Below, piece after piece: positions 1 to 64,000 of a stretch of 64,000 nt of DNA. The DNA is from Candidatus Nitrosotalea sp. TS. Its GTDB lineage: Archaea; Thermoproteota; Nitrososphaeria; Nitrososphaerales; Nitrosopumilaceae. The stretch spans positions 62,001 to 126,000 of the forward strand of contig NZ_RCMB01000002.1 in the NCBI RefSeq assembly GCF_011319465.1. Direction: 5' to 3'. Each line of letters starts with the position of its first letter. The first letter of the stretch is position 1. Made by a program: the position numbers and the translations under genes. The notes below the pieces were generated by a model. It made no database searches, was not told where the DNA came from, and saw only the letters and a list, made by a program, of their open reading frames with translations.

Positions 1-60
1 GCGCTTTCTAATCTGAACCATGGTCTCAAATAATGACATTATGAAAAAATAACAGACTCA

Positions 61-104
61 ATTGACGGTTGTTCTAAGGATTTGACCTTAGAACTTCCGT
101 CGGT
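61..104. other. Strong intergenic hairpin
   Basis: Perfect 9-bp arms GTTCTAAGG (71-79) and CCTTAGAAC (86-94) enclose a 6-nt loop. After a 2x2 TT/TT internal loop the stem continues with 61-68 against 97-104 (GACGG/CCGTC plus two G-T pairs and one A-T). It is too long to be chance in this little sequence. No coding frame overlaps it. It could be a small RNA, a 3' end structure of a gene to the left of the window, or a mobile repeat. Strand cannot be told. Confidence 0.6.
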
Positions 105-254
105 AGAGAATCTGCATTATTGATTATGGATGTGAATACAAAAGATTGTGTTTGTTTATAATAAAATGATTAATTTTGTGTTTGTTGTAAAGTATGTTTG
201 AACTAAACACACTGTTGAATATATTCATCTAATGTGCAAGAACTGCAAGTAGAA

Positions 255-305
255 ACCGTGGAATAATACAACAAAACCACGTAGAGAAAGTCTGCAATCC
301 ACGGT
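255..305. other. Inverted repeat with alternative pairings
   Basis: ACCGTGGA (255-262) pairs perfectly with TCCACGGT (298-305) across a 35-nt loop. The core CGTGG (257-261) could instead pair with CCACG at 277-281, so two mutually exclusive stems are possible. The segment TAGAGAA followed by TCTGCA, present in the loop (282-296), also occurs just after the hairpin at 61-104. Apart from these elements, 1-381 shows no coding potential and is AT-rich. Confidence 0.4.
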
Positions 306-381
306 CTCTATATGTAATTTTTCTTGTATTGTGCAGAATAGAAAAAACTCCTCAAGGGTATTTTTTAAAGAAAGAGTATAA

Positions 382-935
382 TCATTCTACAATCTTTAGC
401 GTGTCAGATGCGGTAATTATTCCGACAATCTTGGTATTTTTTGAAACAAGAACACATTTTGAATATCGTATTAGTGAGACCAGTGTCTTGACAGGTGTGT
501 TGTAATCTACAATGGTGGACGGGGATCCATTATCTCTGACAGTCTTATCTTCTTTCTTTGCGTCTCATCATTGTCAATGAGATGTTTTACTATGCCGTCC
601 TCTGTCACTACGCCCATTACTTCAGTTCCTTCAAACACCGGAACCTGACTAATTGACAAGTCCTGCATTTTTTTTATTGCGTCATTTAAGGTGTCACTTG
701 TCTTTAGTTTTACAATCTCTTTGCTGCAAATGTCGCCTGCTTTCATTGCCGATTGGCTTTCAAGTGACCACAGCACCTCGAATATTTTTCTTGCAGTGGC
801 ATAGCTTGGCTGACATCTTCCAGACTCGATCTGATTTATCATGGAGGTGCTGACGCCTGTAAGGGAGGCAAGCTTTTGTTGCGTCAATCCAATTTTCTGT
901 CTTGCCTGTTTTATGGATTCAAGTCTTGGTAGCAT
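382..935 (-). CDS. XRE-family regulator with paired CBS domains (frameshifted)
   Basis: The first about 60 residues are a Cro/CI helix-turn-helix (IGLTQQKLASLTGVSTSMI). They are followed by two CBS motifs, a domain pair that binds adenylates in other proteins. The first CBS is intact (SISQVPVFEG, VMGVVTEDG). The second is reached only by changing frame near 520, after which it reads SPSTIVDYNTPVKTLVSLI and ends TASDTLKIVE at 382. HTH-CBS proteins of this length, about 185 aa, are common archaeal transcription factors. The start codon overlaps the stop of ppdK (ATGA-type junction at 935), so the two are translationally coupled. A regulator that may sense AMP/ATP sitting directly behind an enzyme that interconverts them suggests local feedback, but that is inference. 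Confidence 0.85.
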
Positions 936-3618
936 TATCTGTCACGTACCACTTTTTTTGAGGATTTTTTCGAGTCTTCAAGGGCTGCCTGTGCTGCTGC
1001 AAGTATTGCTATTGGCACTCTATGTGCTGATGCGCTCACATATGTTAATCTGACCATATTGCAGAACTTGATTGAACGGGGGTCTCCTCCATGCTCGCCG
1101 CAGACTCCTATCTCAAGATTTGGTTTGACATCCCTGCCTCTTGATATTGCAATCTGCATGAGGTCTCCTACTCCGTTGATGTCTAGCGACTGGAATGGAT
1201 TTTCTGCCATTATGTCTTTTTCAAAATATTCTGGAAGGAATTTTCCCTCTGCATCCTCTCTGCTAAAGCTAAATACTGCCTGGGTGAGGTCATTTGTTCC
1301 AAAGCTAAAGAACTCAGCCGTCTGTGCAAGCTCAGCAGATGTCAGACAAGCCCTGACAACTTCCATCATTGTGCCAAAATTCATTTTCAGTTTGACTCTA
1401 AACTTTGATTCAACATCTGATTTTATGGAATCGTATATTTTTTTGATATATCTCAATTCGTTTATGCTTCCAACCTGTGGAATCATTATCTGTGGATGAA
1501 CGTCTATTTTTTCTACTCTAAGCTCTGCCGCTGCTTCACATATTGCTCTAATTTGCATCTCGTATATTTCTGGATAAGTGACGCCTACTCTGACTCCGCG
1601 ATGGCCCATCATTGGATTGAACCTCTGCCAGCTCTTTTGCTCTGTCAAATATTTTCTGGTGTCTGAATTATTTGCTCTGGGAGGCCTTGTTTTTCTAGGG
1701 AATGTATCTTGTTCATCAACTCCTCAGTGTTTGGCAGAAACTCGTGTAATGGAGGGTCTAAGAGTCTGATTGTTACGTGGTACCCTTGCATTATTTTGAG
1801 AATCTCCTTGAAATCATGTTTTTGTAATATGCGAAGCTTCTCCAATACTGCTTTTCTTTCTTGTATAGTCTTTGTCATTATCATCTCTACAAAGACTGTC
1901 AAGTCTATCTCGTGCATTGAACATTCTTTCTGTTCTGCACAATCCAATTCCTTTTGCGCCATATGATCGAGCAAGTTTTGCAGCTTCTGGTGTGTCTGCA
2001 TTGGCTCGTATTCCAAGTGTTTTGAATTTCTCGGACCATTCTAGTATCGTTCTAAAGTCGTCTGTCAGTTTTGGCTCAACTGTAGGTATATCTGCCTGTG
2101 TACACATTGCCAGTGCTTCCGTCCACTGTTATGGTATCTCCCTCGCTAACAGTTTTGCCATTGACCAAGAATTGCTTTGCAGAATAATCTATTTTGATAT
2201 CAGAGCATCCCAACAATGCATGGTTTTCCCATCCCTCTTGCCACCACTGCCGCATGAGATGTCTTTCCAGCCTCTGCTTGTAAGAATTCCAGCTGATGAA
2301 AAAAACGCAGGCACATCTTCTGGCTTGGTCTCTTCTCTGACCAAGATGACCTTTGCTCCGCTCTCACCCGCACTTGCTGCTCTTTTTACATCAAATATGA
2401 CAATGCCGGACGCAGCGCCTGGTGATGCAGGTATGCCTTTTGTTATGGGCTGAATCTCTTTACTGCTTCTGTATCTATAGTTCTGTGCAAAATTTGGTCT
2501 AGATCTTCAGGATGCAGACGAAGGATTGCTCGCTCTTTTGATATCATTTTTTCTTTTACCATTGAAACTGATGTTCTAATCATGCCAGCTGTATTCATTT
2601 TGGCAGAGCGTGTCTGCAACAGGTAGAACCGACCTTTCTCAACTGTGAATTCAATATCTTGAGGTTCCTTGAAATGTCTTTCAAGTTTGTTGCATGTATT
2701 GAGCAATTGTTTGTATGTTGAGGGCATTTCTTTTGACATGTGGTCTATTGGCTGCGGTGTCCTGATGCCTGCTACGACATCCTCTCCTTGAGCATTGACA
2801 AGATATTCCCGAAGATCTTTTTTGAACCATCCGAAGGATCGCGCGTAAAGACCACACCTGTTGCACTGTCACTTCCCATGTTGCCAAATACCATGGTGAC
2901 AACATTTACTGCAGTTCCACTTGCGGCATCTTTTGAAATTTTATATTTTTCTCTGTATACTACTGCCCTCTCGCCCATCCAGCTCTTAAATACTGCCTCT
3001 ATTGCAAGCTCAAGTTGTTTGTATGGATCCTCTGGAAACTGCTTTCCAGTATGTTCTTGGCAGATTGTTTTGTACTGTGATACTATTTTTTGCAGTGACT
3101 CTTCGTTTAATTCGTAATCATGTTGTACGTTTTGTTGCTTTTTTGCATCAATGCAGAACACTTTCAAATTTTTTGTCATCTACGCCAAAGACTACTTTGC
3201 CAAACAACTGGACAAATCTTCGATAAGAATCAAGTGCAAATCTTGGATTCTTGCTTGAATTTGCAAGCCCTAAAACTGTCTTGTCATTTAATCCCAAATT
3301 AAGAATGGTATCCATCATGCCAGGCATTGATACTGAAGCGCCTGATCTTACGGATACCAAGAGAGGGTTTTTCTCAGAGCCAAATTTCTTGCCTGTTCTT
3401 CTCTCAATTTTTTGAATATTTTTTTTTACTTCTACCATGAGGTTTCTTGGCAGCTTCTTGTTGTTGCTATAGTATTTGGTGCAAACATCTGTTGTAATTG
3501 TAAAACCTGGAGGCACTGCAAGTCCAAGCCTTGTCATCTCCATCAGGCCTGCGCCCTTGCCGCCAAACAATTTCTTGTTCTTTCCGTCGCCTTCGTTAAA
3601 AAAATAGACTGACTTCAC
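935..3618 (-). CDS. ppdK: Pyruvate, phosphate dikinase, broken by many frameshifts
   Basis: Interconverts pyruvate + ATP + Pi and PEP + AMP + PPi, feeding gluconeogenesis from fixed carbon. The N-terminal ATP-grasp start ([22 protein letters not shown]) is at 3618. The swivelling domain with the phosphohistidine motif [17 protein letters not shown] is readable at about 2225-2265 once a T inserted before the GGAAAG is removed. The C-terminal TIM barrel carries FGTNDLTQ and the catalytic-cysteine motif [10 protein letters not shown]. About 893 residues, the normal family length. At least seven frame changes occur (near 3160, 2890, 2720, 2450, 2260, 2100 and 1650), all rejoining conserved sequence, so I infer sequencing error rather than decay. 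It lies 26 nt after tpiA and overlaps the HTH-CBS gene, forming a three-gene minus-strand operon. Confidence 0.93.
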
Positions 3619-3644
3619 ACAGGAACTCTATTAACCGAGGAATA

Positions 3645-4318
3645 TCAAATTTTTCTGCTTTTTGTGAAGGCCTGAGCAAACTCGCCAATTGTTTTCTCCC
3701 AATTCTTGGCCTTGACTATGCCACTTGCAACTAGAATGCCGTTTGCTCCAAGCTCAAGTGCCTTTGACACATCATCTCCTGTGACAATGCCTGCACCGCA
3801 GAGCAACTTGGTGGAATTTTTTGCATCTTTTACTGCCTTGACAGAATTTGTTATGATCTCAGGTCTTTCCTTTGACACTGCTTTTCCACTTCCTATCAGC
3901 TCAGGCGGCTCTATTGCGATATAGTCGGGATTTAGCTTTGCATATTTTTTTGCCTCATTTACATCTTTTACGCATACAACAGATGTCATCTTCAAACTCT
4001 TCAGTCTCAGAACTAACTGTTCAATAGTCTTGACTTGAAATCCTGATGTTCGCTGTGATTAACTAGAGACCCGCTGACTCTTGATTTTTTTAAAAGCTCT
4101 GGAACAACAAATCCTGTAGTGCTGCCAACTTTTGAGATGTCTGTATGCTGAGAAAACACTGTAACTGGAAGTTTGGCCACTTCAGATATCAAATGTTGTG
4201 GAGGACACACGATGATTTTTGTTTTGTATTTTTTGGCAATCTTTGACGCAGCCTTTGCCAGTCGTAATGAATTGCCTGCTGAAATCTCTTCATAATTTTT
4301 AAAGTTAATTATGAACAA
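3645..4318 (-). CDS. tpiA: Triosephosphate isomerase, archaeal type (frameshifted)
   Basis: Interconverts dihydroxyacetone phosphate and glyceraldehyde 3-phosphate. Archaeal TIMs are short (about 225 aa) and this reconstructs to 224. The substrate lysine region FIINFKNYEE is at the start, catalytic His in LVNHSEH, catalytic Glu in AIEPPELIG, and the phosphate-binding end reads LLCGAGIV and GANGILVASG. One frame change near 4005 splits it. The best start is TTG at 4318. Transcribed with ppdK, which fits gluconeogenic flow from PEP to triose phosphates. Confidence 0.93.
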
Positions 4319-4392
4319 ATGCTTTCAGCTGAATTTGTTGTTGCCTCTATATCAAGAGTTCCTTGTTTGAACGCTATGATGGAATCTGACAT
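4309..4392 (-). other. Possible 27-codon leader ORF before tpiA
   Basis: An ATG ORF (begins MSDSIIAFKQG) ends across the tpiA start codon, overlapping it by about 10 nt. It could be a short coupled leader peptide, or it could be a misframed N-terminus. Nothing identifies it. The rest of 4393-4554 is AT-rich, with no gene seen. Confidence 0.25.
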
Positions 4393-4554
4393 GATTTGTT
4401 TTTTGAAAATTCTTATAGGATGGAAGAAAAAAGAAATTTCATGAGAAGAGAATCATTTTTGCTGTTAGGAGCAACTTCATGGACTTGTATCAAATGCCAA
4501 GTCTTTGGGGTATAATGATGATGATCTTGTAAAAGTTGACATTTAAAAAAATAC

Positions 4555-4785
4555 TTGAAAGCGGAGACAGTTATAGTATTAGCAGAATTGGAAAATTGGT
4601 TTGCTGGAAAAATGAATGGTGTTGACCAATCAGTAATTGACAGGGTACTGAACATTGCACACTACCAGAAATCAAAGTTTGAGGCAAACAACAAGTTTAG
4701 GATAGTATCAGATGGCAACGATTGTAGCTGCGGAGGCACTGATTACTTCTTTATGCCCAGTGTTCTGTTCTTCAATCTCAGGTAA
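4555..4785 (+). CDS. Small hypothetical protein
   Basis: A 76-codon frame from TTG with protein-like composition over its first 60 residues (AELENWFAGKMNGVDQSV, then IAHYQKSKFEANN and a small CSCGG cluster). The last about 14 codons run antisense over the end of eL40 and look random, so the true end may be near the CSCGG motif with a frameshift. No known domain recognised. The competing minus-strand frame over 4413-4655 is low-complexity and unconvincing. Confidence 0.45.
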   Translation: MKAETVIVLAELENWFAGKMNGVDQSVIDRVLNIAHYQKSKFEANNKFRIVSDGNDCSCGGTDYFFMPSVLFFNLR

Positions 4786-4911
4786 GGATTGTGGCACTTG
4801 CGGCATCTTGCTAGCTGACATTGAATTTTTGGCACCGCATGAGAAGCAGACCTTAAAGTAAAGTCTTGCCTTTTGAGCAATCTGTTTTTTTAATGGATCT
4901 GTAATTGGCAT
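4743..4911 (-). CDS. rpl40e: Ribosomal protein eL40 (frameshifted)
   Basis: Large-subunit zinc-ribbon protein of 55-56 aa. It starts MPITDPLKKQIAQKARLYFK, followed by zinc knuckle FSCGAKN. Removing one inserted A near 4803 restores the second knuckle CRKC and the conserved basic end LRLKNRTLGIKK with stop at 4743. All four zinc cysteines are present after repair. Length, motif spacing and the archaeal N-terminus make the identification firm. It is 27 nt before sucD on the same strand, a separate function. Confidence 0.9.
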
Positions 4912-4937
4912 TTTCTATTTTTCATCCTATTTGTCTG

Positions 4938-5860
4938 CTATTTGTTTCTACCCTTTTCTAACTTTCCTGCAAGCAGCATTGGCACTTCAGCAGGCCTCTT
5001 GGCAACAGGTACGTTTGCCTTGGCATACATGGACACCTTGGATTCTGCTGAACCGTATGTTCCATAAATTATGGCACCTGCGTGACCCATTCTTTTCTCC
5101 TTTGGAGCTGCACGTCCTGCAATATATGCTACAACGGGCTTGTCAAACTTGGTATCAATGATATGTTGCGCCAGCATCTCTTCAGCATCACCACCTATCT
5201 CTCCTACGACAACTACTCCGTCTATGTTGGCTCCGTTTCGAATTGTGTCAAATGCCTGTATCAGGGGTGATCCGTTAATTGGGTCTCCGCCTATTCCAAA
5301 ACAGATGCTTTGACCAAAATTTGCCAGTGATAGATTGTTGGAGACTTCATACATGAGAGTGCCGCTTCGTGAAAGCACTGCGATTCTTCCAGGCTTGAAT
5401 GGGGATGCTGGCATGATTCCAATCTTGATGACTCCTGGTATTATTACTCCGGGGGTATTTGGTCCAACCACGATTGCATCGTATTTTTTTGACAGTTCAA
5501 CTACTGTTAACGCATCTTTTATTGGTACGTGCTCTGGGATTGCAATTAGCAGCTTGATTCCAGACTCTAGGGCCTCAACTGCTGCACCGAGGAAAAACTT
5601 TGCAGGAACAAAGATTATTGAAATTTTTGCAGCCAGTTCGCGCTTACCGCATCTTTCATGTTTTCATAAATTGGAACGCCTTCAAATTTTTGTCCGCCTT
5701 TTCCAGGGGTAACTCCGGCAACAATGTTTGTGCCATATGCAAGCATTTGCTGTGTATGCAGTGATCCAAACTTTCCCGTGATTCCCTGAACAATTACTGA
5801 CTTTTTTTTGTAGTCCTTGTCTCCTTCCTTTCCGATTAATAATTCAAAAAGATCAGCCAT
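4938..5860 (-). CDS. sucD: Succinyl-CoA synthetase alpha subunit (frameshifted)
   Basis: Couples succinyl-CoA cleavage to NDP phosphorylation with the beta subunit. The CoA-binding Rossmann start reads [19 protein letters not shown]. The central part begins GPNTPGVI and the phosphohistidine loop is [12 protein letters not shown]. About 307 residues, close to the usual 290-300. The frame is lost between about 5645 and 5480 and recovered afterwards. The start codon overlaps the sucC stop by 8 nt, as expected for a coupled two-subunit operon. Confidence 0.93.
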
Positions 5861-6964
5861 TTTTATTTACCTCAATTACTGCGGCATTTATTGCTTCTTC
5901 AATTGTATCAAACATTTTTGTTCTAGAGCCCTTTAGCATCTCTTTTGATTTGTCTGCCTCTGCACCTGACATTCTTGCAAAGACTGGCACGTCAACCAGC
6001 TTGGTATCGTATGCCTTGATGAATGCAGTAGCAACAGTAGTTGTTTTTACAATTCCTCCGTAAAGATTTACAAGTATGCCCTTGACTTTTTTCATTTTAC
6101 TAATCAAAGTAAGAGCTTCGTATACGGTATCAGTTGTTGCTCCGCCCCAACATCCAGAAAACATGCTGGTTTTCCTCCATTGTCAGATAGCATATCCAAT
6201 GTAGACATGACAAGACCTGCTCCGTTACCTACAACGGCAATGTTGCCATCAAGCTCGACTAGTGAGAAGCCGCTTTTTTCAGCGCGTTCTTCAAGTTCTG
6301 AGACCTCCTGGAATTTGCGCAACTCGTCATGCCTGAACATGGAATTATCGTCAATTATCATTTTACCGTCTAGTGCAACAAGTGAATCGTCCTTTAGTAT
6401 TGCAAGGGGATTGATCTCAGCCAACTCTGCTTCCTTTTCTACTGTAACTTTGGATAATTTTTGAAGTATGTCGACAAACTGTGTGAGTGCCTTGTCTTTT
6501 AACCCCATTTCTTTGCCTATTTCTTCTGCAGTTTTTGTATCAACATTTCCAAGTCCTACTTCGTGTATTATCTGGTTCTTGACAGACTCTATCTCTACAC
6601 CTCCTTCTGCAGAAGATATCACGGTATAGCATCTTTTGCTTCTGTTCAAAAACAATGAAAGGTAAAGTTCTTTTTTGATATCTGCCATTTTTTCAAGCAA
6701 GATTGCCTTTGTCTTTTCTCCTTTGACTACTTTTTGCATTATTTCTGGATACTTTAATTCAAACTCATCTGCATTGTGACACTTTTGGATGGCCCCTGCT
6801 TTTCCTCTTCCACCCACTGCCATCTGCGCCTTGATGACAAATGGAAAGCCAAGTTTTTCGGCATCCTTTCTGCCTTGTTCTATGGTGACAGATGTTAATC
6901 CTTGAGGAATTGGAATTTTATAATCTGCAAATAATGCCTTGGCCTGATATTCAAGTAAACGCAT
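5853..6964 (-). CDS. sucC: Succinyl-CoA synthetase beta subunit (frameshifted)
   Basis: ATP-grasp nucleotide-binding subunit. It begins [18 protein letters not shown] and carries [14 protein letters not shown], the AEINPLAI metal/nucleotide segment, and the C-terminal ligase-CoA domain ([10 protein letters not shown], then [14 protein letters not shown]). About 370 aa. One frame change near 6140, where the glycine-rich [10 protein letters not shown] stretch is garbled. First gene of the sucCD operon. Its upstream region (6965 onward) holds the structured element at 7193-7243, in divergent orientation with the gene at 7426. Confidence 0.93.
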
Positions 6965-7163
6965 GGAAAGATTTCATTTTTATGGTCTTTATAATCTGTA
7001 TGTACAGTCATTTGGGTTAATTGATAATTGGCTCGTTTCACAATGCTGCTTGTGTTATAAAATATTTAGCTGATCATCTTTTTGATTTGTTGTTTGTGTA
7101 TTGGGTTTGTTCTGGGAATATTTGGTAGTGTATCATAAGATTGGATTTTTGTGATAAGGAGAG

Positions 7164-7171
7164 TTAAAAAT
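7164..7171 (+). promoter_or_regulatory. TATA-like box before the structured RNA
   Basis: TTAAAAAT is centred about 26 nt before G7193, the first base of the paired element at 7193-7243. This is the distance archaeal TBP/TFB promoters use between TATA box and transcription start. There is no independent proof of transcription. Confidence 0.4.
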
Positions 7172-7192
7172 GCTACAGGTTAGTCATTTTTT

Positions 7193-7243
7193 GGAGTAAC
7201 GACCAGGCAAGAGGGTGTCCTAATAGACACTCGGTCATACTCC
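7193..7243 (+). ncRNA. Candidate small structured RNA
   Basis: The ends GGAGTA (7193-7198) and TACTCC (7238-7243) pair, continued by GACC (7201-7204) with GGTC (7233-7236) across a 2x1 internal loop. A second stem GGGTGTC/GACACTC (7213-7219/7226-7232, one G-T) closes on a CTAATA loop and stacks directly on the first. The unpaired segment AGGCAAGA (7205-7212) is on one side. A TATA-like box is placed correctly upstream and an oligo-T (7255-7259) follows. No coding frame. It could alternatively be a leader element of sucC read on the other strand. Confidence 0.45.
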
Positions 7244-7425
7244 ATAACTTTACAATTTTTAGTTTTAAATGGCTTAAGATGAAATAAAACGCTATTGTGA
7301 TTAGATTCTGTTATTTTTTTCAATTTTATTGACTTTTTACAACATTTCTATAGTTCATCTTGTGCTCAATTCTAGTAATCTACCTATTTGATATAAAACA
7401 AAACCGCATTGAATCTGTCCAATGC

Positions 7426-7794
7426 ATGAAAATACTGGAATTTTGTGACCTGATACTTGCCACGAATAAAAAAATTCGCTACGTTGGGGTGTATCATGAC
7501 GAGAAGATATATCACAAGTTACAGAAAAATGTGAAAAGCCATTTTACAGATGAAGAAAACATGATATCCGTAAAGACAGAGGTTGTAAGGGCATCCATGC
7601 GCCGATACATGGTGGAAAAATTGGGCGAACCCATATTTTCAATTACCATGTATCCAAAGGTCATCATGGTAACTTTCCATTTTATGGCGACAAATCTTGT
7701 ATTGCTAAGTATGGAACCAAATGTAAACACCGATGACATCATAAACAAGATACAGAATCTGATAAAAACACACGGCTATTCATTAGTGCCCTAG
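7426..7794 (+). CDS. Small lineage-specific protein, unknown function
   Basis: About 122 aa from ATG 7426 (MKILEFCDLILATNKKIRYV); an earlier in-frame start at 7360 adds a stretch unlike the rest. The pattern is a helix, then GVYHDEKIYHKL, a central charged part, and beta-like FSITMYPKVIMVTF and NLVLLSMEPN near the end. This resembles small Roadblock/profilin-like or DUF6659-type proteins that are numerous in this phylum, but I cannot assign it firmly. No signal peptide or membrane segment. Intact frame. It stands alone, converging on the broken gene at 7973-8304. Confidence 0.7.
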   Translation: MKILEFCDLILATNKKIRYVGVYHDEKIYHKLQKNVKSHFTDEENMISVKTEVVRASMRRYMVEKLGEPIFSITMYPKVIMVTFHFMATNLVLLSMEPNVNTDDIINKIQNLIKTHGYSLVP

Positions 7795-7908
7795 TTGCGC
7801 GCTGCAGTCATTTGCAATTATGGAAAACACAGAATGTTTCACAATGAACGAACACAGTCTTTTCAATAGGTACCACGTAGTTATCGATGTAAGTTGTAGA
7901 TTCTTACC

Positions 7909-7953
7909 AAGGCGGTCTGTTCTTGGTGGAAGTCATCCGGAACAGACCCCCTT
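7909..7953. terminator. Strong hairpin between convergent genes
   Basis: GGTCTGTTC (7914-7922) pairs perfectly with GAACAGACC (7940-7948). After one C-C mismatch, AAGG (7909-7912) pairs with CCTT (7950-7953), giving 13 bp in all around a 17-nt loop. It lies 20 nt past the stop of the minus-strand gene at 7973 and 115 nt past the stop of the gene ending at 7794. A shared 3' end structure is the simplest reading. A small RNA is possible. Confidence 0.5.
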
Positions 7954-7972
7954 TGTTATTGTGTTGGTTTAA

Positions 7973-8304
7973 TCAACTAAATTGCTCTTCTAGCAAGTCT
8001 ACGCACGAAAGCAAGAGGTCCCTGCTTTTTTTCACAAGCCATCCTGGGAACTCTTCTACTGTAAAAACTAGCTGTTGTTGAAAACTTGGAGGTATGCTTC
8101 CTCCAGATGTCACCACTTGTACTATTACATAACCGTCAGTTCAGTGTGCAGACTGTTTCTTGGTAAGAGTCTCCTTCCTCTTCCATGCTGTTTCTGTATA
8201 ATACAATGGGCGTCTTTGTCCTTGCCACGATGAGAGGATCCCTTTTTTAGCAATACTTGAAAGTGGGACAAAAGCCAACCATCAAGAGTTATTTGCTTGG
8301 GCAT
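7973..8304 (-). CDS. Unrecognised small protein, frame broken twice
   Basis: Recovered by joining three frames. It starts MPKQITLDGWLLSHF at 8304, shifts near 8250 to a frame reading RDPLIVARTKTPIVLYRNS and SMEEEGDSYQETVCTLN, then shifts near 8142 to DGYVIVQVVTSGG, LVFTVEEFPGWLVKK and SRDLLLSCVDLLEEQFS before the stop at 7973. About 109 aa, with strongly protein-like composition in each piece. No family recognised and no signal peptide. It follows ileS on the same strand direction, 44 nt downstream of the ileS stop, so it may be cotranscribed. An in-frame TGA in one reading is explained by the frame change. Confidence 0.65.
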
Positions 8305-8348
8305 GAGAATTAATCTCTGTTTAATTATTAAATTGGATAGATAAAACC

Positions 8349-11300
8349 CTACTCTATAGAGATTTGGATCTTTTGACCATCAAGATCTTCGTCTTTGTAA
8401 CTTTTGGCCTTGTCTGAAAATTCAACCCTTTTTACCCTTACAAGAAAGGCAAGTTCTGACTGCTTTTCGTTGACCATTGTGAGGGAATCCTCATCAAGGC
8501 CTTGGATGTATGCTGCATCCAAGACATCAGTTGGGTTGTATCCGCGCTCTTTTCTGAGCACCTGCAACCTTCTTGCTATGTCTCGAACCAGGCCGCGCGC
8601 CATCATCTCACGGTTTCTTGACGTGCTGATAAACACTATGAGCGAATCACGTCTTGCCATCGCATGGCCTTCTTTTTCTGTAAAATCTACTATAAAGTCA
8701 TCTCGGTCTAGCTCAATTTTGTTGCCGCCAAGATCAAAGCCAAATGTTCCATTTTTCAGTAATCCATCAACAATCACGGCAGGGTCCGTCTCTGAAAACT
8801 TTGCCACAAGGCTTCCCATCTCTTGTTTTGCTTTTGGACCTATCTTCTTTCGTTCAAGTTCGACCTTGGGTGTGATGGGCAATCCGGATTTTATCAGGTT
8901 TGATACAAGCTCAAGCCCTTCTGATTTTGGCAGCTCAATTATTTTGTATTTTTCTACATTGAGTTGTGATACAAGCAAGTCTGACAGGGATTCTAGTTTT
9001 TGTTTCTGTGATGGCTCCACGCAAATGATTGCTTCATTTAATGGCCATCTTCGTTTTAGTTTTCCCTTCATTCTTGCAGCTGCTGAAACTGATACTGCTT
9101 CTTTCATCAGGTCAAATGATTCTTCTATTTTTTCACTGACTAGTGATTGTTGTGGGGAGGGAAAGTCTTCCAAGAGTATGCTCTTTTTTTCAGAAAACAT
9201 TGTGGTGTACAGATACTGTGTTGTAAACGGGCAGATTGGATGAATCAGGACATCGATTGTTTTTAAAATCTCATACAATGTGGCATAGATTGCAAGCCTT
9301 CTTTCCCTTGATGATTCGTCTTCTGTCCACAGCTCCTCTCTTGTGATTGGGATGTACACCTGGCTTACAGAATTTATGATATAGTCATCTATTGCCCTTG
9401 CTGCTTCATGGAACCTGCATCTGTCTTGGGACTCTATTACAGATGAGATTAATTTTTGTAGCTTTGACAGAATCCAAATCTCTGGCTCTTTTAGGAGATT
9501 CCTGTCTTTTGCCCATTGTACTGTGAAAGTCTTGTCATACTTGTCGTATTCGCTATTTTGTTTCAGGTAAATGTGCAAGTGATAAAGTGTGCTGAGGATC
9601 TGGTATGGCCTTGAGACAAGCTCGTCTGTGCTAAAGTTGAGGGGCTCTATGGGGCTTGATTTCCACATGAAATACAGTCGAATCAAATCTACAGAATACT
9701 TGTTTAGCAGTTCAATTGCATCCAGAACATTTCCCTGACTCTTGCTCATCTTGTTGCCGTTTTTGTCAAGAACGTGTCCCTGGAACAGAAATGATTTGAA
9801 AGGTGCGATCGGCGCATCGTTGAATATCACGTTTTCAATTAGTAGTGTGTATGCCCATCCTCTTGTCTGGTCTATGCCTTCAGTAAGAAATGCCGCTGGG
9901 ATGTATTCTTGATAGTCGTTGTTTGAAAGTGACGCATATGGTGCAGCTCCGCTGTTGTGCCATGTATCCAAAACAAACTGCTCTCTTTCCATTTTCGATT
10001 TGCACTTGCCACAGCTTATCGCAACTTTATCTATCCATGGCCTATGCATCTCAAAATTTGGACCATCTGGAAGATCCGATGCTGCCTTTATGATGTCATC
10101 TCTTGAGAAGAACCATTTTTGGTTACCGCAATTTTTACAGTTCCAAAGGGGTAACGGGCAGCCCCAGATGCGCTCCCGTGAGATGCACCAAGGGTGTCTG
10201 TCCTTGATTATCTCGACAAACCTGTTTCTTGGCGGCTCAAAAAAATACTCGACACTCTCTGCTGCCTTTATTGCCTTGTCTCCTAGCCTGTCAAGAAAAT
10301 AAAAAAAGCCCCTTCTTGCAAGCCATAGCAGTTTGTGCTGTGATCTCCAGCACAATGGATATTGATGCTTTATCTTTCCTATTCTCACAAGGGCATTTTT
10401 TTCCTTGACTGCTGCAACTATCTTGTCATCTGCATCTCTTACAAAAAGTCCTGCAAAGGCACCTGCATCTTTTGTAAATTTTGCCTCGTCATTTATTGGG
10501 TTAAAAATTGGTATCTTTCTTTTTGTTGCAATCTCAAAATCTTCTTCGCCGTTTGCAGGTGACAGGTGGACAAGTCCGCTTCCTGTCTGCACATCAACAA
10601 AATTCTCTGACACTACGATGTGAAAATTGGGAAGAGTGGAACGCTCTTTGAGTCCTGGGATCTCGTCTAAAAGGGGATGGATGTATTTTTTTCCTTCAAG
10701 TGTAGAGCCCTTTACTTCCTTGATGACTGTGTGTTCTTCGACTCTGGCCTCTTTTACAAATTCTTCTAGTCTGCTTTTGCCTACAAGCCATGTCTCATCT
10801 CCAACTCTGACATGGACATAATCTTCATCTGGGTTTACTCCAACCATTGTATCCGTAACAAGTGTGAACGGCATTGTGGTCCAAACAATGAGGTATAGAT
10901 CCTCGTCTTGCATCTTGACCTTGTAGTACAGTGATGGGTCCTGAACTGTGTCATATCCTTGATTTACTTCGGCATGGCTCAGAGATGTCTGGCAGCTTGG
11001 ACAGTATGCCACAACCTTGTATGCTTCAGAAAGAATTCCGCTTTCGTGAGCTTTTTTTAGATATTTCCATTCTCGTTCGATATATTCGTCCTTGTATGTC
11101 CAGTATGCATTTTTTTGGATTAAATGACATTCCCAATAATTTGTCAGACTCTAGCCATTGCTCATTGAATCTGTGCACAATTTTTTTGCATTCTAAAACA
11201 ATTTTTTCAATTCCTGCAGATTCTATCACCTGTGACTTGCTTCCAGAAATGCCAAGTTCTTTTTCTGCCTGCAGCTCAACTGGGAAGGCCTTGCGTGTCC

Positions 11301-11549
11301 CATCCTGCATTGAAAATAATCTTGTAGCCCCGCAGAGTCATGTACCTGTACCACAAATCCTTCATTATTCTGCCGCGAAGATGTCCTGCATGTGGAGTTC
11401 CATTCATGGTGGGAGGGACCCTCGATGAAGACTGTTTTTTTTGTTTTATTTGGAGACTCGAAAATTAATTTTTCTAAATCGATGCCTGATAATTGTTGCT
11501 TGACCTCATCTTCCACCTTCTTTGGATTAAACTCGCTTGAAATCTGCAT
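8349..11549 (-). CDS. ileS: Isoleucyl-tRNA synthetase (frameshifted)
   Basis: Class I synthetase charging tRNA-Ile, about 1067 aa, normal for archaeal/eukaryotic-type IleRS. It starts [16 protein letters not shown]. The HIGH region is damaged by frame changes between about 11430 and 11020, where the text recovers as NAGWD-like then [16 protein letters not shown]. The CP1 editing domain, zinc-type CENCG-like segments, and the KMSKS motif ([11 protein letters not shown] at about 9745) are intact. The C-terminal anticodon-binding and extension domains follow to 8349. An isolated gene with 104 nt before the next upstream gene. Confidence 0.93.
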
Positions 11550-11653
11550 GGATAAGTGGCTATAATTTTACTGATTTTATAAAGGTACGATAGAACTGTA
11601 TTATCAGAAAAGTGAGTTTTGCTAAAAAATGCTTTCACTAGCTGTAATGTATG

Positions 11654-12052
11654 CTATGACCAGATTCTGATTGACCCTTTTTTGCATTTTTCGTACAGTC
11701 CAAGCTTGTACAGTTTTTTCTCTAGTTCCTTTTTGAGCTCTTTTGGCACAGCTATGTGGAGAGGAATGTCCTTGCCGTTCATCTCCCTGCCTGTAAATGC
11801 CTTTAGCTGTGCATTTATGTTCGGATCGTCTTTGATGTATGTCTTGACTTCGCCTAGGTGTCGTAGTGCGCCCTTCATGCCCTCTAAATCTGGGGTCTGT
11901 CCATCTCTTTCTTTTGGCTTTGGAAGACTCCTGTACTTTTCATCAAAATACTCTGGCATCTCTGCAATGTCGATGTGCGTTATTGTAATTCCTTGAGATT
12001 CCAAAGTGATAGCAAGAGAGTTTAGCATCTTTTGGTGCTCCGCAGACGTCAT
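11654..12052 (-). CDS. Small conserved protein, possible PD-(D/E)XK-like fold
   Basis: 132 aa, intact. The central part reads QTPDLEGMKGALRHLGEVKT: a PD, about 14 residues, then E-V-K, the spacing of the PD-(D/E)XK nuclease catalytic motif. The C-terminal half is basic (PKELKKELEKKLYKLG, then KKGSIRIW). No signal peptide. The family is not recognised. Nuclease relation is inferred from one short motif and may be coincidence. An alternative is a nucleic-acid-binding protein of unknown role. Confidence 0.6.
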   Translation of the reverse strand: MTSAEHQKMLNSLAITLESQGITITHIDIAEMPEYFDEKYRSLPKPKERDGQTPDLEGMKGALRHLGEVKTYIKDDPNINAQLKAFTGREMNGKDIPLHIAVPKELKKELEKKLYKLGLYEKCKKGSIRIWS

Positions 12053-12160
12053 GTTAGTAATATCTGAAAATGATTAAATTTAGATGTTGTTTGATTTTGG
12101 TTGTACTATCCCCTTCTAAATGATTGCCTATTTTTTGTTATTCTGTCAAAATCAAGAGAA

Positions 12161-12184
12161 GGGAAAAGTCCAACGTCTTTTCCC
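12161..12184. terminator. Hairpin downstream of the two-helix membrane protein gene
   Basis: GGGAAAAG (12161-12168) pairs perfectly with CTTTTCCC (12177-12184) around an 8-nt loop, followed by T-rich sequence on both strands. It sits 60 nt after the stop of the minus-strand gene 12245-12493. The neighbouring block 12200-12221 (CTCTACCGACGG overlapping GGTACCACGTAG) shares two exact 12-mers with other intergenic hairpin regions at 97-108 (opposite strand) and 7869-7880. Confidence 0.45.
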
Positions 12185-12244
12185 CATTTTTCTGTACGGC
12201 TCTACCGACGGTACCACGTAGCCTACTCAAACGCCCTGAAAGAG

Positions 12245-12493
12245 TCACCAATTCCACATGGGATTGACTCTAAAGATGAGTACTACGTATCCTATCAGAA
12301 CACCTGCCACGATCAAGCCAGCTGATTCGTAGAATGCGACAGGGTTGTTTCCGCCGCCGTATCCTCCAGCTTCTGGGTTGATGACAAAGATGGTCACAAA
12401 TACACATGCCAGCATTATGGCAACTGCTATTGGTATGTATTCATCGTGGCGTTTTCTTTGTTGGATTTTACCCGACGCGTCGTATGTTGACAT
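12245..12493 (-). CDS. Small two-helix membrane protein
   Basis: 82 aa. A charged N-terminus (KIQQRKRHDEY) is followed by a first helix at about 20-38 (IPIAVAIMLACVFVTIFVI), a glycine-rich loop (EAGGYGGGNNP) and a second helix at about 55-75 (SAGLIVAGVLIGYVVLIF), ending NPMWNW. No enzymatic motif. It could be an accessory subunit of a respiratory or ammonia-oxidation complex, but nothing proves it. A TATA-like ATATTTATG lies about 25 nt before the ATG, so the mRNA is probably leaderless. It is divergent from the Lrp regulator, whose operator could lie between them. Confidence 0.7.
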   Translation of the reverse strand: MSTYDASGKIQQRKRHDEYIPIAVAIMLACVFVTIFVINPEAGGYGGGNNPVAFYESAGLIVAGVLIGYVVLIFRVNPMWNW

Positions 12494-12590
12494 GTCTTAG
12501 GTACGTTGTACATAAATATAGGGATATGCCAATTTTTTAACACAAATGTCCAAGAAAATCCTTAATTATTGAACAAATATGCATAATTGT

Positions 12591-13037
12591 ATGGCAGTTG
12601 ACGATCTGGACAAACGCATACTAGAAGAACTATTGAAGAACTCAAAGCGTTCTTACCGCCAACTGGCAGACGAGCTTGCAATTGCACCGGGAACTGTTCT
12701 TAATAGAATAAAGAATATGGAGTCAAAGGGGATAATCAAGGGCTATACCATAATTGTGGATCAAGGAAAACTAAGTTCACAAATCGTTGCCTTGATTGAG
12801 ATAATTTCATCGGGAGGAAAACTGGAAGAGATGGGAAAAAAACTCTCCAAGTTCCCAAACATATACGGCGTCTATGAAACAACCGGATCACCTGACGCAA
12901 TCATACTTGGAAAATTCCGGGATACGGACGAGCTTGGAAAATTTGCAAGATATCTTTTGGGGCTGCCGTCTGTTAGCAGGACAAACACCCATGTGGTGCT
13001 AAATACCGTCAAAGAAGACTTTAGAGTTTTGCTGTGA
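12591..13037 (+). CDS. Lrp/AsnC-family transcription regulator
   Basis: 148 aa from ATG 12591 (MAVDDLDKRILEELLKNSKR); the ATG 12 nt earlier is less likely. The N-terminal winged helix (YRQLADELAIAPGTVLNRI, IIKGYT) is followed by the ligand-binding RAM/AsnC domain (ALIEIISSGGKLEEMGKKL, YGVYETTGSPDAIILGKF, HVVLNTVKEDF). Proteins of this class usually form octamers and respond to amino acids or related metabolites. The target is unknown; the divergent small membrane protein is the nearest candidate. Intact frame. Confidence 0.9.
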   Translation: MAVDDLDKRILEELLKNSKRSYRQLADELAIAPGTVLNRIKNMESKGIIKGYTIIVDQGKLSSQIVALIEIISSGGKLEEMGKKLSKFPNIYGVYETTGSPDAIILGKFRDTDELGKFARYLLGLPSVSRTNTHVVLNTVKEDFRVLL

Positions 13038-13057
13038 ATTGCTTCTAAGATATAGTA

Positions 13058-14229
13058 CTAGCTCAGTGCTATTTTTGAATCGACCTTGATGTGTATCTTC
13101 TCACCTGTATGCTGGTGATCATTGTAAATCATCTTGGTCTTGATTCCTTTTTTGTTCAGGTATCCTTCAAGCAAAAGCGCCCAAGGGATAGAGTGTCCGC
13201 TGTTCATCTTGGATTCTATTACAAAGTGATTGCCCTGCGACTCGTATTTGAGATGCCCGAACATGTGATATCCAACGTAGAGTCAACAAGTGAAATTATT
13301 TCGTCAAGTGTCTTTGATTGTATGTCAAGCCCATTTTTCTCCAAAAATACCATGAGGTCAATTCCCTTGCCTTTTGAGTTTAGCATTGAATTTAACACAA
13401 ATCCAAGTCCATTTTCATTTACCAGTTGCACTACCTTGAGGGTCTCTTGTGCGTCTGACTTGGTCATATCTGACAAATTGTTGACCTTGATGCCGCTCTT
13501 CCAGGCATGCTCAAATGTCTTGACCTGGTTTGTACCAAGCACATCTGTTGACAGAAATATCGCGCCCTTGCCATTGCTGCTGTTAATCATTAGAATCTCA
13601 GAATCGTCAAAAGTAATCATGTTTTGGGAAACCTCTGCAGTCTTGATCTTGATCTCAGACGGCAGGTTGTGGAATGTTTCTGTTCCTACAAGATTTGACG
13701 GAATTATTATCTTGACATCAATATTTCTTCTCAGAGCTACCAAGAGCTCATCTTTGCACTGGGAGATGAGGCCGAGTCCCCATGAATCAATTATTGCATG
13801 AATCGATGTCTTGGAGCCTTCTATCATTGTCTGGAATTGTTTGAATACGTAATTCTGGGCAAGGTGGAAATATCTTTTTTCTTCTGAGCCTCTTGCCTTT
13901 TTACTGTCCTCGCTGAGTCGCTTTAGTTTGGTAGTAAGACTGTTCATTGCGTTGACACGGTTTATCTGCTCCTGTATGATTTCATCAAATGCGTCTTCTG
14001 GTGCAATGGCCGTGCACATTATCGGCTTGCTTTTTGATATTATTGCAATCTTCTTTTTTTCAAGTTTTAGTAATGTAGGATATACCTTGGTTCTTGGCAG
14101 GTCGGAATAATATGCAAGCTCGCTTGCGGAAATCGTGCCTTTTGTAATCAACGTGACATAGGCCTGTGCTTCGTATTTGCTCAGACCAAACTCTTCCAAG
14201 CTTACTGCTAAATCCTGTCCCTTGACCAT
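13058..14229 (-). CDS. TrmB-family regulator with C-terminal extension (frameshifted)
   Basis: N-terminal TrmB winged helix (LSKYEAQAYVTLITKG, SASELAYYSDLPRTKVYPTL), then a coiled-coil linker and a phospholipase-D-like/TrmB regulatory domain (SIHAIIDSWGLGLISQC, VKIIIPSNLVG, ILMINSSNGKGAIFLSTD). A frame change near 13262 hides the end, which continues HMFGHLKYESQGNHFVIES, WALLLEGYLNKKGIKTKM, IHIKVDSKIALS to 13058. About 390 aa in total. TrmB proteins sense sugars or other small molecules in other archaea. It is divergent from the Cdv division operon across about 150 bp, so it may control itself, that operon, or both. Confidence 0.88.
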
Positions 14230-14318
14230 GCATGAAATTGGCTACTTGCAAGGTAAGCTCAATAGCTAAATTCATTGAACAAAGGTTAGAAAAAATACTA
14301 AGCTGTATCTCCGGACGG

Positions 14319-14349
14319 TGTTACTGTGGTGACACTAGTTGTCGTAACA
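14319..14349. promoter_or_regulatory. Inverted repeat in the TrmB/Cdv intergenic region
   Basis: TGTTAC (14319-14324) and GTAACA (14344-14349) are perfect 6-bp arms around a 19-nt spacer that itself contains ACTAGT. The position between two divergent genes, next to a palindromic TATA region, makes it a candidate operator. Arms are short, so chance is possible. Confidence 0.3.
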
Positions 14350-14352
14350 TGG

Positions 14353-14368
14353 TTTTGATATATCAAAA
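14353..14368 (+). promoter_or_regulatory. Palindromic TATA promoter of the Cdv operon
   Basis: TTTTGATATATCAAAA is a perfect 16-bp palindrome. Its GATATATC core lies 24-31 nt before the ATG at 14388, the TATA position expected for a leaderless transcript starting at the ATG. A palindromic TATA can be read both ways or can bind a dimeric repressor, so it may serve both this operon and the divergent TrmB gene. Confidence 0.55.
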
Positions 14369-14387
14369 TCCTACCTTGTAATTGAAA

Positions 14388-14966
14388 ATGACAACTCAAT
14401 CAAAATGGGTAATAGAAGATGAGACTAAAAATCAGGTTGTCCGTGCAAGTACAATCAAACCAAGACTGGACTATGCAACAGAGACAGTCGATGGTATCCT
14501 TGAAGTCCTGGTACAAAAAAGGCGCGACTTGAACGAGTCAAACGTGTCACTATACAGAAGGTCTGATGGCACTGCAGAATCGCTCAAAGCACTTGAAAGC
14601 GAAGTGCGGCGCGAGCTTGAAATCTCATATGCCGTAGAGTCGCTAAGGCAGGTAAGGCGAAGCCTTGACTCCATTGCCGGCATGGGAAATGTTCCTGCAG
14701 GTCTTGCACCTACCATATCTCTTGTAAGAATAGTCAGGTCAAGAATGCTCTCCTTGCTGCCTGCAACTGATTTTGAGCTTGGCGAGCTATCCCTTGTCCT
14801 GTCTGGGGTCATAATAGATGCGGCGCACCTTGCAAGCGCCTGTCTTGACTTTGAGAAGGCAAATGAGGAATCAAGAAGGCTGCTAGATGAAGCTAAATTG
14901 ATTGCCGACTCTAAAATATACAAGCAGTTCCCTAATCTAGATTTCCTGCAAGGCCTCTCATGTTGA
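14388..14966 (+). CDS. cdvB: ESCRT-III-like cell-division protein (CdvB family)
   Basis: 192 aa from ATG 14388 (MTTQSKWVIEDETKNQV); a TTG 6 nt earlier is possible. It has the ESCRT-III core: a basic first helix (STIKPRLDYATETVDGILEV, then LVQKRRDLNES), a second helix (AVESLRQVRRSLDSIAGM), the hydrophobic LAPTISLVRIVRSRMLSLLP segment and an acidic later helix (CLDFEKANEESRRLLDEAK). ESCRT-III polymers constrict the membrane in archaeal division. It ends soon after the core (FPNLDFLQGLSC) and shows no winged-helix or proline-rich MIM tail. Its stop overlaps the next start by 7 nt, and CdvC is two genes downstream. Confidence 0.88.
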   Translation: MTTQSKWVIEDETKNQVVRASTIKPRLDYATETVDGILEVLVQKRRDLNESNVSLYRRSDGTAESLKALESEVRRELEISYAVESLRQVRRSLDSIAGMGNVPAGLAPTISLVRIVRSRMLSLLPATDFELGELSLVLSGVIIDAAHLASACLDFEKANEESRRLLDEAKLIADSKIYKQFPNLDFLQGLSC

Positions 14967-15529
14967 ATTTTTCAGGAGATGGCACAGAGCAGGATCTATC
15001 TCATCCTCTTTTTAGAATAAAGACGCTATCGTCAAAGATCGAGCAAAAAATTGCACAAAAAGACAAGGGAGATGATGGTTTTATTGATACGCTCTCAGTT
15101 GAGGAATTAAAGGACCTGCGACAGGTGATTCTTGCATCTGAATACCTGCTTACAAAATATCAGGATAAAAAAGACCTCAAGGTCTTCCTCGAGGAGTTTA
15201 TTGGAATAATCATGCATGCCACAAACTCTGTCAACGGATTGAGGGACGAACTAGAAGACTTGGTAATATCCGCAGAGGTCGCCCTGCAGCAGATTCACAC
15301 GCTGCACGATGATGTGACCCAGACTTTGACCCTTGGACGGGGGTCTCAAACAAAACTTGATGACTTTAGGCTGTCCCGCGCATCTACAATCCCATTGCTA
15401 AGAGAGCCTGTTGCCTCGCCTGCTATTGAGGCGCCTGCTGTAACACAGCCAAGTTCAATTAATTTAACAAATCCTACTAGACGAGTTCACACCAGTGATT
15501 ACCTAACAAGAACCGAAGTGGAGATTTAG
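14960..15529 (+). CDS. Helical Cdv-operon protein of unknown role
   Basis: 189 aa. Translationally coupled to the ESCRT-III gene (7-nt overlap) and 11 nt before cdvC. Almost all helix with heptad character (LFRIKTLSSKIEQKIAQK, LEEFIGIIMHATNSVNGLRD, LEDLVISAEVALQQIHTLHD), then a Thr/Ser linker and a proline-rich stretch (IPLLREPVASP, IEAPAVTQP) ending in a charged tail (SDYLTRTEVEI). It has no PRC-barrel, so it is not CdvA. The proline-rich stretch resembles MIM2 peptides that bind MIT domains, and the next gene encodes an MIT ATPase. I infer an adaptor between the ESCRT-III polymer and CdvC. It could also be a very divergent ESCRT-III protein. Confidence 0.75.
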   Translation: MLNFSGDGTEQDLSHPLFRIKTLSSKIEQKIAQKDKGDDGFIDTLSVEELKDLRQVILASEYLLTKYQDKKDLKVFLEEFIGIIMHATNSVNGLRDELEDLVISAEVALQQIHTLHDDVTQTLTLGRGSQTKLDDFRLSRASTIPLLREPVASPAIEAPAVTQPSSINLTNPTRRVHTSDYLTRTEVEI

Positions 15530-15540
15530 TTGATAATATT

Positions 15541-16726
15541 ATGAGCCTAGCCCCGCAAGAATTAGAAAATAGTGCAAGTAGATTTGCTGCGGAAGCCATA
15601 AAGCTTGACTCTCAAGGAGCACGCGGCATGGCAATATCTAACTATCAGAGGGCAATCGAATCTCTAACAAAACTAATCCATCTATATCCTGAAAACAAAC
15701 TAAACAGAGTATATCAGGAACGTGTTGCCGCATATCAGAACCGTATCAAGGCACTGCAACTGAATAACGTGGAAGTAGAGCCGGCAGTTGATCCAAAAGC
15801 AACCCCTGAAGAGCAGAAGCAGTCTCTGGCAAAAAATGAACTTGACTCGCTGATAATGAAGGAAAAGCCAAACGTCAGCTGGGCCGAAGTAATTGGCCTC
15901 GATGATGCAAAAAACGCACTCCGAGAATCTATTGTTTATCCTGCCAAGCGTCCAGACCTGTTTCCACTTGGTTGGCCCAGAGGAATTTTGCTTTATGGTC
16001 CTCCGGGATGTGGCAAGACCGTACTTGCGGCAGCTACTGCAAGCGAGATTGACGGATATTTCATTAATGTAGATGCGGCATCCATGATGAGCAAATGGTT
16101 GGGTGAGGCAGAAAAAAATGTCTCAAAATTATTTACCATGGCAAGAGGAATGGCTGAAAAAGAGGGATTGCCAGTAATATTGTTCATAGATGAAGTGGAT
16201 TCACTTCTTGGAAACCGCAACAGCGAGATAGGCGGAGAGATTAGAGTCAAAAACCAATTCTTGACCGAGATGGACGGCATCAACGGAAAAGGAAAAGATC
16301 TCAAACTCTATGTCATAGGGGCAACCAACAAACCCTGGAGTCTTGACTGGCCATTTCTTAGACGATTCACAAAGAGAGTCTATGTATCACTTCCGACACT
16401 AGAGGCGCGAGTCAACCTCTTTGAGCTATATACTGCACCGCTTCAAAAGGAGGAAAAGGCAAAACCTGCCGAGCTTGCAAAACTTGCAGACGGATACAGC
16501 GCAAGTGACATCAAAGACATTTGCCAGTCTGCACAGCTAATGGTTGTAAACGATTTGTTTCATTCGCCCGCATTTCAGGATCCCTGTAGTTGGAGAATCC
16601 CCGCCACAGCCACGTCAGATTACCATGTCTGACTTTAAAGAAATCATAACAAGACGAAAGCCAAGTGTAAGCATGGAAATGATTCGCGCCTATTACAAGT
16701 GGAGCGACCAGTTCAAGGCACTGTAG
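15541..16726 (+). CDS. cdvC: CdvC, Vps4-type AAA ATPase (3' frameshift)
   Basis: Disassembles ESCRT-III filaments during division. The MIT three-helix domain is at about 5-75 ([20 protein letters not shown]). The AAA core has Walker A GPPGCGKT at 153-160, Walker [10 protein letters not shown] at 212-220, the second region of homology IGATNKPW and the arginine-finger region [12 protein letters not shown] frame change near 16590 hides the end. The continuing frame reads [17 protein letters not shown] then [15 protein letters not shown] with stop at 16726, the conserved Vps4 C-terminal helix. About 395 aa. Last gene of the three-gene division operon. Confidence 0.94.
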
Positions 16727-16855
16727 GTTTTACTATTCTGGTTCAAAAATCTTGTAAGTTCCAGACAAGGGCAATAAACTGACTGAACAATTCTTAGTGG
16801 ATATTATCTTCACATTAATCGCAGGTCTTACAGGATTCTAATTACTGATGCCCTG

Positions 16856-16878
16856 TCCTAGGGGGGAGGATATATTTT
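16856..16878 (+). promoter_or_regulatory. G-tract operator overlapping the TATA box of the metal-efflux operon
   Basis: TCCTA-GGGGGG-AGGA (16856-16870) has inverted TCCT/AGGA arms around a run of six G. This matches the architecture known for RcnR-type operators (ACT-G6-N-AGT). It runs directly into TATATTTT (16871-16878), about 45 nt before the exporter start. A CsoR/RcnR-family repressor is encoded in the same operon, so repression by blocking TBP is the natural model. The match is by architecture, not by identical sequence. Confidence 0.6.
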
Positions 16879-16922
16879 TTAGGAACTTATTTTCAATTTT
16901 AATTCAAGGAACACATGTTTGA

Positions 16923-17588
16923 ATGATTGGCCTTCTTCCCTACGTGATAGGAGCCGCGGTAGTTGGAATACTGCACATGTCAGCGCCTGACCATTGGGTT
17001 ACACTTTGTGTCCTTGCAAGGAACAAACAGTGGGCACCCAAAAAGCTATTCGGAATATCATTTGTAGCGGCAGTCGGTCATGTGGGCCTGTCTGTTGTTA
17101 TGGGTCTTGCAGTAGTAATTCTTGGTCTCGTATTCTCACACTTGATTTCATACTATCTTGATACTGGAATTGGAATTATCATGGTTGGGGCGGGGCTAAT
17201 CGTCGGGATCAAACCACTTGTCGTAAAAAGAGACCATCATCATGACCACGGACATGAACACAATATCGATACTCATGATAATGAAGTCAAGGAAGGTGTT
17301 GGCAAACTGACCCAGGGAATGGGGTATTTTGCTGTTCTAGGAGCTGCTCTTTCGCCTGATCCTAGCATTATACCAATTTATCTTTCAGCAATATCAGCGG
17401 GGTTCTATTTTGCGTTGGAGCTATCTGCAGTGTTTGCAATTGCTTCGATTCTAACACTCTTGCTTTTAGTCAAGCTCGGTACAGTGGGACTTGCAAAAAC
17501 CTTCGAGAAAATTCCAGAAAAATACAATGACTCACTAGTAGGTTTTGTAATTGCTGCCATAGGAGTTTATGTTCTTGTTGCCAGATAG
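16923..17588 (+). CDS. NicO-type divalent metal exporter
   Basis: 221 aa integral membrane protein with about six helices (LLPYVIGAAVVGILHMSAP, LFGISFVAAVGHVGLSVVMG, GIGIIMVGAGLIVGI, then after the loop GYFAVLGAALSPDPSIIPIY and others). The cytoplasmic loop is histidine-rich (HHHDHGHEHNIDTHD), and the H-x3-D pair HMSAPDHW in helix 1 fits the HX4D-like motif of RcnA/NicO transporters. It probably exports nickel or cobalt (or another soft divalent metal). The regulator gene follows after 53 nt, and a G-tract operator precedes. Intact. Confidence 0.85.
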   Translation: MIGLLPYVIGAAVVGILHMSAPDHWVTLCVLARNKQWAPKKLFGISFVAAVGHVGLSVVMGLAVVILGLVFSHLISYYLDTGIGIIMVGAGLIVGIKPLVVKRDHHHDHGHEHNIDTHDNEVKEGVGKLTQGMGYFAVLGAALSPDPSIIPIYLSAISAGFYFALELSAVFAIASILTLLLLVKLGTVGLAKTFEKIPEKYNDSLVGFVIAAIGVYVLVAR

Positions 17589-17641
17589 GTTGGATAAACC
17601 ATCCAATTAGATAAATATCTCAATAGGTACAAAATAGATCA

Positions 17642-17899
17642 GTGACTCATCATAAATTGCCTGAAGTAAAGAAAAGATTGGCAAGGATAGAGGGACATGT
17701 TAAAGGCATAAGGAAAATGATTGATGATGAAAAGGGATATCCTGAGATTGTACAGCAGATCACAGCGGTCAGAGCGGCTCTTGATAGTACCATGGAGATA
17801 ATAATTCAGGATCTTGTGGATCATGTTAACCTCAATACAAATACTAGAGGAAAACAGGCAGCCAATGATCTAAAGAATACAGTATCCAAAATTCTATAG
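17642..17899 (+). CDS. CsoR/RcnR-family metal-sensing repressor, cysteine-free
   Basis: 85 aa starting at GTG 17642. The family four-helix form is clear: VKKRLARIEGHVKGIRKMI, then EIVQQITAVRAALDST. The family normally has a Cys in helix 2 (CsoR C-H-C, RcnR H-C-H-H), but here the position reads KGYPEIVQQ, and the second-Cys region reads DHVNLNTN. The protein has no cysteine at all. Remaining possible ligands are the N-terminal histidines (MTHH) and the His in DLVDHVN, close to the His set of RcnR. I infer a nickel/cobalt-type sensor with oxygen/nitrogen ligands. Cotranscribed with the exporter. Confidence 0.85.
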   Translation: MTHHKLPEVKKRLARIEGHVKGIRKMIDDEKGYPEIVQQITAVRAALDSTMEIIIQDLVDHVNLNTNTRGKQAANDLKNTVSKIL

Positions 17900-17987
17900 G
17901 GTACTGGCAAGAATCTGTCTTTGAAACCTGAAAACAAAAAAAACAAATTTAGATCGGCATAAAACTTAAATTCGTATTATTCTGCAG

Positions 17988-19162
17988 TTGCTGAGGGTCA
18001 CAGAAATTCCAACAAAAAAAGCCAAACATGTAAACAAGTTTGGTAAGCTTGTTTTGGAAGATGGCACTGTTTTTGACGGAATGGGTTTTGGTTATTCTAC
18101 AACTGTCTCAGGCGAGGCAGTATTCAATACGGCATGTCAGGTTATACTGAGGCGCTAACTGACCCGTCATACAGTGGGCAGATTTTGACACTTACCTATC
18201 CATTGGTGGGAAACTATGGCATTCCAGATGTTTTAGAAAAAGATGAGGATGGAATCCAAAAATATACTGAATCTGACAGGATACAGATTCGGGCACTTGT
18301 GGTGCATGAATTGTCACTTACCGCAAGCCACTGGAATCTTGACATGACGCTAGATGAATGGCTGTACAATGAAAAGATTCCTGGAATTGCAGGAATTGAT
18401 ACAAGGGCACTTACGACAAAACTTAGGACAGAAGGTGTCATGATGGGAATACTTGCAGTGTCTGAAAAAGAGATTGATGAGAAGCACTCAAGGCACAGCT
18501 TGCAGTCTGCCAAAAAATACAACGATGACGAATTCATGTCTGATAGTGTCCACAAAAGAGCCCAAGACATATGGTACTGGACAAGAATCAATTGTAGTCG
18601 TAGACACTGGTGTCAAAAATGCGATACTGCGCAATGTGCGAAAACTTAGGATACAAGGTGGTCTGTGTTCCGTGGAACTATTCACTGGAAAAGATCATGT
18701 CATATGAACCAAAGGGTGTGGTCATAGCAAGCGGTCCTGGGGATCCGATAAAATGCGACAAGACCATAGACACTGCAAAATCATTGATTGAAAAAAACAT
18801 TCCAACACTTGGGATATGCCTTGGCGCGCAGATTCTGGGTCTTGCAGGTGGCGCAAGCACATACAAGCTAAAGTATGGTCACCGGGGGACAGAACAAGTC
18901 GTGCATTGACCTCGATACCAACCAAGTTTACGTGACAAGCCAGAACCATGGATTCTGTCTAGATCCAGATTCTCTAAAGAAGACTGATTTCAAATTGTGG
19001 TTTACAAATACTGATGACAAAACAGTAGAGGGAATACGACACAAAGAAAAAAAGATAATTGCAGTACAGTTTCATCCAGAAGCGTCACCTGGTCCTTTTG
19101 ATTGTATGTTTGTTTTTGAAGAGCTCAAGCGACTGATAGGGGAGGACAATGCCAAAAGATGA
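17988..19162 (+). CDS. carA: Carbamoyl-phosphate synthase small subunit (frameshifted)
   Basis: Glutamine amidotransferase subunit feeding ammonia to CarB for pyrimidine and arginine synthesis. The start is probably TTG 17988; the first frame reads KLVLEDGTVFDGMGFGY and STTVSGEAVFNT, then shifts near 18130 into MSGYTEALTDPSYSGQ. More shifts occur near 18550, 18640 and 18900. The class I GATase domain has the nucleophile LGICLGAQ (the family usually has HQ here), IASGPGDP, and the His-Glu pair in QFHPEASPGP. About 390 aa. It overlaps carB by 14 nt. Confidence 0.92.
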
Positions 19163-22100
19163 GTCGCTAAAGAAAATATTGGTTCTTGGCAGTGGGGCAA
19201 TTAAAATCGGAGAAGCAGGCGAAAGTCACAAAATGACCGCCAATTCGACTACTCCGGTAGCCAGTGTCTCAAGGCCATAAAGGAAGAAGGGATACAAAGC
19301 ATTCTTGTAAATCCAAACATTGCAACAATTCAGACTGACACAAGATTTGCAGACAAGGTGTATTCAATTCCAGTAAACCCTCAGTACGTAGAGTCCATCA
19401 TCGAATCTGAAAGGCCAGATGGTCTGATGCTTGGGTTTGGTGGACAGACTGCCCTGAACTGTGGAGTAAAACTCGAAGAGATGGGTGTTCTCAAAAAATA
19501 CGGCGTCAGGGTACTTGGAACTCAGGTGTCAGGAATCAGGGCAACAGAAGACAGGCAGCTCTTCAAGGATGCCATGATAGAGTGTGGTGTTCCAGTACTG
19601 AAAAGTAAAACTGTTTACAACTTTGAGCAGGCAAAAGAGATTGCAAATGAGCTTGGCTATCCTGTAATCATACGCGTCGCATACACGCTGGGTGGAAAGG
19701 GAGGAGGAGTGGCTCACAATGAAATTGAATTGCATGAAATAGTGACAAGAGGTCTTAACGCAAGTCTTGTGGGGCAGGTACTCATCGAGGAGTATGTCGG
19801 ACACTGGAAGCAGATAGAGTATGAGGTCATGGCAGACTATGATGGCAACAATGTCATAATTTGTAATATGGAAAATGTTCTTTCAATGAGGGTTCACACT
19901 GGTGACAATGTCGTTGTTGCACCATCGCAGACACTTGACAATCATGAATACCAGATGCTAAGGTCTGCGGCACTGCGTGCTGCAAAGCATGTTGGAATAG
20001 TTGGTGAGTGCAACGTCCAGTTTGCACTTGATGCAGATTCTGACAAGTATGTTGCAATAGAGATGAACCCTCGGCTTTCTCGCTCGTCTGCTCTTGCAAG
20101 CAAGGCAACAGGATACCCGATTGCATACATGGCAGCAAAGATTGGGATGGGTTACACACTGTCTGAGCTTGTAAACCGTATCACAAAGACTACCACTGCA
20201 TGCTTTGAGCCATCACTTGACTATATTGTATGCAAGCACCCTCGATGGGATTTTGGCAAGTTTGAGATGGCAAACCGAAGCCTTGGGCCTACAATGAAAT
20301 CCGTGGGAGAAGTGATGGCAGTGGGGCGATGCTTTGAGGAATCATTTCAAAAGGCAATCAGGATGCTTGAGATTGGAAACGACGGCTTGGTTGCAAATCG
20401 CACACCTGACAAGGTTTACGATATCGAAGATCTGGAAGACAAGCTGCAAAAGTCAGACGACCGTATACTGTACCACGTGGCAGCTGCACTGCGACAGGGA
20501 ATTTCTGTTGCAAAAATATACAAGCTTTCTGCAATAGACCCGTGGTTTATTGAAAAAATTCAAAACATTGTAGAGACTGAAAAAAGTCTCAAAGAAACAA
20601 AACTTGATTCTGATAAACTACGTCATGCAAAAGAGATTGGATTCTCAGACAAGCAGATTGGAAGACTGACAGGAAAAGACGACATGGATATTCGAAAGAT
20701 GCGAAAAGAGTTTGGAATTGTTCCAGTAGTAAAACGAATAGACACACTTGCAGCCGAATGGCCGGCGCAGACAAACTATCTGTATCTGACATATGGCGGA
20801 AAGACAAATGACTTTGAGGTAAGCTCTACAAATGAAAAGATTGCAGTGCTAGGTGCAGGACCCTACCGCATCGGTAGCAGTGTAGAGTTTGACTGGGGAA
20901 CTGTAAACATGGTGTGGGGACTCAAGGAAAATGGCGTAAAGGAGGTCTCTGTGATAAACTGCAATCCGGAAACCGTATCAACTGACTATGATATTTGTGA
21001 CAGGCTCTACTTTGAAGAGTTGACACTTGAGAGAGTTTTAGATATTGCAGAATTTGAAAAATTGACAGGAATTGTGACTGCAGTTGGCGGCCAGACTGCA
21101 AACAATCTGACACCCGAAGCTTGCAAAGCATGGAATCAAGATAATTGGCACGTCGTACGAGGACATTGACAGGGCTGAGAACAGGTCTCACTTTAGCAAA
21201 CTGCTCGACGATCTTCACATAAGGCAGCCTCCATGGCAGGCATTCTCAAGCCTGTCTGATGCCAAAAAGTTTGCACTAAAGGTGGGCTATCCGGTTCTTG
21301 TAAGGCCGTCTTACGTGCTAAGCGGCGCTGCAATGAAGGTTGTCTGGTCCGAAGAGCAGCTCAAAAGATATCTTGACGAGGCAACAAACGTCTCGCCAGA
21401 CTATCCTGTCGTGATTACCAAATTCATGCTAAATTCCTTGGAGGCCGAAGTTGACGGCGTATCTGATGGAAAAAATGTAGTCATTGGTGCAGTACTTGAA
21501 CACATTGAAGGGGCAGGCGTACACTCTGGGGATTCAATGATGTGCATTCCTCCATGGAGCTTGTCAAACAAGGTCATTGATACAATACTTGATTATACCA
21601 AAAAAATTGCAAGCGCATTTACAATAAAGGGTCCGTTTAACCTGCAGTTTTTGATAAACTCAGATCAAGTGTTTGTAATTGAGCTTAACATCAGGGCATC
21701 GCGATCCATGCCGTTTGTGTCAAAATTTGTAAGGATGAATCTTATCCGCCTTGCGGCTCAAGCAGTACTTGGAAAATCTCTTCCGGCAGTTCCGCATGAC
21801 CGGTGGAGAAAAATACACAACTATGGAATCAAGGTACCGCAGTTTTCATTTATGCAGCTAGAGGGTGCTGACGTGGTACTTGGAGTGGAGATGCAGTCAA
21901 CAGGAGAGGCTGCATGTTTTGGTGAAAGTTTCTATGATGCACTTGCAAAGGGGCTGATCTCTGTTGGATATTCTCTGCCAAAGGAAGGGTCTGTCTTGAT
22001 AACAGCTGGAGGCTCTGAGAACAAGGAGAAGCTATTGCAGACTGCACTGTTGCTCAAAAGCCTCGGCTACAAGATTTTAGCAACAGAGCACACTGCAGAA

Positions 22101-22416
22101 TTTTTGTCAGACAAGAGGATAGGTGACGTGGAAATTGTATACAAGATAAGCGAGCCTCAAAGAAAGCCAAACATTGCAGACATGCTGTACCAACACAAGA
22201 TTGACTTTATCATAAACGTACCAAGCACATCGACACTTGAAAAATATGTCGGCATGTTATACGACGAGTATCAGATAAGAAGAAAGGCAGTAGAGCTTGG
22301 CATCCCTGTGCTGATAACTACACGAACTTGCAGACTCTTTTGCAAAGGCACTAGAGTGGCTAAGGCACAATGAGACCACGAAAAAACCACTAGAGTCGTA
22401 CGAGCCAATCCAGTAG
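19149..22416 (+). CDS. carB: Carbamoyl-phosphate synthase large subunit (frameshifted)
   Basis: Makes carbamoyl phosphate from bicarbonate, ammonia and two ATP. About 1089 aa with two ATP-grasp halves: first half PVIIRVAYTLGGKGGG and EMNPRLSRSSALASKATGYP; second half YPVLVRPSYVLSGAAM and IELNIRASRSMPFVSK; then an MGS-like allosteric end. The start ATG 19149 gives MPKDESLKKILVLGSGAIK. Right after IGEAGE there is a run of about 20 nt before FDYSG that is absent from the usual motif. Other frame changes are near 21130 and 22315; the real end reads SYEPIQ at 22416. Confidence 0.93.
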
Positions 22417-22441
22417 GTTTTCTGCTAAACTTGGAATAGTC

Positions 22442-23394
22442 CTAGCTTTCAATGCCGAGGCTTTTTCTTAAGATTCTTGCAACGTTTCTAATTGTCACGC
22501 TGCTAACCCCTGATGCCTTTGCAATATTGTTCTGGGTGAACTCTTCTTCGTTTAGTATGCCTGACATGAATATGGCAGTTGCTGCAAGGGATACAGGACT
22601 TTTACCGTCTGTTATTCCCTTTTCTTTTGCCCTGTAAAGTATGTCAAGCGCATCCCTTTTTGCCTTTTCACTTGAACCAACAGCTGTTCCTATCTTTGAT
22701 ATGAATTCTGATGGATCAAAGGCATCTACTTGCAAGTCTAGTGACTTGACAAAGATTCTGTAATTTCTTGACAACTCTTTGACTGTTATGTTTCCCTCAT
22801 GTGCAATATCGCTCAAGGTCCTTGGAACATTTGATTCCCTGCAGGCAATGCACAATGCAGAAAGAATCATTCCTTTGATGGTCCTTCCCCTGATGATGTT
22901 TTTTGCAAGTGCCTTTCTATACAGATACGCTGCCCGTCTCTACTACTGCATCAGAGATTTCAAGCTTTGACTGTATCGATGACATGACAGCAAATGCTGC
23001 ACGCAAGTTTCGCTCAGTAGAGTTTACCTTGCTTCTGCTATCCCATGTCCTCAATCTGCTAAACGTGTACTTCATGTAGCCTGAGATGGAATTTCCTGCA
23101 GCATCCTCTATTTGCATTCCCAATTATTGTTGACAGTCCCTTGTCATGGATGGAAAGCGTTGATGCCATCCCAGTTCTGGTGTTATTGTTGTAATCTTCA
23201 AGTGTGAATGATTTTTGCTCAGGTGTCGTGTCTTCCACCTTGTCTACTAGAACGGCACCACAACTTGAGCACAAGATCTCACCGCGTACTGTGTCAGTAA
23301 TCAGTGGCCCATGGGATTGCCTCCCTTGGACGCACTCGTCTCTTGTGCTTTTTTGAACTATACATTTCTGTCCGGATTTGCTATTAACTACCAT
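22442..23394 (-). CDS. tfb: Transcription initiation factor TFB (frameshifted)
   Basis: Bridges TBP and RNA polymerase at archaeal promoters. About 317 aa. The zinc-ribbon region ends EILCSSCGAVL, but the usual first CxxC knuckle is absent: upstream there are only KCIVQ and DECVQGRQSHG. The B-reader/linker region is near KSFTLEDY. The two cyclin repeats follow (NSTERNLRAAFAVMSSIQSK and AALYR-like, then ILSALCIACRESNVPRTLSD and SVTIRNVARILRKSLGI). Frame changes near 23110 and 22920. Its promoter has a TATA-like TTTAAATACTTT. Archaea of this group carry several TFBs; this may be a paralogue. Confidence 0.9.
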
Positions 23395-23474
23395 TTGTAT
23401 ATCTAATATAGTATTGAAAGTATTTAAACACTAAAGTAAGGAATTGGATATCAGGTGAAGCAGTGTAAAGCGAC

Positions 23475-24095
23475 CTATTGGTACCATTCGTGCGCAATTG
23501 CCTGTATCTCTTCTAACGCCTTTGCCAAATTGCTTGACTTGGTATTCTCTGCGCCGTTCATTCCTTCTGCAAGTATTCCCCTCACCTCGCTGAAACCCAT
23601 GAATTGAAATTCCGAGTTTGAAAGGGACACTGCATGCTCCCATGCTTTCATGGGTCCTGTGCTGTAAGAGCCACCGCTAGAAACAATTGTCAGCGCTTTT
23701 TTCCCTTTCATCAATCCTGCATATTTTCCATCTTGTGCATTCCATGTGTGGCCTTTTAGCATTATAGAATCAAACCACGCCTTGACCACAGCTGGCATGG
23801 AAAAGTTGAACATTGGATATGCAAGAACTACAATATCTGATGATTTTACCTGCTCTGTCATTTTGTCCATCTTGGACAAGAGATTTTTTTGCTCTGCTGA
23901 CAGGTTCTGCTTTAGGTAATCTCGCTGGATGTATGCCATGAGGTTATCATCCAAGAACATGTCAGGTGTGTTTTTTGCAAGATCTATCTCTTCAATTGTA
24001 GAGTTTTTTATTTTGGACTTGAATTCTGTTAGGATCTTTTTTGTGTTGGAGCGCTCTCCGCGTGGAACGTATTTTACAACAAGTGTCTTTGTCAT
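23475..24095 (-). CDS. azoR: FMN-dependent NADH:quinone/azo reductase
   Basis: 206 aa flavodoxin-fold enzyme of the AzoR family, which reduces quinones by two electrons and azo dyes. The start MTKTLVVKYVPRGERSNT carries the FMN phosphate site. The flavin-contact loop reads VVLAYPMFNFSMPAVVK and the active-site segment GSYSTGP. Intact. It is divergent from an HxlR-family regulator, an arrangement known for quinone-responsive azoreductase operons in Bacillus (YodB/AzoR1), so quinone detoxification is the likely role. Confidence 0.9.
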   Translation of the reverse strand: MTKTLVVKYVPRGERSNTKKILTEFKSKIKNSTIEEIDLAKNTPDMFLDDNLMAYIQRDYLKQNLSAEQKNLLSKMDKMTEQVKSSDIVVLAYPMFNFSMPAVVKAWFDSIMLKGHTWNAQDGKYAGLMKGKKALTIVSSGGSYSTGPMKAWEHAVSLSNSEFQFMGFSEVRGILAEGMNGAENTKSSNLAKALEEIQAIAHEWYQ

Positions 24096-24224
24096 GGCTT
24101 TTTACCTAAATTTTCTATACTAGATATAAAAAAGTAAGTATTTAAATCAGGAAGTAACTATCGGTAAATTAACTGAGGTTGTGGTAAGTTGAAAGAAGAA
24201 GAGTGCAGCATACTTGCAGGTAAC

Positions 24225-24598
24225 ATGAAGGCGTGCCCATTGACAATACTTTTGCAATAATTGGCAAAAAGTTTACGGTACACATTTTACGAAACATGAC
24301 ACGGCTGAACCAAAGCAGATTCAACGAGTTTTTGGATTCTATTGAAGGAATAAACCCCAAGACCCTGTCTGCAAGGCTTCGCGAGATGGGAAAAAATGGA
24401 CTCATTGAGAGAAAGATCTATCCTGGCACTCCTGTGAAAATAGAGTATTCCATGACTGACAAGGGCAAGGCGTTGACGCCGATTCTTGAGCAAATGGCTG
24501 CATTTTCCATGCAGTACTGTGCAAAAGATGTCTTCAAGGACGGAAAACCTCGTGCGTTCAAGCAAGTGTTTGAAAAATCGCCTGCAATTGTAAAATAA
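24225..24598 (+). CDS. HxlR-family (DUF24) redox-sensing regulator (frameshifted)
   Basis: Winged-helix regulator of about 125 aa. Starting at ATG 24225 the text reads MKACP, then one base is lost near 24238 and the frame continues IDNTFAIIGKKFTVHILRNM, RFNEFLDSIEGINPKTLSA, RLREMGKNGLIERKIY. The CP with downstream IGxKxT pattern is the HxlR N-terminal motif, whose Cys senses quinones and diamide in YodB/HypR. A TTG at 24189 could add 12 residues with one more Cys. Divergent from azoR, so probably its regulator. Confidence 0.87.
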
Positions 24599-24762
24599 AA
24601 TTCTAAAAATTAATCGCGTTTACTCCATTCTAGTCTAGTTTTTTCTAAAATTTGTGGCTATTTTCAATATTTACGTCTTTTACTTTAGCTCTAAATCTTG
24701 AATCTTAATTGGTAAAAACAATTGATATTATTTATTATAATTTCAAACAAAAACGAAACAAA

Positions 24763-25389
24763 ATGAAGGGGTTGCTATTCTTGGCACTATTGGTATCAAT
24801 AGCATTGCTTATTCATACTGCATATGCTGAAGGCATGGGGGTTGCAGCAAAGCCGGGCAAAAACAACCTTGAATCATACACTGACCCTGTGTTTCTTGGA
24901 ATATTTTCATACGAGTCAAGCGGCCCGATAGTAAATTCGCCTAGCATCAGTAGCTCTAATCTGGTTACACAGGCTCCAACTATTGTCCCAATAATTCCAA
25001 ATGTTGTTCCAGTGATTCCAAATGCAACTCTGATAGCCCAAAATGTGACTTCAGATGAAAATGCCACTGCAGACTGGCTTGCGCAATTTAGTCCATTTAC
25101 ACCGCAAAATGCATATTCCACATTTGTGTCCCAGCTAAACCAGACAGTCCAGGCCATCTTCTGGGGCCAGTTCAACTATACTGAACAGAAAACAAATGAG
25201 GGCCTTGCAGCGATGAACCAAGTCAAGCAAAATGGGGGTAGCGCAGAGCAGGCAAGAGAGGCGTTCATACAAAACGCAAGCACATCTAGAAGCGATATCA
25301 CAACTGTCAACAACAACCTCAATGTACAATATGGACACGCAAACAGCACGGTGCAGCAAGAGTTTGACCAATGGGGAAACTTGCGCTGA
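24763..25389 (+). CDS. Secreted protein, unknown function
   Basis: 208 aa from ATG 24763. The signal peptide MKGLLFLALLVSIALLIHTA ends at the AYA-E cleavage site. The mature part starts with a Pro/Val/Ile-rich segment (APTIVPIIPNVVPVIPNATL) and then a helical region (NAYSTFVSQLNQTVQAIFWG, EQAREAFIQN). Several N-x-S/T sites suggest surface glycosylation. No recognised domain and no membrane anchor. An upstream in-frame ATG-like start at 24709 lacks a signal and is unlikely. Intact, alone in its direction. Confidence 0.7.
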   Translation: MKGLLFLALLVSIALLIHTAYAEGMGVAAKPGKNNLESYTDPVFLGIFSYESSGPIVNSPSISSSNLVTQAPTIVPIIPNVVPVIPNATLIAQNVTSDENATADWLAQFSPFTPQNAYSTFVSQLNQTVQAIFWGQFNYTEQKTNEGLAAMNQVKQNGGSAEQAREAFIQNASTSRSDITTVNNNLNVQYGHANSTVQQEFDQWGNLR

Positions 25390-25426
25390 TTTTATCTAGT
25401 TTGAAGAAATCTGTTTTGATAATGTT

Positions 25427-26174
25427 CTAGAGAACACTTGATATTATTGACTCATTTCCAATTATGGAGCCGTCAAGTGTTACTATCTTTGCAGATTTTG
25501 GTGCCTTGATTGCATTTATCAGAGGCGAGATTGATTTTTTGTAAGACTTTTTGAATGTCGCATAAAAATACCTGTTAAATGATGGCACAATGATAATTTC
25601 TATCTCGCCTGCTGTGGAGGGAAATATCTGGCTTTTTTCCACTTTCATTGAAACCCACACTCGCTGGCCGTCCAAGACTGATCCTTCATGAAAATATACT
25701 GGATGAACATGACCCATGACGATCTTGGAAATGTGGGACAAGTTCTCAGATGGCATCACATGGCCATGTGTCAGCAGTGTATCCCCTATCACAATTCCTG
25801 ACGGGCTCGATACTGTTACCCAATCTGGAACAAGTTTCTGTATGTTGCCGTCGTGATTTCCTGGAACGACAAATGGTTTCAATCTTTTTTCCAATCTCAA
25901 AGAAGAGTGGCACTATATCCCATTCTATCTTTGATATTGATTCAACACTTGATTTTACATCGCCTAGCAGTACTAGCGAATCTGGTTTTTCTGACTCTAT
26001 TATTTTCTCTAAACTCTGTATGGTTTCTGCAATGATTTCCTTTGGACCAATATGGATGTCATTTGCTATGATCTTGCTTTCAAATCCAATGTGCAGGTCG
26101 GTCACAACAAGATATCTCTTCTTGTCTTCCAAAATAAGGGCAGGCTGTGACTGGACCAGCCTTGTTAGAACCAT
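25427..26174 (-). CDS. SbcD/Mre11-related archaeal phosphoesterase (frameshifted)
   Basis: About 249 aa calcineurin-like metallophosphoesterase. Motifs in order: DLHIGFESK (metal Asp/His), LVLLGDVKSS, FVVPGNHDGN after the frame change near 25890, LLTHGH and VMGHVHPVYF. These are the five phosphoesterase motifs of the archaeal SbcD-related subfamily. Start ATG 26174 (MVLTRLVQSQPALILEDKKR). The substrate is unknown; a role in DNA or nucleotide processing is inferred. It is divergent from a SWIM-domain protein with only 35 bp between, so they share a promoter region. Confidence 0.88.
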
Positions 26175-26209
26175 CAAAGATAATATGATTAGTTTTGAAT
26201 TAAATTCTT

Positions 26210-26512
26210 GTGACAAGACGAGGCGACGCTGATTCGATAGTCTCTGAGAGGGGAGTAAAACTGCACCACTTTGAGCCAAGCGGGCGAAAGATCTGGACTG
26301 TAGTTGGAAAGGAAAATGAGCACTGGCTTGACCCTGAGTTGGGATTTTGCTCGTGTGCTGATTTTTACTATAATGCATTGAGTACGGGTGGGGAATGTTA
26401 TCATCTAAAAGCTGTAAGAATTGCGCAGGAACAGAAAAAAATAGAGACTGTAAAATTTTCTGATTCAGAGTTTGAGAGTTTTGTTTCTGCTCTTGTCAGA
26501 GACTTACTGTGA
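26210..26512 (+). CDS. SWIM zinc-finger protein
   Basis: 100 aa from GTG 26210. The SWIM signature C-x-C...C-x-H is seen as FCSCADFYYNALSTGGECYH. The N-terminal half is beta-rich (VKLHHFEPSGRKIWTVVG). SWIM domains bind DNA or proteins; the small SWIM proteins of archaea and the Shu complex associate with RadA/Rad51. Here it faces an Mre11-related phosphoesterase, so a recombination/repair role is plausible but unproven. Its last 17 nt overlap the convergent gene at 26496. Confidence 0.8.
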   Translation: MTRRGDADSIVSERGVKLHHFEPSGRKIWTVVGKENEHWLDPELGFCSCADFYYNALSTGGECYHLKAVRIAQEQKKIETVKFSDSEFESFVSALVRDLL

Positions 26513-26792
26513 ACAAGTCTTCTTTTGCAACGCCCTTCCACAGGCCAATCATGCCTTCTGGCTTTACCGGTTCCACCTTTGTTATCTTTTGAATCTTGAT
26601 GTGGTCAGGATTTGGAGGCATCCACAGCATTGCCATGTAATCGCCTACGGTACCCACTGCATCAGGTTTTGCAGATGTGATTTTGTCTTTTGCAAATCCC
26701 TTTGACACTAGAGCATCAATTGCCTTTTGTTCTAGGTCGCGTCTACCGTGGGTGAAAAGATAGACTGATTTTTGAGAGTCTATTGTGCTCAT
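26496..26792 (-). CDS. Conserved small hypothetical protein
   Basis: 98 aa, intact: SVYLFTHGRRDLEQKAID, FAKDKITSAKPDAVGTVGDY, IKIQKITKVEPVKPEGMIG, LWKGVAKEDLFTVSL. Mixed alpha/beta with no membrane segment and no known motif. It overlaps the 3' end of the SWIM gene by 17 nt in convergent orientation and has its own promoter region before purD. Confidence 0.6.
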   Translation of the reverse strand: MSTIDSQKSVYLFTHGRRDLEQKAIDALVSKGFAKDKITSAKPDAVGTVGDYMAMLWMPPNPDHIKIQKITKVEPVKPEGMIGLWKGVAKEDLFTVSL

Positions 26793-26893
26793 GGTGTGAT
26801 GATCTTTTCAATCGTTAATCAATATTTCGACAGTGTGAAATTTTTGCCAAAATCAGTTGTTAGCTTTTATACGAGTCAAATAAAGAAAAATCA

Positions 26894-28173
26894 TTGGTTG
26901 ACATTTTAGTTGTAGGCTCTGGTGGACGCGAGCATGCACTTGGATGGAAACTCTCGCAGAGCCCAAAGGTTGGAACCATATATCACGCGCCAGGAAACGG
27001 TGGAACCTCAAATAATGTGGATATCGAGGTCCACGAGATTGAAAAATTGGCACAATTTGCATCTGAGAAGAAATGTCTTACAATAGTGGGACCTGAGGTG
27101 CCTTTAGCTGCAGGAATTGTGGATGTGTTTGCAAAAAAAGGCCTTGCAATATTTGGTCCAACACAGGATGCTGCAAGGCTTGAATCAAGCAAGGTCTGGG
27201 CAAAAAATTTCATGAAAAGAAACGGCATCCCTACTGCGCGCTTTGAGATATTCGATGACGCGGCAAAGGCAAAAGAATACGTAAAATCAGTTGACTATTC
27301 TCTTGTAGTAAAGGCAGATGGCTTTGGCAGCTGGAAAGGGCGTGATTGTATGCAATGATAAACAAGAGGCAATCTCTGCAATTGACAAGATTCTAGTTGA
27401 GAAGAGCTTTGGTGCGATCAGGTGCTAGAATTATTTTAGAAGAGAGAATTGACGGTGTAGAGGCATCATACATTGCAATCTCTGATGGTACGGTTGCGTA
27501 TCCAATGGCAACAAGTCAGGACCACAAGCGAGTCTATGATGGCGACAGGGGACCTAACACCGGTGGTATGGGTGCATATTCTCCAACTGGTGTCATTGAT
27601 GATACCTTGGCACAAGATATCCAGAAAAATGTAATTGAAAAAACCATATCATGTATGAAAAAAGAAGGGACGACATTTTGCGGATTTTTGTATGCTGGAA
27701 TAATGGTAAAAGACGGCAAGCCTTTTGTTTTAGAGTTTAATGCAAGGATGGGAGACCCAGAGTGCCAGCCAATACTGATGAGGATGGATTCTGACTTGGT
27801 TGATTACATCCAGGCAAGCATTGACGGAACACTGTCCAGTCTTCCCAAGATATCATGGAAGCGTCAGAGTGCAGTATGTGTCGTACTTGCTTCAAAGGGA
27901 TATCCAGAGTCTTACCCAAAAAATGAGGAAATTTTGGGTCTTGATGTGCAAGATAGTAACTCGTATGTGTTTCATGCCGGAACAAAGCGTGTTGATGGCA
28001 AGGTCTTGACAAATGGCGGACGTGTGCTAGGGGTCACTGCAACTGGAGATACATTGCAGGATGCAATCTCTAATGCTTATGTCAGAATTGAGAAGATTAA
28101 CTGGCCTAGCAAATACTGTAGAACAGATATTGGGAAAAAAGGACTCGGACCCTCTGTGGATTCAGACATGTAG
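26894..28173 (+). CDS. purD: Phosphoribosylamine-glycine ligase (frameshifted)
   Basis: Second step of purine synthesis: ligates glycine to phosphoribosylamine with ATP. The start is TTG 26894 (MVDILVVGSGGREHALGWKL). ATP-grasp motifs: SLVVKADG then, past frame changes near 27335 and 27400, ARIILEERIDGVEASYIAI, DHKRVYDGDRGPNTGGMGAY, EFNARMGDPECQPIL. The C-terminal GARS domain ends YVRIEKINWPSK then CRTDIGKKGL. About 426 aa. The following gene starts 7 nt after the stop. Confidence 0.93.
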
Positions 28174-28180
28174 GGATGCT

Positions 28181-28999
28181 ATGAAATCAAACAAAACGAC
28201 CGTGATATTGCAGAAAGGAGAAACAAAATACAAATTAATGAAAATCATTTTTACCAATGATGGTTCGTACTCTGTTACAGCGCCCTATCACAATGAAAAG
28301 AAGGCATGTTTGTTTAAAGCTGCAGTAGACTATCGAAAACATGAACAATTTCTCTCTCTTAGCGATACAATAGATAATGTGGAGTTAGATGACGATGATC
28401 TTGCTCTAAAGATATCACATCATCCATCTGGCTTCTTACATTTTTCAGGAAAGGGAATTACATCAAGACAAGATGCTGATGGCACCATTACAGGCATAGG
28501 CATACAATCATGGCCACTTAGTGCGCCGGTCCCAGGTCCTGCATTCTATGTTAAAATTAAAAATTATCAGGATATGATTAAAACCGCTCAATCGGGGGCT
28601 GAAGATTTATGTGTAAATTTGGAAACAATCTCTGCAGATGAGGACAATACTAACACAATTGTGGAAGGATTCTTCATCAGGCAACAATCTCAAAGATACA
28701 TCTACAAGGAAAATGGTTTAGAGTATATTTCCCTCATACATTCAAGTGGAGTCATTATGAAACTACATGTTGTAAGGCCGGCAAAAATTAACCAATATTT
28801 TGGATTTCTAGGTCTTCACATTCATACCGAAGCATTGAATTCATCTTTGACGTATGCTGAGTATAGTTTCTCTACCTCATCAGGTGACGTAGTATGTGAT
28901 GAAAACAAACAACTACTAACAGGTACTTGTCTTTACGCCATGTATCCAAATATCACAAATGAAAAATTACCATCGTTAAATTGGCCACCAAAACTCTAG
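28181..28999 (+). CDS. Unrecognised protein behind purD
   Basis: 272 aa from ATG 28181 (MKSNKTTVILQKGETKYKLM), 7 nt after the purD stop; the frame also extends backwards over the purD end, which is overlap without meaning. Soluble, beta-rich composition: IIFTNDGSYSVTAPYHNEKK, LALKISHHPSGFLHFSGKGI, IGIQSWPLSAPVPGPAFYVK, EGFFIRQQSQRYIYKENGLE. No signal peptide, membrane segment or catalytic motif found. It is intact although many neighbours are broken. The HHPSG...HFSGKG segment suggests a ligand-binding beta fold. Possibly accessory. Confidence 0.6.
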   Translation: MKSNKTTVILQKGETKYKLMKIIFTNDGSYSVTAPYHNEKKACLFKAAVDYRKHEQFLSLSDTIDNVELDDDDLALKISHHPSGFLHFSGKGITSRQDADGTITGIGIQSWPLSAPVPGPAFYVKIKNYQDMIKTAQSGAEDLCVNLETISADEDNTNTIVEGFFIRQQSQRYIYKENGLEYISLIHSSGVIMKLHVVRPAKINQYFGFLGLHIHTEALNSSLTYAEYSFSTSSGDVVCDENKQLLTGTCLYAMYPNITNEKLPSLNWPPKL

Positions 29000-29209
29000 T
29001 CATATGGAAACTATGAATCAATTTTTGTAAACATGAACTTTTACGACAACTACATATTTTTCCTCACAAAAGGAGCTCTCCGCTTTGCACGGCTAGGATT
29101 GAAAAAACAAAGGGGCGAATTTTCCTATTTTTTCCTATTTATTCAAAATGTCGGAAAAACAGGATCTAAACATGCAAAGAAAAACCAATTAAAATTTAAT
29201 TCTATTGTA
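29000..29209. other. Intergenic, AT-rich
   Basis: No convincing gene: a 60-codon plus-strand frame here (29033-29215) is low-complexity. The only structure seen is a short direct repeat TTTTCCTATTT near 29120-29140. It separates the gene ending at 28999 from the convergent cyclo-ligase gene. Confidence 0.4.
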
Positions 29210-29772
29210 CTATGACTTGGGATAAATTATCTTGTCTTCTGTAACGATACAGTCCATTCTGATATCATGTCCGTCGTGCGGCATTGCCTTTACCACCTGT
29301 TTTGAATATGACAAGGCAATATTCTTTGAGCGCTTGCCGTTAAGATACCTGTCATAGTACCCAAATCCATATCCCAACCTATATCCGTCCGCTGTCAGCG
29401 CAATTGCAGGAACCAAGATAACATCGATCTTTTTGACGGTTCGCACCTGTCCTTTGGCTCCATCACAGAAAAATTTCCCATCTCAAGGTCTGAAAAACTA
29501 GATATCTTTTTGAAGACCAAGTCGTTTTTTTCAACCTTTGGAAGAGACAGTCTCCTTTCCAGCATTTAGTATCTCCTGCATGATATCCTGCGTGTGAACC
29601 TCACTTCCTATGGAATAGTACACCCCAATGCTTGCGGCATTTCTGTAATACTCTATCTTTCGCAGGTTGTCGCGAATCTTACCGCTTGATATTTTATAAA
29701 ATCAAGCGAGGTGCCATCTCGCTGGTCTAAGAGCTGTTTGCGAAGCTGCGCCTTTTCAACGGTTTGTGACAA
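29210..29772 (-). CDS. 5-formyltetrahydrofolate cyclo-ligase (frameshifted)
   Basis: Converts 5-formyl-THF to 5,10-methenyl-THF with ATP. Pieces in order: [77 protein letters not shown], then the ATP-site signature LGYGFGYYDRYLNGK and VTEDKIIYPK. At least three frame changes (near 29690, 29565 and 29445). About 187 aa. The likely start is TTG 29772, which overlaps the folD stop. Together with FolD it forms a folate one-carbon pair. Confidence 0.87.
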
Positions 29773-30625
29773 ATCCCTTACTAATTGAAGCTGCAGTAAC
29801 CGTGTTTCTTAAAAGCATCGCTCTAGTCATGGGACCTACACCTCCAGGAACAGGCGTCGCATATGATGCCTTTTTGATTATTCCATCATAGTCTGCGTCT
29901 CCTGCAAGCTTGCCGTTTACCCTGCTTGTCCCAACATCAATTACGACTGCGCCTTCCCTTATCATGGAATCAGTCAGGGTAAAGTGCGCCCTGTTGCCTA
30001 CTGCAGTAATCACAATATCTGCACCAAGGCATTGCTCTGCCAGGTTTTTGGTCTTTGAATGGCATGTGGTAACGGTGGCATCTCTTTCAAGCATCAGATG
30101 GTATAGCGGCTTGCCAACCAAGTTGCTTCTGTTTATGATTACAACGTTTTTTCCAGACAACTCGATGTTATAGTAATCAAATAGCTCCATTATCCCAAGC
30201 GGCGTGCATGGCTTCAAGATTGCACGACCAGAGGCCAAAAGTCCTGCATTGTATGGCGTAAGGCCGTCAACATCCTTTATTGGTGATATTCTAGATATGG
30301 TAGAAAACTCGTCAATAATTTTGGTAATGGCAACTGGACCAGGATTCCGTGAACTGTTTTGTCATTGTTTAGCAGATTGATTAGGCTGTCAAGCTCCATC
30401 TGGGTGAACTCTTGTGGCAGCCTGTGGTCTTTTGTGGCAATGCCAACGTCTGCACAGTCTTTTTGCTTGCTTGTGAACATATGACGAGGATGCGGGGTCA
30501 TCGCCAATCAGAACTGTTGCAAGACACGGTTCCACTCCGTCGTTTTTGAGCTCTGCAACTGATGCCCTGACTAGATCCTTGACAGAATTTGCAACTGCGA
30601 CACCGTCTATCTTTTGTCCTGTCAA
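29756..30625 (-). CDS. folD: Methylene-THF dehydrogenase / methenyl-THF cyclohydrolase (frameshifted)
   Basis: Bifunctional folate enzyme, about 290 aa. It starts [20 protein letters not shown]. The catalytic Y-x3-K region is at [10 protein letters not shown]; then [10 protein letters not shown], and after a frame change the Rossmann NADP site [19 protein letters not shown] and the end [14 protein letters not shown]. Frame changes near 30460 and 30320. It supplies formyl groups for purine synthesis, which agrees with purD and purN in the same window. Overlaps the cyclo-ligase gene at its 3' end. Confidence 0.93.
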
Positions 30626-30693
30626 ACACTTTTGAGTAATTTTTTGGATATTTAATCTTTGGAACTTATTATCTCAAACTACATTGATTTCTC

Positions 30694-31237
30694 ATGAACC
30701 TAAGGGAAGCAGAGGCTGTAATTCGGGAAACACTTGACCAGATAAAAAAACATGAAATCGAGCTGCACCAAGGATGCGTTGCATGCCATGTCATATTTTC
30801 AATAACGCAAAAGTCTGGCAGGTCAGAGCAAGATGCTGCAGACTTGATGTCTCAGGTATCTGACAGGAGACCCAGAATTGAATTCAGAGCTCATCGAGAC
30901 TGTAGAGCAGATACACATGACAGAGAGAAACATGGGAGGCGTATTTGCAGCCCGAGAGCGAGAGTCAAAGGACAGCTACCTTGAAGCTTACTTTGCAAAT
31001 GTGCTCGATGAGCTTACATCCGACCTAAAGCATGCAACACATGATGTCATACTGCGAAAGTTACTGCTAAGCTACATGTCGCTGTACTTGGCACAAACAA
31101 TTGGGGTGGACTATCATGCAGCAACAGAAGAGCTGTACTACTTGCTTCGAAAAGATGATGGAAAAAATTCCAAGATTGCGCACATTATTGCAAAATTTGA
31201 AGAAAAGATAAAAAAGCAAGAGTCTGGCATGCGCTAG
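30694..31237 (+). CDS. Conserved helical protein, unknown function (frameshifted)
   Basis: About 180 aa. First part MNLREAEAVIRETLDQIKKH with HQGCVACHVIFSITQKSGRS; after a frame change near 30875 it continues ELNSELIETVEQIHMTERN, MGGVFAARERESKDSYLEAY, LKHATHDVILRKLLLSYMSL, EELYYLLRKDD. Mostly helical and acidic/basic mixed; the CVAC pair could bind metal but is alone. No family recognised. It is divergent from folD. Confidence 0.65.
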
Positions 31238-31270
31238 AGTCATTAAGATCTCAGGTGGACATCAAAACCA

Positions 31271-31595
31271 TTGAAGATAGAGTTTGATACAAAAAAATAC
31301 GTAAAAGACATCTCAAAAGGAAAGTCATATTTTCACACATTTCTAAACCGTGAGAATATTGCAGCAGGCGTACCTCAGGCTGGCACCAGGTCAGGAAGAC
31401 ACGCAGGCTCCGCATGAAAGTCGATGAAGTGTACTATATCGTAAAGGGGGACGGATTTTCTGAAACATTGGAGGAAAGGATTACACCATATCAGAAGGAA
31501 TGTCGTATTTTGTGGCAAAAAACATTGAACACAAGTTCCATGGAAACAGGCAAGAACTAGTAGTTGTCTATTTTTTTAGCGGGCAAGACTCGTAA
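31271..31595 (+). CDS. Cupin-fold protein, heavily frameshifted
   Basis: Recovered by joining frames. It starts LKIEFDTKKYVKDISKGKSY (TTG 31271), then TFLNRENIAAGV, RLAPGQEDTQAPHES, DEVYYIVKGDGF, ISEGMSYFVAKNIEHKFHGN, RQELVVVYFFSGQDS. The order G-x5-H-x-E-like (APHESDEVYYIVKG) and the second motif (VAKNIEHKFHG) are those of small single-domain cupins, which bind a metal through His/Glu. About 108 aa. At least four indels. Substrate unknown. It could alternatively be a real pseudogene, since the density of indels is locally high. Confidence 0.7.
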
Positions 31596-31694
31596 GGCCT
31601 GTATTTTAGCGCAGGCTCTGATAATAGTTTTAAACATAATTGGCAGTTAAAGCTGAGTTGTCCTTTTATGTAAAAAACTTGGCAAAATTCAAAA

Positions 31695-33752
31695 TTGAAC
31701 AGAAATCTTGCCATCTCTGTACTGGTTCTAGTATCGATGATATCTGTCATGACAATGTATCCCGTATATGCAACAGGCTCTGGCCCAAAATGGGACGCAC
31801 GTCCATATTTTCAACTAGGCGGCAACGCCACCTCATCTCCAGAAGGACTTAACACGACTCAGGTCTGGAACGCCTATGGCTTTTCAAATCTAAGCTGTTC
31901 CATGGCAAGCAGCGTGGGATGGGATTACGTAAACCTCTGTGGACATGGACAGGTAATTGCAATAGTTGATGCCTATGACGATCCTACAATCGAGAACGAC
32001 CTTGCAACATTTGACAGCCATTGGGGTCTGCCTGACTGTACCAGTGCAAACGGGTGCTTTGAAAAAATAACCCCTGACGGAACTCCAAGTGCAAACTCGA
32101 CGTGGGCACTAGAGGAGTCACTTGATGTCGAGTGGGCACATGCAACAGCGCCTGGCGCAAAAATAATACTTGTTGAATCACAATCAGATAAATTCCAAAA
32201 TCTACTTTACGCGATAAATTACACTGAAACCAAGACCGGTGCAGAGCAGGTCTCAATGGGCTGGGCCGTTCCAGAATTTCAAAACGAAACTGTATATGAT
32301 TCCTATTTTGCCAAGTCAGGCATTGTCTTTTTTGCACCTTTGGGAAATGGACACCTGTACCCCTCTGCATCTCCATACGTGCTATCTGTTGGAGGAACAA
32401 CACTTGGCATATCTGCAGGAGGTGTGGTAAAAAGTGAGACTGCATGGAGTGGAAGCTCTGGCGGACAAAGCTACTATGAACAAGAGCCGCAATATCAGAC
32501 AGTATATGGTATTGACAGCGGGGGCAAACGAAGCGTGCCAGACGTATCCTATGACGCAAACCCAAGCACGGGCTTTTCAGTTTATGATTCTACTGTATAC
32601 AACAACCAGACAGGCTGGTTTCTAGTTGGAGGCACCAGCGCAGGTGTACCGCAGTGGGCAGCAGTTGCAGCAATTGCAAACAGCCAGGGCGCTGGACTTT
32701 CATCATACAAATTCACGGCAAGCTCTAGTCTTTACACTGCAGCTACTGGCACACTATACTCTGCCAATTACCGAGATATCACTCAGGGGGGAACTGCTAT
32801 CAACCCGGCAACACAAGGGTATGACTTTGCATCTGGACTTGGAAGCCCTGTATCCACACAAACTGGTATCTTTTCTGTCACCCAAACCAACAGGATCATC
32901 AATCCCGCTAAATCTTACTGCAGTTGCATCAAACAAGCACATATCGCTTACATGGCAGCCTCCATCTTTTACTGGGGGATCTCAGATAACAAAATATCAT
33001 GTCTACAGGGGTGCAGCACTTGGAGGAGAAATGATGATTGATACAATATCTCCAACCAACCAGTCCTATTCTGATTCTTGGCTTGAAAACGGAGTGACAT
33101 ATTACTATTATATCACTGCAGTAAATGCAGTTGGAGAATCGCATGGCTCAAACGAGGCACATGCCACTCCGGGAATCGCGCCAGCTGCTCCGCAGAACCT
33201 TGCAGCTGAAATGACAGGTGACAATGTTCTGCTTACATGGCAGCCTCCATCTTCTACTAATGGCTCTGCAATAATACCAATACAACGTGTATCGCGGCAC
33301 CTCTCCAGGTGGCGAAGTACTAATCAAGTCAATCTCAAACAAGACTACATCATATGCCGATAACACTGTGCAAAGTGATCAAACCTACTACTATTATGTG
33401 ACTGCAGTAAACGCAGACGGAGAATCTGTACCAACAGGCGAGGTCTCAGTAACCGCACCTGCAACAGTACCATCATCGACCGCAAAGCCTAGTAGCAATT
33501 GCATCAAACAAGCAAATATTGCTCATGTGGCAGGCATCTTCTCTGACCGGCGGCTCTCCGATAACAAAGTACAACATCTATGGCGGTGCATCACCTGGAG
33601 ACGAGACGTTTGTTTACTCTGTCTCGCCTAACGTCTTGCAGTATACAAATGTCGCACTTGTCAACGGTGCAACCTACTACTATTACGTGACTGCAGTAAA
33701 CTCTGTTGGGGAATCACAGAAATCAAACGAAATATCTGCCACTCCTCGTTGA
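31695..33752 (+). CDS. Secreted sedolisin (S53) protease with three FN3 domains (frameshifted)
   Basis: About 686 aa, TTG start 31695. The signal peptide LAISVLVLVSMISVMTMYPV ends near VYA-T. The catalytic region has ALEESLDVEWAHATAPGAKI near residue 138 (the Glu/Asp pair of S53), the nucleophile in GGTSAGVPQWAA near 313, and the calcium-site pattern YRDITQGG and GYDFASGLGSP. Then three fibronectin type III modules follow, each ending in YYYYxTAVNxxGES. Frame changes near 32890, 33285 and 33500. It probably acts outside the cell on proteins, acid-active in characterised relatives, with the FN3 modules binding surfaces. Confidence 0.88.
33100..33715 (+). repeat. Three FN3-coding repeats
   Basis: The segment encoding TYYYYxTAVN occurs at about 33100-33140, 33385-33426 and 33672-33715, spaced about 290 nt, with strong DNA similarity (TACTATTA, CTGCAGTAAA and GAATC blocks shared). 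This reflects recent duplication of FN3 modules inside the protease gene. Confidence 0.75.
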
Positions 33753-33807
33753 TATTTTTTATACAAATCCTGCTGACAAATTAAAACCTGAAAGATACTA
33801 TACTTGC

Positions 33808-34425
33808 CTAGCGCAGAACAACTTTTCTGCCACTTGTCTTTATCTTGCCTTCTGCAACAAGTCTGACTGCCTTGGGATAAATTTCGTGCTCTTGCTTGAG
33901 TATTCTCTTTGAGAGACTCTCTTCTGTATCATCGTCTTTTACCTTGACTATTGATTGCAAAATTATGGGGCCTGTATCGACTCCCTCGTCAACAAAATGC
34001 ACTGTACACCCTGAATATTTTACGCCATATTCAATTGCCTGCCTCTGTGAATGCAGTCCTGGAAATGCAGGCAGGATTGCCGGATGTATGTTGATGATCC
34101 TTCCCTTGTAATGCTGATAAATTCTGGACTCATTATTCTCATAAATCCTGCAAGGCAGATTAGGCCATTTTTTGGAGCGACATTGTTTTCTTCAAGTACT
34201 GATACTAGTTTTTTGTCATACTCCCAGCTGCCTCCCTTGAGTCCTGAGCTGTCAACTGTTACAGTCTTGACTCCAAGTTTTTGCGCAATCTTCAGTCCTC
34301 CTGGCGTTAGGCTTGTTTGATATCACAACTGCAGGATGAACTGGAATCTTTTTCTTTTTGACTGCGCGCAGTATTGCCTCCATGTTAGAGCCGCGCCCTG
34401 AAATCAGGATTGCAAGATTTTTCAT
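33808..34425 (-). CDS. purN: Phosphoribosylglycinamide formyltransferase (frameshifted)
   Basis: Third purine step, transferring formyl from 10-formyl-THF to GAR. Start ATG 34425: MKNLAILISGRGSNMEAILR. The catalytic Asn/His segment INIHPAILPAFPGLHSQRQA is read after a frame change near 34100, and the catalytic Asp motif VHFVDEGVDTGPIILQ follows. About 206 aa. At least two frame changes. Convergent with the protease gene. It consumes one-carbon units made by folD and the cyclo-ligase. Confidence 0.92.
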
Positions 34426-34581
34426 TATATCATGATCCAGTCTTTACATAAATAAACATCTTCTCTAAGATCAAAAAAGATCGTGTTTGAATCGCTTTAG
34501 ATCAGGTGTTGCACTGGATCAATCTTGCAATTTATATCAGATGCAATTCCTCGAAATCTCAATTTGAGACAAGTCGTAAAG

Positions 34582-35547
34582 ATGACATCTAATGGTATTT
34601 TTGTATCAGGCCAAGACGGCACCAAGATACACCTTGATCCAAAAAAAGGAACAGGTGACGGCATAACATTTGTGTCCCATGCTCATATAGACCACCTTCA
34701 CAGGCAGAGCGGGGGGCTGGTCCTGACATCACAGCAGACAAGCGAGATTGCAAAAATGCGGGGATATTCTATTGAGAACTATACTGAAGAGTATGAGAAT
34801 TTTTCACTAATTGACGCAGGCCACATTCTTGGAGCAAAAGGGCTCTTGTTTGGCGATGGCATCTTCTATACTGGAGACATTAGCACACGAGGGCGCGCAT
34901 TCATGAAGGGCGCACAGGTACCACGATGCAAGGTTCTGATAACAGAGTGCACATTTGGGATGCCAGAATATGTGTTTCCTCAAGTGGAAGAAACAGTCAG
35001 GCGCGTCAATGAAATCATATCTGACATGTACTCTAGGGGAAAACCAGTCATTCTCTTGGGCTATGAGCTTGGAAAAGCCCAGATTCTGTCATACTTGTTT
35101 TCACACTGGGCGCCATACTACCACGATTCTGTAAAAAAAGTAAATGATGTCTACAGAAGGTTTGGCGTAGACCTGCCTGATTCTCTTGGGCATTCGCAGG
35201 CAGAGAGTGCGGGGCTTTTGGACAAAAAACCATGGCTTATGATTGCGCCAAACATGAGCGGCAAGAATATCTTTGTGCAGCACATGAAATCAAAATATGA
35301 CGCAATAACAATTGGCTTTAGCGGATGGGCACAATCTCCAAGGTTTGCATTTGCGCGACAGCATGATTATACCATACCGCTCAGTGACCATTGCGATTAC
35401 AACGAGCTTGTACAGCTTGTAAAACAATGCAATCCCGAAAAAGTCTACACCGTACACGGATTTGTAGAAGAGTTTGCGTCAGATTTGGTCAAGATGGGTT
35501 ATGATGCACAACCACTGACTGAAAATGCACTAGATGATTATTTTTAA
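34582..35547 (+). CDS. Beta-lactamase-fold exonuclease, DNA ligase-associated type
   Basis: 321 aa from ATG 34582 (MTSNGIFVSGQDGTKIHLDP). Metal motif SHAHIDHLH; AGHILGAKGLLF; FYTGDIS; then the features of the small SNM1/Pso2-like family: LITECTFGMPEYVFP, LLGYELGKAQILSYL, GFSGWAQ, LSDHCDYNELVQLV and VYTVHGFVEEF. These are shared with exonucleases that accompany DNA ligases in bacteria and archaea. The intact frame ends DDYF. It precedes the uvr genes, so a repair role is consistent. An RNA-processing role (CPSF-like) is the alternative. Confidence 0.8.
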   Translation: MTSNGIFVSGQDGTKIHLDPKKGTGDGITFVSHAHIDHLHRQSGGLVLTSQQTSEIAKMRGYSIENYTEEYENFSLIDAGHILGAKGLLFGDGIFYTGDISTRGRAFMKGAQVPRCKVLITECTFGMPEYVFPQVEETVRRVNEIISDMYSRGKPVILLGYELGKAQILSYLFSHWAPYYHDSVKKVNDVYRRFGVDLPDSLGHSQAESAGLLDKKPWLMIAPNMSGKNIFVQHMKSKYDAITIGFSGWAQSPRFAFARQHDYTIPLSDHCDYNELVQLVKQCNPEKVYTVHGFVEEFASDLVKMGYDAQPLTENALDDYF

Positions 35548-35575
35548 ATATAAATCCTAAAATCGCAAACTCCAA

Positions 35576-36141
35576 TTAATTCATATTTTTTTTATTAAAA
35601 TATTGGGGATTGTGAATTGAATTGTTTTTTGATCTCTCCAAAAGATTCTTCAGTATTGTGTTTATCTCTTGGAGTCGGGCATTTTTTACTGCAATCTCAT
35701 CGAGCAGTTTCTCTTTTACTTTGAGAACCAGTCTGTTTGTCTCAGAAACTACCTCGTTGATATCATAAGGCTTGTAAATTATGGCAGATGCGTCAAGCTT
35801 TAACAGTTTTTTCCTAGTCTCCTCTGTTGCGTCAGCTGTTATCAATATGACAATGGCATCTGGCTGCATCTCTCTTATTTTTCCTAGAGTGTAAAATCCG
35901 TCGGGGTTTTCCATCATGACATCCAAGAATACTACGTCTGGCTCTAGTTTTTTGTAAATCTTGACTGCCGTTGCTCCGTCGTATCCTTTTCCAAGTACAT
36001 TGATGCCTTTTATCTTTAAAAATTCACAAAGAACGGAGACCGTGTCAATACGTCATCGTCGATAACTATGGCAGTAATTCCTGGCCTATCAGGGTCTTCG
36101 CGTGATCTGCAAGAAATTCCATTTATTGAATGAAACCCCAA
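35576..36141 (-). CDS. Response regulator receiver protein (frameshifted)
   Basis: CheY-like receiver with coiled-coil tail, about 188 aa. A likely TTG start at 36141 gives HSINGISCRSREDPDRPGI then AIVIDDD; after a frame change near 36042 it reads DTVSVLCEFLKIKGINVLG, VVFLDVMMENPDGFYTLGKI (phosphoacceptor Asp in LDVMM), VILITADATEETRK and the switch Lys in IIYKPYDI. A helical tail (LLDEIAVKNARLQEINTILK) follows. No output domain. Such stand-alone receivers with this N-terminal SREDPDRPGITA motif are frequent in this phylum. The partner kinase is not in the window. Confidence 0.85.
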
Positions 36142-36179
36142 GTGTGTATTTTAGATAATTCTTGTCTGGTTTAAACAAA

Positions 36180-37765
36180 CTAATCTGAAGAAAACTTTCT
36201 CAATGTCCTGTTGTATGCAACGCCAAATCTATGTGCCTCGTCTCTTGCATACTGGAGAACCTTTAGCGCAGAATTGTTTTTTGGCAAGACAATTGGGCTT
36301 TTTAGGTTTGGGTGGTAAATTTCTTCATTTTCTTTGGCAAGTGAAATGATAGGTATGCTGACACCTGCAGTTTTTAGCGCGTCTTGTGCAGCATTTAGCT
36401 GACCCTTGCCGCCGTCTATGAGTATCAAGTCAGGCATCTTTGATTTTTCCTGCCGCAATCTCAGGTATCTTCTTTTTACCACCTCGTTTATCATTGCAAA
36501 GTCATCTCTTCCCTGTACTGTTTTTATTCTAAATTTTCTATATCCTGATTTTGATGGCTTGCCGTCAACAAGGCACGACATTGAGCCCACCGCATAGTCT
36601 GCGCCATGGTTTGAGATATCAAAACATTCTATGGTTCTTGGAATGTGTTCAAGATTCAATTTCTCTTGCAGCTCAACCACTGCAGGGTCTGCGCCCTTTG
36701 ACAGCAAGAGATCAATGTTTTTCATTACAAGTTTTATCATGTCTTTTCGTTTTCCGCCTGTTGGTATAATGATGTTTACCTTGAATCCTCCAGTGCGGGA
36801 AAATATTTCTTCAAGAATCTCTTTTTCAGCAGGCATCTGGTTTGTCACTATATACTTTGGAATCGGATTTGAGGAATAGTACTGCGACAGAAAACTTGAA
36901 AATGAATTGTCTGCCACAAGATCAAATGAAAAAGTGTTCCTGTCTTTTATCACACCACGAGTCTGCCTAAAACTCATGACATGCGCAGTCTGGTCCTGCA
37001 CCTTGATTCCAAAATATTCCTCGTCTGCGCCTCCAATTGTTTCCATTTTTTGTCTTGTCTTGAGATTTTGGAGTCTCTGCAGGGTTTCGCGAATCTCCTT
37101 TGCTCTTTCATACTGTAAATTGGATGACGCGTCTTTCATCTCAGATTCTAGTTTTTCAACAAAATCTCCCAGTCTTCGTCTTCCTTTGAGAATAGATTCA
37201 AGCTCTGAAACGTGTTCGGGTATTTTTTTTGCGCGTCCTTGAACTGGCATGGCGCCTCACAGTTGCCAAGGTGATACTCTAGACATGCCTCTTTTGGCAG
37301 CCTCTTGCATATTCTGATCTTAAACGTTTTTCTTAAAAGTCCGATTGAGAGCATCTTTGAGCTTCCATGGGTAAATGGACCGTATACATGCCCCTTGCCA
37401 AGGAATTCTCCAGTCCTTGTCCTTCTTGCCACCATGAGGCGAGGAAACTCTTCGTTTGTAATCCTAAGGTACGTGTATCGCTGCTGGTCTTTTAGCTCGA
37501 TATTGTAGGGTGGCCTGTAGCGCTTGATCATGTTGGATTCAAGCAAGAACGCCTCCTCCTCATTGTCAGTTAGGACAAATTCAATGTCTCTTATTTTTTC
37601 AACAAGTTTCTGGGTCTTGTAGTTCTGGTTTTTGACAAAATACGACCTGACACGGTTCTTCAGGTTCTTTGCCTTTCCTATGTACAGTATGCCATTTTTG
37701 CCATCTTTCATGATGTAGATGCCAGAGTGTGACGGAATGTTCAGCGACGAAATATCAAGTGCCAT
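36180..37765 (-). CDS. uvrC: Excinuclease UvrC (frameshifted)
   Basis: Dual-incision nuclease of nucleotide excision repair, about 528 aa. N-terminal GIY-YIG domain: [31 protein letters not shown]. Zinc/Cys segment [23 protein letters not shown] motif [21 protein letters not shown]-terminal RNase H-like nuclease with [19 protein letters not shown] and [14 protein letters not shown]. One frame change near 37230. The start overlaps uvrA's end by 11 nt. Last gene of uvrB-uvrA-uvrC. Confidence 0.94.
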
Positions 37766-40573
37766 TTTTCAAGATTCGCTTTAGGTACTGTCCTGTGTAG
37801 CTTCTTGGATTCTGAGAAACTTGTTGCGGAGTTCCGGTTGTAACAATTGTGCCGCCTCCGTCTCCGCCTTCAGGACCCAAGTCGATTATCCAGTCTGAAT
37901 TTTTGATAACATCCATGTTGTGTTCTATGATTATGATGGTATTTCCAAGCTTTACCAAGCGGTTTAGCACTTCAAGCAATCTCTGAACATCGGCAAAATG
38001 CAATCCAGTTGTTGGCTCGTCTAGTATGTATACCGTTCTTCCGGTATCTCGCTTTGAAAGTTCGGACGCAAGCTTGACACGCTTGGGCCTCGCCACCTGA
38101 AAGCGTTGTAGCAGCTTGGCCAAGCTTGATGTATCCTAATCCACATCAAAAACTGTCTGGAGTTTTCTCTGGATTGAGGGAATGTTTTTGAAAAACTCTA
38201 ATGCCTCTTCAACTGTCATTGAAAGTATATCTGAAATGTTCTTGTCTTTGTAGTGAACCGCAAGTGTTTCAGAGTTGTATCTTTTTCCCTTGCATTCATC
38301 GCATACAACATATACGTCTGACAGAAACTGCATCTCTATTTTTTTGACCCCGTCTCCTTCGCAGGCAAAACATCTGCCGTCTGCCACATTGAACGAAAAC
38401 TGCCCTGGTGCATATCCTCTCTCTTTTGATAGTTCAGTCTCTGCATACAATTCCCTGATTGGCGTGAACGCGCCAATGTATGTGGCAGGATTTGAGCGGG
38501 GGGTGCGTCCTATTGGGGACTGGTCTATTCCTATTACTTTGTCAATCTCGTCTAGTCCTGCTATTGCCTTGTGCCTTCCGGGCCTCTCAATGGAGCCGTA
38601 GATGTCTTTGGCAAGTGCCTTGTAGAGTATGTCGTTTACAAGCGTGGATTTTCCAGAGCCTGATACGCCTGTTACAGTAATCATCATCCCCAGGGGAAAC
38701 GAGACGTCTATTCCCTTGAGGTTGTTCTCTGCTGCACCTTTTACAATGATCTCGCCTTTTTTTGCAGACGCTCTTTTTTCAAATTTTATTGCATCGTGAT
38801 TTTTAAGATACTGCCCTGTTACAGATTCCGAACTTTTCAAAATGTCATGTATTGTTCCCTCAAAGACCACATTTCCTCCATGCACACCTGCGCCAGGCCC
38901 CAAGTCAATTATCCAGTCAGAGCTTCGCATCACTTCCTCATCGTGCTCTACGACAAGTATTGTATTTCCAAGGTCTCGAAGCTTTGTCAGGGTCTTGATG
39001 AGTTTTGCATTGTCTCTTTGGTGAAGCCCGATTGTTGGCTCGTCAAGCACATAAAGTACGCCTGTTAGGTTTGAGCCAATCTGGGTTGCAAGCCTGATTC
39101 TTTGTGCCTCTCCACCTGATAGGGTGGAGCTTACCCTGTTTAGCGTAAGATAGTTCAGCCCAACATTTCTTAGAAATTCAAGTCTTGATAAAACCTCTTT
39201 TAGAATTGATTTTGCAATATATTTTTCAGTCTCGCTTAGCTGGAGATTTTTGAAAAACTCGTAACACGAATCAATTGATAAATCACAGACATCCATTATG
39301 GACAATGAGTTAATCTCTACTGCAAGCGATTCGTCCTTTAACCTTCTTCCCTTGCATGTGTTGCACGGGGTTTCTCGCATGAACCTGCTCAGATCTTCTC
39401 TTTTTGATTCAGAATCTGTCTCTGCAAAATTTTTCTGCAAGCTTGGTATTACGCCATGAAAAGTGTTGGTATACTCCCATCTTGAATCAGTTGACTGCGA
39501 TTCATATGAAAACTTGACAGCCTCCTGGCTTCCATACAGGATGATATCAAGTTGCTTTTGCGACATTTTGTTAATTGGAGTCATTAGGTCAAAGCCGTAT
39601 TTTTTTCCAACATCTCGCAGAGTCTGCCTCCTAAATGACGAAAACCTGCCTGACCATGGAACTATGGCCCCATCCAGAATGGATTTTGTCTTGTCAGGAA
39701 TTAGCAAGTCAGGCTCAAACTCCATCTTGACGCCCAGTCCGTGGCATGTCTTGCATGCGCCAAACGGCGAGTTGAACGAAAATCCTCTTGGCTCAAGCTC
39801 GCCTATTGATATTCCACAAAATGGGCATGCGTTGTTCTGAGAGTAGACTTTTTCTTGGACATCTACGACCATGACATCCCCTTTTCCTGCCTTTAGTGCA
39901 GTCTGGATTGATTCGTAGAGCCTGCTTTTCTCCTCCCAAGTTGCCTTGAGCCTGTCAACTACAATTTCTATATTGTGCCACTTTTGTTGTCAAGTACTGG
40001 AAACTCGCCTGTAATCTCTATTATTTCCCCATCTACTCGAATTCTAGAATATCCTTGTTTTTTTACATCGTCGAATATTTTTTCATACGTTCCTTTCTTT
40101 CTTCTAACAAGCGGTGCTAGAACCATTATTTTTTTTCCTTCTGATTCTTTGAGGATTGATTCGCAGATTGATTCTATTGACTGGTTTGATATCTTGCGCG
40201 CGCATCTTGGACAGTGGGGAGTTCCAATTCTTGCATACAGTAATCTGAGATAATCGTAAATCTCTGTTATTGTCCCAACAGTAGACCTTGGGTTTTTGCT
40301 TGTGGTTTTTTGCTGGATTGATATTGCAGGTGATAACCCCTCGATTGAATCAACATCGGGCTTGTTCATCATCTCAAGGAATTGCCTTGCATAAGCTGAC
40401 AATGACTCGACATATCTTCTCTGTCCTTCTGCATATATTGTATCAAATGCAAGCGTTGATTTTCCAGAGCCTGATAGGCCAGTAATTACAACAAGTTTAT
40501 TTTTTGGAATGTCAACATTGATGTTTTTTAAATTGTGCTCCCTTGCACCTCTGATGATGAGTTTGTCATTCAT
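37755..40573 (-). CDS. uvrA: Excinuclease UvrA (frameshifted)
   Basis: Damage-recognition ABC ATPase, about 940 aa. First Walker [17 protein letters not shown]; first zinc finger CPFCGISIG with CKTCHG; signature [19 protein letters not shown] and [19 protein letters not shown]; second Walker [19 protein letters not shown]; second zinc region CFACEGDG...[10 protein letters not shown]; and the final [20 protein letters not shown]. Frame changes near 39920 and 38130. It overlaps uvrB by 8 nt and uvrC by 11 nt: a compact operon. UvrABC in archaea is a bacterial acquisition. Confidence 0.95.
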
Positions 40574-42506
40574 TTCTTAACTGTCTCTGTATTTTGGTCA
40601 GTTTATCACGGTATTCAATAGCGTTTTCAAAGTCCAGATCCTCGGCATAGCGCTTCATGGTTGCCTCTATCTCAATTGCAAGAGTCTGCAAGTCATGCTT
40701 TGACATGTGCTTTGTCTCTTCGAGTACTATTGTCTGAGAAGGTATTGCCTTTACGATGGTGGCAGGCGTGATTCCCATCTTTTTGTTGTATTCTAGCTGC
40801 CTGCTCTTTCTTCTTTCTGTCTCTGCCATGGCAAGCTTCATCGATTGGGTGATCTTGCTTGCATACATTATCACGGAACCGTCTACGTTTCTTGCTGCCC
40901 TGCCAAATGTCTGAATGAGGCTGGTAATGTTTCTCAGAAAGCCTTCCTTGTCTGCATCAAGTATGGCAACAAGGGACACCTCAGGTATGTCAAGGCCCTC
41001 TCGCAAGAGGTTTATGCCACTAGAACATCAAATTCGCCAAGCCTTAGCTGCCTTATTATCTCAGTTCTCTGGAGGTTTTCAATCTCCGAATGGAGGTATC
41101 TTACCTTGACCTTGTTTTTAGACAGATACTCTGCCAGGTCCTCTGCCATTCGTTTTGTCAGTGTAGTGACAAGCACGCGCTGATTTCTGTCAACGCGTTT
41201 TTTAATTTCCAAAATCAAGTCATCCATCTGCCCTTCGGTCTTTCTTACCTCTACTGTTGGGTCTACAAGACCTGTTGGCCTGACTAGCTGTTCTACTATC
41301 TGAAAACTTTTCTTGCGTTCATACTCTCCAGGTGTTGCAGAGACAAAGATTGTGTTTTTTTCATATTTTTCAAATTCTTCAAACTTTAGAGGCCTGTTGT
41401 CAAAAGCGCTGACAAGTCTGAATCCGTAATCAATTAGAGATTTTTTGCGCGTATGGTCACCGTTGTACATTCCGTGCAACTGCGGCAAGGTGACATGTGA
41501 TTCATCAACTACTAGCAAAAAGTCATCGCCAAAAAAGTCAAGAAGGCAAAACGGAGGCTCGCCTTCAATGTCTGCCGTCAAAATGTCTTGAATAGTTTTC
41601 AATTCCAGAACAATATCCAAGCTCTTCGATCATTTCTAAATCATATTTTGTTCTCATCTCAAGTCGCTGTCTTTCAAGCTCGCGCAACTGTGGCAGTCTT
41701 TCTTTTAGTTCATTTCTTATAGACTCGACTGCCTTTTTTCTGACATCTGCTGCAACAAGATAGTGTTTTGCAGGATAAATCTTGATTTGCGAGACTTGTT
41801 TTTTTTCTGCAAGAGATACAGGATCACAGATTGATATCTTTTCAACATCGTCTCCGAACATGGAAATTCTTACAACAGAATCAGAATATGCCGGAATGAT
41901 GTCAATTGTATCGCCCTTTATTCTGAATCTGCCAGGCAATAACTCCGTATCATTTCTGTCGTATCTTGCATTGACTAGTTTTTTGATCAAAGATGTTCTG
42001 CCAATCTCAGAGTCTTTTTCTATTGTAATTGACATCAGCTCCCACTCGCGAGGTGAGCCAAGTGAGTAAATGCATGAGACGGTGGCAACAACTATGGTTG
42101 GCTCCCCTGAAAGGAGCATGGCAGTTGCCTCTAGCCTCATTTTTTCAATTTTTTCGTTTATCTGGGTGTCTTTTTCAATGTAGGTATCAGTCTGTGGTAT
42201 ATAGCTCTCGGGCTGATAGTAATCGTAATAGCTTACAAAATACCCGACATTGTTTTTTGGGAAAAACTGTTTTAGCTCAGAGTAAAGTTGAGCGGCAAGC
42301 GTCTTGTTGTGCGATATGACAAGCGTATTTTTTCCAGTCCTTTGTATGGCGTTTGCAACTGTAAATGTCTTGCCGCTTCCTGTAACACCAAGCAGGGTCT
42401 GGATCTTTTTCTTTCTGATCCCTTCTGCTAGCGCATCTATTGCCTGGGGCTGGTCCCCTGTAGGGGTATAGTCTGATACTATCTCAAAGGTGGGATTTTC
42501 AAGCAA
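40566..42506 (-). CDS. uvrB: Excinuclease UvrB (frameshifted)
   Basis: Helicase-like verification protein, about 646 aa. Start [20 protein letters not shown]. Walker [19 protein letters not shown]; beta-hairpin [24 protein letters not shown]-like box [15 protein letters not shown]; motif [19 protein letters not shown] and [12 protein letters not shown]-terminal UVR motif [17 protein letters not shown]. Frame changes near 41600 and 41010. First gene of uvrBAC; 95 bp upstream to the divergent-less neighbour hold its promoter. Confidence 0.95.
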
Positions 42507-42601
42507 GATTGTACTTGTTTGTGTCTATTCCTAACTAAAACTTTGAGTTGCTTTAATCACTAACTGGGTGTTTGCATGTATTTTCCGTGCTAGTTGTATT
42601 C

Positions 42602-43234
42602 CTACCAGAGCGGGTCTTCTGATATGTCAAGGCCGTCTCTTGTCTGCTTTATGCCCATTGTTTTGACTGTATCTTTGGCAGTGGGAGTGTTTCTTTCAAG
42701 GATGAGCTTTGCAAGCGTAAGTCTTGTTTTTTTGTCCAGGTGCTGCCCTATCTTGTATTTGCCGCGCATTGTTTCTGGCACTACTTTGATGATGGCAACC
42801 TCATCTACCACGTGCATCTCAGGTGTTATCTTTTCATATTTTCCTTCTGGCTGGTACTTTTCCATAAGCGAGTTTAGCGCAAACACTTTTTCAGCCCTGT
42901 CTGAGACTATGCTCCCGCGCCCCTTTATCACGACACTTATGTAAAACGTGTCTGCCTGCGATGCATCTGTTGGGTGGCTAAAGTATGACGGCAGAAACTC
43001 TAGACTGTGGTCGACTTCAAAGCCGACCTTTGGGTTTCTTGTAATGTTTTCAAGTTTCTCTCCTTTGACGTGAGAGTGCATGTATACTGCGTCTTTTGCG
43101 TAGACAAAATTCATCGGTATTATCTGCGGGTATCCGTCCTTGTCTATGCTGCAAACACGACCAGTTTCCTGGCTGTTTAGAAATTCGATTATCTTCTCTC
43201 TTGATTTTATCTCCAGTCTTCCAAGTAACTGCAT
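42602..43234 (-). CDS. Pyridoxamine 5'-phosphate oxidase-fold flavin protein
   Basis: 210 aa split-barrel FMN/F420-binding protein. SREKIIEFLNSQETGRVCSI, DGYPQIIPMNFVYAKDAVYM, HSHVKGEKLENITRNPKVGF are the usual first half. A C-terminal extension (MRGKYKIGQHLDKKTRLTLA) matches the FMN-binding subgroup of pyridoxamine oxidase-like proteins. Intact. The substrate cannot be told; F420 use is possible given the LLM enzyme nearby. Confidence 0.83.
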   Translation of the reverse strand: MQLLGRLEIKSREKIIEFLNSQETGRVCSIDKDGYPQIIPMNFVYAKDAVYMHSHVKGEKLENITRNPKVGFEVDHSLEFLPSYFSHPTDASQADTFYISVVIKGRGSIVSDRAEKVFALNSLMEKYQPEGKYEKITPEMHVVDEVAIIKVVPETMRGKYKIGQHLDKKTRLTLAKLILERNTPTAKDTVKTMGIKQTRDGLDISEDPLW

Positions 43235-43308
43235 GGATCAGTGATTCTACTTGTTGTTATTTTTGCGTATGCTTTAATGGTTAAATTAGGGTGAGTATAC
43301 CGTAACAT

Positions 43309-43719
43309 ATGAGATCTGGCAGCCGTGGATCTACTTTTGGGACATTTATGATAATTGGCACTGCAGTTGCCGCATTTTCAAGTTTTGTGTACCGTCTGTT
43401 TGGGGATACAATTCCAACCATATTTTGGGTGCATCTCAAAGAAGTTGGCGCTGCACTGATAATGCTTGCAGTCTTTGTATTTGCAGTTGCATGGCTGCTC
43501 AAGGCAAAACCTCACAAAAAACCACAGCACTATTTTGTCAAGGTCTTTGATCTTTTCGGGCAAGAGTTCAAGATTGAGGGCATGAGAACTGAATTTAAGA
43601 CACATGATGTAGCATGGAGCTTTATGAAAAACTACAAAAAATCATATCCACTGTACAACTTTGCGCTAGTCTCTGATCTTCCAAATTCTGACAAGATGAC
43701 TATATTTCGATATCTTTAG
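43309..43719 (+). CDS. Two-helix membrane protein, unknown function
   Basis: 136 aa. TM helix 1 about 11-30 (GTFMIIGTAVAAFSSFVYRL), TM helix 2 about 44-65 (EVGAALIMLAVFVFAVAWLL), then a soluble domain with DLFGQEFKIEGMRTEFKTHD and YKKSYPLYNFALVSD. No motif recognised. The family appears specific to this archaeal group, by composition. It converges on the LLM gene with a 38-nt gap. Confidence 0.68.
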   Translation: MRSGSRGSTFGTFMIIGTAVAAFSSFVYRLFGDTIPTIFWVHLKEVGAALIMLAVFVFAVAWLLKAKPHKKPQHYFVKVFDLFGQEFKIEGMRTEFKTHDVAWSFMKNYKKSYPLYNFALVSDLPNSDKMTIFRYL

Positions 43720-43757
43720 GAAAAATAATTTATTATTTTCTTGGGTTGTTTTGGTCT

Positions 43758-44820
43758 TTAAAGTATCGGCAGTACTGTAGAGCCAAACTTGTCTATTGAG
43801 CCAAAGTATCCTGAACCCCAGAATCTCACAATAAAGTGGTTGACTCCTGCTTTTATGAATCTCTCAAAGACTGGTATAATGTCGTCTGGAGTGCCAATGC
43901 CAATTGATGAGCGTGCTACCTTGTCTGGAATTGTCTGAGCGGCCTCTCTCATCTTTACTATCCATTCTTGATTTGACATGGAATATTCCGTGAAATATTT
44001 CTTAAAGTCAAAGCCTGCAACATCTTCAATTCCGTGCACCTTGAGCACTTCGGGCTTGAACAAGCTGACCTTTACTGCATTTTTCATCTTGGCCCATGCA
44101 ACTTCTGTATCGTCTGCAAAGTAAACATCGATATCTACACCGAACTGGAATTTTGAATCATCTCTTCCATTTTCCTTCATGGATTGCTTGATTGATTTGA
44201 CATGCTCCTCGTAAAGTTCTGGGGTGTATCCTATTGGAATCCAGCCATCACCATATTTTCCGCACAGTGCAAGCGTCCTTGGTGCACCTGCTGCCATGTA
44301 TATTGGGGGGATGTGGTTTTCTAATCGGAGCTGCCTGCAGGCATGCATTGTCAAGTTCGTAATACTCTCCCTTGAAACTTACCCGATGATCAGGCGATGA
44401 CTCAAAAAGTAATTTAATCACTTGAAGCTGTTCTTCGAACCTTCCAACTGGCTTGTCCCACTGTATCTTGAACTCTTTGATGTTTTGGGCCTCACCTGCA
44501 CCGATGCCAAGCGTGCCTCTTCCATGTGATACTCTGTCAAGTGTAATGCTGGCTAGCGCAATATTTGATGGATGTCGTCTTACTGCATCTGTGACACAAG
44601 TTCCAAGCTCCACTTTGTTTGTAATGGCAGCTATTGCAGAGAGCATGACCCATGGGTCATTTACAATTGCATGATTCCATTGCGGGACATTGCTGTGGTC
44701 CATGTACCAAATCGAATCGTACCCTACCTTATCAGCCAAAACGCAAGCTGTTAAGATTTGATCCTCTGTTAACCCGAGACGGGCAACATTCAACCCCTGT
44801 TGAATTCCAAACTTGATCAT
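43758..44820 (-). CDS. F420-dependent luciferase-like oxidoreductase (frameshifted)
   Basis: LLM-class enzyme of about 353 aa, related to methylenetetrahydromethanopterin reductase. Start MIKFGIQQGLNVARLGLTED. Family points: ADKVGYDSIWYMDHSNVP, VELGTCVTDAVRRHPSNIAL, GRGTLGIGAGEAQNIKEF, RTLALCGKYGDGWIPIGYTP after a frame change near 44300, and FERFIKAGVNHFIVRFWG. Mer-type enzymes reduce methylene groups with F420H2; the exact substrate here is unknown. Three degenerate copies of GAAGCGGTA lie in its promoter region at 44856-44909. Confidence 0.87.
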
Positions 44821-44855
44821 ATTTTATCCGAAACCCTGTCGCAATTTGTTCATTT

Positions 44856-44909
44856 GAAAGCGGTATTTAAGTTTAGTAAGGGAAGCGGTAATCGTCGTTT
44901 GAAGCGATA
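44856..44909. repeat. Three direct repeats before the LLM gene
   Basis: GAAAGCGGTA (44856-44865), GGAAGCGGTA (44881-44890) and TGAAGCGATA (44900-44909) share AAGCGGTA or nearly so. The first two flank TTTAAGTTTAG, a TATA-like stretch that on the minus strand lies upstream of the ATG at 44820. A repeated activator or repressor site is likely. Spacing is 25 and 19 nt. Confidence 0.4.
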
Positions 44910-44953
44910 AAGTGGCAGTAAAATCTGGCAGGCTGCTAGATTGTAGACAAATT

Positions 44954-46279
44954 TTACAGCTTAACCCTATAGTAATCCCATCTTTCAGGATCAAACTGCC
45001 TCACAAACTCAATTTTCTCGTTACGCTTTTTCCTTTCCTGTATTACGTCCCTTAGGGCAAAGCTTGCAAGATACTTGTATCCTTTGGATTGGGACTGCAT
45101 CAAAAACAACTGGCGCATCTCGCGCCCGCCCTTCAATCCCCAGTATCCCATTTTCAGTGCAATGGGCTCCAAAAATACAGTATCATTTTTTCCAAAGTGT
45201 GGGTCGTCAATATCTGAGCGAAGCTTATAGTTTTCAAGTGAACTTCCCTTTACAAACCCAACCACGGGACCATTCTCGTTTCCAATCCTTAATGTGTTGA
45301 GCAATGTTTTTGGATCCCGCACAGAGTCTGCAAAACTTGCCTTCAAAAATTGTAGAGGATATGGCAACTCTTGGAAAATTTCAAAAAGTGCGTTGATAAA
45401 TTCATCTCCCTGACGTGTTGTGATCTGGTCAATTGTGGGCACAAGCTGCACCTTGTCGTAAATCACTGCAGCTTGATTTTGTATCTCGTTTTCACGAAGC
45501 CTCATGAATCCCAATACGTTGTCCATAAATGATTTGCGCATAGTTCTTGGCAGAGCCCCCAAAATTTGATTGCACATCTCTGATTCATTGTTTAAGAGAT
45601 CCTCAAAATATGCAACAGAGCGAATTGCTATCAAATTGGGGTGCCATGCCAAAGAATGTGCGTTCTTTTTTGCCATCTCAAGCGCATATGAGAAATCACC
45701 CATTGCATAACCGGCAATCCTGTCTGATACTGAAAGAAACCATCCAAGTCTGTTGTAATGCTCCATCTTTGACGAATCATCCCTTGTAATATCTGACACG
45801 GAATGAAAATGATCAATTAGTAATTCTGCTTTTTCTTTATTTTCTCCTACCCAAGGATACGTTGTTCTCAATATCATGGCTGATATGATGTTGGGGTCTA
45901 TGTCAGATTCTTTTAGTAACGCCTCAAGTGTTTTGTCAGTCTTGACAAAATTTACTGCGTCTGGCTCGTGTGGTTTGTCGATTCTTTTCTGCGGATCGTA
46001 ATCGTGGAACAAGGCTGCGACAAAAAGATATTTTGTATCGTCTTTTGTAATGAGATTCTGCTGGCTCTGCCACTGTGCTGCCAAGAGTGTGACATATGTT
46101 ACTTCCAGCTCGTGGATTATGTTGTGATATCCATAGTAATCAATACCTAGCCCTTTTTGGTGGAACAGGTCTATTGTATAATCAAGTATCTTCGAATAGC
46201 AAGAGGACTCTAACCCGCTCTGATTTAATGTCTCTAATATTTTCCCCCTGAGATTGCTCGTGCTGTATATCTCTTGCAT
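44954..46279 (-). CDS. HD phosphohydrolase - GNAT fusion protein
   Basis: 441 aa, intact. N-terminal half: HD-like metal-dependent phosphohydrolase (YHNIIHELEVTYVTLLAAQW, FVAALFHDYDP with the H-D pair, then a later helix FLSVSDRIAGYAMG supplying Asp). C-terminal half: acetyltransferase-like (GNENGPVVGFVKGSSLENYK, FLEPIALKMGYWGLKGGREM, FLMQSQSKGYKYLASFAL), with GxGxxG replaced by the LKGGREMR stretch. The combination suggests a two-step or signalling enzyme; the substrate is unknown. A perfect 18-bp palindrome ends 16 nt before the ATG. The protein begins MQEIYSTSNLRGKILETL. Confidence 0.72.
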   Translation of the reverse strand: MQEIYSTSNLRGKILETLNQSGLESSCYSKILDYTIDLFHQKGLGIDYYGYHNIIHELEVTYVTLLAAQWQSQQNLITKDDTKYLFVAALFHDYDPQKRIDKPHEPDAVNFVKTDKTLEALLKESDIDPNIISAMILRTTYPWVGENKEKAELLIDHFHSVSDITRDDSSKMEHYNRLGWFLSVSDRIAGYAMGDFSYALEMAKKNAHSLAWHPNLIAIRSVAYFEDLLNNESEMCNQILGALPRTMRKSFMDNVLGFMRLRENEIQNQAAVIYDKVQLVPTIDQITTRQGDEFINALFEIFQELPYPLQFLKASFADSVRDPKTLLNTLRIGNENGPVVGFVKGSSLENYKLRSDIDDPHFGKNDTVFLEPIALKMGYWGLKGGREMRQLFLMQSQSKGYKYLASFALRDVIQERKKRNEKIEFVRQFDPERWDYYRVKL

Positions 46280-46294
46280 TGGAACTTTTACTTG

Positions 46295-46312
46295 TATGGT
46301 ACAGGTACCATA
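46295..46312. promoter_or_regulatory. Perfect palindrome before the HD-GNAT gene
   Basis: TATGGTAC (46295-46302) and GTACCATA (46305-46312) with a 2-bp spacer. Upstream on the minus strand, AGCTTTTATGG is TATA-like and overlaps the palindrome, so a dimeric repressor binding here would block the promoter. Sixteen nt separate it from the start codon at 46279. Confidence 0.5.
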
Positions 46313-46348
46313 AAAGCTTAATTGGAAATGAAATTGGGTGTAGTTCTC

Positions 46349-47294
46349 TTACATTTTGCCGTTGACAATGTCTTGCAAGAGTTGCATGACATCCTGTTTT
46401 GTCACCGGCAGTGGATTTGGATCGAGGTGTCCCTTGTCTGTCATGATGACATCTGCAGCTTGATCAACAGGTGCCTTGAGAACAAGTTTGTCAAACTTTA
46501 GCTTCTCTATCACTTCCTTGAATTTGTCGTAGAAGATCGACTTGTTGAATCTATGTGCCACTGTAGTGCAAGATGATAGCGAGTATCCATGTGGCACTCC
46601 TTCGTTTGAAAATGCATATGATAATGCATGTCCTAGTGTTGTCGATGCATTGCCAAAACCAATCCCGGACAGCATGGAGCCAAATGGATAATTTTCTGGC
46701 TTGTTGTTCATTATCGCATCATACAAAATATCAAAAGCAGACTTGCACATCATTTTTGTAAACTCGTTTCCTCTCTTGCTGTCATAGCCTTCTGTTGCCT
46801 GAGCACATGCATCACACACTGAATTTTTGACTATGGCTTCTGGAGTTCCGTCCATAAAGTAAGAGTCAATGACTGCAACATCGGCAAGAAATCTTTCATC
46901 TTGCAAGAGCTTCTTTTTTCCTTCAAACTTGAGTACGCAGTATGTTGTCATCTCTGCACCTGTAGCCAAATGTTGTTGGAATGAGTATCTTTGGTATCTT
47001 CATCTCCATGCCTGCATATTTTGCAACATCAAGTGAGCTTCCACCGCCAAGACCAATTATGGCAGATGGATTTTTTGGCTTGAACTCTGCGACAACTCTA
47101 TTCACTGTTTCAATAGAAGGCTCTGGTTCAACCTTGTCATATAGCATGTAATCTTGAATATTCATCTTGGTAAGCCATTTCTTTGATACATCGGGAGGTG
47201 CTGTTGTAACAACTAGGGAATTTTTTGGATATTGTGTATCTGATAATGCGTCTTTGCCATAGTTAATCGTCTTTGGCATTCTTACTGTATTCAT
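46349..47294 (-). CDS. Iron-containing alcohol dehydrogenase, probable malonic semialdehyde reductase (frameshifted)
   Basis: Fe-ADH family, about 314 aa. NAD(P) motif IGLGGGSSLDVAKYAG; after removing an extra G near 46965, ATGAEMTTYCVLKF; metal ligands in ASTTLGHALSYAF and GVPHGYSLSS. In Nitrosopumilus, a protein of this family was shown to act as malonic semialdehyde reductase in the 3-hydroxypropionate/4-hydroxybutyrate cycle; I infer the same role from family and taxon, not from direct comparison. Succinic semialdehyde reductase is the alternative. sn-Glycerol-1-phosphate dehydrogenase is less likely. Divergent from the gene at 47438. Confidence 0.82.
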
Positions 47295-47437
47295 AGAAAA
47301 ATAAGATTTTCAATTATTATTATACTCTTCTTTGGTCTGGCATCTGAAAACAGAAAACAAAACCTTGCAGGTTGTGCCAAATAGATGGGAAGAAAGGAGT
47401 GGATTTTTATATCTAAAAACCAGAGGATAACCAGAAA

Positions 47438-47743
47438 ATGAGTCCTAAAAACTCTGATGAAACAATTTCCAAAGTAGAATCCATGATTCGTGTGCTCTCA
47501 AAAGCGACACCGCGTGGCAATATCTTGGATCAGGATGACATTCAGGCCCTCAACCAGGTAGAGTTGGAAGATCAACCAAAATTGGCTGACAGGCTGGAGG
47601 ACATGATTGTGCTTCTAAAAGACGAGCCAGATAACAAGCGAAAGATACTAGAGATTCATGATACTACAATGGACGAGTTTGGCCATGTCGAACCAGTTCG
47701 TGATACGCTAGAATCGGTAAAGACGTATTTTCTCGGTAAATAG
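47438..47743 (+). CDS. Small conserved helical protein
   Basis: 101 aa, acidic and helical: DETISKVESMIRVLSKATPR, NILDQDDIQALNQVELEDQP, RLEDMIVLLKDEPDNKRK, VEPVRDTLESVKTYFLGK. No known domain. TATA-like TTTTTATATC is about 28 nt before the ATG, so it is probably leaderless. It is convergent with the zinc-ribbon gene, with a 4-nt gap. Similar short proteins occur widely in this group; function unknown. Confidence 0.65.
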   Translation: MSPKNSDETISKVESMIRVLSKATPRGNILDQDDIQALNQVELEDQPKLADRLEDMIVLLKDEPDNKRKILEIHDTTMDEFGHVEPVRDTLESVKTYFLGK

Positions 47744-47747
47744 CAGG

Positions 47748-48795
47748 TTAGAGTCCTATGCTGTTTATTGCAGCGCCTGAATTTGCATCAATTACTAGGA
47801 TTATCTTTTTCCCCTTGTGGTCATATTTTGCAAACCAGATTGGTACGTGCAAAAGCTCACCGCTTGATACCTCTTCCTGAGTGTCAATCTGTTGTATCAT
47901 GTGGTACTGAGAGTGTGCCCTCTTTGATTGCAGCTGGTCTGCTATTCCCTTTGCTTGGCTTTTTGCCGCATCCTCGTTGATATCGCCGTTTAGAACTTTG
48001 ACTGACTTTGGAATCTTTTTGGAATCAAAATCTACTCTGCCATCGAGTGCAAATTCGTAATCATGGGGCTGGTACATTGTTAGTGCCTTGAGTGCAATTA
48101 CAGGGCAGTTGTAGTTTGCGTCAATTGTGTAAGCCCTTTTTGTATTTGAGCCGCCACCCATCATTCCACCGCCGCCCAACATGCTTCCCATCAGCATGCC
48201 ATCCATCATGCCCCCGCCAAAATTTCCGCCTCCTCTCTGCGAACCAAATCCTCCTCCGCCCATGGCTCCACCCATTACTCCAAACAAAGCAGCTGTTGTA
48301 GCTATACTTCCCACTTCTGCTGCAACATCTATTGCAACAAGGTTGGTTCTTGCGGTAACAGGAATTATCCAATAAGGAACCATTGTCAGGTTGAGTCTCC
48401 TCCAAAGTTGAACTCTCCTGCAAATGTCTGTGAAGCAAACCATGGTCCATCATTTTTTTCAGTCTGGCGGTAGCATCGTCCTTGTCAGTTATTGTGATTG
48501 GAAGCATTGTATGTTTTGCAATATTTTTCCAACCTGTATTTTCTAAAGTTACACTGCTGCCGCAATATTCGCATGTTATTACCATCTCGCCAAATTTTGG
48601 AGAAATGGGTGCACCGCAACTTGGACATTTTATTTCTTTTATCGTGTCCTGATCTTGATTTGTTGTTGTCTGAGTGGGTTGAGGTGTTTGAGGTGCCTGA
48701 GCTGCTTGGGCTGCCTGAGGCTGTTGTTTTGCACCACATTTTATGCAAAAAGTTGCGTCATCTGGAAGTTGCGTGTCGCATTTCATACAATACAT
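47748..48795 (-). CDS. Zinc-ribbon protein with Gly/Met-rich membrane-associated region (frameshifted)
   Basis: About 349 aa. It starts with a zinc ribbon (YCMKCDTQLPDDATFCIKCG), a Gln/Pro/Thr linker, and a second ribbon (IKCPSCGAP, ITCEYCGSSV). A frame change near 48400-48430 leads to a hydrophobic segment AAEVGSIATTAALFGVMGGA followed by a Gly/Met-rich stretch (FGGGMMDGMLMGSMLGGGG), then a C-terminal beta domain (VPIWFAKYDHKGKKIILVID). It lies just after the SPFH zinc-ribbon gene, as in Bacillus ydjG/ydjI loci where the zinc-ribbon protein recruits an SPFH protein to the membrane. Its role here is by analogy only. Confidence 0.75.
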
Positions 48796-48805
48796 AATTT
48801 TTCTC

Positions 48806-49891
48806 CTAACTTGTCTTCAACTGCTTGCCGCAGCTGGAACAAAACTTGGAATCGGTGGCAATGTGAGCACCACATTGTGGACATAGAATTCCTTCCTGTG
48901 GTTTTGGCTGTTGTATCTGTTGTTGACTTGAACCGCAATTTGGACAGAAACTGTTGGATACAGGCATCATCATACTGCATTTGGGGCATTGTTTCATTGG
49001 TGGCTGGTACATTCCTTGTCCCATCTGGCCTGCCATGGCATATCCTATTCCAGAGCCTGCTCCAAATCCTACTCCTAGGCCAGCCCCTAATCCTGCCACG
49101 CCTCCTGGATTCTTTGCAGCGTCTGTCATTGCTTGACCTGCTTGGTACTGCATGTAGTTGACTCCAAGCACTGACATTTCTGATCGTGTGTTAATTGCCT
49201 TTTGAACCTCTTCTGGTAGACTGATTGTAATTCCTGATATCTTGTTGATCTCTATTCCATATTGTCCAAAGTTAGTTGGTGCATTGGCAAGTACTATTTG
49301 CTCAATGTTTTGAAGATTGGTGGCAATGTCGGTAATTTTCAGTCCATTGTCTTTCATCTTTCCTATTGCATTGAACACAAGAAGAATCATCTGTTGCTTG
49401 AGCCTTGTCTCTATGTCATCTGAGGTCTGGACCGCAAAGGTTCCAACGAACTGGTTGATGAAATTCTCAGGTTGTGATATCTTCCATCTAAATTCTCCAA
49501 ATATTCTCAAGTTTACTATTCCAAAGACTGGGTCAACGAACTGGTATGGTTCTGCAGAACCGAATTTTCCATCAATGTACCTGTTCTGCAAATAATAGAC
49601 TTCTGCTGCCTGCTGCACTCCTGTGAAAAATTTTAAGAGACCGCCGACTATTGGCGCATTAAAATCGGTAAGGGCGTATCTATTTGGCTTGTCAAAATAC
49701 GTCAAAACCTTTCCATCTCTGAAAAAGACAGCAATCTCATCTTCTCTGATTACAATGTTGTCATTTAGCCTGATGAGGCGTGGAACTTTCCACATGATGT
49801 TTCCTTCCTTGTATTGTGAATCCCACTCTATTGTGGTAGACCCTGCTATGCTACCTCCGCCAAAATTTGGATCTTTTTTATGTCCAAACAT
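48806..49891 (-). CDS. SPFH-domain protein with two C-terminal zinc ribbons
   Basis: 361 aa, intact. SPFH/band-7 core of the YdjI/virion-core type (NIVIREDEIAVFFRDGKVLT, FGIVNLRIFGEFRWKISQPE, NFINQFVGTFAVQTSDDIE, YGIEINKISGITISLPEEVQ). A Gly-rich hinge (GLGAGLGVGFGAGSGIGYAM) precedes zinc ribbons CPKCSMMMPVSNSFCPNCG and CPQCGAHIATDSKFCSSCG. SPFH proteins scaffold membrane domains. The next gene downstream is another zinc-ribbon protein (gap 10 nt); the upstream one is coiled-coil. Confidence 0.85.
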   Translation of the reverse strand: MFGHKKDPNFGGGSIAGSTTIEWDSQYKEGNIMWKVPRLIRLNDNIVIREDEIAVFFRDGKVLTYFDKPNRYALTDFNAPIVGGLLKFFTGVQQAAEVYYLQNRYIDGKFGSAEPYQFVDPVFGIVNLRIFGEFRWKISQPENFINQFVGTFAVQTSDDIETRLKQQMILLVFNAIGKMKDNGLKITDIATNLQNIEQIVLANAPTNFGQYGIEINKISGITISLPEEVQKAINTRSEMSVLGVNYMQYQAGQAMTDAAKNPGGVAGLGAGLGVGFGAGSGIGYAMAGQMGQGMYQPPMKQCPKCSMMMPVSNSFCPNCGSSQQQIQQPKPQEGILCPQCGAHIATDSKFCSSCGKQLKTS

Positions 49892-49991
49892 TTACAGCCC
49901 ACTTTTTCCCTTTCTTGTTATTATTATTTTCATTTTCTATTTTGTCACCAATATGTTTTCAACAGATTCCAGCCTCTGCTTCCATGTGTGT

Positions 49992-50485
49992 TTAAAGTCG
50001 TCTAAGCATGGGGCTAATTTTAGCAGCAATTGCTTGCGCAGTTGATGTGCCTGAAGTATATTCAGTCAATGATCCAGAAACTGTGGAAGAAATTTGCTCA
50101 GCGCTATTGACAAAATTATAATCGTATTCGTATAACTTGTTTAATGTGCCCTCATCAATTCTTATGTTAGGTGATATGCCAGCAGAGCCTTGCTGGGAAT
50201 GAAATACCTCTCCTGAAATTTGCTGTACCTGAGAAATGATTGCGCCAATGGAAGTCAGGCTGGTAAAATCGCCCTTGTCCGACATGGCTTTTCTCAATGT
50301 TTCAAGTTTGTTTTTTGATTCGTCTAGTTTGTCAAAAACCTGCTTTCGTAGCAACTCGTCTGCCGCTCTGATGTCTTCTAGCTTGCGGTATTCTTTGAGT
50401 GCAGGTATGACGAAGCTGCAACTTTTTGAAAAAGCCACGGCTCTTGGTCTACCTTATCTCTCAGGTCTGGATTATTTCCTGACAT
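49992..50485 (-). CDS. Coiled-coil protein of the SPFH cluster (frameshifted)
   Basis: About 165 aa. It starts MSGNNPDLRDKVDQEPWLFQ at 50485, then a frame change near 50418 joins VIPALKEYRKLEDIRAADEL, LRKQVFDKLDESKNKLETLR, AMSDKGDFTSLTSIGAIISQ. Helical with coiled-coil character, then a Ser/Thr-rich end. It is placed first in the minus-strand cluster with the SPFH gene. Bacterial Psp-like loci place a PspA coiled-coil protein in the same position; here sequence similarity to PspA is not evident. Confidence 0.65.
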
Positions 50486-50570
50486 TATGTTTCACCATAT
50501 GCAATTACATCGCTTAAGGATTGCGTAACTAATGTAATGTTGTTAATTTCACAGAGAAAATCATGATTTT

Positions 50571-51288
50571 CTAAACTACAATTATTCCATTTGAGATTAG
50601 CCATTGTATTCCTTTTACAAAGTCACCGTCAGTGATTTGTCCTGCCGCCCACCAGCCTGCATTTGTTTTAATCCATGCTGGAATTGGCGGTGCTGTTGAA
50701 GGCGTAGAGCCTCCTGACTGTGTTGGTATCTGTATTATTCCATGCTGTATCATGTATTGTAAACCTTGGATAAATTGGTCGTCTCCAAGCTGTCCCTGCG
50801 ACCACCACTTTGCATTATTTTTAATCCATGCTGGAATCACTGTGCTTTGAGTTCCATTAGTCTGTGGGGGTGTTGTTGAATTGGTATTTGGAGTTGTTCC
50901 TCCACCGAGATTAACAGTAAACGTTGCAGTCTCTGGCGGTATTGGCTGGAAAAGTATTCCGTCTACCTCAACTATTACCTGGTATGTTGCAGCATCAGGC
51001 AATTGGCATGGTATGGTAACTGATCCTTCTGCTGTATGCAAAACCGGAGTGCCGCAGATCTGATTGCTTCCTTCCATGACTGATACTTTGTAATCTATGT
51101 GCTGTTGTGCTGCATGGGTTGATTTGTTGATGAAACTTATCAAAAGATTTGTAGAACCCCGGGGGTCGGACTTGCAGGATCTGTTGCAAAACCAACATCG
51201 ATGGTTCCGCCGCTTGTTGGCTTGACAACTTGATCTGCATAGGCAGGAATTATCATGATTGTAACAATTGCTAAAAGCCCAAATACAT
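50571..51288 (-). CDS. Secreted protein with two WW-type surface repeats (N-terminal frameshift)
   Basis: The signal region is read after a frame change just behind ATG 51288 (FGLLAIVTIMIIPAYADQVV), then a beta domain (STNLLISFINKSTHAAQQHI, VSVMEGSNQICGTPVL, YQVIVEVDGILFQPIPP). A Thr/Asn/Pro linker leads to two copies of an about 40-residue repeat: IPAWIKNNAKWWSQGQLGD and IPAWIKTNAGWWAAGQITD, each ending in an INGII-like phrase (MIQHGIIQIP, LISNGIIVV). This repeat is common on secreted proteins of Thaumarchaeota and is thought to be a surface-binding module; its function is not established. About 239 aa. Confidence 0.78.
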
Positions 51289-51469
51289 CGATAGGCTTCC
51301 CTTGGATCTAAAACCAGTGTTTTTCCACATGGTGTAACTCTGTTGTAGACTATATATAAAAAAACTGGAACAAGGATACGCATTCCTTTTAAATTTTGGT
51401 GTTATGACCTTTGATACTGAAAAGATTCAAAAATTCACCTGCTTTTCCTTATCTGTGCATGAGCCATAA

Positions 51470-52759
51470 ATGATTGTTAAAAATTTTAAGCGTCTTGCAA
51501 CAACTGGCAACAAAAAATTGGCACTGTCGATAATAGAGCAGGGTATTTCTGGTGCCATGCCAAACGTTACACTGAAAAAGATTGTAAAGCAAAACTCTCT
51601 TCATGTAGGCAAAAAAAAGATTCCTCTGGGTAAGTATAGTAGAATCTATGTGGTTGCCATTGGAAAATCGGCAGACTCGATGGCAAGCACGGTAGACTCG
51701 CTGACTCGTATTCATGGAGGACTGGTGGTCATGCCTGACACGACTAGTTCTTTGATCAAGAAAAAAAAATTTACCATAATAAGATCTAGTCACCCAATTC
51801 CTACCAAAAAAAGCACCACTGCAGCTAGGAAAATAATTGAATTTCTCAAGTTCTTGGGGGCAACCGATCTGGTTATCTTTTTGATCTCCTGGCGGTGCAT
51901 CCTCGCTAGTTTCTCTCCCAGACGGCATATCATTGCAAGACAAGCAACTCACAACTTGTCTCTTGTTGAGATCTGGGGCAAACATTCGTGAGATAAACTG
52001 TGTAAGAAAACACCTGTCCAAGTAAAGGGCGGAAGGCTGGATGGAATCGCTTGGATGCAAAGCCGTATCGCTTGTAATGTCAGATGTAGTGGGGGACGAT
52101 CTTTCTGTGATCGCATCTGGAATAACATACTGTGACAAATCTACGTTTTCTGATGCAAAAAAAATTCTAATAAAATATGATCTCAAAAACCTAGTTCCAA
52201 AAACAGTTTGGAAAAGAATTGTCCTTGGAACAAAAGGTGTGCTGCCTGAAACTCCAAAAAAACCCAAGATCCAAAATTATGTCATCCAATCTAATCGAGC
52301 TTGTGTCGATCTCATGAAAACTCGTGCACAAAAGCTCGGATTTGTCACAAAAGCAGTCTATTCTGTGGAAGGTAACGTGTATGATGTTGCGTCTAAGCTT
52401 TCAAAACACGTTCCAAGATCTAAAAACTTTTGTCTTGTTTTTGGAGGGGAACCGACAGTTACAGTAAAGGGAAAAGGAAAAGGTGGACGAAACCAAGAAC
52501 TAGTCTTGCACCTGCTAAAAAAACTAAAAGATCGTGACAAAAAAATTATCCATGGCAGTCTGCAGGAACTGACGGAATGGATGGAAATACATGTGTTGCA
52601 GGTGCAATTGCAGATTGTAGCATGCCAACAAAGCCCATCGGCAAATATCTAAATGAAAATAATTCTTATCACTACTTTAAGAAATATGGCGGATTGATCT
52701 TTACAGGCCCAACTCGCACAAATCTTATGGATGTTGGTCTGATATTATTGCAAAAGTAA
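51470..52759 (+). CDS. Glycerate 2-kinase, MOFRL family (frameshifted)
   Basis: Phosphorylates glycerate, linking it to glycolysis. About 430 aa. Start MIVKNFKRLATTGNKKLALS; YSRIYVVAIGKSADSMAST; ILASF-region garbled by a frame change near 51890; then ESLGCKAVSLVMSDVVGDDL; FCLVFGGEPTVTVKGKGKGG with RNQELVLHLLKK (MOFRL core); frame change near 52555 to GTDGMDGNTCVAGAIAD and KYGGLIFTGPTRTNLMDVGL. At least four indels. The final 15 nt overlap the convergent gene at 52745. It may salvage glycerate from photorespiration-like or 3-carbon side reactions. Confidence 0.87.
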
Positions 52760-53131
52760 GGATGTTGCTCTGTTTTGATGCTGCTCGATCAGGTTATACC
52801 TGATCTGCAGTCCTCTCTGATCTATTAGTTGGTGGATGAATCTAGTTTTTGAAATTATGAACGGATCATTTACAATTTTATTTTCTGCAAGATGATCAAA
52901 CATGGATTTTAGATCAAGCATGACATTTACAGTGTCAGAATTTTTTATTACGAATCTCCCAATTCCCCAAAAGAGACCTACATGCAATGCAATGTATTTT
53001 GACTGCTCTGTAGACACTAGATCATAGTAATTTTCTGCATGAGTTCTTATCTGCTCCGCATATGTCTCATTGTTTTCGATCACCCATGAGATTGATTTTG
53101 TATTTCCGTCAAAATAGTAGCTGTGATCCAT
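52745..53131 (-). CDS. Small helical protein, unknown function
   Basis: 128 aa, intact, cytoplasmic, helical: DHSYYFDGNTKSISWVIENN, ETYAEQIRTHAENYYDLVST, EQSKYIALHVGLFWGIGRFV, DLKSMFDHLAENKIVND, YNLIEQHQNRATSLL. No recognised domain. His and acidic residues in the helices could hold metal but no motif is certain. It overlaps the glycerate kinase stop by 15 nt. Confidence 0.6.
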   Translation of the reverse strand: MDHSYYFDGNTKSISWVIENNETYAEQIRTHAENYYDLVSTEQSKYIALHVGLFWGIGRFVIKNSDTVNVMLDLKSMFDHLAENKIVNDPFIISKTRFIHQLIDQRGLQIRYNLIEQHQNRATSLLLQ

Positions 53132-53201
53132 ATGTCAATCAAAAAGGTGTTGATTGTCTATATATTTTGAATATACAACTGAATAACAAAAATAAAAATC
53201 T

Positions 53202-53414
53202 GTGTTCGTGCTAGAAGCAAATTCTTTTTTCACAAACATGGTCGACGAGTTGGTAGAGTTCTCAGCATATGATCCAGAGCTCGCAGAGGGACTAAAGTGG
53301 ATCGACGGCGAGGCTCAAAAACGAGGAATCACTTTCTATGAGATGGTCTTCCACGTTCTTCACAGGTATGATGTTGATACCAAAGCAAAAGACTGGCTTT
53401 CAAAAAGAAATTAG
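53202..53414 (+). CDS. Small protein, paralogue of the one at 55049
   Basis: About 68-70 aa; GTG start at 53202, or a second GTG six nt later. FFTNMVDELVEFSAYDPELA, EGLKWIDGEAQKRGITFYEM, VFHVLHRYDVDTKAKDWLSK. It aligns over its full length with the protein at 55049-55288 (LVD, DP, ID/LD, GITFYEM/GISFYDM). Soluble and helical, no known domain. Both copies flank the citrate synthase gene, in the opposite direction to it. Confidence 0.65.
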   Translation: MFVLEANSFFTNMVDELVEFSAYDPELAEGLKWIDGEAQKRGITFYEMVFHVLHRYDVDTKAKDWLSKRN

Positions 53415-53480
53415 CTTCTAAAATTTAGTAACTATTGTAGAAGAGCAAAATGCAATGTACGATTATTTTTTCAAGATAAA

Positions 53481-53663
53481 CTAGGTTATTGTTGAACAAA
53501 TATCACTGAACACGTTTGGATTGTATTGTCCTGCATACATCTTGACACTCTTGTCACGCGGAATTATTTTGCAAATCACATGTGGTATGAGAAAATCTGC
53601 CATGGCAAACACGCCTATGAGCAAACACCCAACTACAATAATAATTCCAAATGGAATCTTCAT
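53481..53663 (-). CDS. Short membrane or secreted protein
   Basis: 60 aa. A hydrophobic start (KIPFGIIIVVGCLLIGVFAM) is followed by ADFLIPHVICKIIPRDKSVK and YNPNVFSDICSTIT. It has two Cys in the tail. The start could be a signal or a single TM anchor. No family recognised. Codon use looks normal. It is 35 nt before the stop of citrate synthase on the same strand, so probably downstream in its transcript. Confidence 0.5.
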   Translation of the reverse strand: MKIPFGIIIVVGCLLIGVFAMADFLIPHVICKIIPRDKSVKMYAGQYNPNVFSDICSTIT

Positions 53664-53698
53664 AGCTTGGCAGTGTAGTATGCCTGTATAATAATCAT

Positions 53699-54913
53699 TT
53701 AATCAATTTTCAGTTTGCCTGTCAGGCTAGGTGTTTGTCTTTTTTCAATAGGCAAGTATTCGCAACCTGATGGCCCGCAATACTTTCCAACATACACCGC
53801 CTTTGGTCTGTAAAGCATGGGCTTTGGTTGCGCCTCGGCAAATTTTTCTTCAATTATGTGCGCAGTCCATCCTGCAGTTCTTGAAATTGCAAAAATTGGA
53901 GTGTTAAGGTCCATCGGTATGCCAAGCATGTAATACGTTGATGCGCTGTACAAGTCTACGTTTGGAAAAATATCTGATCCCTTTACCTTTTTCATTTCTT
54001 CTTCTGTGACTTCTTCTACTCTCTTTGTTATTCTGTACCATGGCTGTCCTGTCTTCTCTGACAGTCTGCGGGAAAGCTCTCTTAAGACTTCGGCCCTGGG
54101 ATCAAATGTCTTGTACACTGCATGACCCATTCCCATTATCCTGTCTCCTTTGGCAAGCTTTTCTTTTATCTTGGATTCTACTTTATCTTCGGTTTGAATG
54201 TCTAACAGCATCTTCATGACCTGAAAGTTTGCACCCCCGTGAAGTTCTCCACTGAGTGCGCCTATTGCAGCACTGACTGCTGCGTACATGTGAGCTCGGG
54301 TTGAGGCCACTTCTCTTGCAGCAAATGTTGATGCGTTAAAGCTGTGTTCTGCATGTAAAATTAGGCAAATGTCAAAGATTCTTGCAATCTCGGGGTCTGG
54401 CTCCTTTCCAGTTAACATGTATAGGAAATTTCCAGCATGACCAAGTTTTTTTGAGGGCAGAACAACCTCCTTGCCATTTCTAATCCTGTCCCAGTACGCT
54501 ATGATTATTGGAATTTTTGAGATAAGATCTATTGCCCTGTTGTAATTGGTCTTGTGGTCGTCTCCTTTTTCCTTGTCATATACTGCAAGCTCCGATATTC
54601 GAGACTGGATGACATCCATAGGATTTGCAGTCTTGGGAAGATTTTTTAGATTTTTTTCAATGTTTTCTGGAATGTCTCTTGCTTGCATCAGTTTGGTTCC
54701 AAAGTCCTCTAATGTCTTGTCAGTTGGAAGGTCGTCATTGAGAAGAAGACAGGCAGTCTCTTCAAAGTTTGATTTCTTTACCAGGTCTAAAATGTCATAT
54801 CCTCGGTAGATCAGTTTTCCGTTAACGCCGTCTATTGCGCAAATCTTTGTATCTGCAACTTCGATATTGCGAAGCCCAATGTTCTTTGTTTCCACTAGAT
54901 ACCATTGCGTCAA
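53699..54913 (-). CDS. gltA: Citrate synthase
   Basis: 404 aa, intact. Condenses acetyl-CoA and oxaloacetate to citrate. DGVNGKLIYRGYDILDLVKK near the start; active-site His in LILHAEHSFNASTFAAREVA, His in IMGMGHAVYKTFDPRAEVLR, catalytic Asp and Arg region PNVDLYSASTYYMLGIPMDL and FAISRTAGWTAHIIEEKFAE. The archaeal/bacterial type with C-terminal CEYLPIEKR. One of the few long genes without a frame break. Flanked by two small paralogous proteins in opposite orientation. Confidence 0.95.
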   Translation of the reverse strand: MTQWYLVETKNIGLRNIEVADTKICAIDGVNGKLIYRGYDILDLVKKSNFEETACLLLNDDLPTDKTLEDFGTKLMQARDIPENIEKNLKNLPKTANPMDVIQSRISELAVYDKEKGDDHKTNYNRAIDLISKIPIIIAYWDRIRNGKEVVLPSKKLGHAGNFLYMLTGKEPDPEIARIFDICLILHAEHSFNASTFAAREVASTRAHMYAAVSAAIGALSGELHGGANFQVMKMLLDIQTEDKVESKIKEKLAKGDRIMGMGHAVYKTFDPRAEVLRELSRRLSEKTGQPWYRITKRVEEVTEEEMKKVKGSDIFPNVDLYSASTYYMLGIPMDLNTPIFAISRTAGWTAHIIEEKFAEAQPKPMLYRPKAVYVGKYCGPSGCEYLPIEKRQTPSLTGKLKID

Positions 54914-55048
54914 ATGTGTATTAAAAATCTACTACCCAGTCCCCCTGTCTGTACGAGAAGACAATTACAACTTGAAAATGGCGGAAAATTAAGCAGTTGG
55001 TCTAATCTCACAACTCTGTAGCATATAGCAAAATTCCAAAAGAACTGC

Positions 55049-55288
55049 ATGAAAATGATTCCATTAGAAGAGGATTTCATCAAACTAGTTGACAACTTTG
55101 TAGTTGAAACAAAAGATCCAAAAATCTTGGATGAACTATCGCAGCTTGACAGGGAATCGCGGCTGCTTGGAATCTCGTTTTATGACATGTATTGCATGGT
55201 CTTGCAAGATGGCACCAAGCACAGAACTCTGGTTTCAGAATTTAAGAACTACATGGGATTGAAAAAGCCCGCTACTTTTGTAGCTTGA
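55049..55288 (+). CDS. Small protein, paralogue of the one at 53202
   Basis: 79 aa from ATG 55049 (MKMIPLEEDFIKLVDNFVVE), or from the second ATG two codons later. DPKILDELSQLDRESRLLGI, SFYDMYCMVLQDGTKHRTLV. Clear full-length similarity to 53202-53414. No recognised fold; likely a small helical DNA- or protein-binding factor. It is divergent from citrate synthase with about 135 bp between, where both promoters must lie. Confidence 0.68.
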   Translation: MKMIPLEEDFIKLVDNFVVETKDPKILDELSQLDRESRLLGISFYDMYCMVLQDGTKHRTLVSEFKNYMGLKKPATFVA

Positions 55289-55346
55289 ATTAATTGAGAT
55301 CACGCCGTTTTTGATTTAAATGAGGGTGTTCTGACGTGTTAATTCT

Positions 55347-56329
55347 ATGGCAAGAACCAAAGTTGTCTGCATTTCACACAAAGAAGATGCTGATGGAATA
55401 GGCGCTGCATCATTAATCAGGCAAGCATTTGGCGGGGATACAAAACTGGTTGACTATCCAGGTCTTATGACAGAGCTTGAACAATTACGAAATGACGAAT
55501 CAATAAAAACGGTATACATATGTGATTTGGGTCTTAGCAAAACAAACCAGGACCAGTTCGTTGAACTCCTAAAGGAATTGAGAAAAAAAGCGTGTCTCAG
55601 TGACATACATTGATCATCATGATCTGGAAGACGGAATAAAGAAAAAAATCAAGGCCTTAAAAGTCAATTTGATTCATACGGTAAACGAGTGTACGACTGT
55701 CCAGGTCTATAATGCGTTCAAGTCAAAGCTAAATGATCATCAGCTCTCTGATTGCTGCCTGTTCTGCAGTCACAGATTACATGGAAGACAGACCGCTGGG
55801 TTCAAAACTACTCCAAAGATTTGACAGACAGTTCATTTTACTTGAGGCAACAGTTCTTACATTTACTATTGTCAGCCACCAAAAAGACGGCGAGTACTTG
55901 CTGTATCTTGTAGACGAGCTCAGCCAATTAAAATATCCACACGATATTCCAAACACTTTTGAATTTGCGCGCATACAAGCAGAAAGAATTTCAGGTGTAA
56001 TTCAAAAGGTAAAAGACAACATGAAGAAAATGAAGAACTTGGCTTACATGGAAGTCACAGATTCTGGTGCAAGCATGGTGGTTAATTTTGTCTTGGGAAT
56101 GTCAGGAAAAGACGTTGGTGTGTCATACAAATTCAGAGAAGAAAAGGGAATTTACGCAGTCTCTATTCGCGGTTCAAGATCATGCAAAGTACATTTGGGA
56201 AGAATAGTCAACCAGCTTGCAACAGAGCTTGGCGGCTCAGGTGGAGGACATGACAAGGCATGCGGTGCAGTCATACCAAAAGAAAAAATTTTACAGTTCG
56301 TCAAAAAATTCAATTCAAAGCTTAACTGA
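55347..56329 (+). CDS. DHH-family phosphoesterase (frameshifted)
   Basis: RecJ/NrnA-like phosphodiesterase of about 327 aa. First motif ISHKEDADGIGAASLIRQAF; second VYICDLGLSK; the DHH motif TYIDHHDLEDGIK after a frame change near 55600; DHHA1 part with YAVSIRGSRSCKVHLGRIVN and the ending GGSGGGHDKACGAVIP. Frame changes near 55600 and 55735. Family members degrade short RNA/DNA or cyclic dinucleotides; the substrate here is unknown. It overlaps the convergent RidA gene by 8 nt. Confidence 0.88.
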
Positions 56330-56778
56330 CTTCGGCTATCAAGTCTATCTCAACAGTAGAGTTTAGAGGAAGACTTGCAACTCCCACTGCAATTCTGGAA
56401 TGTTTTCCCTTTTCTCCCAAATATCTCAAACAAAAAGTCAGAGGCGGCATTGATTATCTTGGGCTGTTCAACAAAGTCTTGCGCGCTGTTTACAAATCCT
56501 GACACTCGCACGATTCTTGAAATCTTGTCTAGTGTTCCAAGCTCTGCTTTGAGTTGTGCCAGTACATTTATGACACAAAGCTTGGCTGCCTGCTGTGCAA
56601 CTTCTAGTGATACATTTGTAGGAACTTTACCCTGAAATTCTACCTTGCCGTCTTTTACTGGAATCTGGCCTGAGACAAATACAAGATTTCCAGTCCTTAC
56701 AACAGGAATGTACGAGCCTGCAGGCTTGGGTGGTGTTGGAAGTGAAATATTTAGCAAGGCAAGTTTTTCTTCAATCAC
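56322..56778 (-). CDS. RidA/YjgF-family imine deaminase (3' frameshift)
   Basis: Small trimeric enzyme that hydrolyses reactive enamines/imines from PLP chemistry. About 152 aa: NISLPTPPKPAGSYIPVVRT, GNLVFVSGQIPVKDGK, LCVINVLAQLKAELGTLDKI, RIVRVSGFVNSAQDFVEQPK. An indel near 56405 hides the true end, which reads KHSRIAVGVASLPLNSTVEI with the conserved Arg of the active site, then stop at 56322. Intact otherwise. It overlaps the DHH gene 3' end. Confidence 0.9.
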
Positions 56779-56843
56779 AATTTTTTGCTCAGAGCCTTAA
56801 CTTTTAACTTTATCTTGATATATGATGTACGCAGAGCCTAACT

Positions 56844-57077
56844 GTGGAAAAGTCACACGGCAAGAAAATGCAAAAGGACTTGGATATAATGGAATCAAAA
56901 CTCAATGCACTAGAGGCAGCGTCTGATGATAAATCACAAAAATCCATGATTGTAGTACTGAAGGGTATAGTTGAAAATCAAAAACATCTCGTAGATGAAT
57001 TTGAGCACCTAAAAAAAGCAATAGATCTACTCACACTTCAGATCTTCAAAGTGGAAAAAAGCTTCAATTCTGGATAA
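56844..57077 (+). CDS. Small coiled-coil protein
   Basis: 77 aa from GTG 56844. Almost entirely heptad helix: KMQKDLDIMESKLNALEAAS, SMIVVLKGIVENQKHLVDEF, EHLKKAIDLLTLQIFKVEKS. Nothing identifies its partner. It precedes the membrane protein at 57176 by about 100 nt. Confidence 0.6.
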   Translation: MEKSHGKKMQKDLDIMESKLNALEAASDDKSQKSMIVVLKGIVENQKHLVDEFEHLKKAIDLLTLQIFKVEKSFNSG

Positions 57078-57175
57078 CAATCTTGCGGCTGGAGTCATAT
57101 TGTCATGTTTTATGACTCGGCAAGACGGCTCATTAATAAAAGATATAAATTCAGCGCCTATTTTTTGGACAACAA

Positions 57176-58232
57176 ATGTCAATTGCAAATGATCCTGCAG
57201 ACAAACCAAAGCCAGTTCTAAGAGACAAGAATCCTCACAACTATAGAAAAGTGGGTTATTCGATGATAGTAATTTCGGTATCTCTTGTGGCAATTGGATT
57301 GCTTTCGTGGAATCTGGCAAGCAATTATCATTTCTCGTCTAACATAATGGCACTACAAGAAGTAGATACCATGACGCCAAAGTCAGGTTACAATATTGTT
57401 CTTTTTGATGTATCACAACCGGTTGGTGCAAAACTGAGGATGCTGGATTCTGCAGACACGCTTGATGCTGCACGCCAACTACAAACCCAAGATGCGGCAC
57501 AAAATCCAGGCTCTACAATGCAGGTCCTAGTTTTCAACGGCTCTAAAGATTACAATCTAAACCAAATGGCAGGTGCCGAAGTGTTTCTGCAAACTCCTAC
57601 AACTGGCTACAATGTCGTACTTGATAACTATAATCTGGCAGTTGGAGCAAAACTGACATCAGGCTCACGTGAAGCCTCACTTGCCAACGCTACCAGCCTA
57701 TGAGCAACAACAAGAAAGTCAGATACAAGGACAAGAAGTCAAAATAATGATTTTTACCACATCGTTTACTGATAATCTAAAACAGGTAACAAACTCTAGT
57801 ACGCCTGTGGCAAATTACACCATGGTGTTACCACCGCCGCCAGCCTCTCATGTACAAGCCAATCAAACAACGCCTGCTGCAAGCTCCAGCGGTCCAAATG
57901 CAACATCTACTGTACCGTCTACTAACCAAACTACAACTGTTGCAACAAACAAGACTGCAGTTATTGCAACAAATCAAACTGTAACAATGTCGACTAGACC
58001 AAACGCTACTTCTGCTGTTGCAAATAAAACCACGGTGACATTATCAAACCCTGCAGTTTCTGCTGTCACTGCAAATAACACCGCAACCATGCAGTCTAAT
58101 CACACCTCTTCGAAAACAACTGTAAATGCAACTGCATCTACAACAGTTGCAATGAATTCAACTGCAACTGTAGGAGTATCAAAATCAGTTGACCTAAATG
58201 AAACTGTAGGCATTAGCGTTACAGGAAAATAA
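57176..58232 (+). CDS. Membrane-anchored protein with Thr/Asn-rich glycosylation tail (frameshifted)
   Basis: About 352 aa. N-terminal cytoplasmic part, then TM helix about 26-50 (VGYSMIVISVSLVAIGLLSW). Extracellular part with two related segments (SGYNIVLFDVSQPVGAKLR and TGYNVVLDNYNLAVGAKLT). A frame change near 57675 joins PHLPTLPAYEQQQESQIQGQ and a long tail rich in N-x-T/S sites (NATSTVPSTNQTTTVATNKT and similar), suited to heavy N-glycosylation. No anchor at the C-terminus. Probably a surface layer-associated protein; no family recognised. Confidence 0.65.
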
Positions 58233-58235
58233 AGG

Positions 58236-58388
58236 CTAGACTAGTTCTTCGTCAATCTCATCTATTGGATCAAGATATTGTTTGCACGTACAGTTTGGTA
58301 TCAGACATTTTCCAGCTTTTAAAAATGAGTGACTCTCACTTGAAGGCTCATGTATGGAATCAGTGTGGTGACAGCGCTTGCAGTTCAT
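58236..58388 (-). CDS. Tiny Cys-rich zinc-binding protein
   Basis: 50 aa from ATG 58388: MNCKRCHHTDSIHEPSSESH then FLKAGKCLIPNCTCKQYLDP and an acidic end. C-x2-C-H-H and C-x5-C-x-C suggest one structural zinc. It converges on the Thr-rich gene (3-nt gap). An extension of the frame upstream is shadow. Function unknown; similar small zinc proteins are common in this phylum. Confidence 0.65.
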   Translation of the reverse strand: MNCKRCHHTDSIHEPSSESHSFLKAGKCLIPNCTCKQYLDPIDEIDEELV

Positions 58389-58489
58389 AACTGGAATAAT
58401 TTGTGCTGTGTTATTTAATATTTGAAAAAGCACATCAGACTGGAAATAACATAGAACAATACAAATAGGCATTTTCAATTCTAGAGATA

Positions 58490-60522
58490 GTGGAACCAAA
58501 CAAGCTAATCCATGAGTCAAGCCCGTATCTTTTGCAGCATGCGCACAATCCGGTACACTGGTATCCATGGTCTGATGAGGCACTAAAGAAAGCAAAGGAT
58601 GAGAACAAGCCAATCTTTCTTAGCGTGGGCTACAGCGCATGCCACTGGTGCCACGTTATGGCTCACGAGTCTTTTGAAAACCAAGAGATTGCACAAATAA
58701 TGAACGAGAACTTTGTCAACATCAAAGTCGACAGAGAGGAGCGACCAGACATTGACGATATTTATCAAAAGGTGTGTCAGCTAGTAACTGGCAGCGGCGG
58801 CTGGCCTCTTAGCGTGTTTCTTACGCCAGACCAGAGGCCGTTTTATGTTGGAACGTATTTTCCACCGCTTGACAGCTATGGAAGGCCAGGATTTGGAAGC
58901 GTCACACGACAGCTTGCACAAGCCTGGAAAGAAAAACCTCATGATGTAGAGTCTGCATCGGAAAACTTTGTCAACTCGCTGCAAAAGACAGAGTCAATCA
59001 CCGTTCCATCAAAATTGGACCGATCCGTACTTGATGAAGCGGCTGTAAACTTGCTCTCACTTGGGGATATGACAAATGGAGGGTTTGGCAGTGCACCAAA
59101 ATTTCCAAACGCTGCAAATTTGTCATTTATGTTGCGATACTCTAAACTCTCTGGAATCTCAAAATTTCAAGAATTCACGTTAAAGACTCTGACAAAAATG
59201 GCAAATGGGGGAATATATGACCAAATCATGGGAGGGTTTCACAGGTATTCAACAGATTCCAGGTGGCATGTGCCACATTTTGAAAAGATGCTGTATGACA
59301 ATGCCTTGCTACCTGTCGTATATGCAGAAGCATATCAGATAACAAAGGATGAAAAATATCTTGATGTGATAAATCAAACGCTGGGATACATCTTGAAAGA
59401 GATGACCTCACCTGACGGCGGGTTCTACTCTGCACAGGATGCCGATTCTGAAGGCGAAGAAGGAAAATACTATGTCTGGAAAAAAAGCGAGATTCGGGAA
59501 ATACTTGGAAGCGACTCTGATCTGTTTTGTCTATACTATGATGTTGTAGATGGAGGAAACTTTGAGGGACACAACATACTGCATAATACAATCCATCTGT
59601 CTTCTGCAGCATTTCAATATGGCAAGACTGAATCTGAAGCAAGAGACATTATACAAAAAAGCAAGGAAAAGCTCTTGCAGGAAAGAAACAAGCGCGTGGC
59701 ACCTGGCAGGGATGAGAAAATCCTCACAGGTTGGAATGGATTGATGATAACGGGTTTTCTGCGAGGATACAGAGTTACAAAAAATGATAGTTTTCTCAAG
59801 GCTGCAGAAAATTGCATTAGGTTTATCGAAGAAAAAATGGTAAAAAATGGAGAATTGTTACACACCTACAAAGATGGGCAGGCAAAACTTAGGGCATATC
59901 TTGACGATTATGCATGTTTTGTAACTGCACTGCTTGATTATTTTGAAGCAAAACCTGTCAAAAAATACCTGGACCTTGCAGTGCATTATGCAAATTACCT
60001 GCTGGAACACTTTTGGGATGAAAACGAAAAGAATTTCTTTTTTACTGCAGACAATCACGAAAAGCTGATCATACGTCACAAGAACATCTATGATTTGTCA
60101 CTTCCTTCTGGAAATTCTGTTGCAGCTGGGGCATTGTTGAGGCTGTATCACATCATGCAGGATAAGCGATATCTTGATGCGTCGCTGAAGATTATGGAAT
60201 CGCTTTCTACAATGGCTGCAGAAAACCCATTTGGCTTTGGTCAACTTTTAAATGTAATCTATATGCATCTGCAAAAACCAGTTGAGATTACCATGATAAA
60301 CTATGCCAACAAAGGAACTGTGCACTTGGCTTGAAAAGAAATTTCTTCCAGAATCCAATACTTGTGGGAATCGATACTCCAGAAAGTCTCAAGGCATTGC
60401 AATCACTGCCATTTTTTGCAGGAAAAGAATTTGTTGAGGCAAAGACACAGGTCTATGTCTGCAAGGATTTTACGTGTTCGTTGCCGCTTGGAACAATAGA
60501 TGAAGTTGAAAAGCTTCTCTAG
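58490..60522 (+). CDS. DUF255 thioredoxin-like / glycoside-fold protein, YyaL type (3' frameshift)
   Basis: About 677 aa from GTG 58490. The thioredoxin-like start has [20 protein letters not shown] and CxxC in [14 protein letters not shown], then [17 protein letters not shown] and [20 protein letters not shown]. The large (alpha/alpha)6 barrel follows: [68 protein letters not shown] frame change near 60330 joins the end [20 protein letters not shown] and [18 protein letters not shown]. The family is widespread and its function is not established. Confidence 0.88.
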
Positions 60523-60625
60523 ATCTTTGAGTTGGTATCGCTAAATTAAAAAATAACTGTAATCGGTTGCAAAAACTAGAACAAAAAATACGCCACTTTT
60601 TTAAACTAGAAACAAACACTATGTT

Positions 60626-61021
60626 ATGATGAAACCTATTTTATGCACTGCATCAGTTTTTTTGATATTGACTGTATCTCCACTCAATCTAGTTTATGCT
60701 GAACAACAAAGCTATGGACCTTCCACAAAGATATGGAATACTAATGTAAACAAACAGATACAACTTGTTGCAGATATCACAAACAATCAAGATGTTAAAC
60801 AACCGTTTGCCTATATCGTTCAAGTATTGGGTAGTGACGGAAAGGTTGTAATGCTAAACTGGATGACAGGTACACTGCAACCCCATCAATCCATGAGTCC
60901 TGCACAATCTTGGACTCCAACCAGACATGGGACATACACAGCACAGATTTTTGACTGGCCTTGCCTTGTTGCTTGCGGTACCCTGTCTGAGCCTTTGACA
61001 ATGAATATAGTTGTAACATAA
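60626..61021 (+). CDS. Secreted Ig-like protein
   Basis: 131 aa, intact. Signal peptide LCTASVFLILTVSPLNLVYA then EQQSYGPSTKIWNTNVNKQI; the beta-sandwich pattern NKQIQLVADITNNQDVKQPF, AYIVQVLGSDGKVVMLNWMT, HGTYTAQIFDWPCLVACGTL ends with a probable disulfide. This resembles CARDB/DUF11-like adhesive modules of archaeal surface proteins. It precedes the PEF-tailed proteins by 14 nt and may be cotranscribed. Confidence 0.72.
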   Translation: MMKPILCTASVFLILTVSPLNLVYAEQQSYGPSTKIWNTNVNKQIQLVADITNNQDVKQPFAYIVQVLGSDGKVVMLNWMTGTLQPHQSMSPAQSWTPTRHGTYTAQIFDWPCLVACGTLSEPLTMNIVVT

Positions 61022-61035
61022 GATAAAATCATGAA

Positions 61036-61853
61036 ATGAAATCACTGTACCTTATAGTAACTGCATTTTTGCTAATTGTACTATTCACTTTTAATACTGC
61101 TTTTGCACAAAATGTAACAAGTTCTTCAAACTTCATATCTCCAATTGCGATTACGCAGGTAGAGCTAAACGATCCTTTCAAAATACTTCCAGATGATACT
61201 ACGTGTGAAGATACTGGTGTGGGGGAGGGGTGTGCAGTTAATCTGGTCCCAAACCACAAGGTTGCATGTGGACACTATATTGGAAGTGGAAACTGTGAGC
61301 CAATACATGTAGAAAACAACCTGACCAATCCATGTGTAATTGCATCCGGGTTTCATGCCGATGGCGCTCCTGTACAAGATGTTCATACAAAGTATGGTGA
61401 ACAATGGATAACACTTTACAACAGACTTGATACGCCTATAACCGCGTCACATTTTGAGATATATGCGTACAAAGAAGGCTGGCAGTCAGATTATTCTGGA
61501 CCCGCACTTCCATACCATGTTGCAAATCCTCCAAGCATAGCACCGTATCTTATCATGTTGCCACACCAAAGTTGTACCTACGGATTTATGGCCATAGATG
61601 AGCCGTTATCTCTTAATACTGAAAACACTACACTGACAGCTGTTTACCAGTACAATGGAATTCAATACATATCACAAACCCCGCACTTACCGATATATAC
61701 AACGATTCCAAAACATGGCAGTTTGATGGAAACAAATGGGTTTTCGCGGAACAAAACACAGTACCAATTCCAGAATTTTCTTTCGCAGTTCCAGTTTTGT
61801 TTCTAGGGATTACATCAATGATTATATTTTACAGGATGAGATTTAGACAATGA
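61036..61853 (+). CDS. Surface protein with PEF-type C-terminal sorting tail (3' frameshift)
   Basis: About 272 aa. Signal peptide MKSLYLIVTAFLLIVLFTFN to AFA-Q. The mature part has several Cys (DDTTCEDTGVGEGCAVNL, VACGHYIGSGNCEPIHVE, HQSCTYGFMAIDEPLSL). A frame change near 61690 hides the end, which reads VPIPEFSFAVPVLFLGITSM, then IIFYRMRFRQ with stop at 61853: the PEF motif, a hydrophobic helix and a basic end, as in archaeosortase-type sorting signals. It overlaps the next start codon (ATGA junction at 61850). Confidence 0.8.
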
Positions 61854-63409
61854 AAGTCTTGTATTTTTTTATCATTGCAATGTTTGGAATTATTTCTAGT
61901 GGCATTGATTTTGCATCAGCCGATGTGGAAAAATCATTGATTCAAGTCAACGGCACACAATATGAAATTGATTACAAAGGCACAAACGTATCGGTAAACG
62001 GGATATCTGCCCATTTTCGTTCTTATTATGATAATCGTCTTGATCTTGACATCACAAGCAGCCAAACGCAAAATGGTTCCATGTCAGTATCAATGTCAAA
62101 TGAAGCTGCGGAAAACATATTTTGTTTTGCAAGCAGAGGAATAGGAGACATTCACAATTTCTTGGATTTTACAGTAAGCACTGATAAAAAATATGGAGAA
62201 GAATTTAGCCAGTCGTCCAACTTCAATGGCATATCTTTAACATTTGATATTCCTGCAGGCGCCAAGCAAGTTACTATGGATCACATGTTTGTCGGCATGG
62301 CAGTTGCTGACCCTGTCCAGTTCTCAGGAATTCCAGAATTTGGAATATATCATCAGGGAGAGCGGCTAAATTTCACTGGAATTGTACAGGATGGATGCAA
62401 CAGGCGCCTGTCATATTCTGACATTCAAATTCATGCAGGGGTTCCTTCCATTCAAGACATGACAACACAGGCAGGCAAAACTGGCATTTTTAATACAAAT
62501 TTTACGATACCTGACAATGCATCTTCAGGAAGATACTTGATGGAACTTGACGGTGCAGACGGAAACATGTCAGGGAAATTCTTTAGCACTCTGCTTGTGG
62601 AACAAAACAACGAGACAAACGTACCATATAATCTTGAGGACCCAAGGCTTGGAACATTTGTCATTCCATATCATCTTGATGGTGGAGAGATTTCATACAT
62701 TGGTGTGGACCCAATATCGAACCTTTTAGACGTGAGATATTATGCATCACATGATACTACACTTAAAATCAGAATACCTTCAGAACTCATGGATTTTGTC
62801 GGGACCATAAATGATACCACAACATTGTATTCAGGATTGAGGGATAGCATACCACTGATAGATCATCTTGACCCTCAAGGGGACAGGGTGTTTACATTGC
62901 CTGTAACAGAGGGAAAAGACAATGTCATAACTATTCAAGGAATCCACTATGGAAAAGATGCTGGCTATGACAGGCAGGGTGTAGCTCCAGTCAGAATCAA
63001 CGATACTGCCTACTATCCTGTGCCGTATAACATAACAAATGGCGCCTTTGACATCACGGCAGATCCTGCAGACAATGCATTAAAACTAAGAATCGAGACA
63101 ACCCTGGGTGATGGGCACTTGCACCTCGTACTTCCACGAAAACTAATTGATTCTATAAATGGAGATGGAAATGACCAGAATTTTACTATACAATACTGGA
63201 AAATGATGGACAAGACAACACCGGTAGTCTATCATGAATCACAGACAAGCAACAACACAAGAACACTTGAGATTGATTTTGAAAATGGTACAAGCATCAT
63301 GTATATTTATGGTACTTATCTAGTTCCCGAGTTTCCATTTGCTGTTCCCGTTCTATTGATTGGCATTACATCATTGATTGTATTTTATAGGGTGAAATTT
63401 AGACAATGA
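61850..63409 (+). CDS. Large surface protein with PEF-type C-terminal sorting tail
   Basis: 519 aa, intact. Signal peptide MKVLYFFIIAMFGIISSGID to ASA-D. Repeated beta-rich domains (IYHQGERLNFTGIVQDGCNR, SGRYLMELDGADGNMSGKFF, LKIRIPSELMDFVGTIND, LHLVLPRKLIDSINGDGN), many N-x-S/T sites. The tail VPEFPFAVPVLLIGITSLIV FYRVKFRQ is nearly the same as in the preceding protein. Probably sorted to and anchored at the cell surface by an archaeosortase. The C-terminal junction is again followed at once by ATG (63406). Confidence 0.82.
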   Translation: MKVLYFFIIAMFGIISSGIDFASADVEKSLIQVNGTQYEIDYKGTNVSVNGISAHFRSYYDNRLDLDITSSQTQNGSMSVSMSNEAAENIFCFASRGIGDIHNFLDFTVSTDKKYGEEFSQSSNFNGISLTFDIPAGAKQVTMDHMFVGMAVADPVQFSGIPEFGIYHQGERLNFTGIVQDGCNRRLSYSDIQIHAGVPSIQDMTTQAGKTGIFNTNFTIPDNASSGRYLMELDGADGNMSGKFFSTLLVEQNNETNVPYNLEDPRLGTFVIPYHLDGGEISYIGVDPISNLLDVRYYASHDTTLKIRIPSELMDFVGTINDTTTLYSGLRDSIPLIDHLDPQGDRVFTLPVTEGKDNVITIQGIHYGKDAGYDRQGVAPVRINDTAYYPVPYNITNGAFDITADPADNALKLRIETTLGDGHLHLVLPRKLIDSINGDGNDQNFTIQYWKMMDKTTPVVYHESQTSNNTRTLEIDFENGTSIMYIYGTYLVPEFPFAVPVLLIGITSLIVFYRVKFRQ

Positions 63410-63507
63410 AGACTCTGCATCTTACAGTAACAAAAATAAAAATAAAGGGAAAAGTTATCGGAGTAGGTTATCTTGGGCTCTCTTATTTTCTATCTGCTTT
63501 GCCCTGA
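63406..63507 (+). pseudogene. Fossil start of another PEF-surface gene copy
   Basis: The ORF begins at an ATG overlapping the previous stop, exactly like the junction at 61850. Its first 27 nt (MKTLHLTVT) match the start of the gene at 61036 (MKSLYLIVT) at about 21 positions. The similarity stops after about nine codons, and the 33-codon frame ends inside the convergent gene. I read it as the remnant of a tandem duplication whose body was lost. Confidence 0.55.
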
Positions 63508-63781
63508 CTACAAAGGCAACAAAGATTCCGCCAAAGATTCCTCCTGATATTATTGTGGCTCCAACCACTCCACTTGCGCTAAGATATGGTGTTCCAGAAC
63601 CTGCGCCGGGATGTGCCTTGACTTCTTCAATTCGCTCTCTTGCAAGTTTTAGGTCTTGTTCAAGGGTCATGCCGGTGTTTGACCCTTGGGGATAAGTTTG
63701 CGCAAATGCCAGTGGCATGAGCGCACTTGCAGCAAAGACTGCAAGCAGAGTGCCTGAAAGGACTATTCTAGTTTCTGTCAT
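63455..63781 (-). CDS. Small exported protein with C-terminal membrane anchor
   Basis: 108 aa from ATG 63781. Signal peptide TETRIVLSGTLLAVFAASAL to AFA-Q; helix EQDLKLARERIEEVKAHPGA; Gly-rich TM VVGATIISGGIFGGIFVAFV and a basic end RAKQIENKRAQ. The longer frame upstream (to 63928) is non-coding in composition. No family recognised; similar single-anchor proteins are frequent in this phylum. Confidence 0.68.
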   Translation of the reverse strand: MTETRIVLSGTLLAVFAASALMPLAFAQTYPQGSNTGMTLEQDLKLARERIEEVKAHPGAGSGTPYLSASGVVGATIISGGIFGGIFVAFVVRAKQIENKRAQDNLLR

Positions 63782-63881
63782 GTTGTATAATACGCAAATT
63801 TTGGATTTAGCGTTTGATGAAAGCCGGATTTCATCAAAGGTTTTACATAGTATCGTGCAGATATAGTACTGTACATTTACA

Positions 63882-64000
63882 ATGACTAGTGAAAAATCAA
63901 GGCAGCCAGTTCCTGAGAGAGTAAGCATCTACGATGCAGATGACGAAAGACTCAGGGCACTAGGCGAGGTTCTGGTAACTGATACTAGCAGAACTGTACT
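63882..64000 (+). CDS. Probable winged-helix regulator, 5' part only
   Basis: From ATG 63882 the frame reads TSEKSRQPVPERVSIYDADD, ERLRALGEVLVTDTSRTV and is open at the window end. The phrase ALGEVLxxDTSRxV is the usual N-terminus of ArsR-like helix-turn-helix proteins of this phylum, ahead of a winged-helix domain. The DNA-binding part lies outside the window. Confidence 0.6.
   Translation, partial: MTSEKSRQPVPERVSIYDADDERLRALGEVLVTDTSRTV

Follow-up and report, generated by a model that had tools for sequence, protein, structure and literature searches.

The described systems closest to the protein considered here are components of the archaeal Cdv division system. Thaumarchaea are said, in the available portions of three reports, to be without winged-helix CdvB (PMC5797428, PMC8970359, PMC10936438). 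CdvB1/B2 (NF041005) belongs to the same superfamily as the protein studied here and is the family of its upstream neighbour and of other CdvB paralogs. CdvB3 (NF041009) is described as a Snf7-only ESCRT-III class in the part of PMC8970359 available, and CdvA (PF18822) is a helical Cdv component. A coiled-coil protein encoded upstream of thaumarchaeal cdvC, arCOG08707, was reported in mBio in 2024 and, in the available portion of that report, termed not similar to any known protein (PMC10936438). The middle gene of the operon analysed here, g2, was equated with arCOG08707 by position and description; its proposal as a new component of archaeal division in the initial annotation was therefore forestalled by a protein already reported at this place (PMC10936438, available in part). 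What seems to be new here is the identity of g2 as a CdvB relative, instead of a brand-new bridge protein: a chain of sequence similarities, the operon slot and trees tie g2 to winged-helix CdvB. A conserved C-terminal N-[LF]-T...Y motif of g2 is not mentioned for arCOG08707 in the available portion of PMC10936438.

The operon lies on the forward strand of the window, the 64,000-nucleotide stretch of Candidatus Nitrosotalea sp. TS DNA that was analysed. Gene 1 (14388..14966, ATG at 14388 and stop at 14966, 192 aa) encodes a CdvB-type ESCRT-III protein of the first operon slot whose MIM2 core is lost, gene 2 (14960..15529, 189 aa) encodes g2, probably a divergent ESCRT-III protein, without a winged helix, and gene 3 (15541..16726) encodes CdvC/Vps4. 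The three-gene Cdv operon of the initial annotation was confirmed, with gene order kept across the window's g2 family, and its 7-nt overlap of gene 1 with g2 (14960-14966) and 11-nt gap between g2 and gene 3 (15530-15540) are exact; the limits it set are 14353, 35 nt upstream of gene 1's likely ATG, and 16726, the stop of gene 3's C-terminus in another frame. Gene 1 was classified by NCBIfam, profile comparison and tree: it matched the models for CdvB1/B2 (NF041005, E 1.1e-15) and CdvB (NF041008, E 2.9e-6), both under the curated cut-off, and, in profile comparison, the CdvB proteins that fill the first slot in 9 amoA-less genomes (98.9%, E 3.1e-17). No Pfam family was found at E<=1. Gene 3 matched the CdvC model NF041006 (E 1.3e-137) and is the MIT-domain ATPase that had been proposed, with an MIT domain at 15571..15756 (PF04212, residues 11-72, E 2.2e-7) and an AAA domain (E 2.6e-35).

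Conservation of this arrangement was followed in 110 fetched loci carrying g2, 30 taken from genomes and 80 from named contigs, which come partly from the same organisms; loci L005-L034 and L035-L114 overlap partly in organisms, and distinct sequences were therefore counted where stated. CdvC was present in 106 of the 110, far beyond chance. The co-occurrence on which the initial annotation depended is supported together with its operon; the novelty, the MIM2-like tail and the missing-link role that it ascribed to g2 are not supported. At the four loci without CdvC (L016, L071, L097, L102) the stretch ends in or just past g2. CdvC adjoins g2 at every family locus whose stretch includes CdvC, whether gene 1 is lost or not, with a median gap of 10 nt (range -4 to 45, n=105). 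Gene-1 matches lay -13 to 14 nt from g2 in 103 cases and 1,593 nt away in L094. In genus g12 gene 1 is lost and g2 still adjoins CdvC; conservation of g2 beside CdvC is thus independent of bridging gene 1 to CdvC. The divergent TrmB-family regulator upstream (PF01978, E 2.2e-15; 13219..14229, reverse strand) is a conserved operon neighbour: 104/110 g2-family loci have it, always on the opposite strand, as do 23 of 30 loci outside the family, each time opposite to cdvC.

Searches with the window's g2 returned no NCBIfam family at E<=1, no PDB sequence at E<=10 and a best Pfam match of E 0.12, in keeping with the earlier remark that the middle protein is unrecognised. An AF2 model (pTM 0.35) predicts helices at residues 14-32 and 47-125, which together with profile alignment delimit a helical, ESCRT-III-like core of about residues 12-125 (14993..15334); Foldseek comparison of the model with the PDB gave no significant match (best E 0.68), with Snf7 cores (Snf7, CHMP2A-CHMP3) only at E 4.0 and 5.6. 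The core is followed by a variable proline-rich linker (15377..15457), shortened or unrelated in other genera and absent from Nitrosopumilus-type g2, and by the C-terminal motif N-[LF]-T...Y (15461..15502), whose residues N168, T170 and Y181 are invariant across 79 alignment rows. N-[LF]-T occurs in 94/94 distinct complete family proteins and the spaced Y as well in 90 of them (L097 and L102, with cut C-termini, excluded); the motif is missing from Nitrososphaera-type g2. Length is 150-192 aa within the window's family and 171-197 aa in six g2 proteins from outside it. A likeness of the tail to the CdvA C-terminus (S-D-[YW]-L), noticed by eye, was dropped as it is not kept across the family.

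The helical core of g2 was linked to CdvB by homology through intermediates from other ammonia-oxidiser families, namely the g2 proteins of genomes G303 and G130 and the Nitrososphaera-type g2. A middle-slot CdvB profile was built from 13 proteins of genomes without archaeal amoA, 10 of them with a winged-helix-like end. It gave 57 bits (E 9e-17) to the g2 of G303, 30 bits to that of G130 and 27 and 25 bits to the Nitrososphaera-type g2 of G274 and G275, compared with 12.7 bits for the best shuffled decoy, 10.8 for the best reversed decoy and 5.5 for CdvA; two of the six g2 outside the window's family were near or at decoy level (G282, 16 bits; G255, 11 bits). CdvB model NF041008 was the best NCBIfam match of the g2 of G303 (E 2.3e-6, collinear) and of G130 (E 5.5e-4), no CdvB was named by NCBIfam for those of G274, G275 and G282, and Pfam Snf7 matched none of five intermediates tried. 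Against PDB sequences, the sole match of the G303 protein at E<=10 was CdvB 9s9j (E 3.8e-4, residues 27-139 on 30-142). The chain continues from a profile of four Nitrososphaera-type g2, which gave 83 bits to G303 g2 and a maximum of 47 bits to window-family g2, with 108/108 of these listed at E<=5; its scores peaked at 25 bits for CdvB and at 10.1 bits for reversed sequences. Profile-profile comparison by hhalign likewise joined the family core to Nitrososphaera-type g2 (96.5%, E 8.6e-10) and the latter to middle-slot CdvB (94%, E 9.4e-8). Direct similarity of window-family g2 to CdvB was not significant, either in hhalign (3.6%, E 0.012, with CdvA no worse at 2.4%, E 0.02) or with the middle-slot profile (at most 13.5 bits, decoy level); the link is therefore transitive.

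In lineages keeping the operon the middle protein occupies the same slot, flanked by a CdvB1-type gene on one side and by CdvC on the other, and in relatives without archaeal amoA this slot is mostly filled by CdvB with a winged-helix-like end. G303 g2, searched against 151 genomes of the phylum, had a match in 85; among the best 12 loci, 11 were read; the CdvB profile identified all of these 11 as ESCRT-III, and a winged-helix-like end was seen by eye in 9. NF041008 reaches its last positions, winged helix included, in two of four middle CdvB tried (G080, G098), and three genomes without amoA also have a middle protein without evident winged helix (G062 and G063 of f16, G068 of f18). A search of the PDB with the winged-helix profile alone gave nothing (best E 0.51); the whole winged-helix CdvB of G081 matched, over its C-terminus, 4wcg (E 0.003) and 4hob (E 0.007), which we take to be Z-alpha winged helices. 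In two trees of 52 and 62 rows the class's middle-slot proteins fell together on one side of a branch, with support of 96/94 and 96/90, respectively. These trees, whose branches are long, hold six and four g2 from outside the window's family, g2 of the family itself being too diverged to include; the first also holds four window-family gene-1 proteins and the second none, and the middle proteins of G068, G062, G063, G130 and G255 were left out of the second on account of their long branches.

Taken together, g2 is probably a highly diverged ESCRT-III protein (Snf7/CdvB) that most likely descends, in worn-down form, from the winged-helix CdvB filling the same slot in related archaea. Descent is supported by slot and by the tree grouping of g2 from outside the window's family, with other placements not rejected, and the architecture of g2 is not that of winged-helix CdvB: g2 intermediates are collinear with the ESCRT-III core of CdvB and share its neighbourhood with CdvC, but g2 has no MIM2, a seemingly shortened alpha1, and no winged helix in any sequence read, its alignment lacking a winged-helix-like end and its tail being predicted disordered. 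The winged helix would have been lost early within the ammonia oxidisers, with the shortened alpha1 and the long helices after it retained. The protein is probably still an ESCRT-III-like partner within the division ring, and would be co-expressed with, and join or cap, the CdvB polymer that CdvC is predicted to remodel; in the window's family, the flexible tail with its conserved peptide is probably a docking site for a division partner, and the peptide could serve as bait to fish for that partner. If g2 is such a relic, the gene was reduced rather than lost in Thaumarchaea, and arCOG08707 gains an identity testable by polymerisation and structure. The natural series from winged-helix CdvB through intermediates to a minimal relic also asks which ESCRT-III parts division can spare. 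Candidate relocated g2 genes in G257, G259, G260 and G261 were rejected, the matches being other CdvB with LPEVP; in G293 and G297 the search gave no match.

It is also conceivable, if rather unlikely, that g2 bridges ESCRT-III and CdvC, its tail docking on the MIT domain by a different motif in place of the MIM2 lost from gene 1. Gene 1 had been described as having no MIM tail, which is literally correct for the canonical core, found at the end of 0/85 distinct family proteins (three pattern matches sit at residues 19-100) and near the end of 13/15 first-slot CdvB outside the family; the site nonetheless persists as a conserved degenerate tail (KQFPNLDF, 14922..14945), with [KR][QR][YF]Px[LVI][DNE] at the end of 81 of the 85 (copies no longer than 170 aa, L013, L067, L069, L085, L091 and L105, excluded). 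Such docking would fit the tail motif, which is present in family g2 and missing from those of Nitrososphaera type, and the unbroken adjacency of g2 to CdvC even where gene 1 is gone. However, loss of MIM2 and gain of the tail form a single coincident change and provide no independent correlation. A canonical MIM is not a family feature of g2: strict MIM1 was found in 0/96 distinct family proteins, a looser MIM1 pattern in 3/96 (at residue 24) and the MIM2 core in 4/96, and no MIM2 core lies beyond residue 100 in the six g2 outside the family. The proline stretch initially read as MIM2-like falls in the variable linker. Nor is a role of g2 as the missing link to CdvC supported, since the looser pattern finds a MIM2 core in 18 of 19 other CdvB paralogs (8 further paralog matches being left out), giving CdvC other possible docking sites. 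The idea that CdvC has no docking site elsewhere is thereby rejected, less firmly with the stricter published form (charged middle residue), which only 10/19 fit, the paralog of the window genome itself (FPSVP) being outside these 10. In a g2-MIT read-through fold (single-chain AF2, run without a positive control) no docking was seen, and the tail was disordered, with pLDDT <50 at residues 131-177 as in g2 alone. The conserved tail of g2 may still contact CdvC. A full hand-over appears distinctly doubtful: along the stem branch leading to the window's family, operon CdvB would have lost MIM2 and its degenerate neighbour g2 would have acquired N-[LF]-T...Y as an MIT-interacting motif of a new type. 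Were it true, a relic ESCRT-III protein would have turned recruiter of a Vps4-type ATPase.

That g2 instead arose as a copy of another CdvB, of the first-slot or CdvB3-like kind, and then diverged is unlikely. AU tests did not reject grouping of g2 with first-slot or other CdvB (p-AU 0.076 for the first tree, 0.087 for the second), leaving the separation of the tree-included g2 from CdvB1/B2 with an unrejected alternative, and the Nitrososphaera-type profile scored first-slot (24.8 bits) and middle-slot CdvB (23.4 bits) about equally. Against this, the first-slot profile gave G303 g2 only 27 bits compared with 57 for the middle-slot profile, and the slot and the supported branch of both trees argue for the middle protein. 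CdvB3 shares the Snf7-only class and matched intermediates only, weakly (G303, E 0.053; G130, E 0.0057). A new coiled-coil adaptor of non-ESCRT-III origin that took over the slot of winged-helix CdvB would explain why window-family g2 has no significant direct CdvB match, but is improbable given that the G303 and G130 intermediates match CdvB over decoys and G303 matches other g2. A CdvA-like, steadiness-box hairpin protein is very improbable and was rejected: the hairpin is common to ESCRT-III and CdvA in published structural models (PMC10936438, available in part) and the family core compares with CdvA about as with CdvB, but g2 profiles scored CdvA at 7.5 bits at most, under reversed decoys, and Nitrososphaera-type g2 did not match it in hhalign (0.1%, E 0.43). 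CdvA is encoded elsewhere in the 12 genomes examined.

Gene 3 is open as written from 15541 to 16632 (363 aa), compared with a CdvC frame of 394-427 aa in 101/106 relatives, a set in which truncated frames and that of the window itself are counted. A 44-residue C-terminus is read in another frame up to the stop at 16726; the short frame and the displaced C-terminus point to an apparent frameshift near the end of the gene.

The genome of the window (G000) is 70.9% complete, Nitrosotalea-like and carries archaeal amoA. The three-gene layout described in the initial annotation was recovered with the same genes: gene 1 (14388-14966), an ESCRT-III protein (NCBIfam CdvB1/B2, E 1.1e-15); the middle gene, g2 (14960-15529), for which searches of Pfam, NCBIfam and the PDB found no family; and gene 3, encoding CdvC with MIT and AAA domains, from 15541. 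The CdvC frame stops at 16632 past an aberrant stretch, and the C-terminus is readable to 16726 in another frame. This apparent frameshift close to the end of cdvC (16560-16726) is either real or an assembly error; the frames of relatives are longer and intact. PMC10936438 already names arCOG08707, encoded upstream of cdvC and matching g2 in place and description, among the components characteristic of Thaumarchaeota; it notes a hairpin common to ESCRT-III and CdvA and no similarity to known proteins. A literature search found arCOG08707 named in that work alone, in two versions.

Relatives of g2 outside the window's archaeal family appear to connect it to CdvB. The key intermediate is g2 of genome G303, which scored 57 bits against a profile of middle-slot CdvB (those encoded in the operon place of g2) and 27 against a first-slot profile. 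Its top NCBIfam family was CdvB (E 2.3e-6), its single PDB match was a CdvB (9s9j, E 3.8e-4), and, of its 12 best loci among 151 genomes of the phylum, the 11 that were read all hold an ESCRT-III protein, with a winged-helix-like end in 9/11 as judged by eye. Nitrososphaera-type g2 were made into a profile that left G303 out; it matched G303 g2 at 83 bits and scored as high as 47 bits with the window's family (hhalign 96.5%, E 8.6e-10). Decoys reached 12.7 bits (shuffled), 10.8 (reversed) and 7.5 (CdvA) at most. Applied to whole genomes devoid of g2, the g2 profile A5 had middle-slot CdvB as its top match in two, G083 (E 1.7e-9) and G098 (E 4e-6); G062 gave no match. Because direct comparison of the window's family with middle-slot CdvB is not significant (E 0.012, at most 13.5 bits, with CdvA likewise at E 0.02), the proposed kinship stands on this chain of intermediates together with synteny.

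Of 33 genomes checked for archaeal amoA, 17 lack it; in the 15 of these where the slot was read (G069 and G078 left out), a second CdvB precedes CdvC. This slot CdvB is 270-306 aa long with a winged-helix-like C-terminus in families f2 (G083-G086), f3 (G098), f17 (G064, G066, G067) and f20 (G080, G081), and is similar, as judged by eye, in G082 and G076, the latter with an intervening CdvA-like gene. Of four middle CdvB tried, the curated CdvB model was matched to its end in G080 (260/260) and G098 (259/260) and ended short in G066 and G085. A shorter middle protein with no evident winged helix occurs in f16 (G062, G063; loci L192, L195) and f18 (G068; L188 2964-3536); these may be independent losses of the winged helix. 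Among ammonia oxidisers, the slot holds a g2-type protein in f13 (G303), f10 (G130-G133), f1 and part of f11 (G274, G275, G282, G255); on the stretch read beside CdvC in four other f11 genomes (G259, G260, G293, G297), neither gene 1 nor g2 was found. Winged-helix CdvB and a recognisable CdvA hardly co-occur in the class. Pfam CdvA was detected in 12/12 f1/f11 genomes and 4/4 further f11 genomes; of the other ammonia oxidisers, G303 and G130-G133 gave none (0/5), and the amoA-less genomes gave 1/17 (G076, below cut-off). Thaumarchaeal CdvB is described as being without a winged helix in PMC5797428 and PMC8970359.

Two trees were built, both leaving out g2 of the window's family and both drawing a program warning on long branches: a first of 52 ESCRT-III proteins, in which 13 middle-slot CdvB and 6 g2 share one side of a branch (support 96/94), and a second of 62 rows, which dropped long rows and took in proteins from beyond the class, and in which 4 g2 and 10 winged-helix CdvB of the class again fall on one side (96/90). 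Forcing g2 together with first-slot proteins cost 15.6 log units in the first tree (p-AU 0.076), and forcing it with first-slot and other CdvB cost 8.3 in the second (p-AU 0.087); these placements of g2 away from middle-slot CdvB are thus disfavoured but not rejected. Nine winged-helix-type CdvB from outside the class sit across that branch in the second tree, and a topology holding all middle-slot and outside winged-helix rows together was not rejected (p-AU 0.124). In the first tree, the family's gene 1, represented by 4 rows, clusters with Nitrososphaera-type first-slot CdvB (92/91).

Judged from the chain of sequence matches, the shared slot and the trees, g2 likely descends from ESCRT-III, and we consider it probable that it is a reduced ESCRT-III, the worn-down descendant of winged-helix CdvB. 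Our confidence is slightly lowered because two of six intermediates (G282, 16 bits; G255, 11 bits) score near decoys and Pfam Snf7 matched none of the five intermediates tried. A proposal of g2 as such a relic was not found among titles and the starts of abstracts, a scope short of subscription papers and supplements. As a reduced ESCRT-III partner, g2 would act together with the CdvB polymer, and its tail peptide may serve a partner, CdvC being one candidate.

The initial annotation had instead proposed that g2 may bridge ESCRT-III and CdvC, with a MIM2-like proline-rich stretch near its end; we regard such a bridge as unlikely. A MIM2 core (as quoted in PMC8970359, here relaxed so that Y counts among the hydrophobics and x may be any residue) is found in 4/96 distinct family g2 and strict MIM1 in 0/96, and the proline-rich stretch taken for MIM2 is a linker of Nitrosotalea-type g2 that Nitrosopumilus-type g2 lacks. 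What the final 20-30 residues have instead is N-[LF]-T, followed some 11 positions later by Y (N168, T170 and Y181 do not vary across 79 alignment rows); N-[LF]-T is present in 94/94 distinct complete family g2, with the spaced Y in 90/94. Five fast-evolving lineages (G001, G006, G016, G036, G206) lack this tail, as do Nitrososphaera-type g2, whereas G015 retains it. In an AF2 model of g2 (79 rows; mean pLDDT 67.5, pTM 0.35), residues 14-32 and 47-125 form helices and the tail is disordered; a Foldseek search with the model gave nothing significant. In locus L067, a natural same-frame read-through joins g2 to the MIT domain; folded with 78 rows, a weak test run without a positive control, it gave a well-folded MIT domain and pLDDT below 50 at residues 131-177, so that no docking of the g2 tail on MIT is predicted. 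Among 19 other CdvB paralogs of ammonia oxidisers that were read, the MIM2 core is present in 18/19 by the loose pattern and in only 10/19 in strict form; the low strict count slightly raises the likelihood of a bridge.

Gene 1 had been described as having no MIM tail. The canonical core is indeed missing there (the pattern occurs in 3/85 distinct family proteins, at residues 19-100 and never in the tail), but 81/85 share the tail [KR][QR][YF]Px[LVI][DNE]. Because it sits where relatives carry a MIM2 core (13/15 first-slot CdvB outside the family, e.g. FPDLP, LPGIPDLPMVP), gene 1 keeps a conserved, degenerate MIM2 site and has not undergone simple tail loss. According to PMC5840170, MIT is bound only marginally by CdvB1 and CdvB2 of Sulfolobus acidocaldarius, whose tails have two prolines, which bears on whether the cores of the 19 other paralogs would suffice.

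A single-sequence search found g2 in 48/61 family genomes and a profile search in 164/297 class genomes; a very diverged g2 occupies the slot in some genomes missed by search (G006, 24 bits). Its expected co-occurrence with CdvC was borne out in 106/110 fetched g2 loci, the remaining four stopping within or just past g2; gene 1 is present in 104/110, directly adjacent in 103. Genus g12 has lost gene 1 and kept g2 beside CdvC (L019, L024, L031, L100), and in the 98% complete g12 genome G012 just two other CdvB, and no gene-1-type protein, were found; L017 (genus g9) looks similar. Beside CdvC, g2 was looked for and not found in G019 and G052 (genus g19). Because of this loss of gene 1 and of CdvC loci devoid of g2, g2 is tied more closely to CdvC than to gene 1 and is dispensable in some lineages. 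Two 0.8 Mb genomes, G004 and G026, keep CdvC with neither gene adjoining (L160, L157). In G023 (L216, L174), the g2 frame continues into a long PPPAAEA repeat, giving an open frame of 890 aa.

Five same-genus relatives (G008, G028, G044, G058, G244) carry another full-length CdvC with MIT and AAA domains; transporter and surface-protein-like genes lie nearby and no ESCRT-III gene was seen adjoining. The window's genome shows three near-identical copies, two inverted close to where a contig ends, which may be a duplication made in assembly. The loci of this set are L207 6220-7425 and 10222-11427; L208 6831-8036; L209 7466-8659; L210, L211, L222 and L223.

A divergently placed TrmB-type regulator (13219-14229, minus strand in the window) neighbours cdv genes through most of the class. 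It was found in 104/110 fetched g2 loci, on the opposite strand in 104/104, and in 23/30 other loci, opposite to cdvC in 23/23, including f11 genomes without gene 1 and g2 there (G259, G260, G293). This TrmB-family protein is a candidate transcriptional regulator of division.
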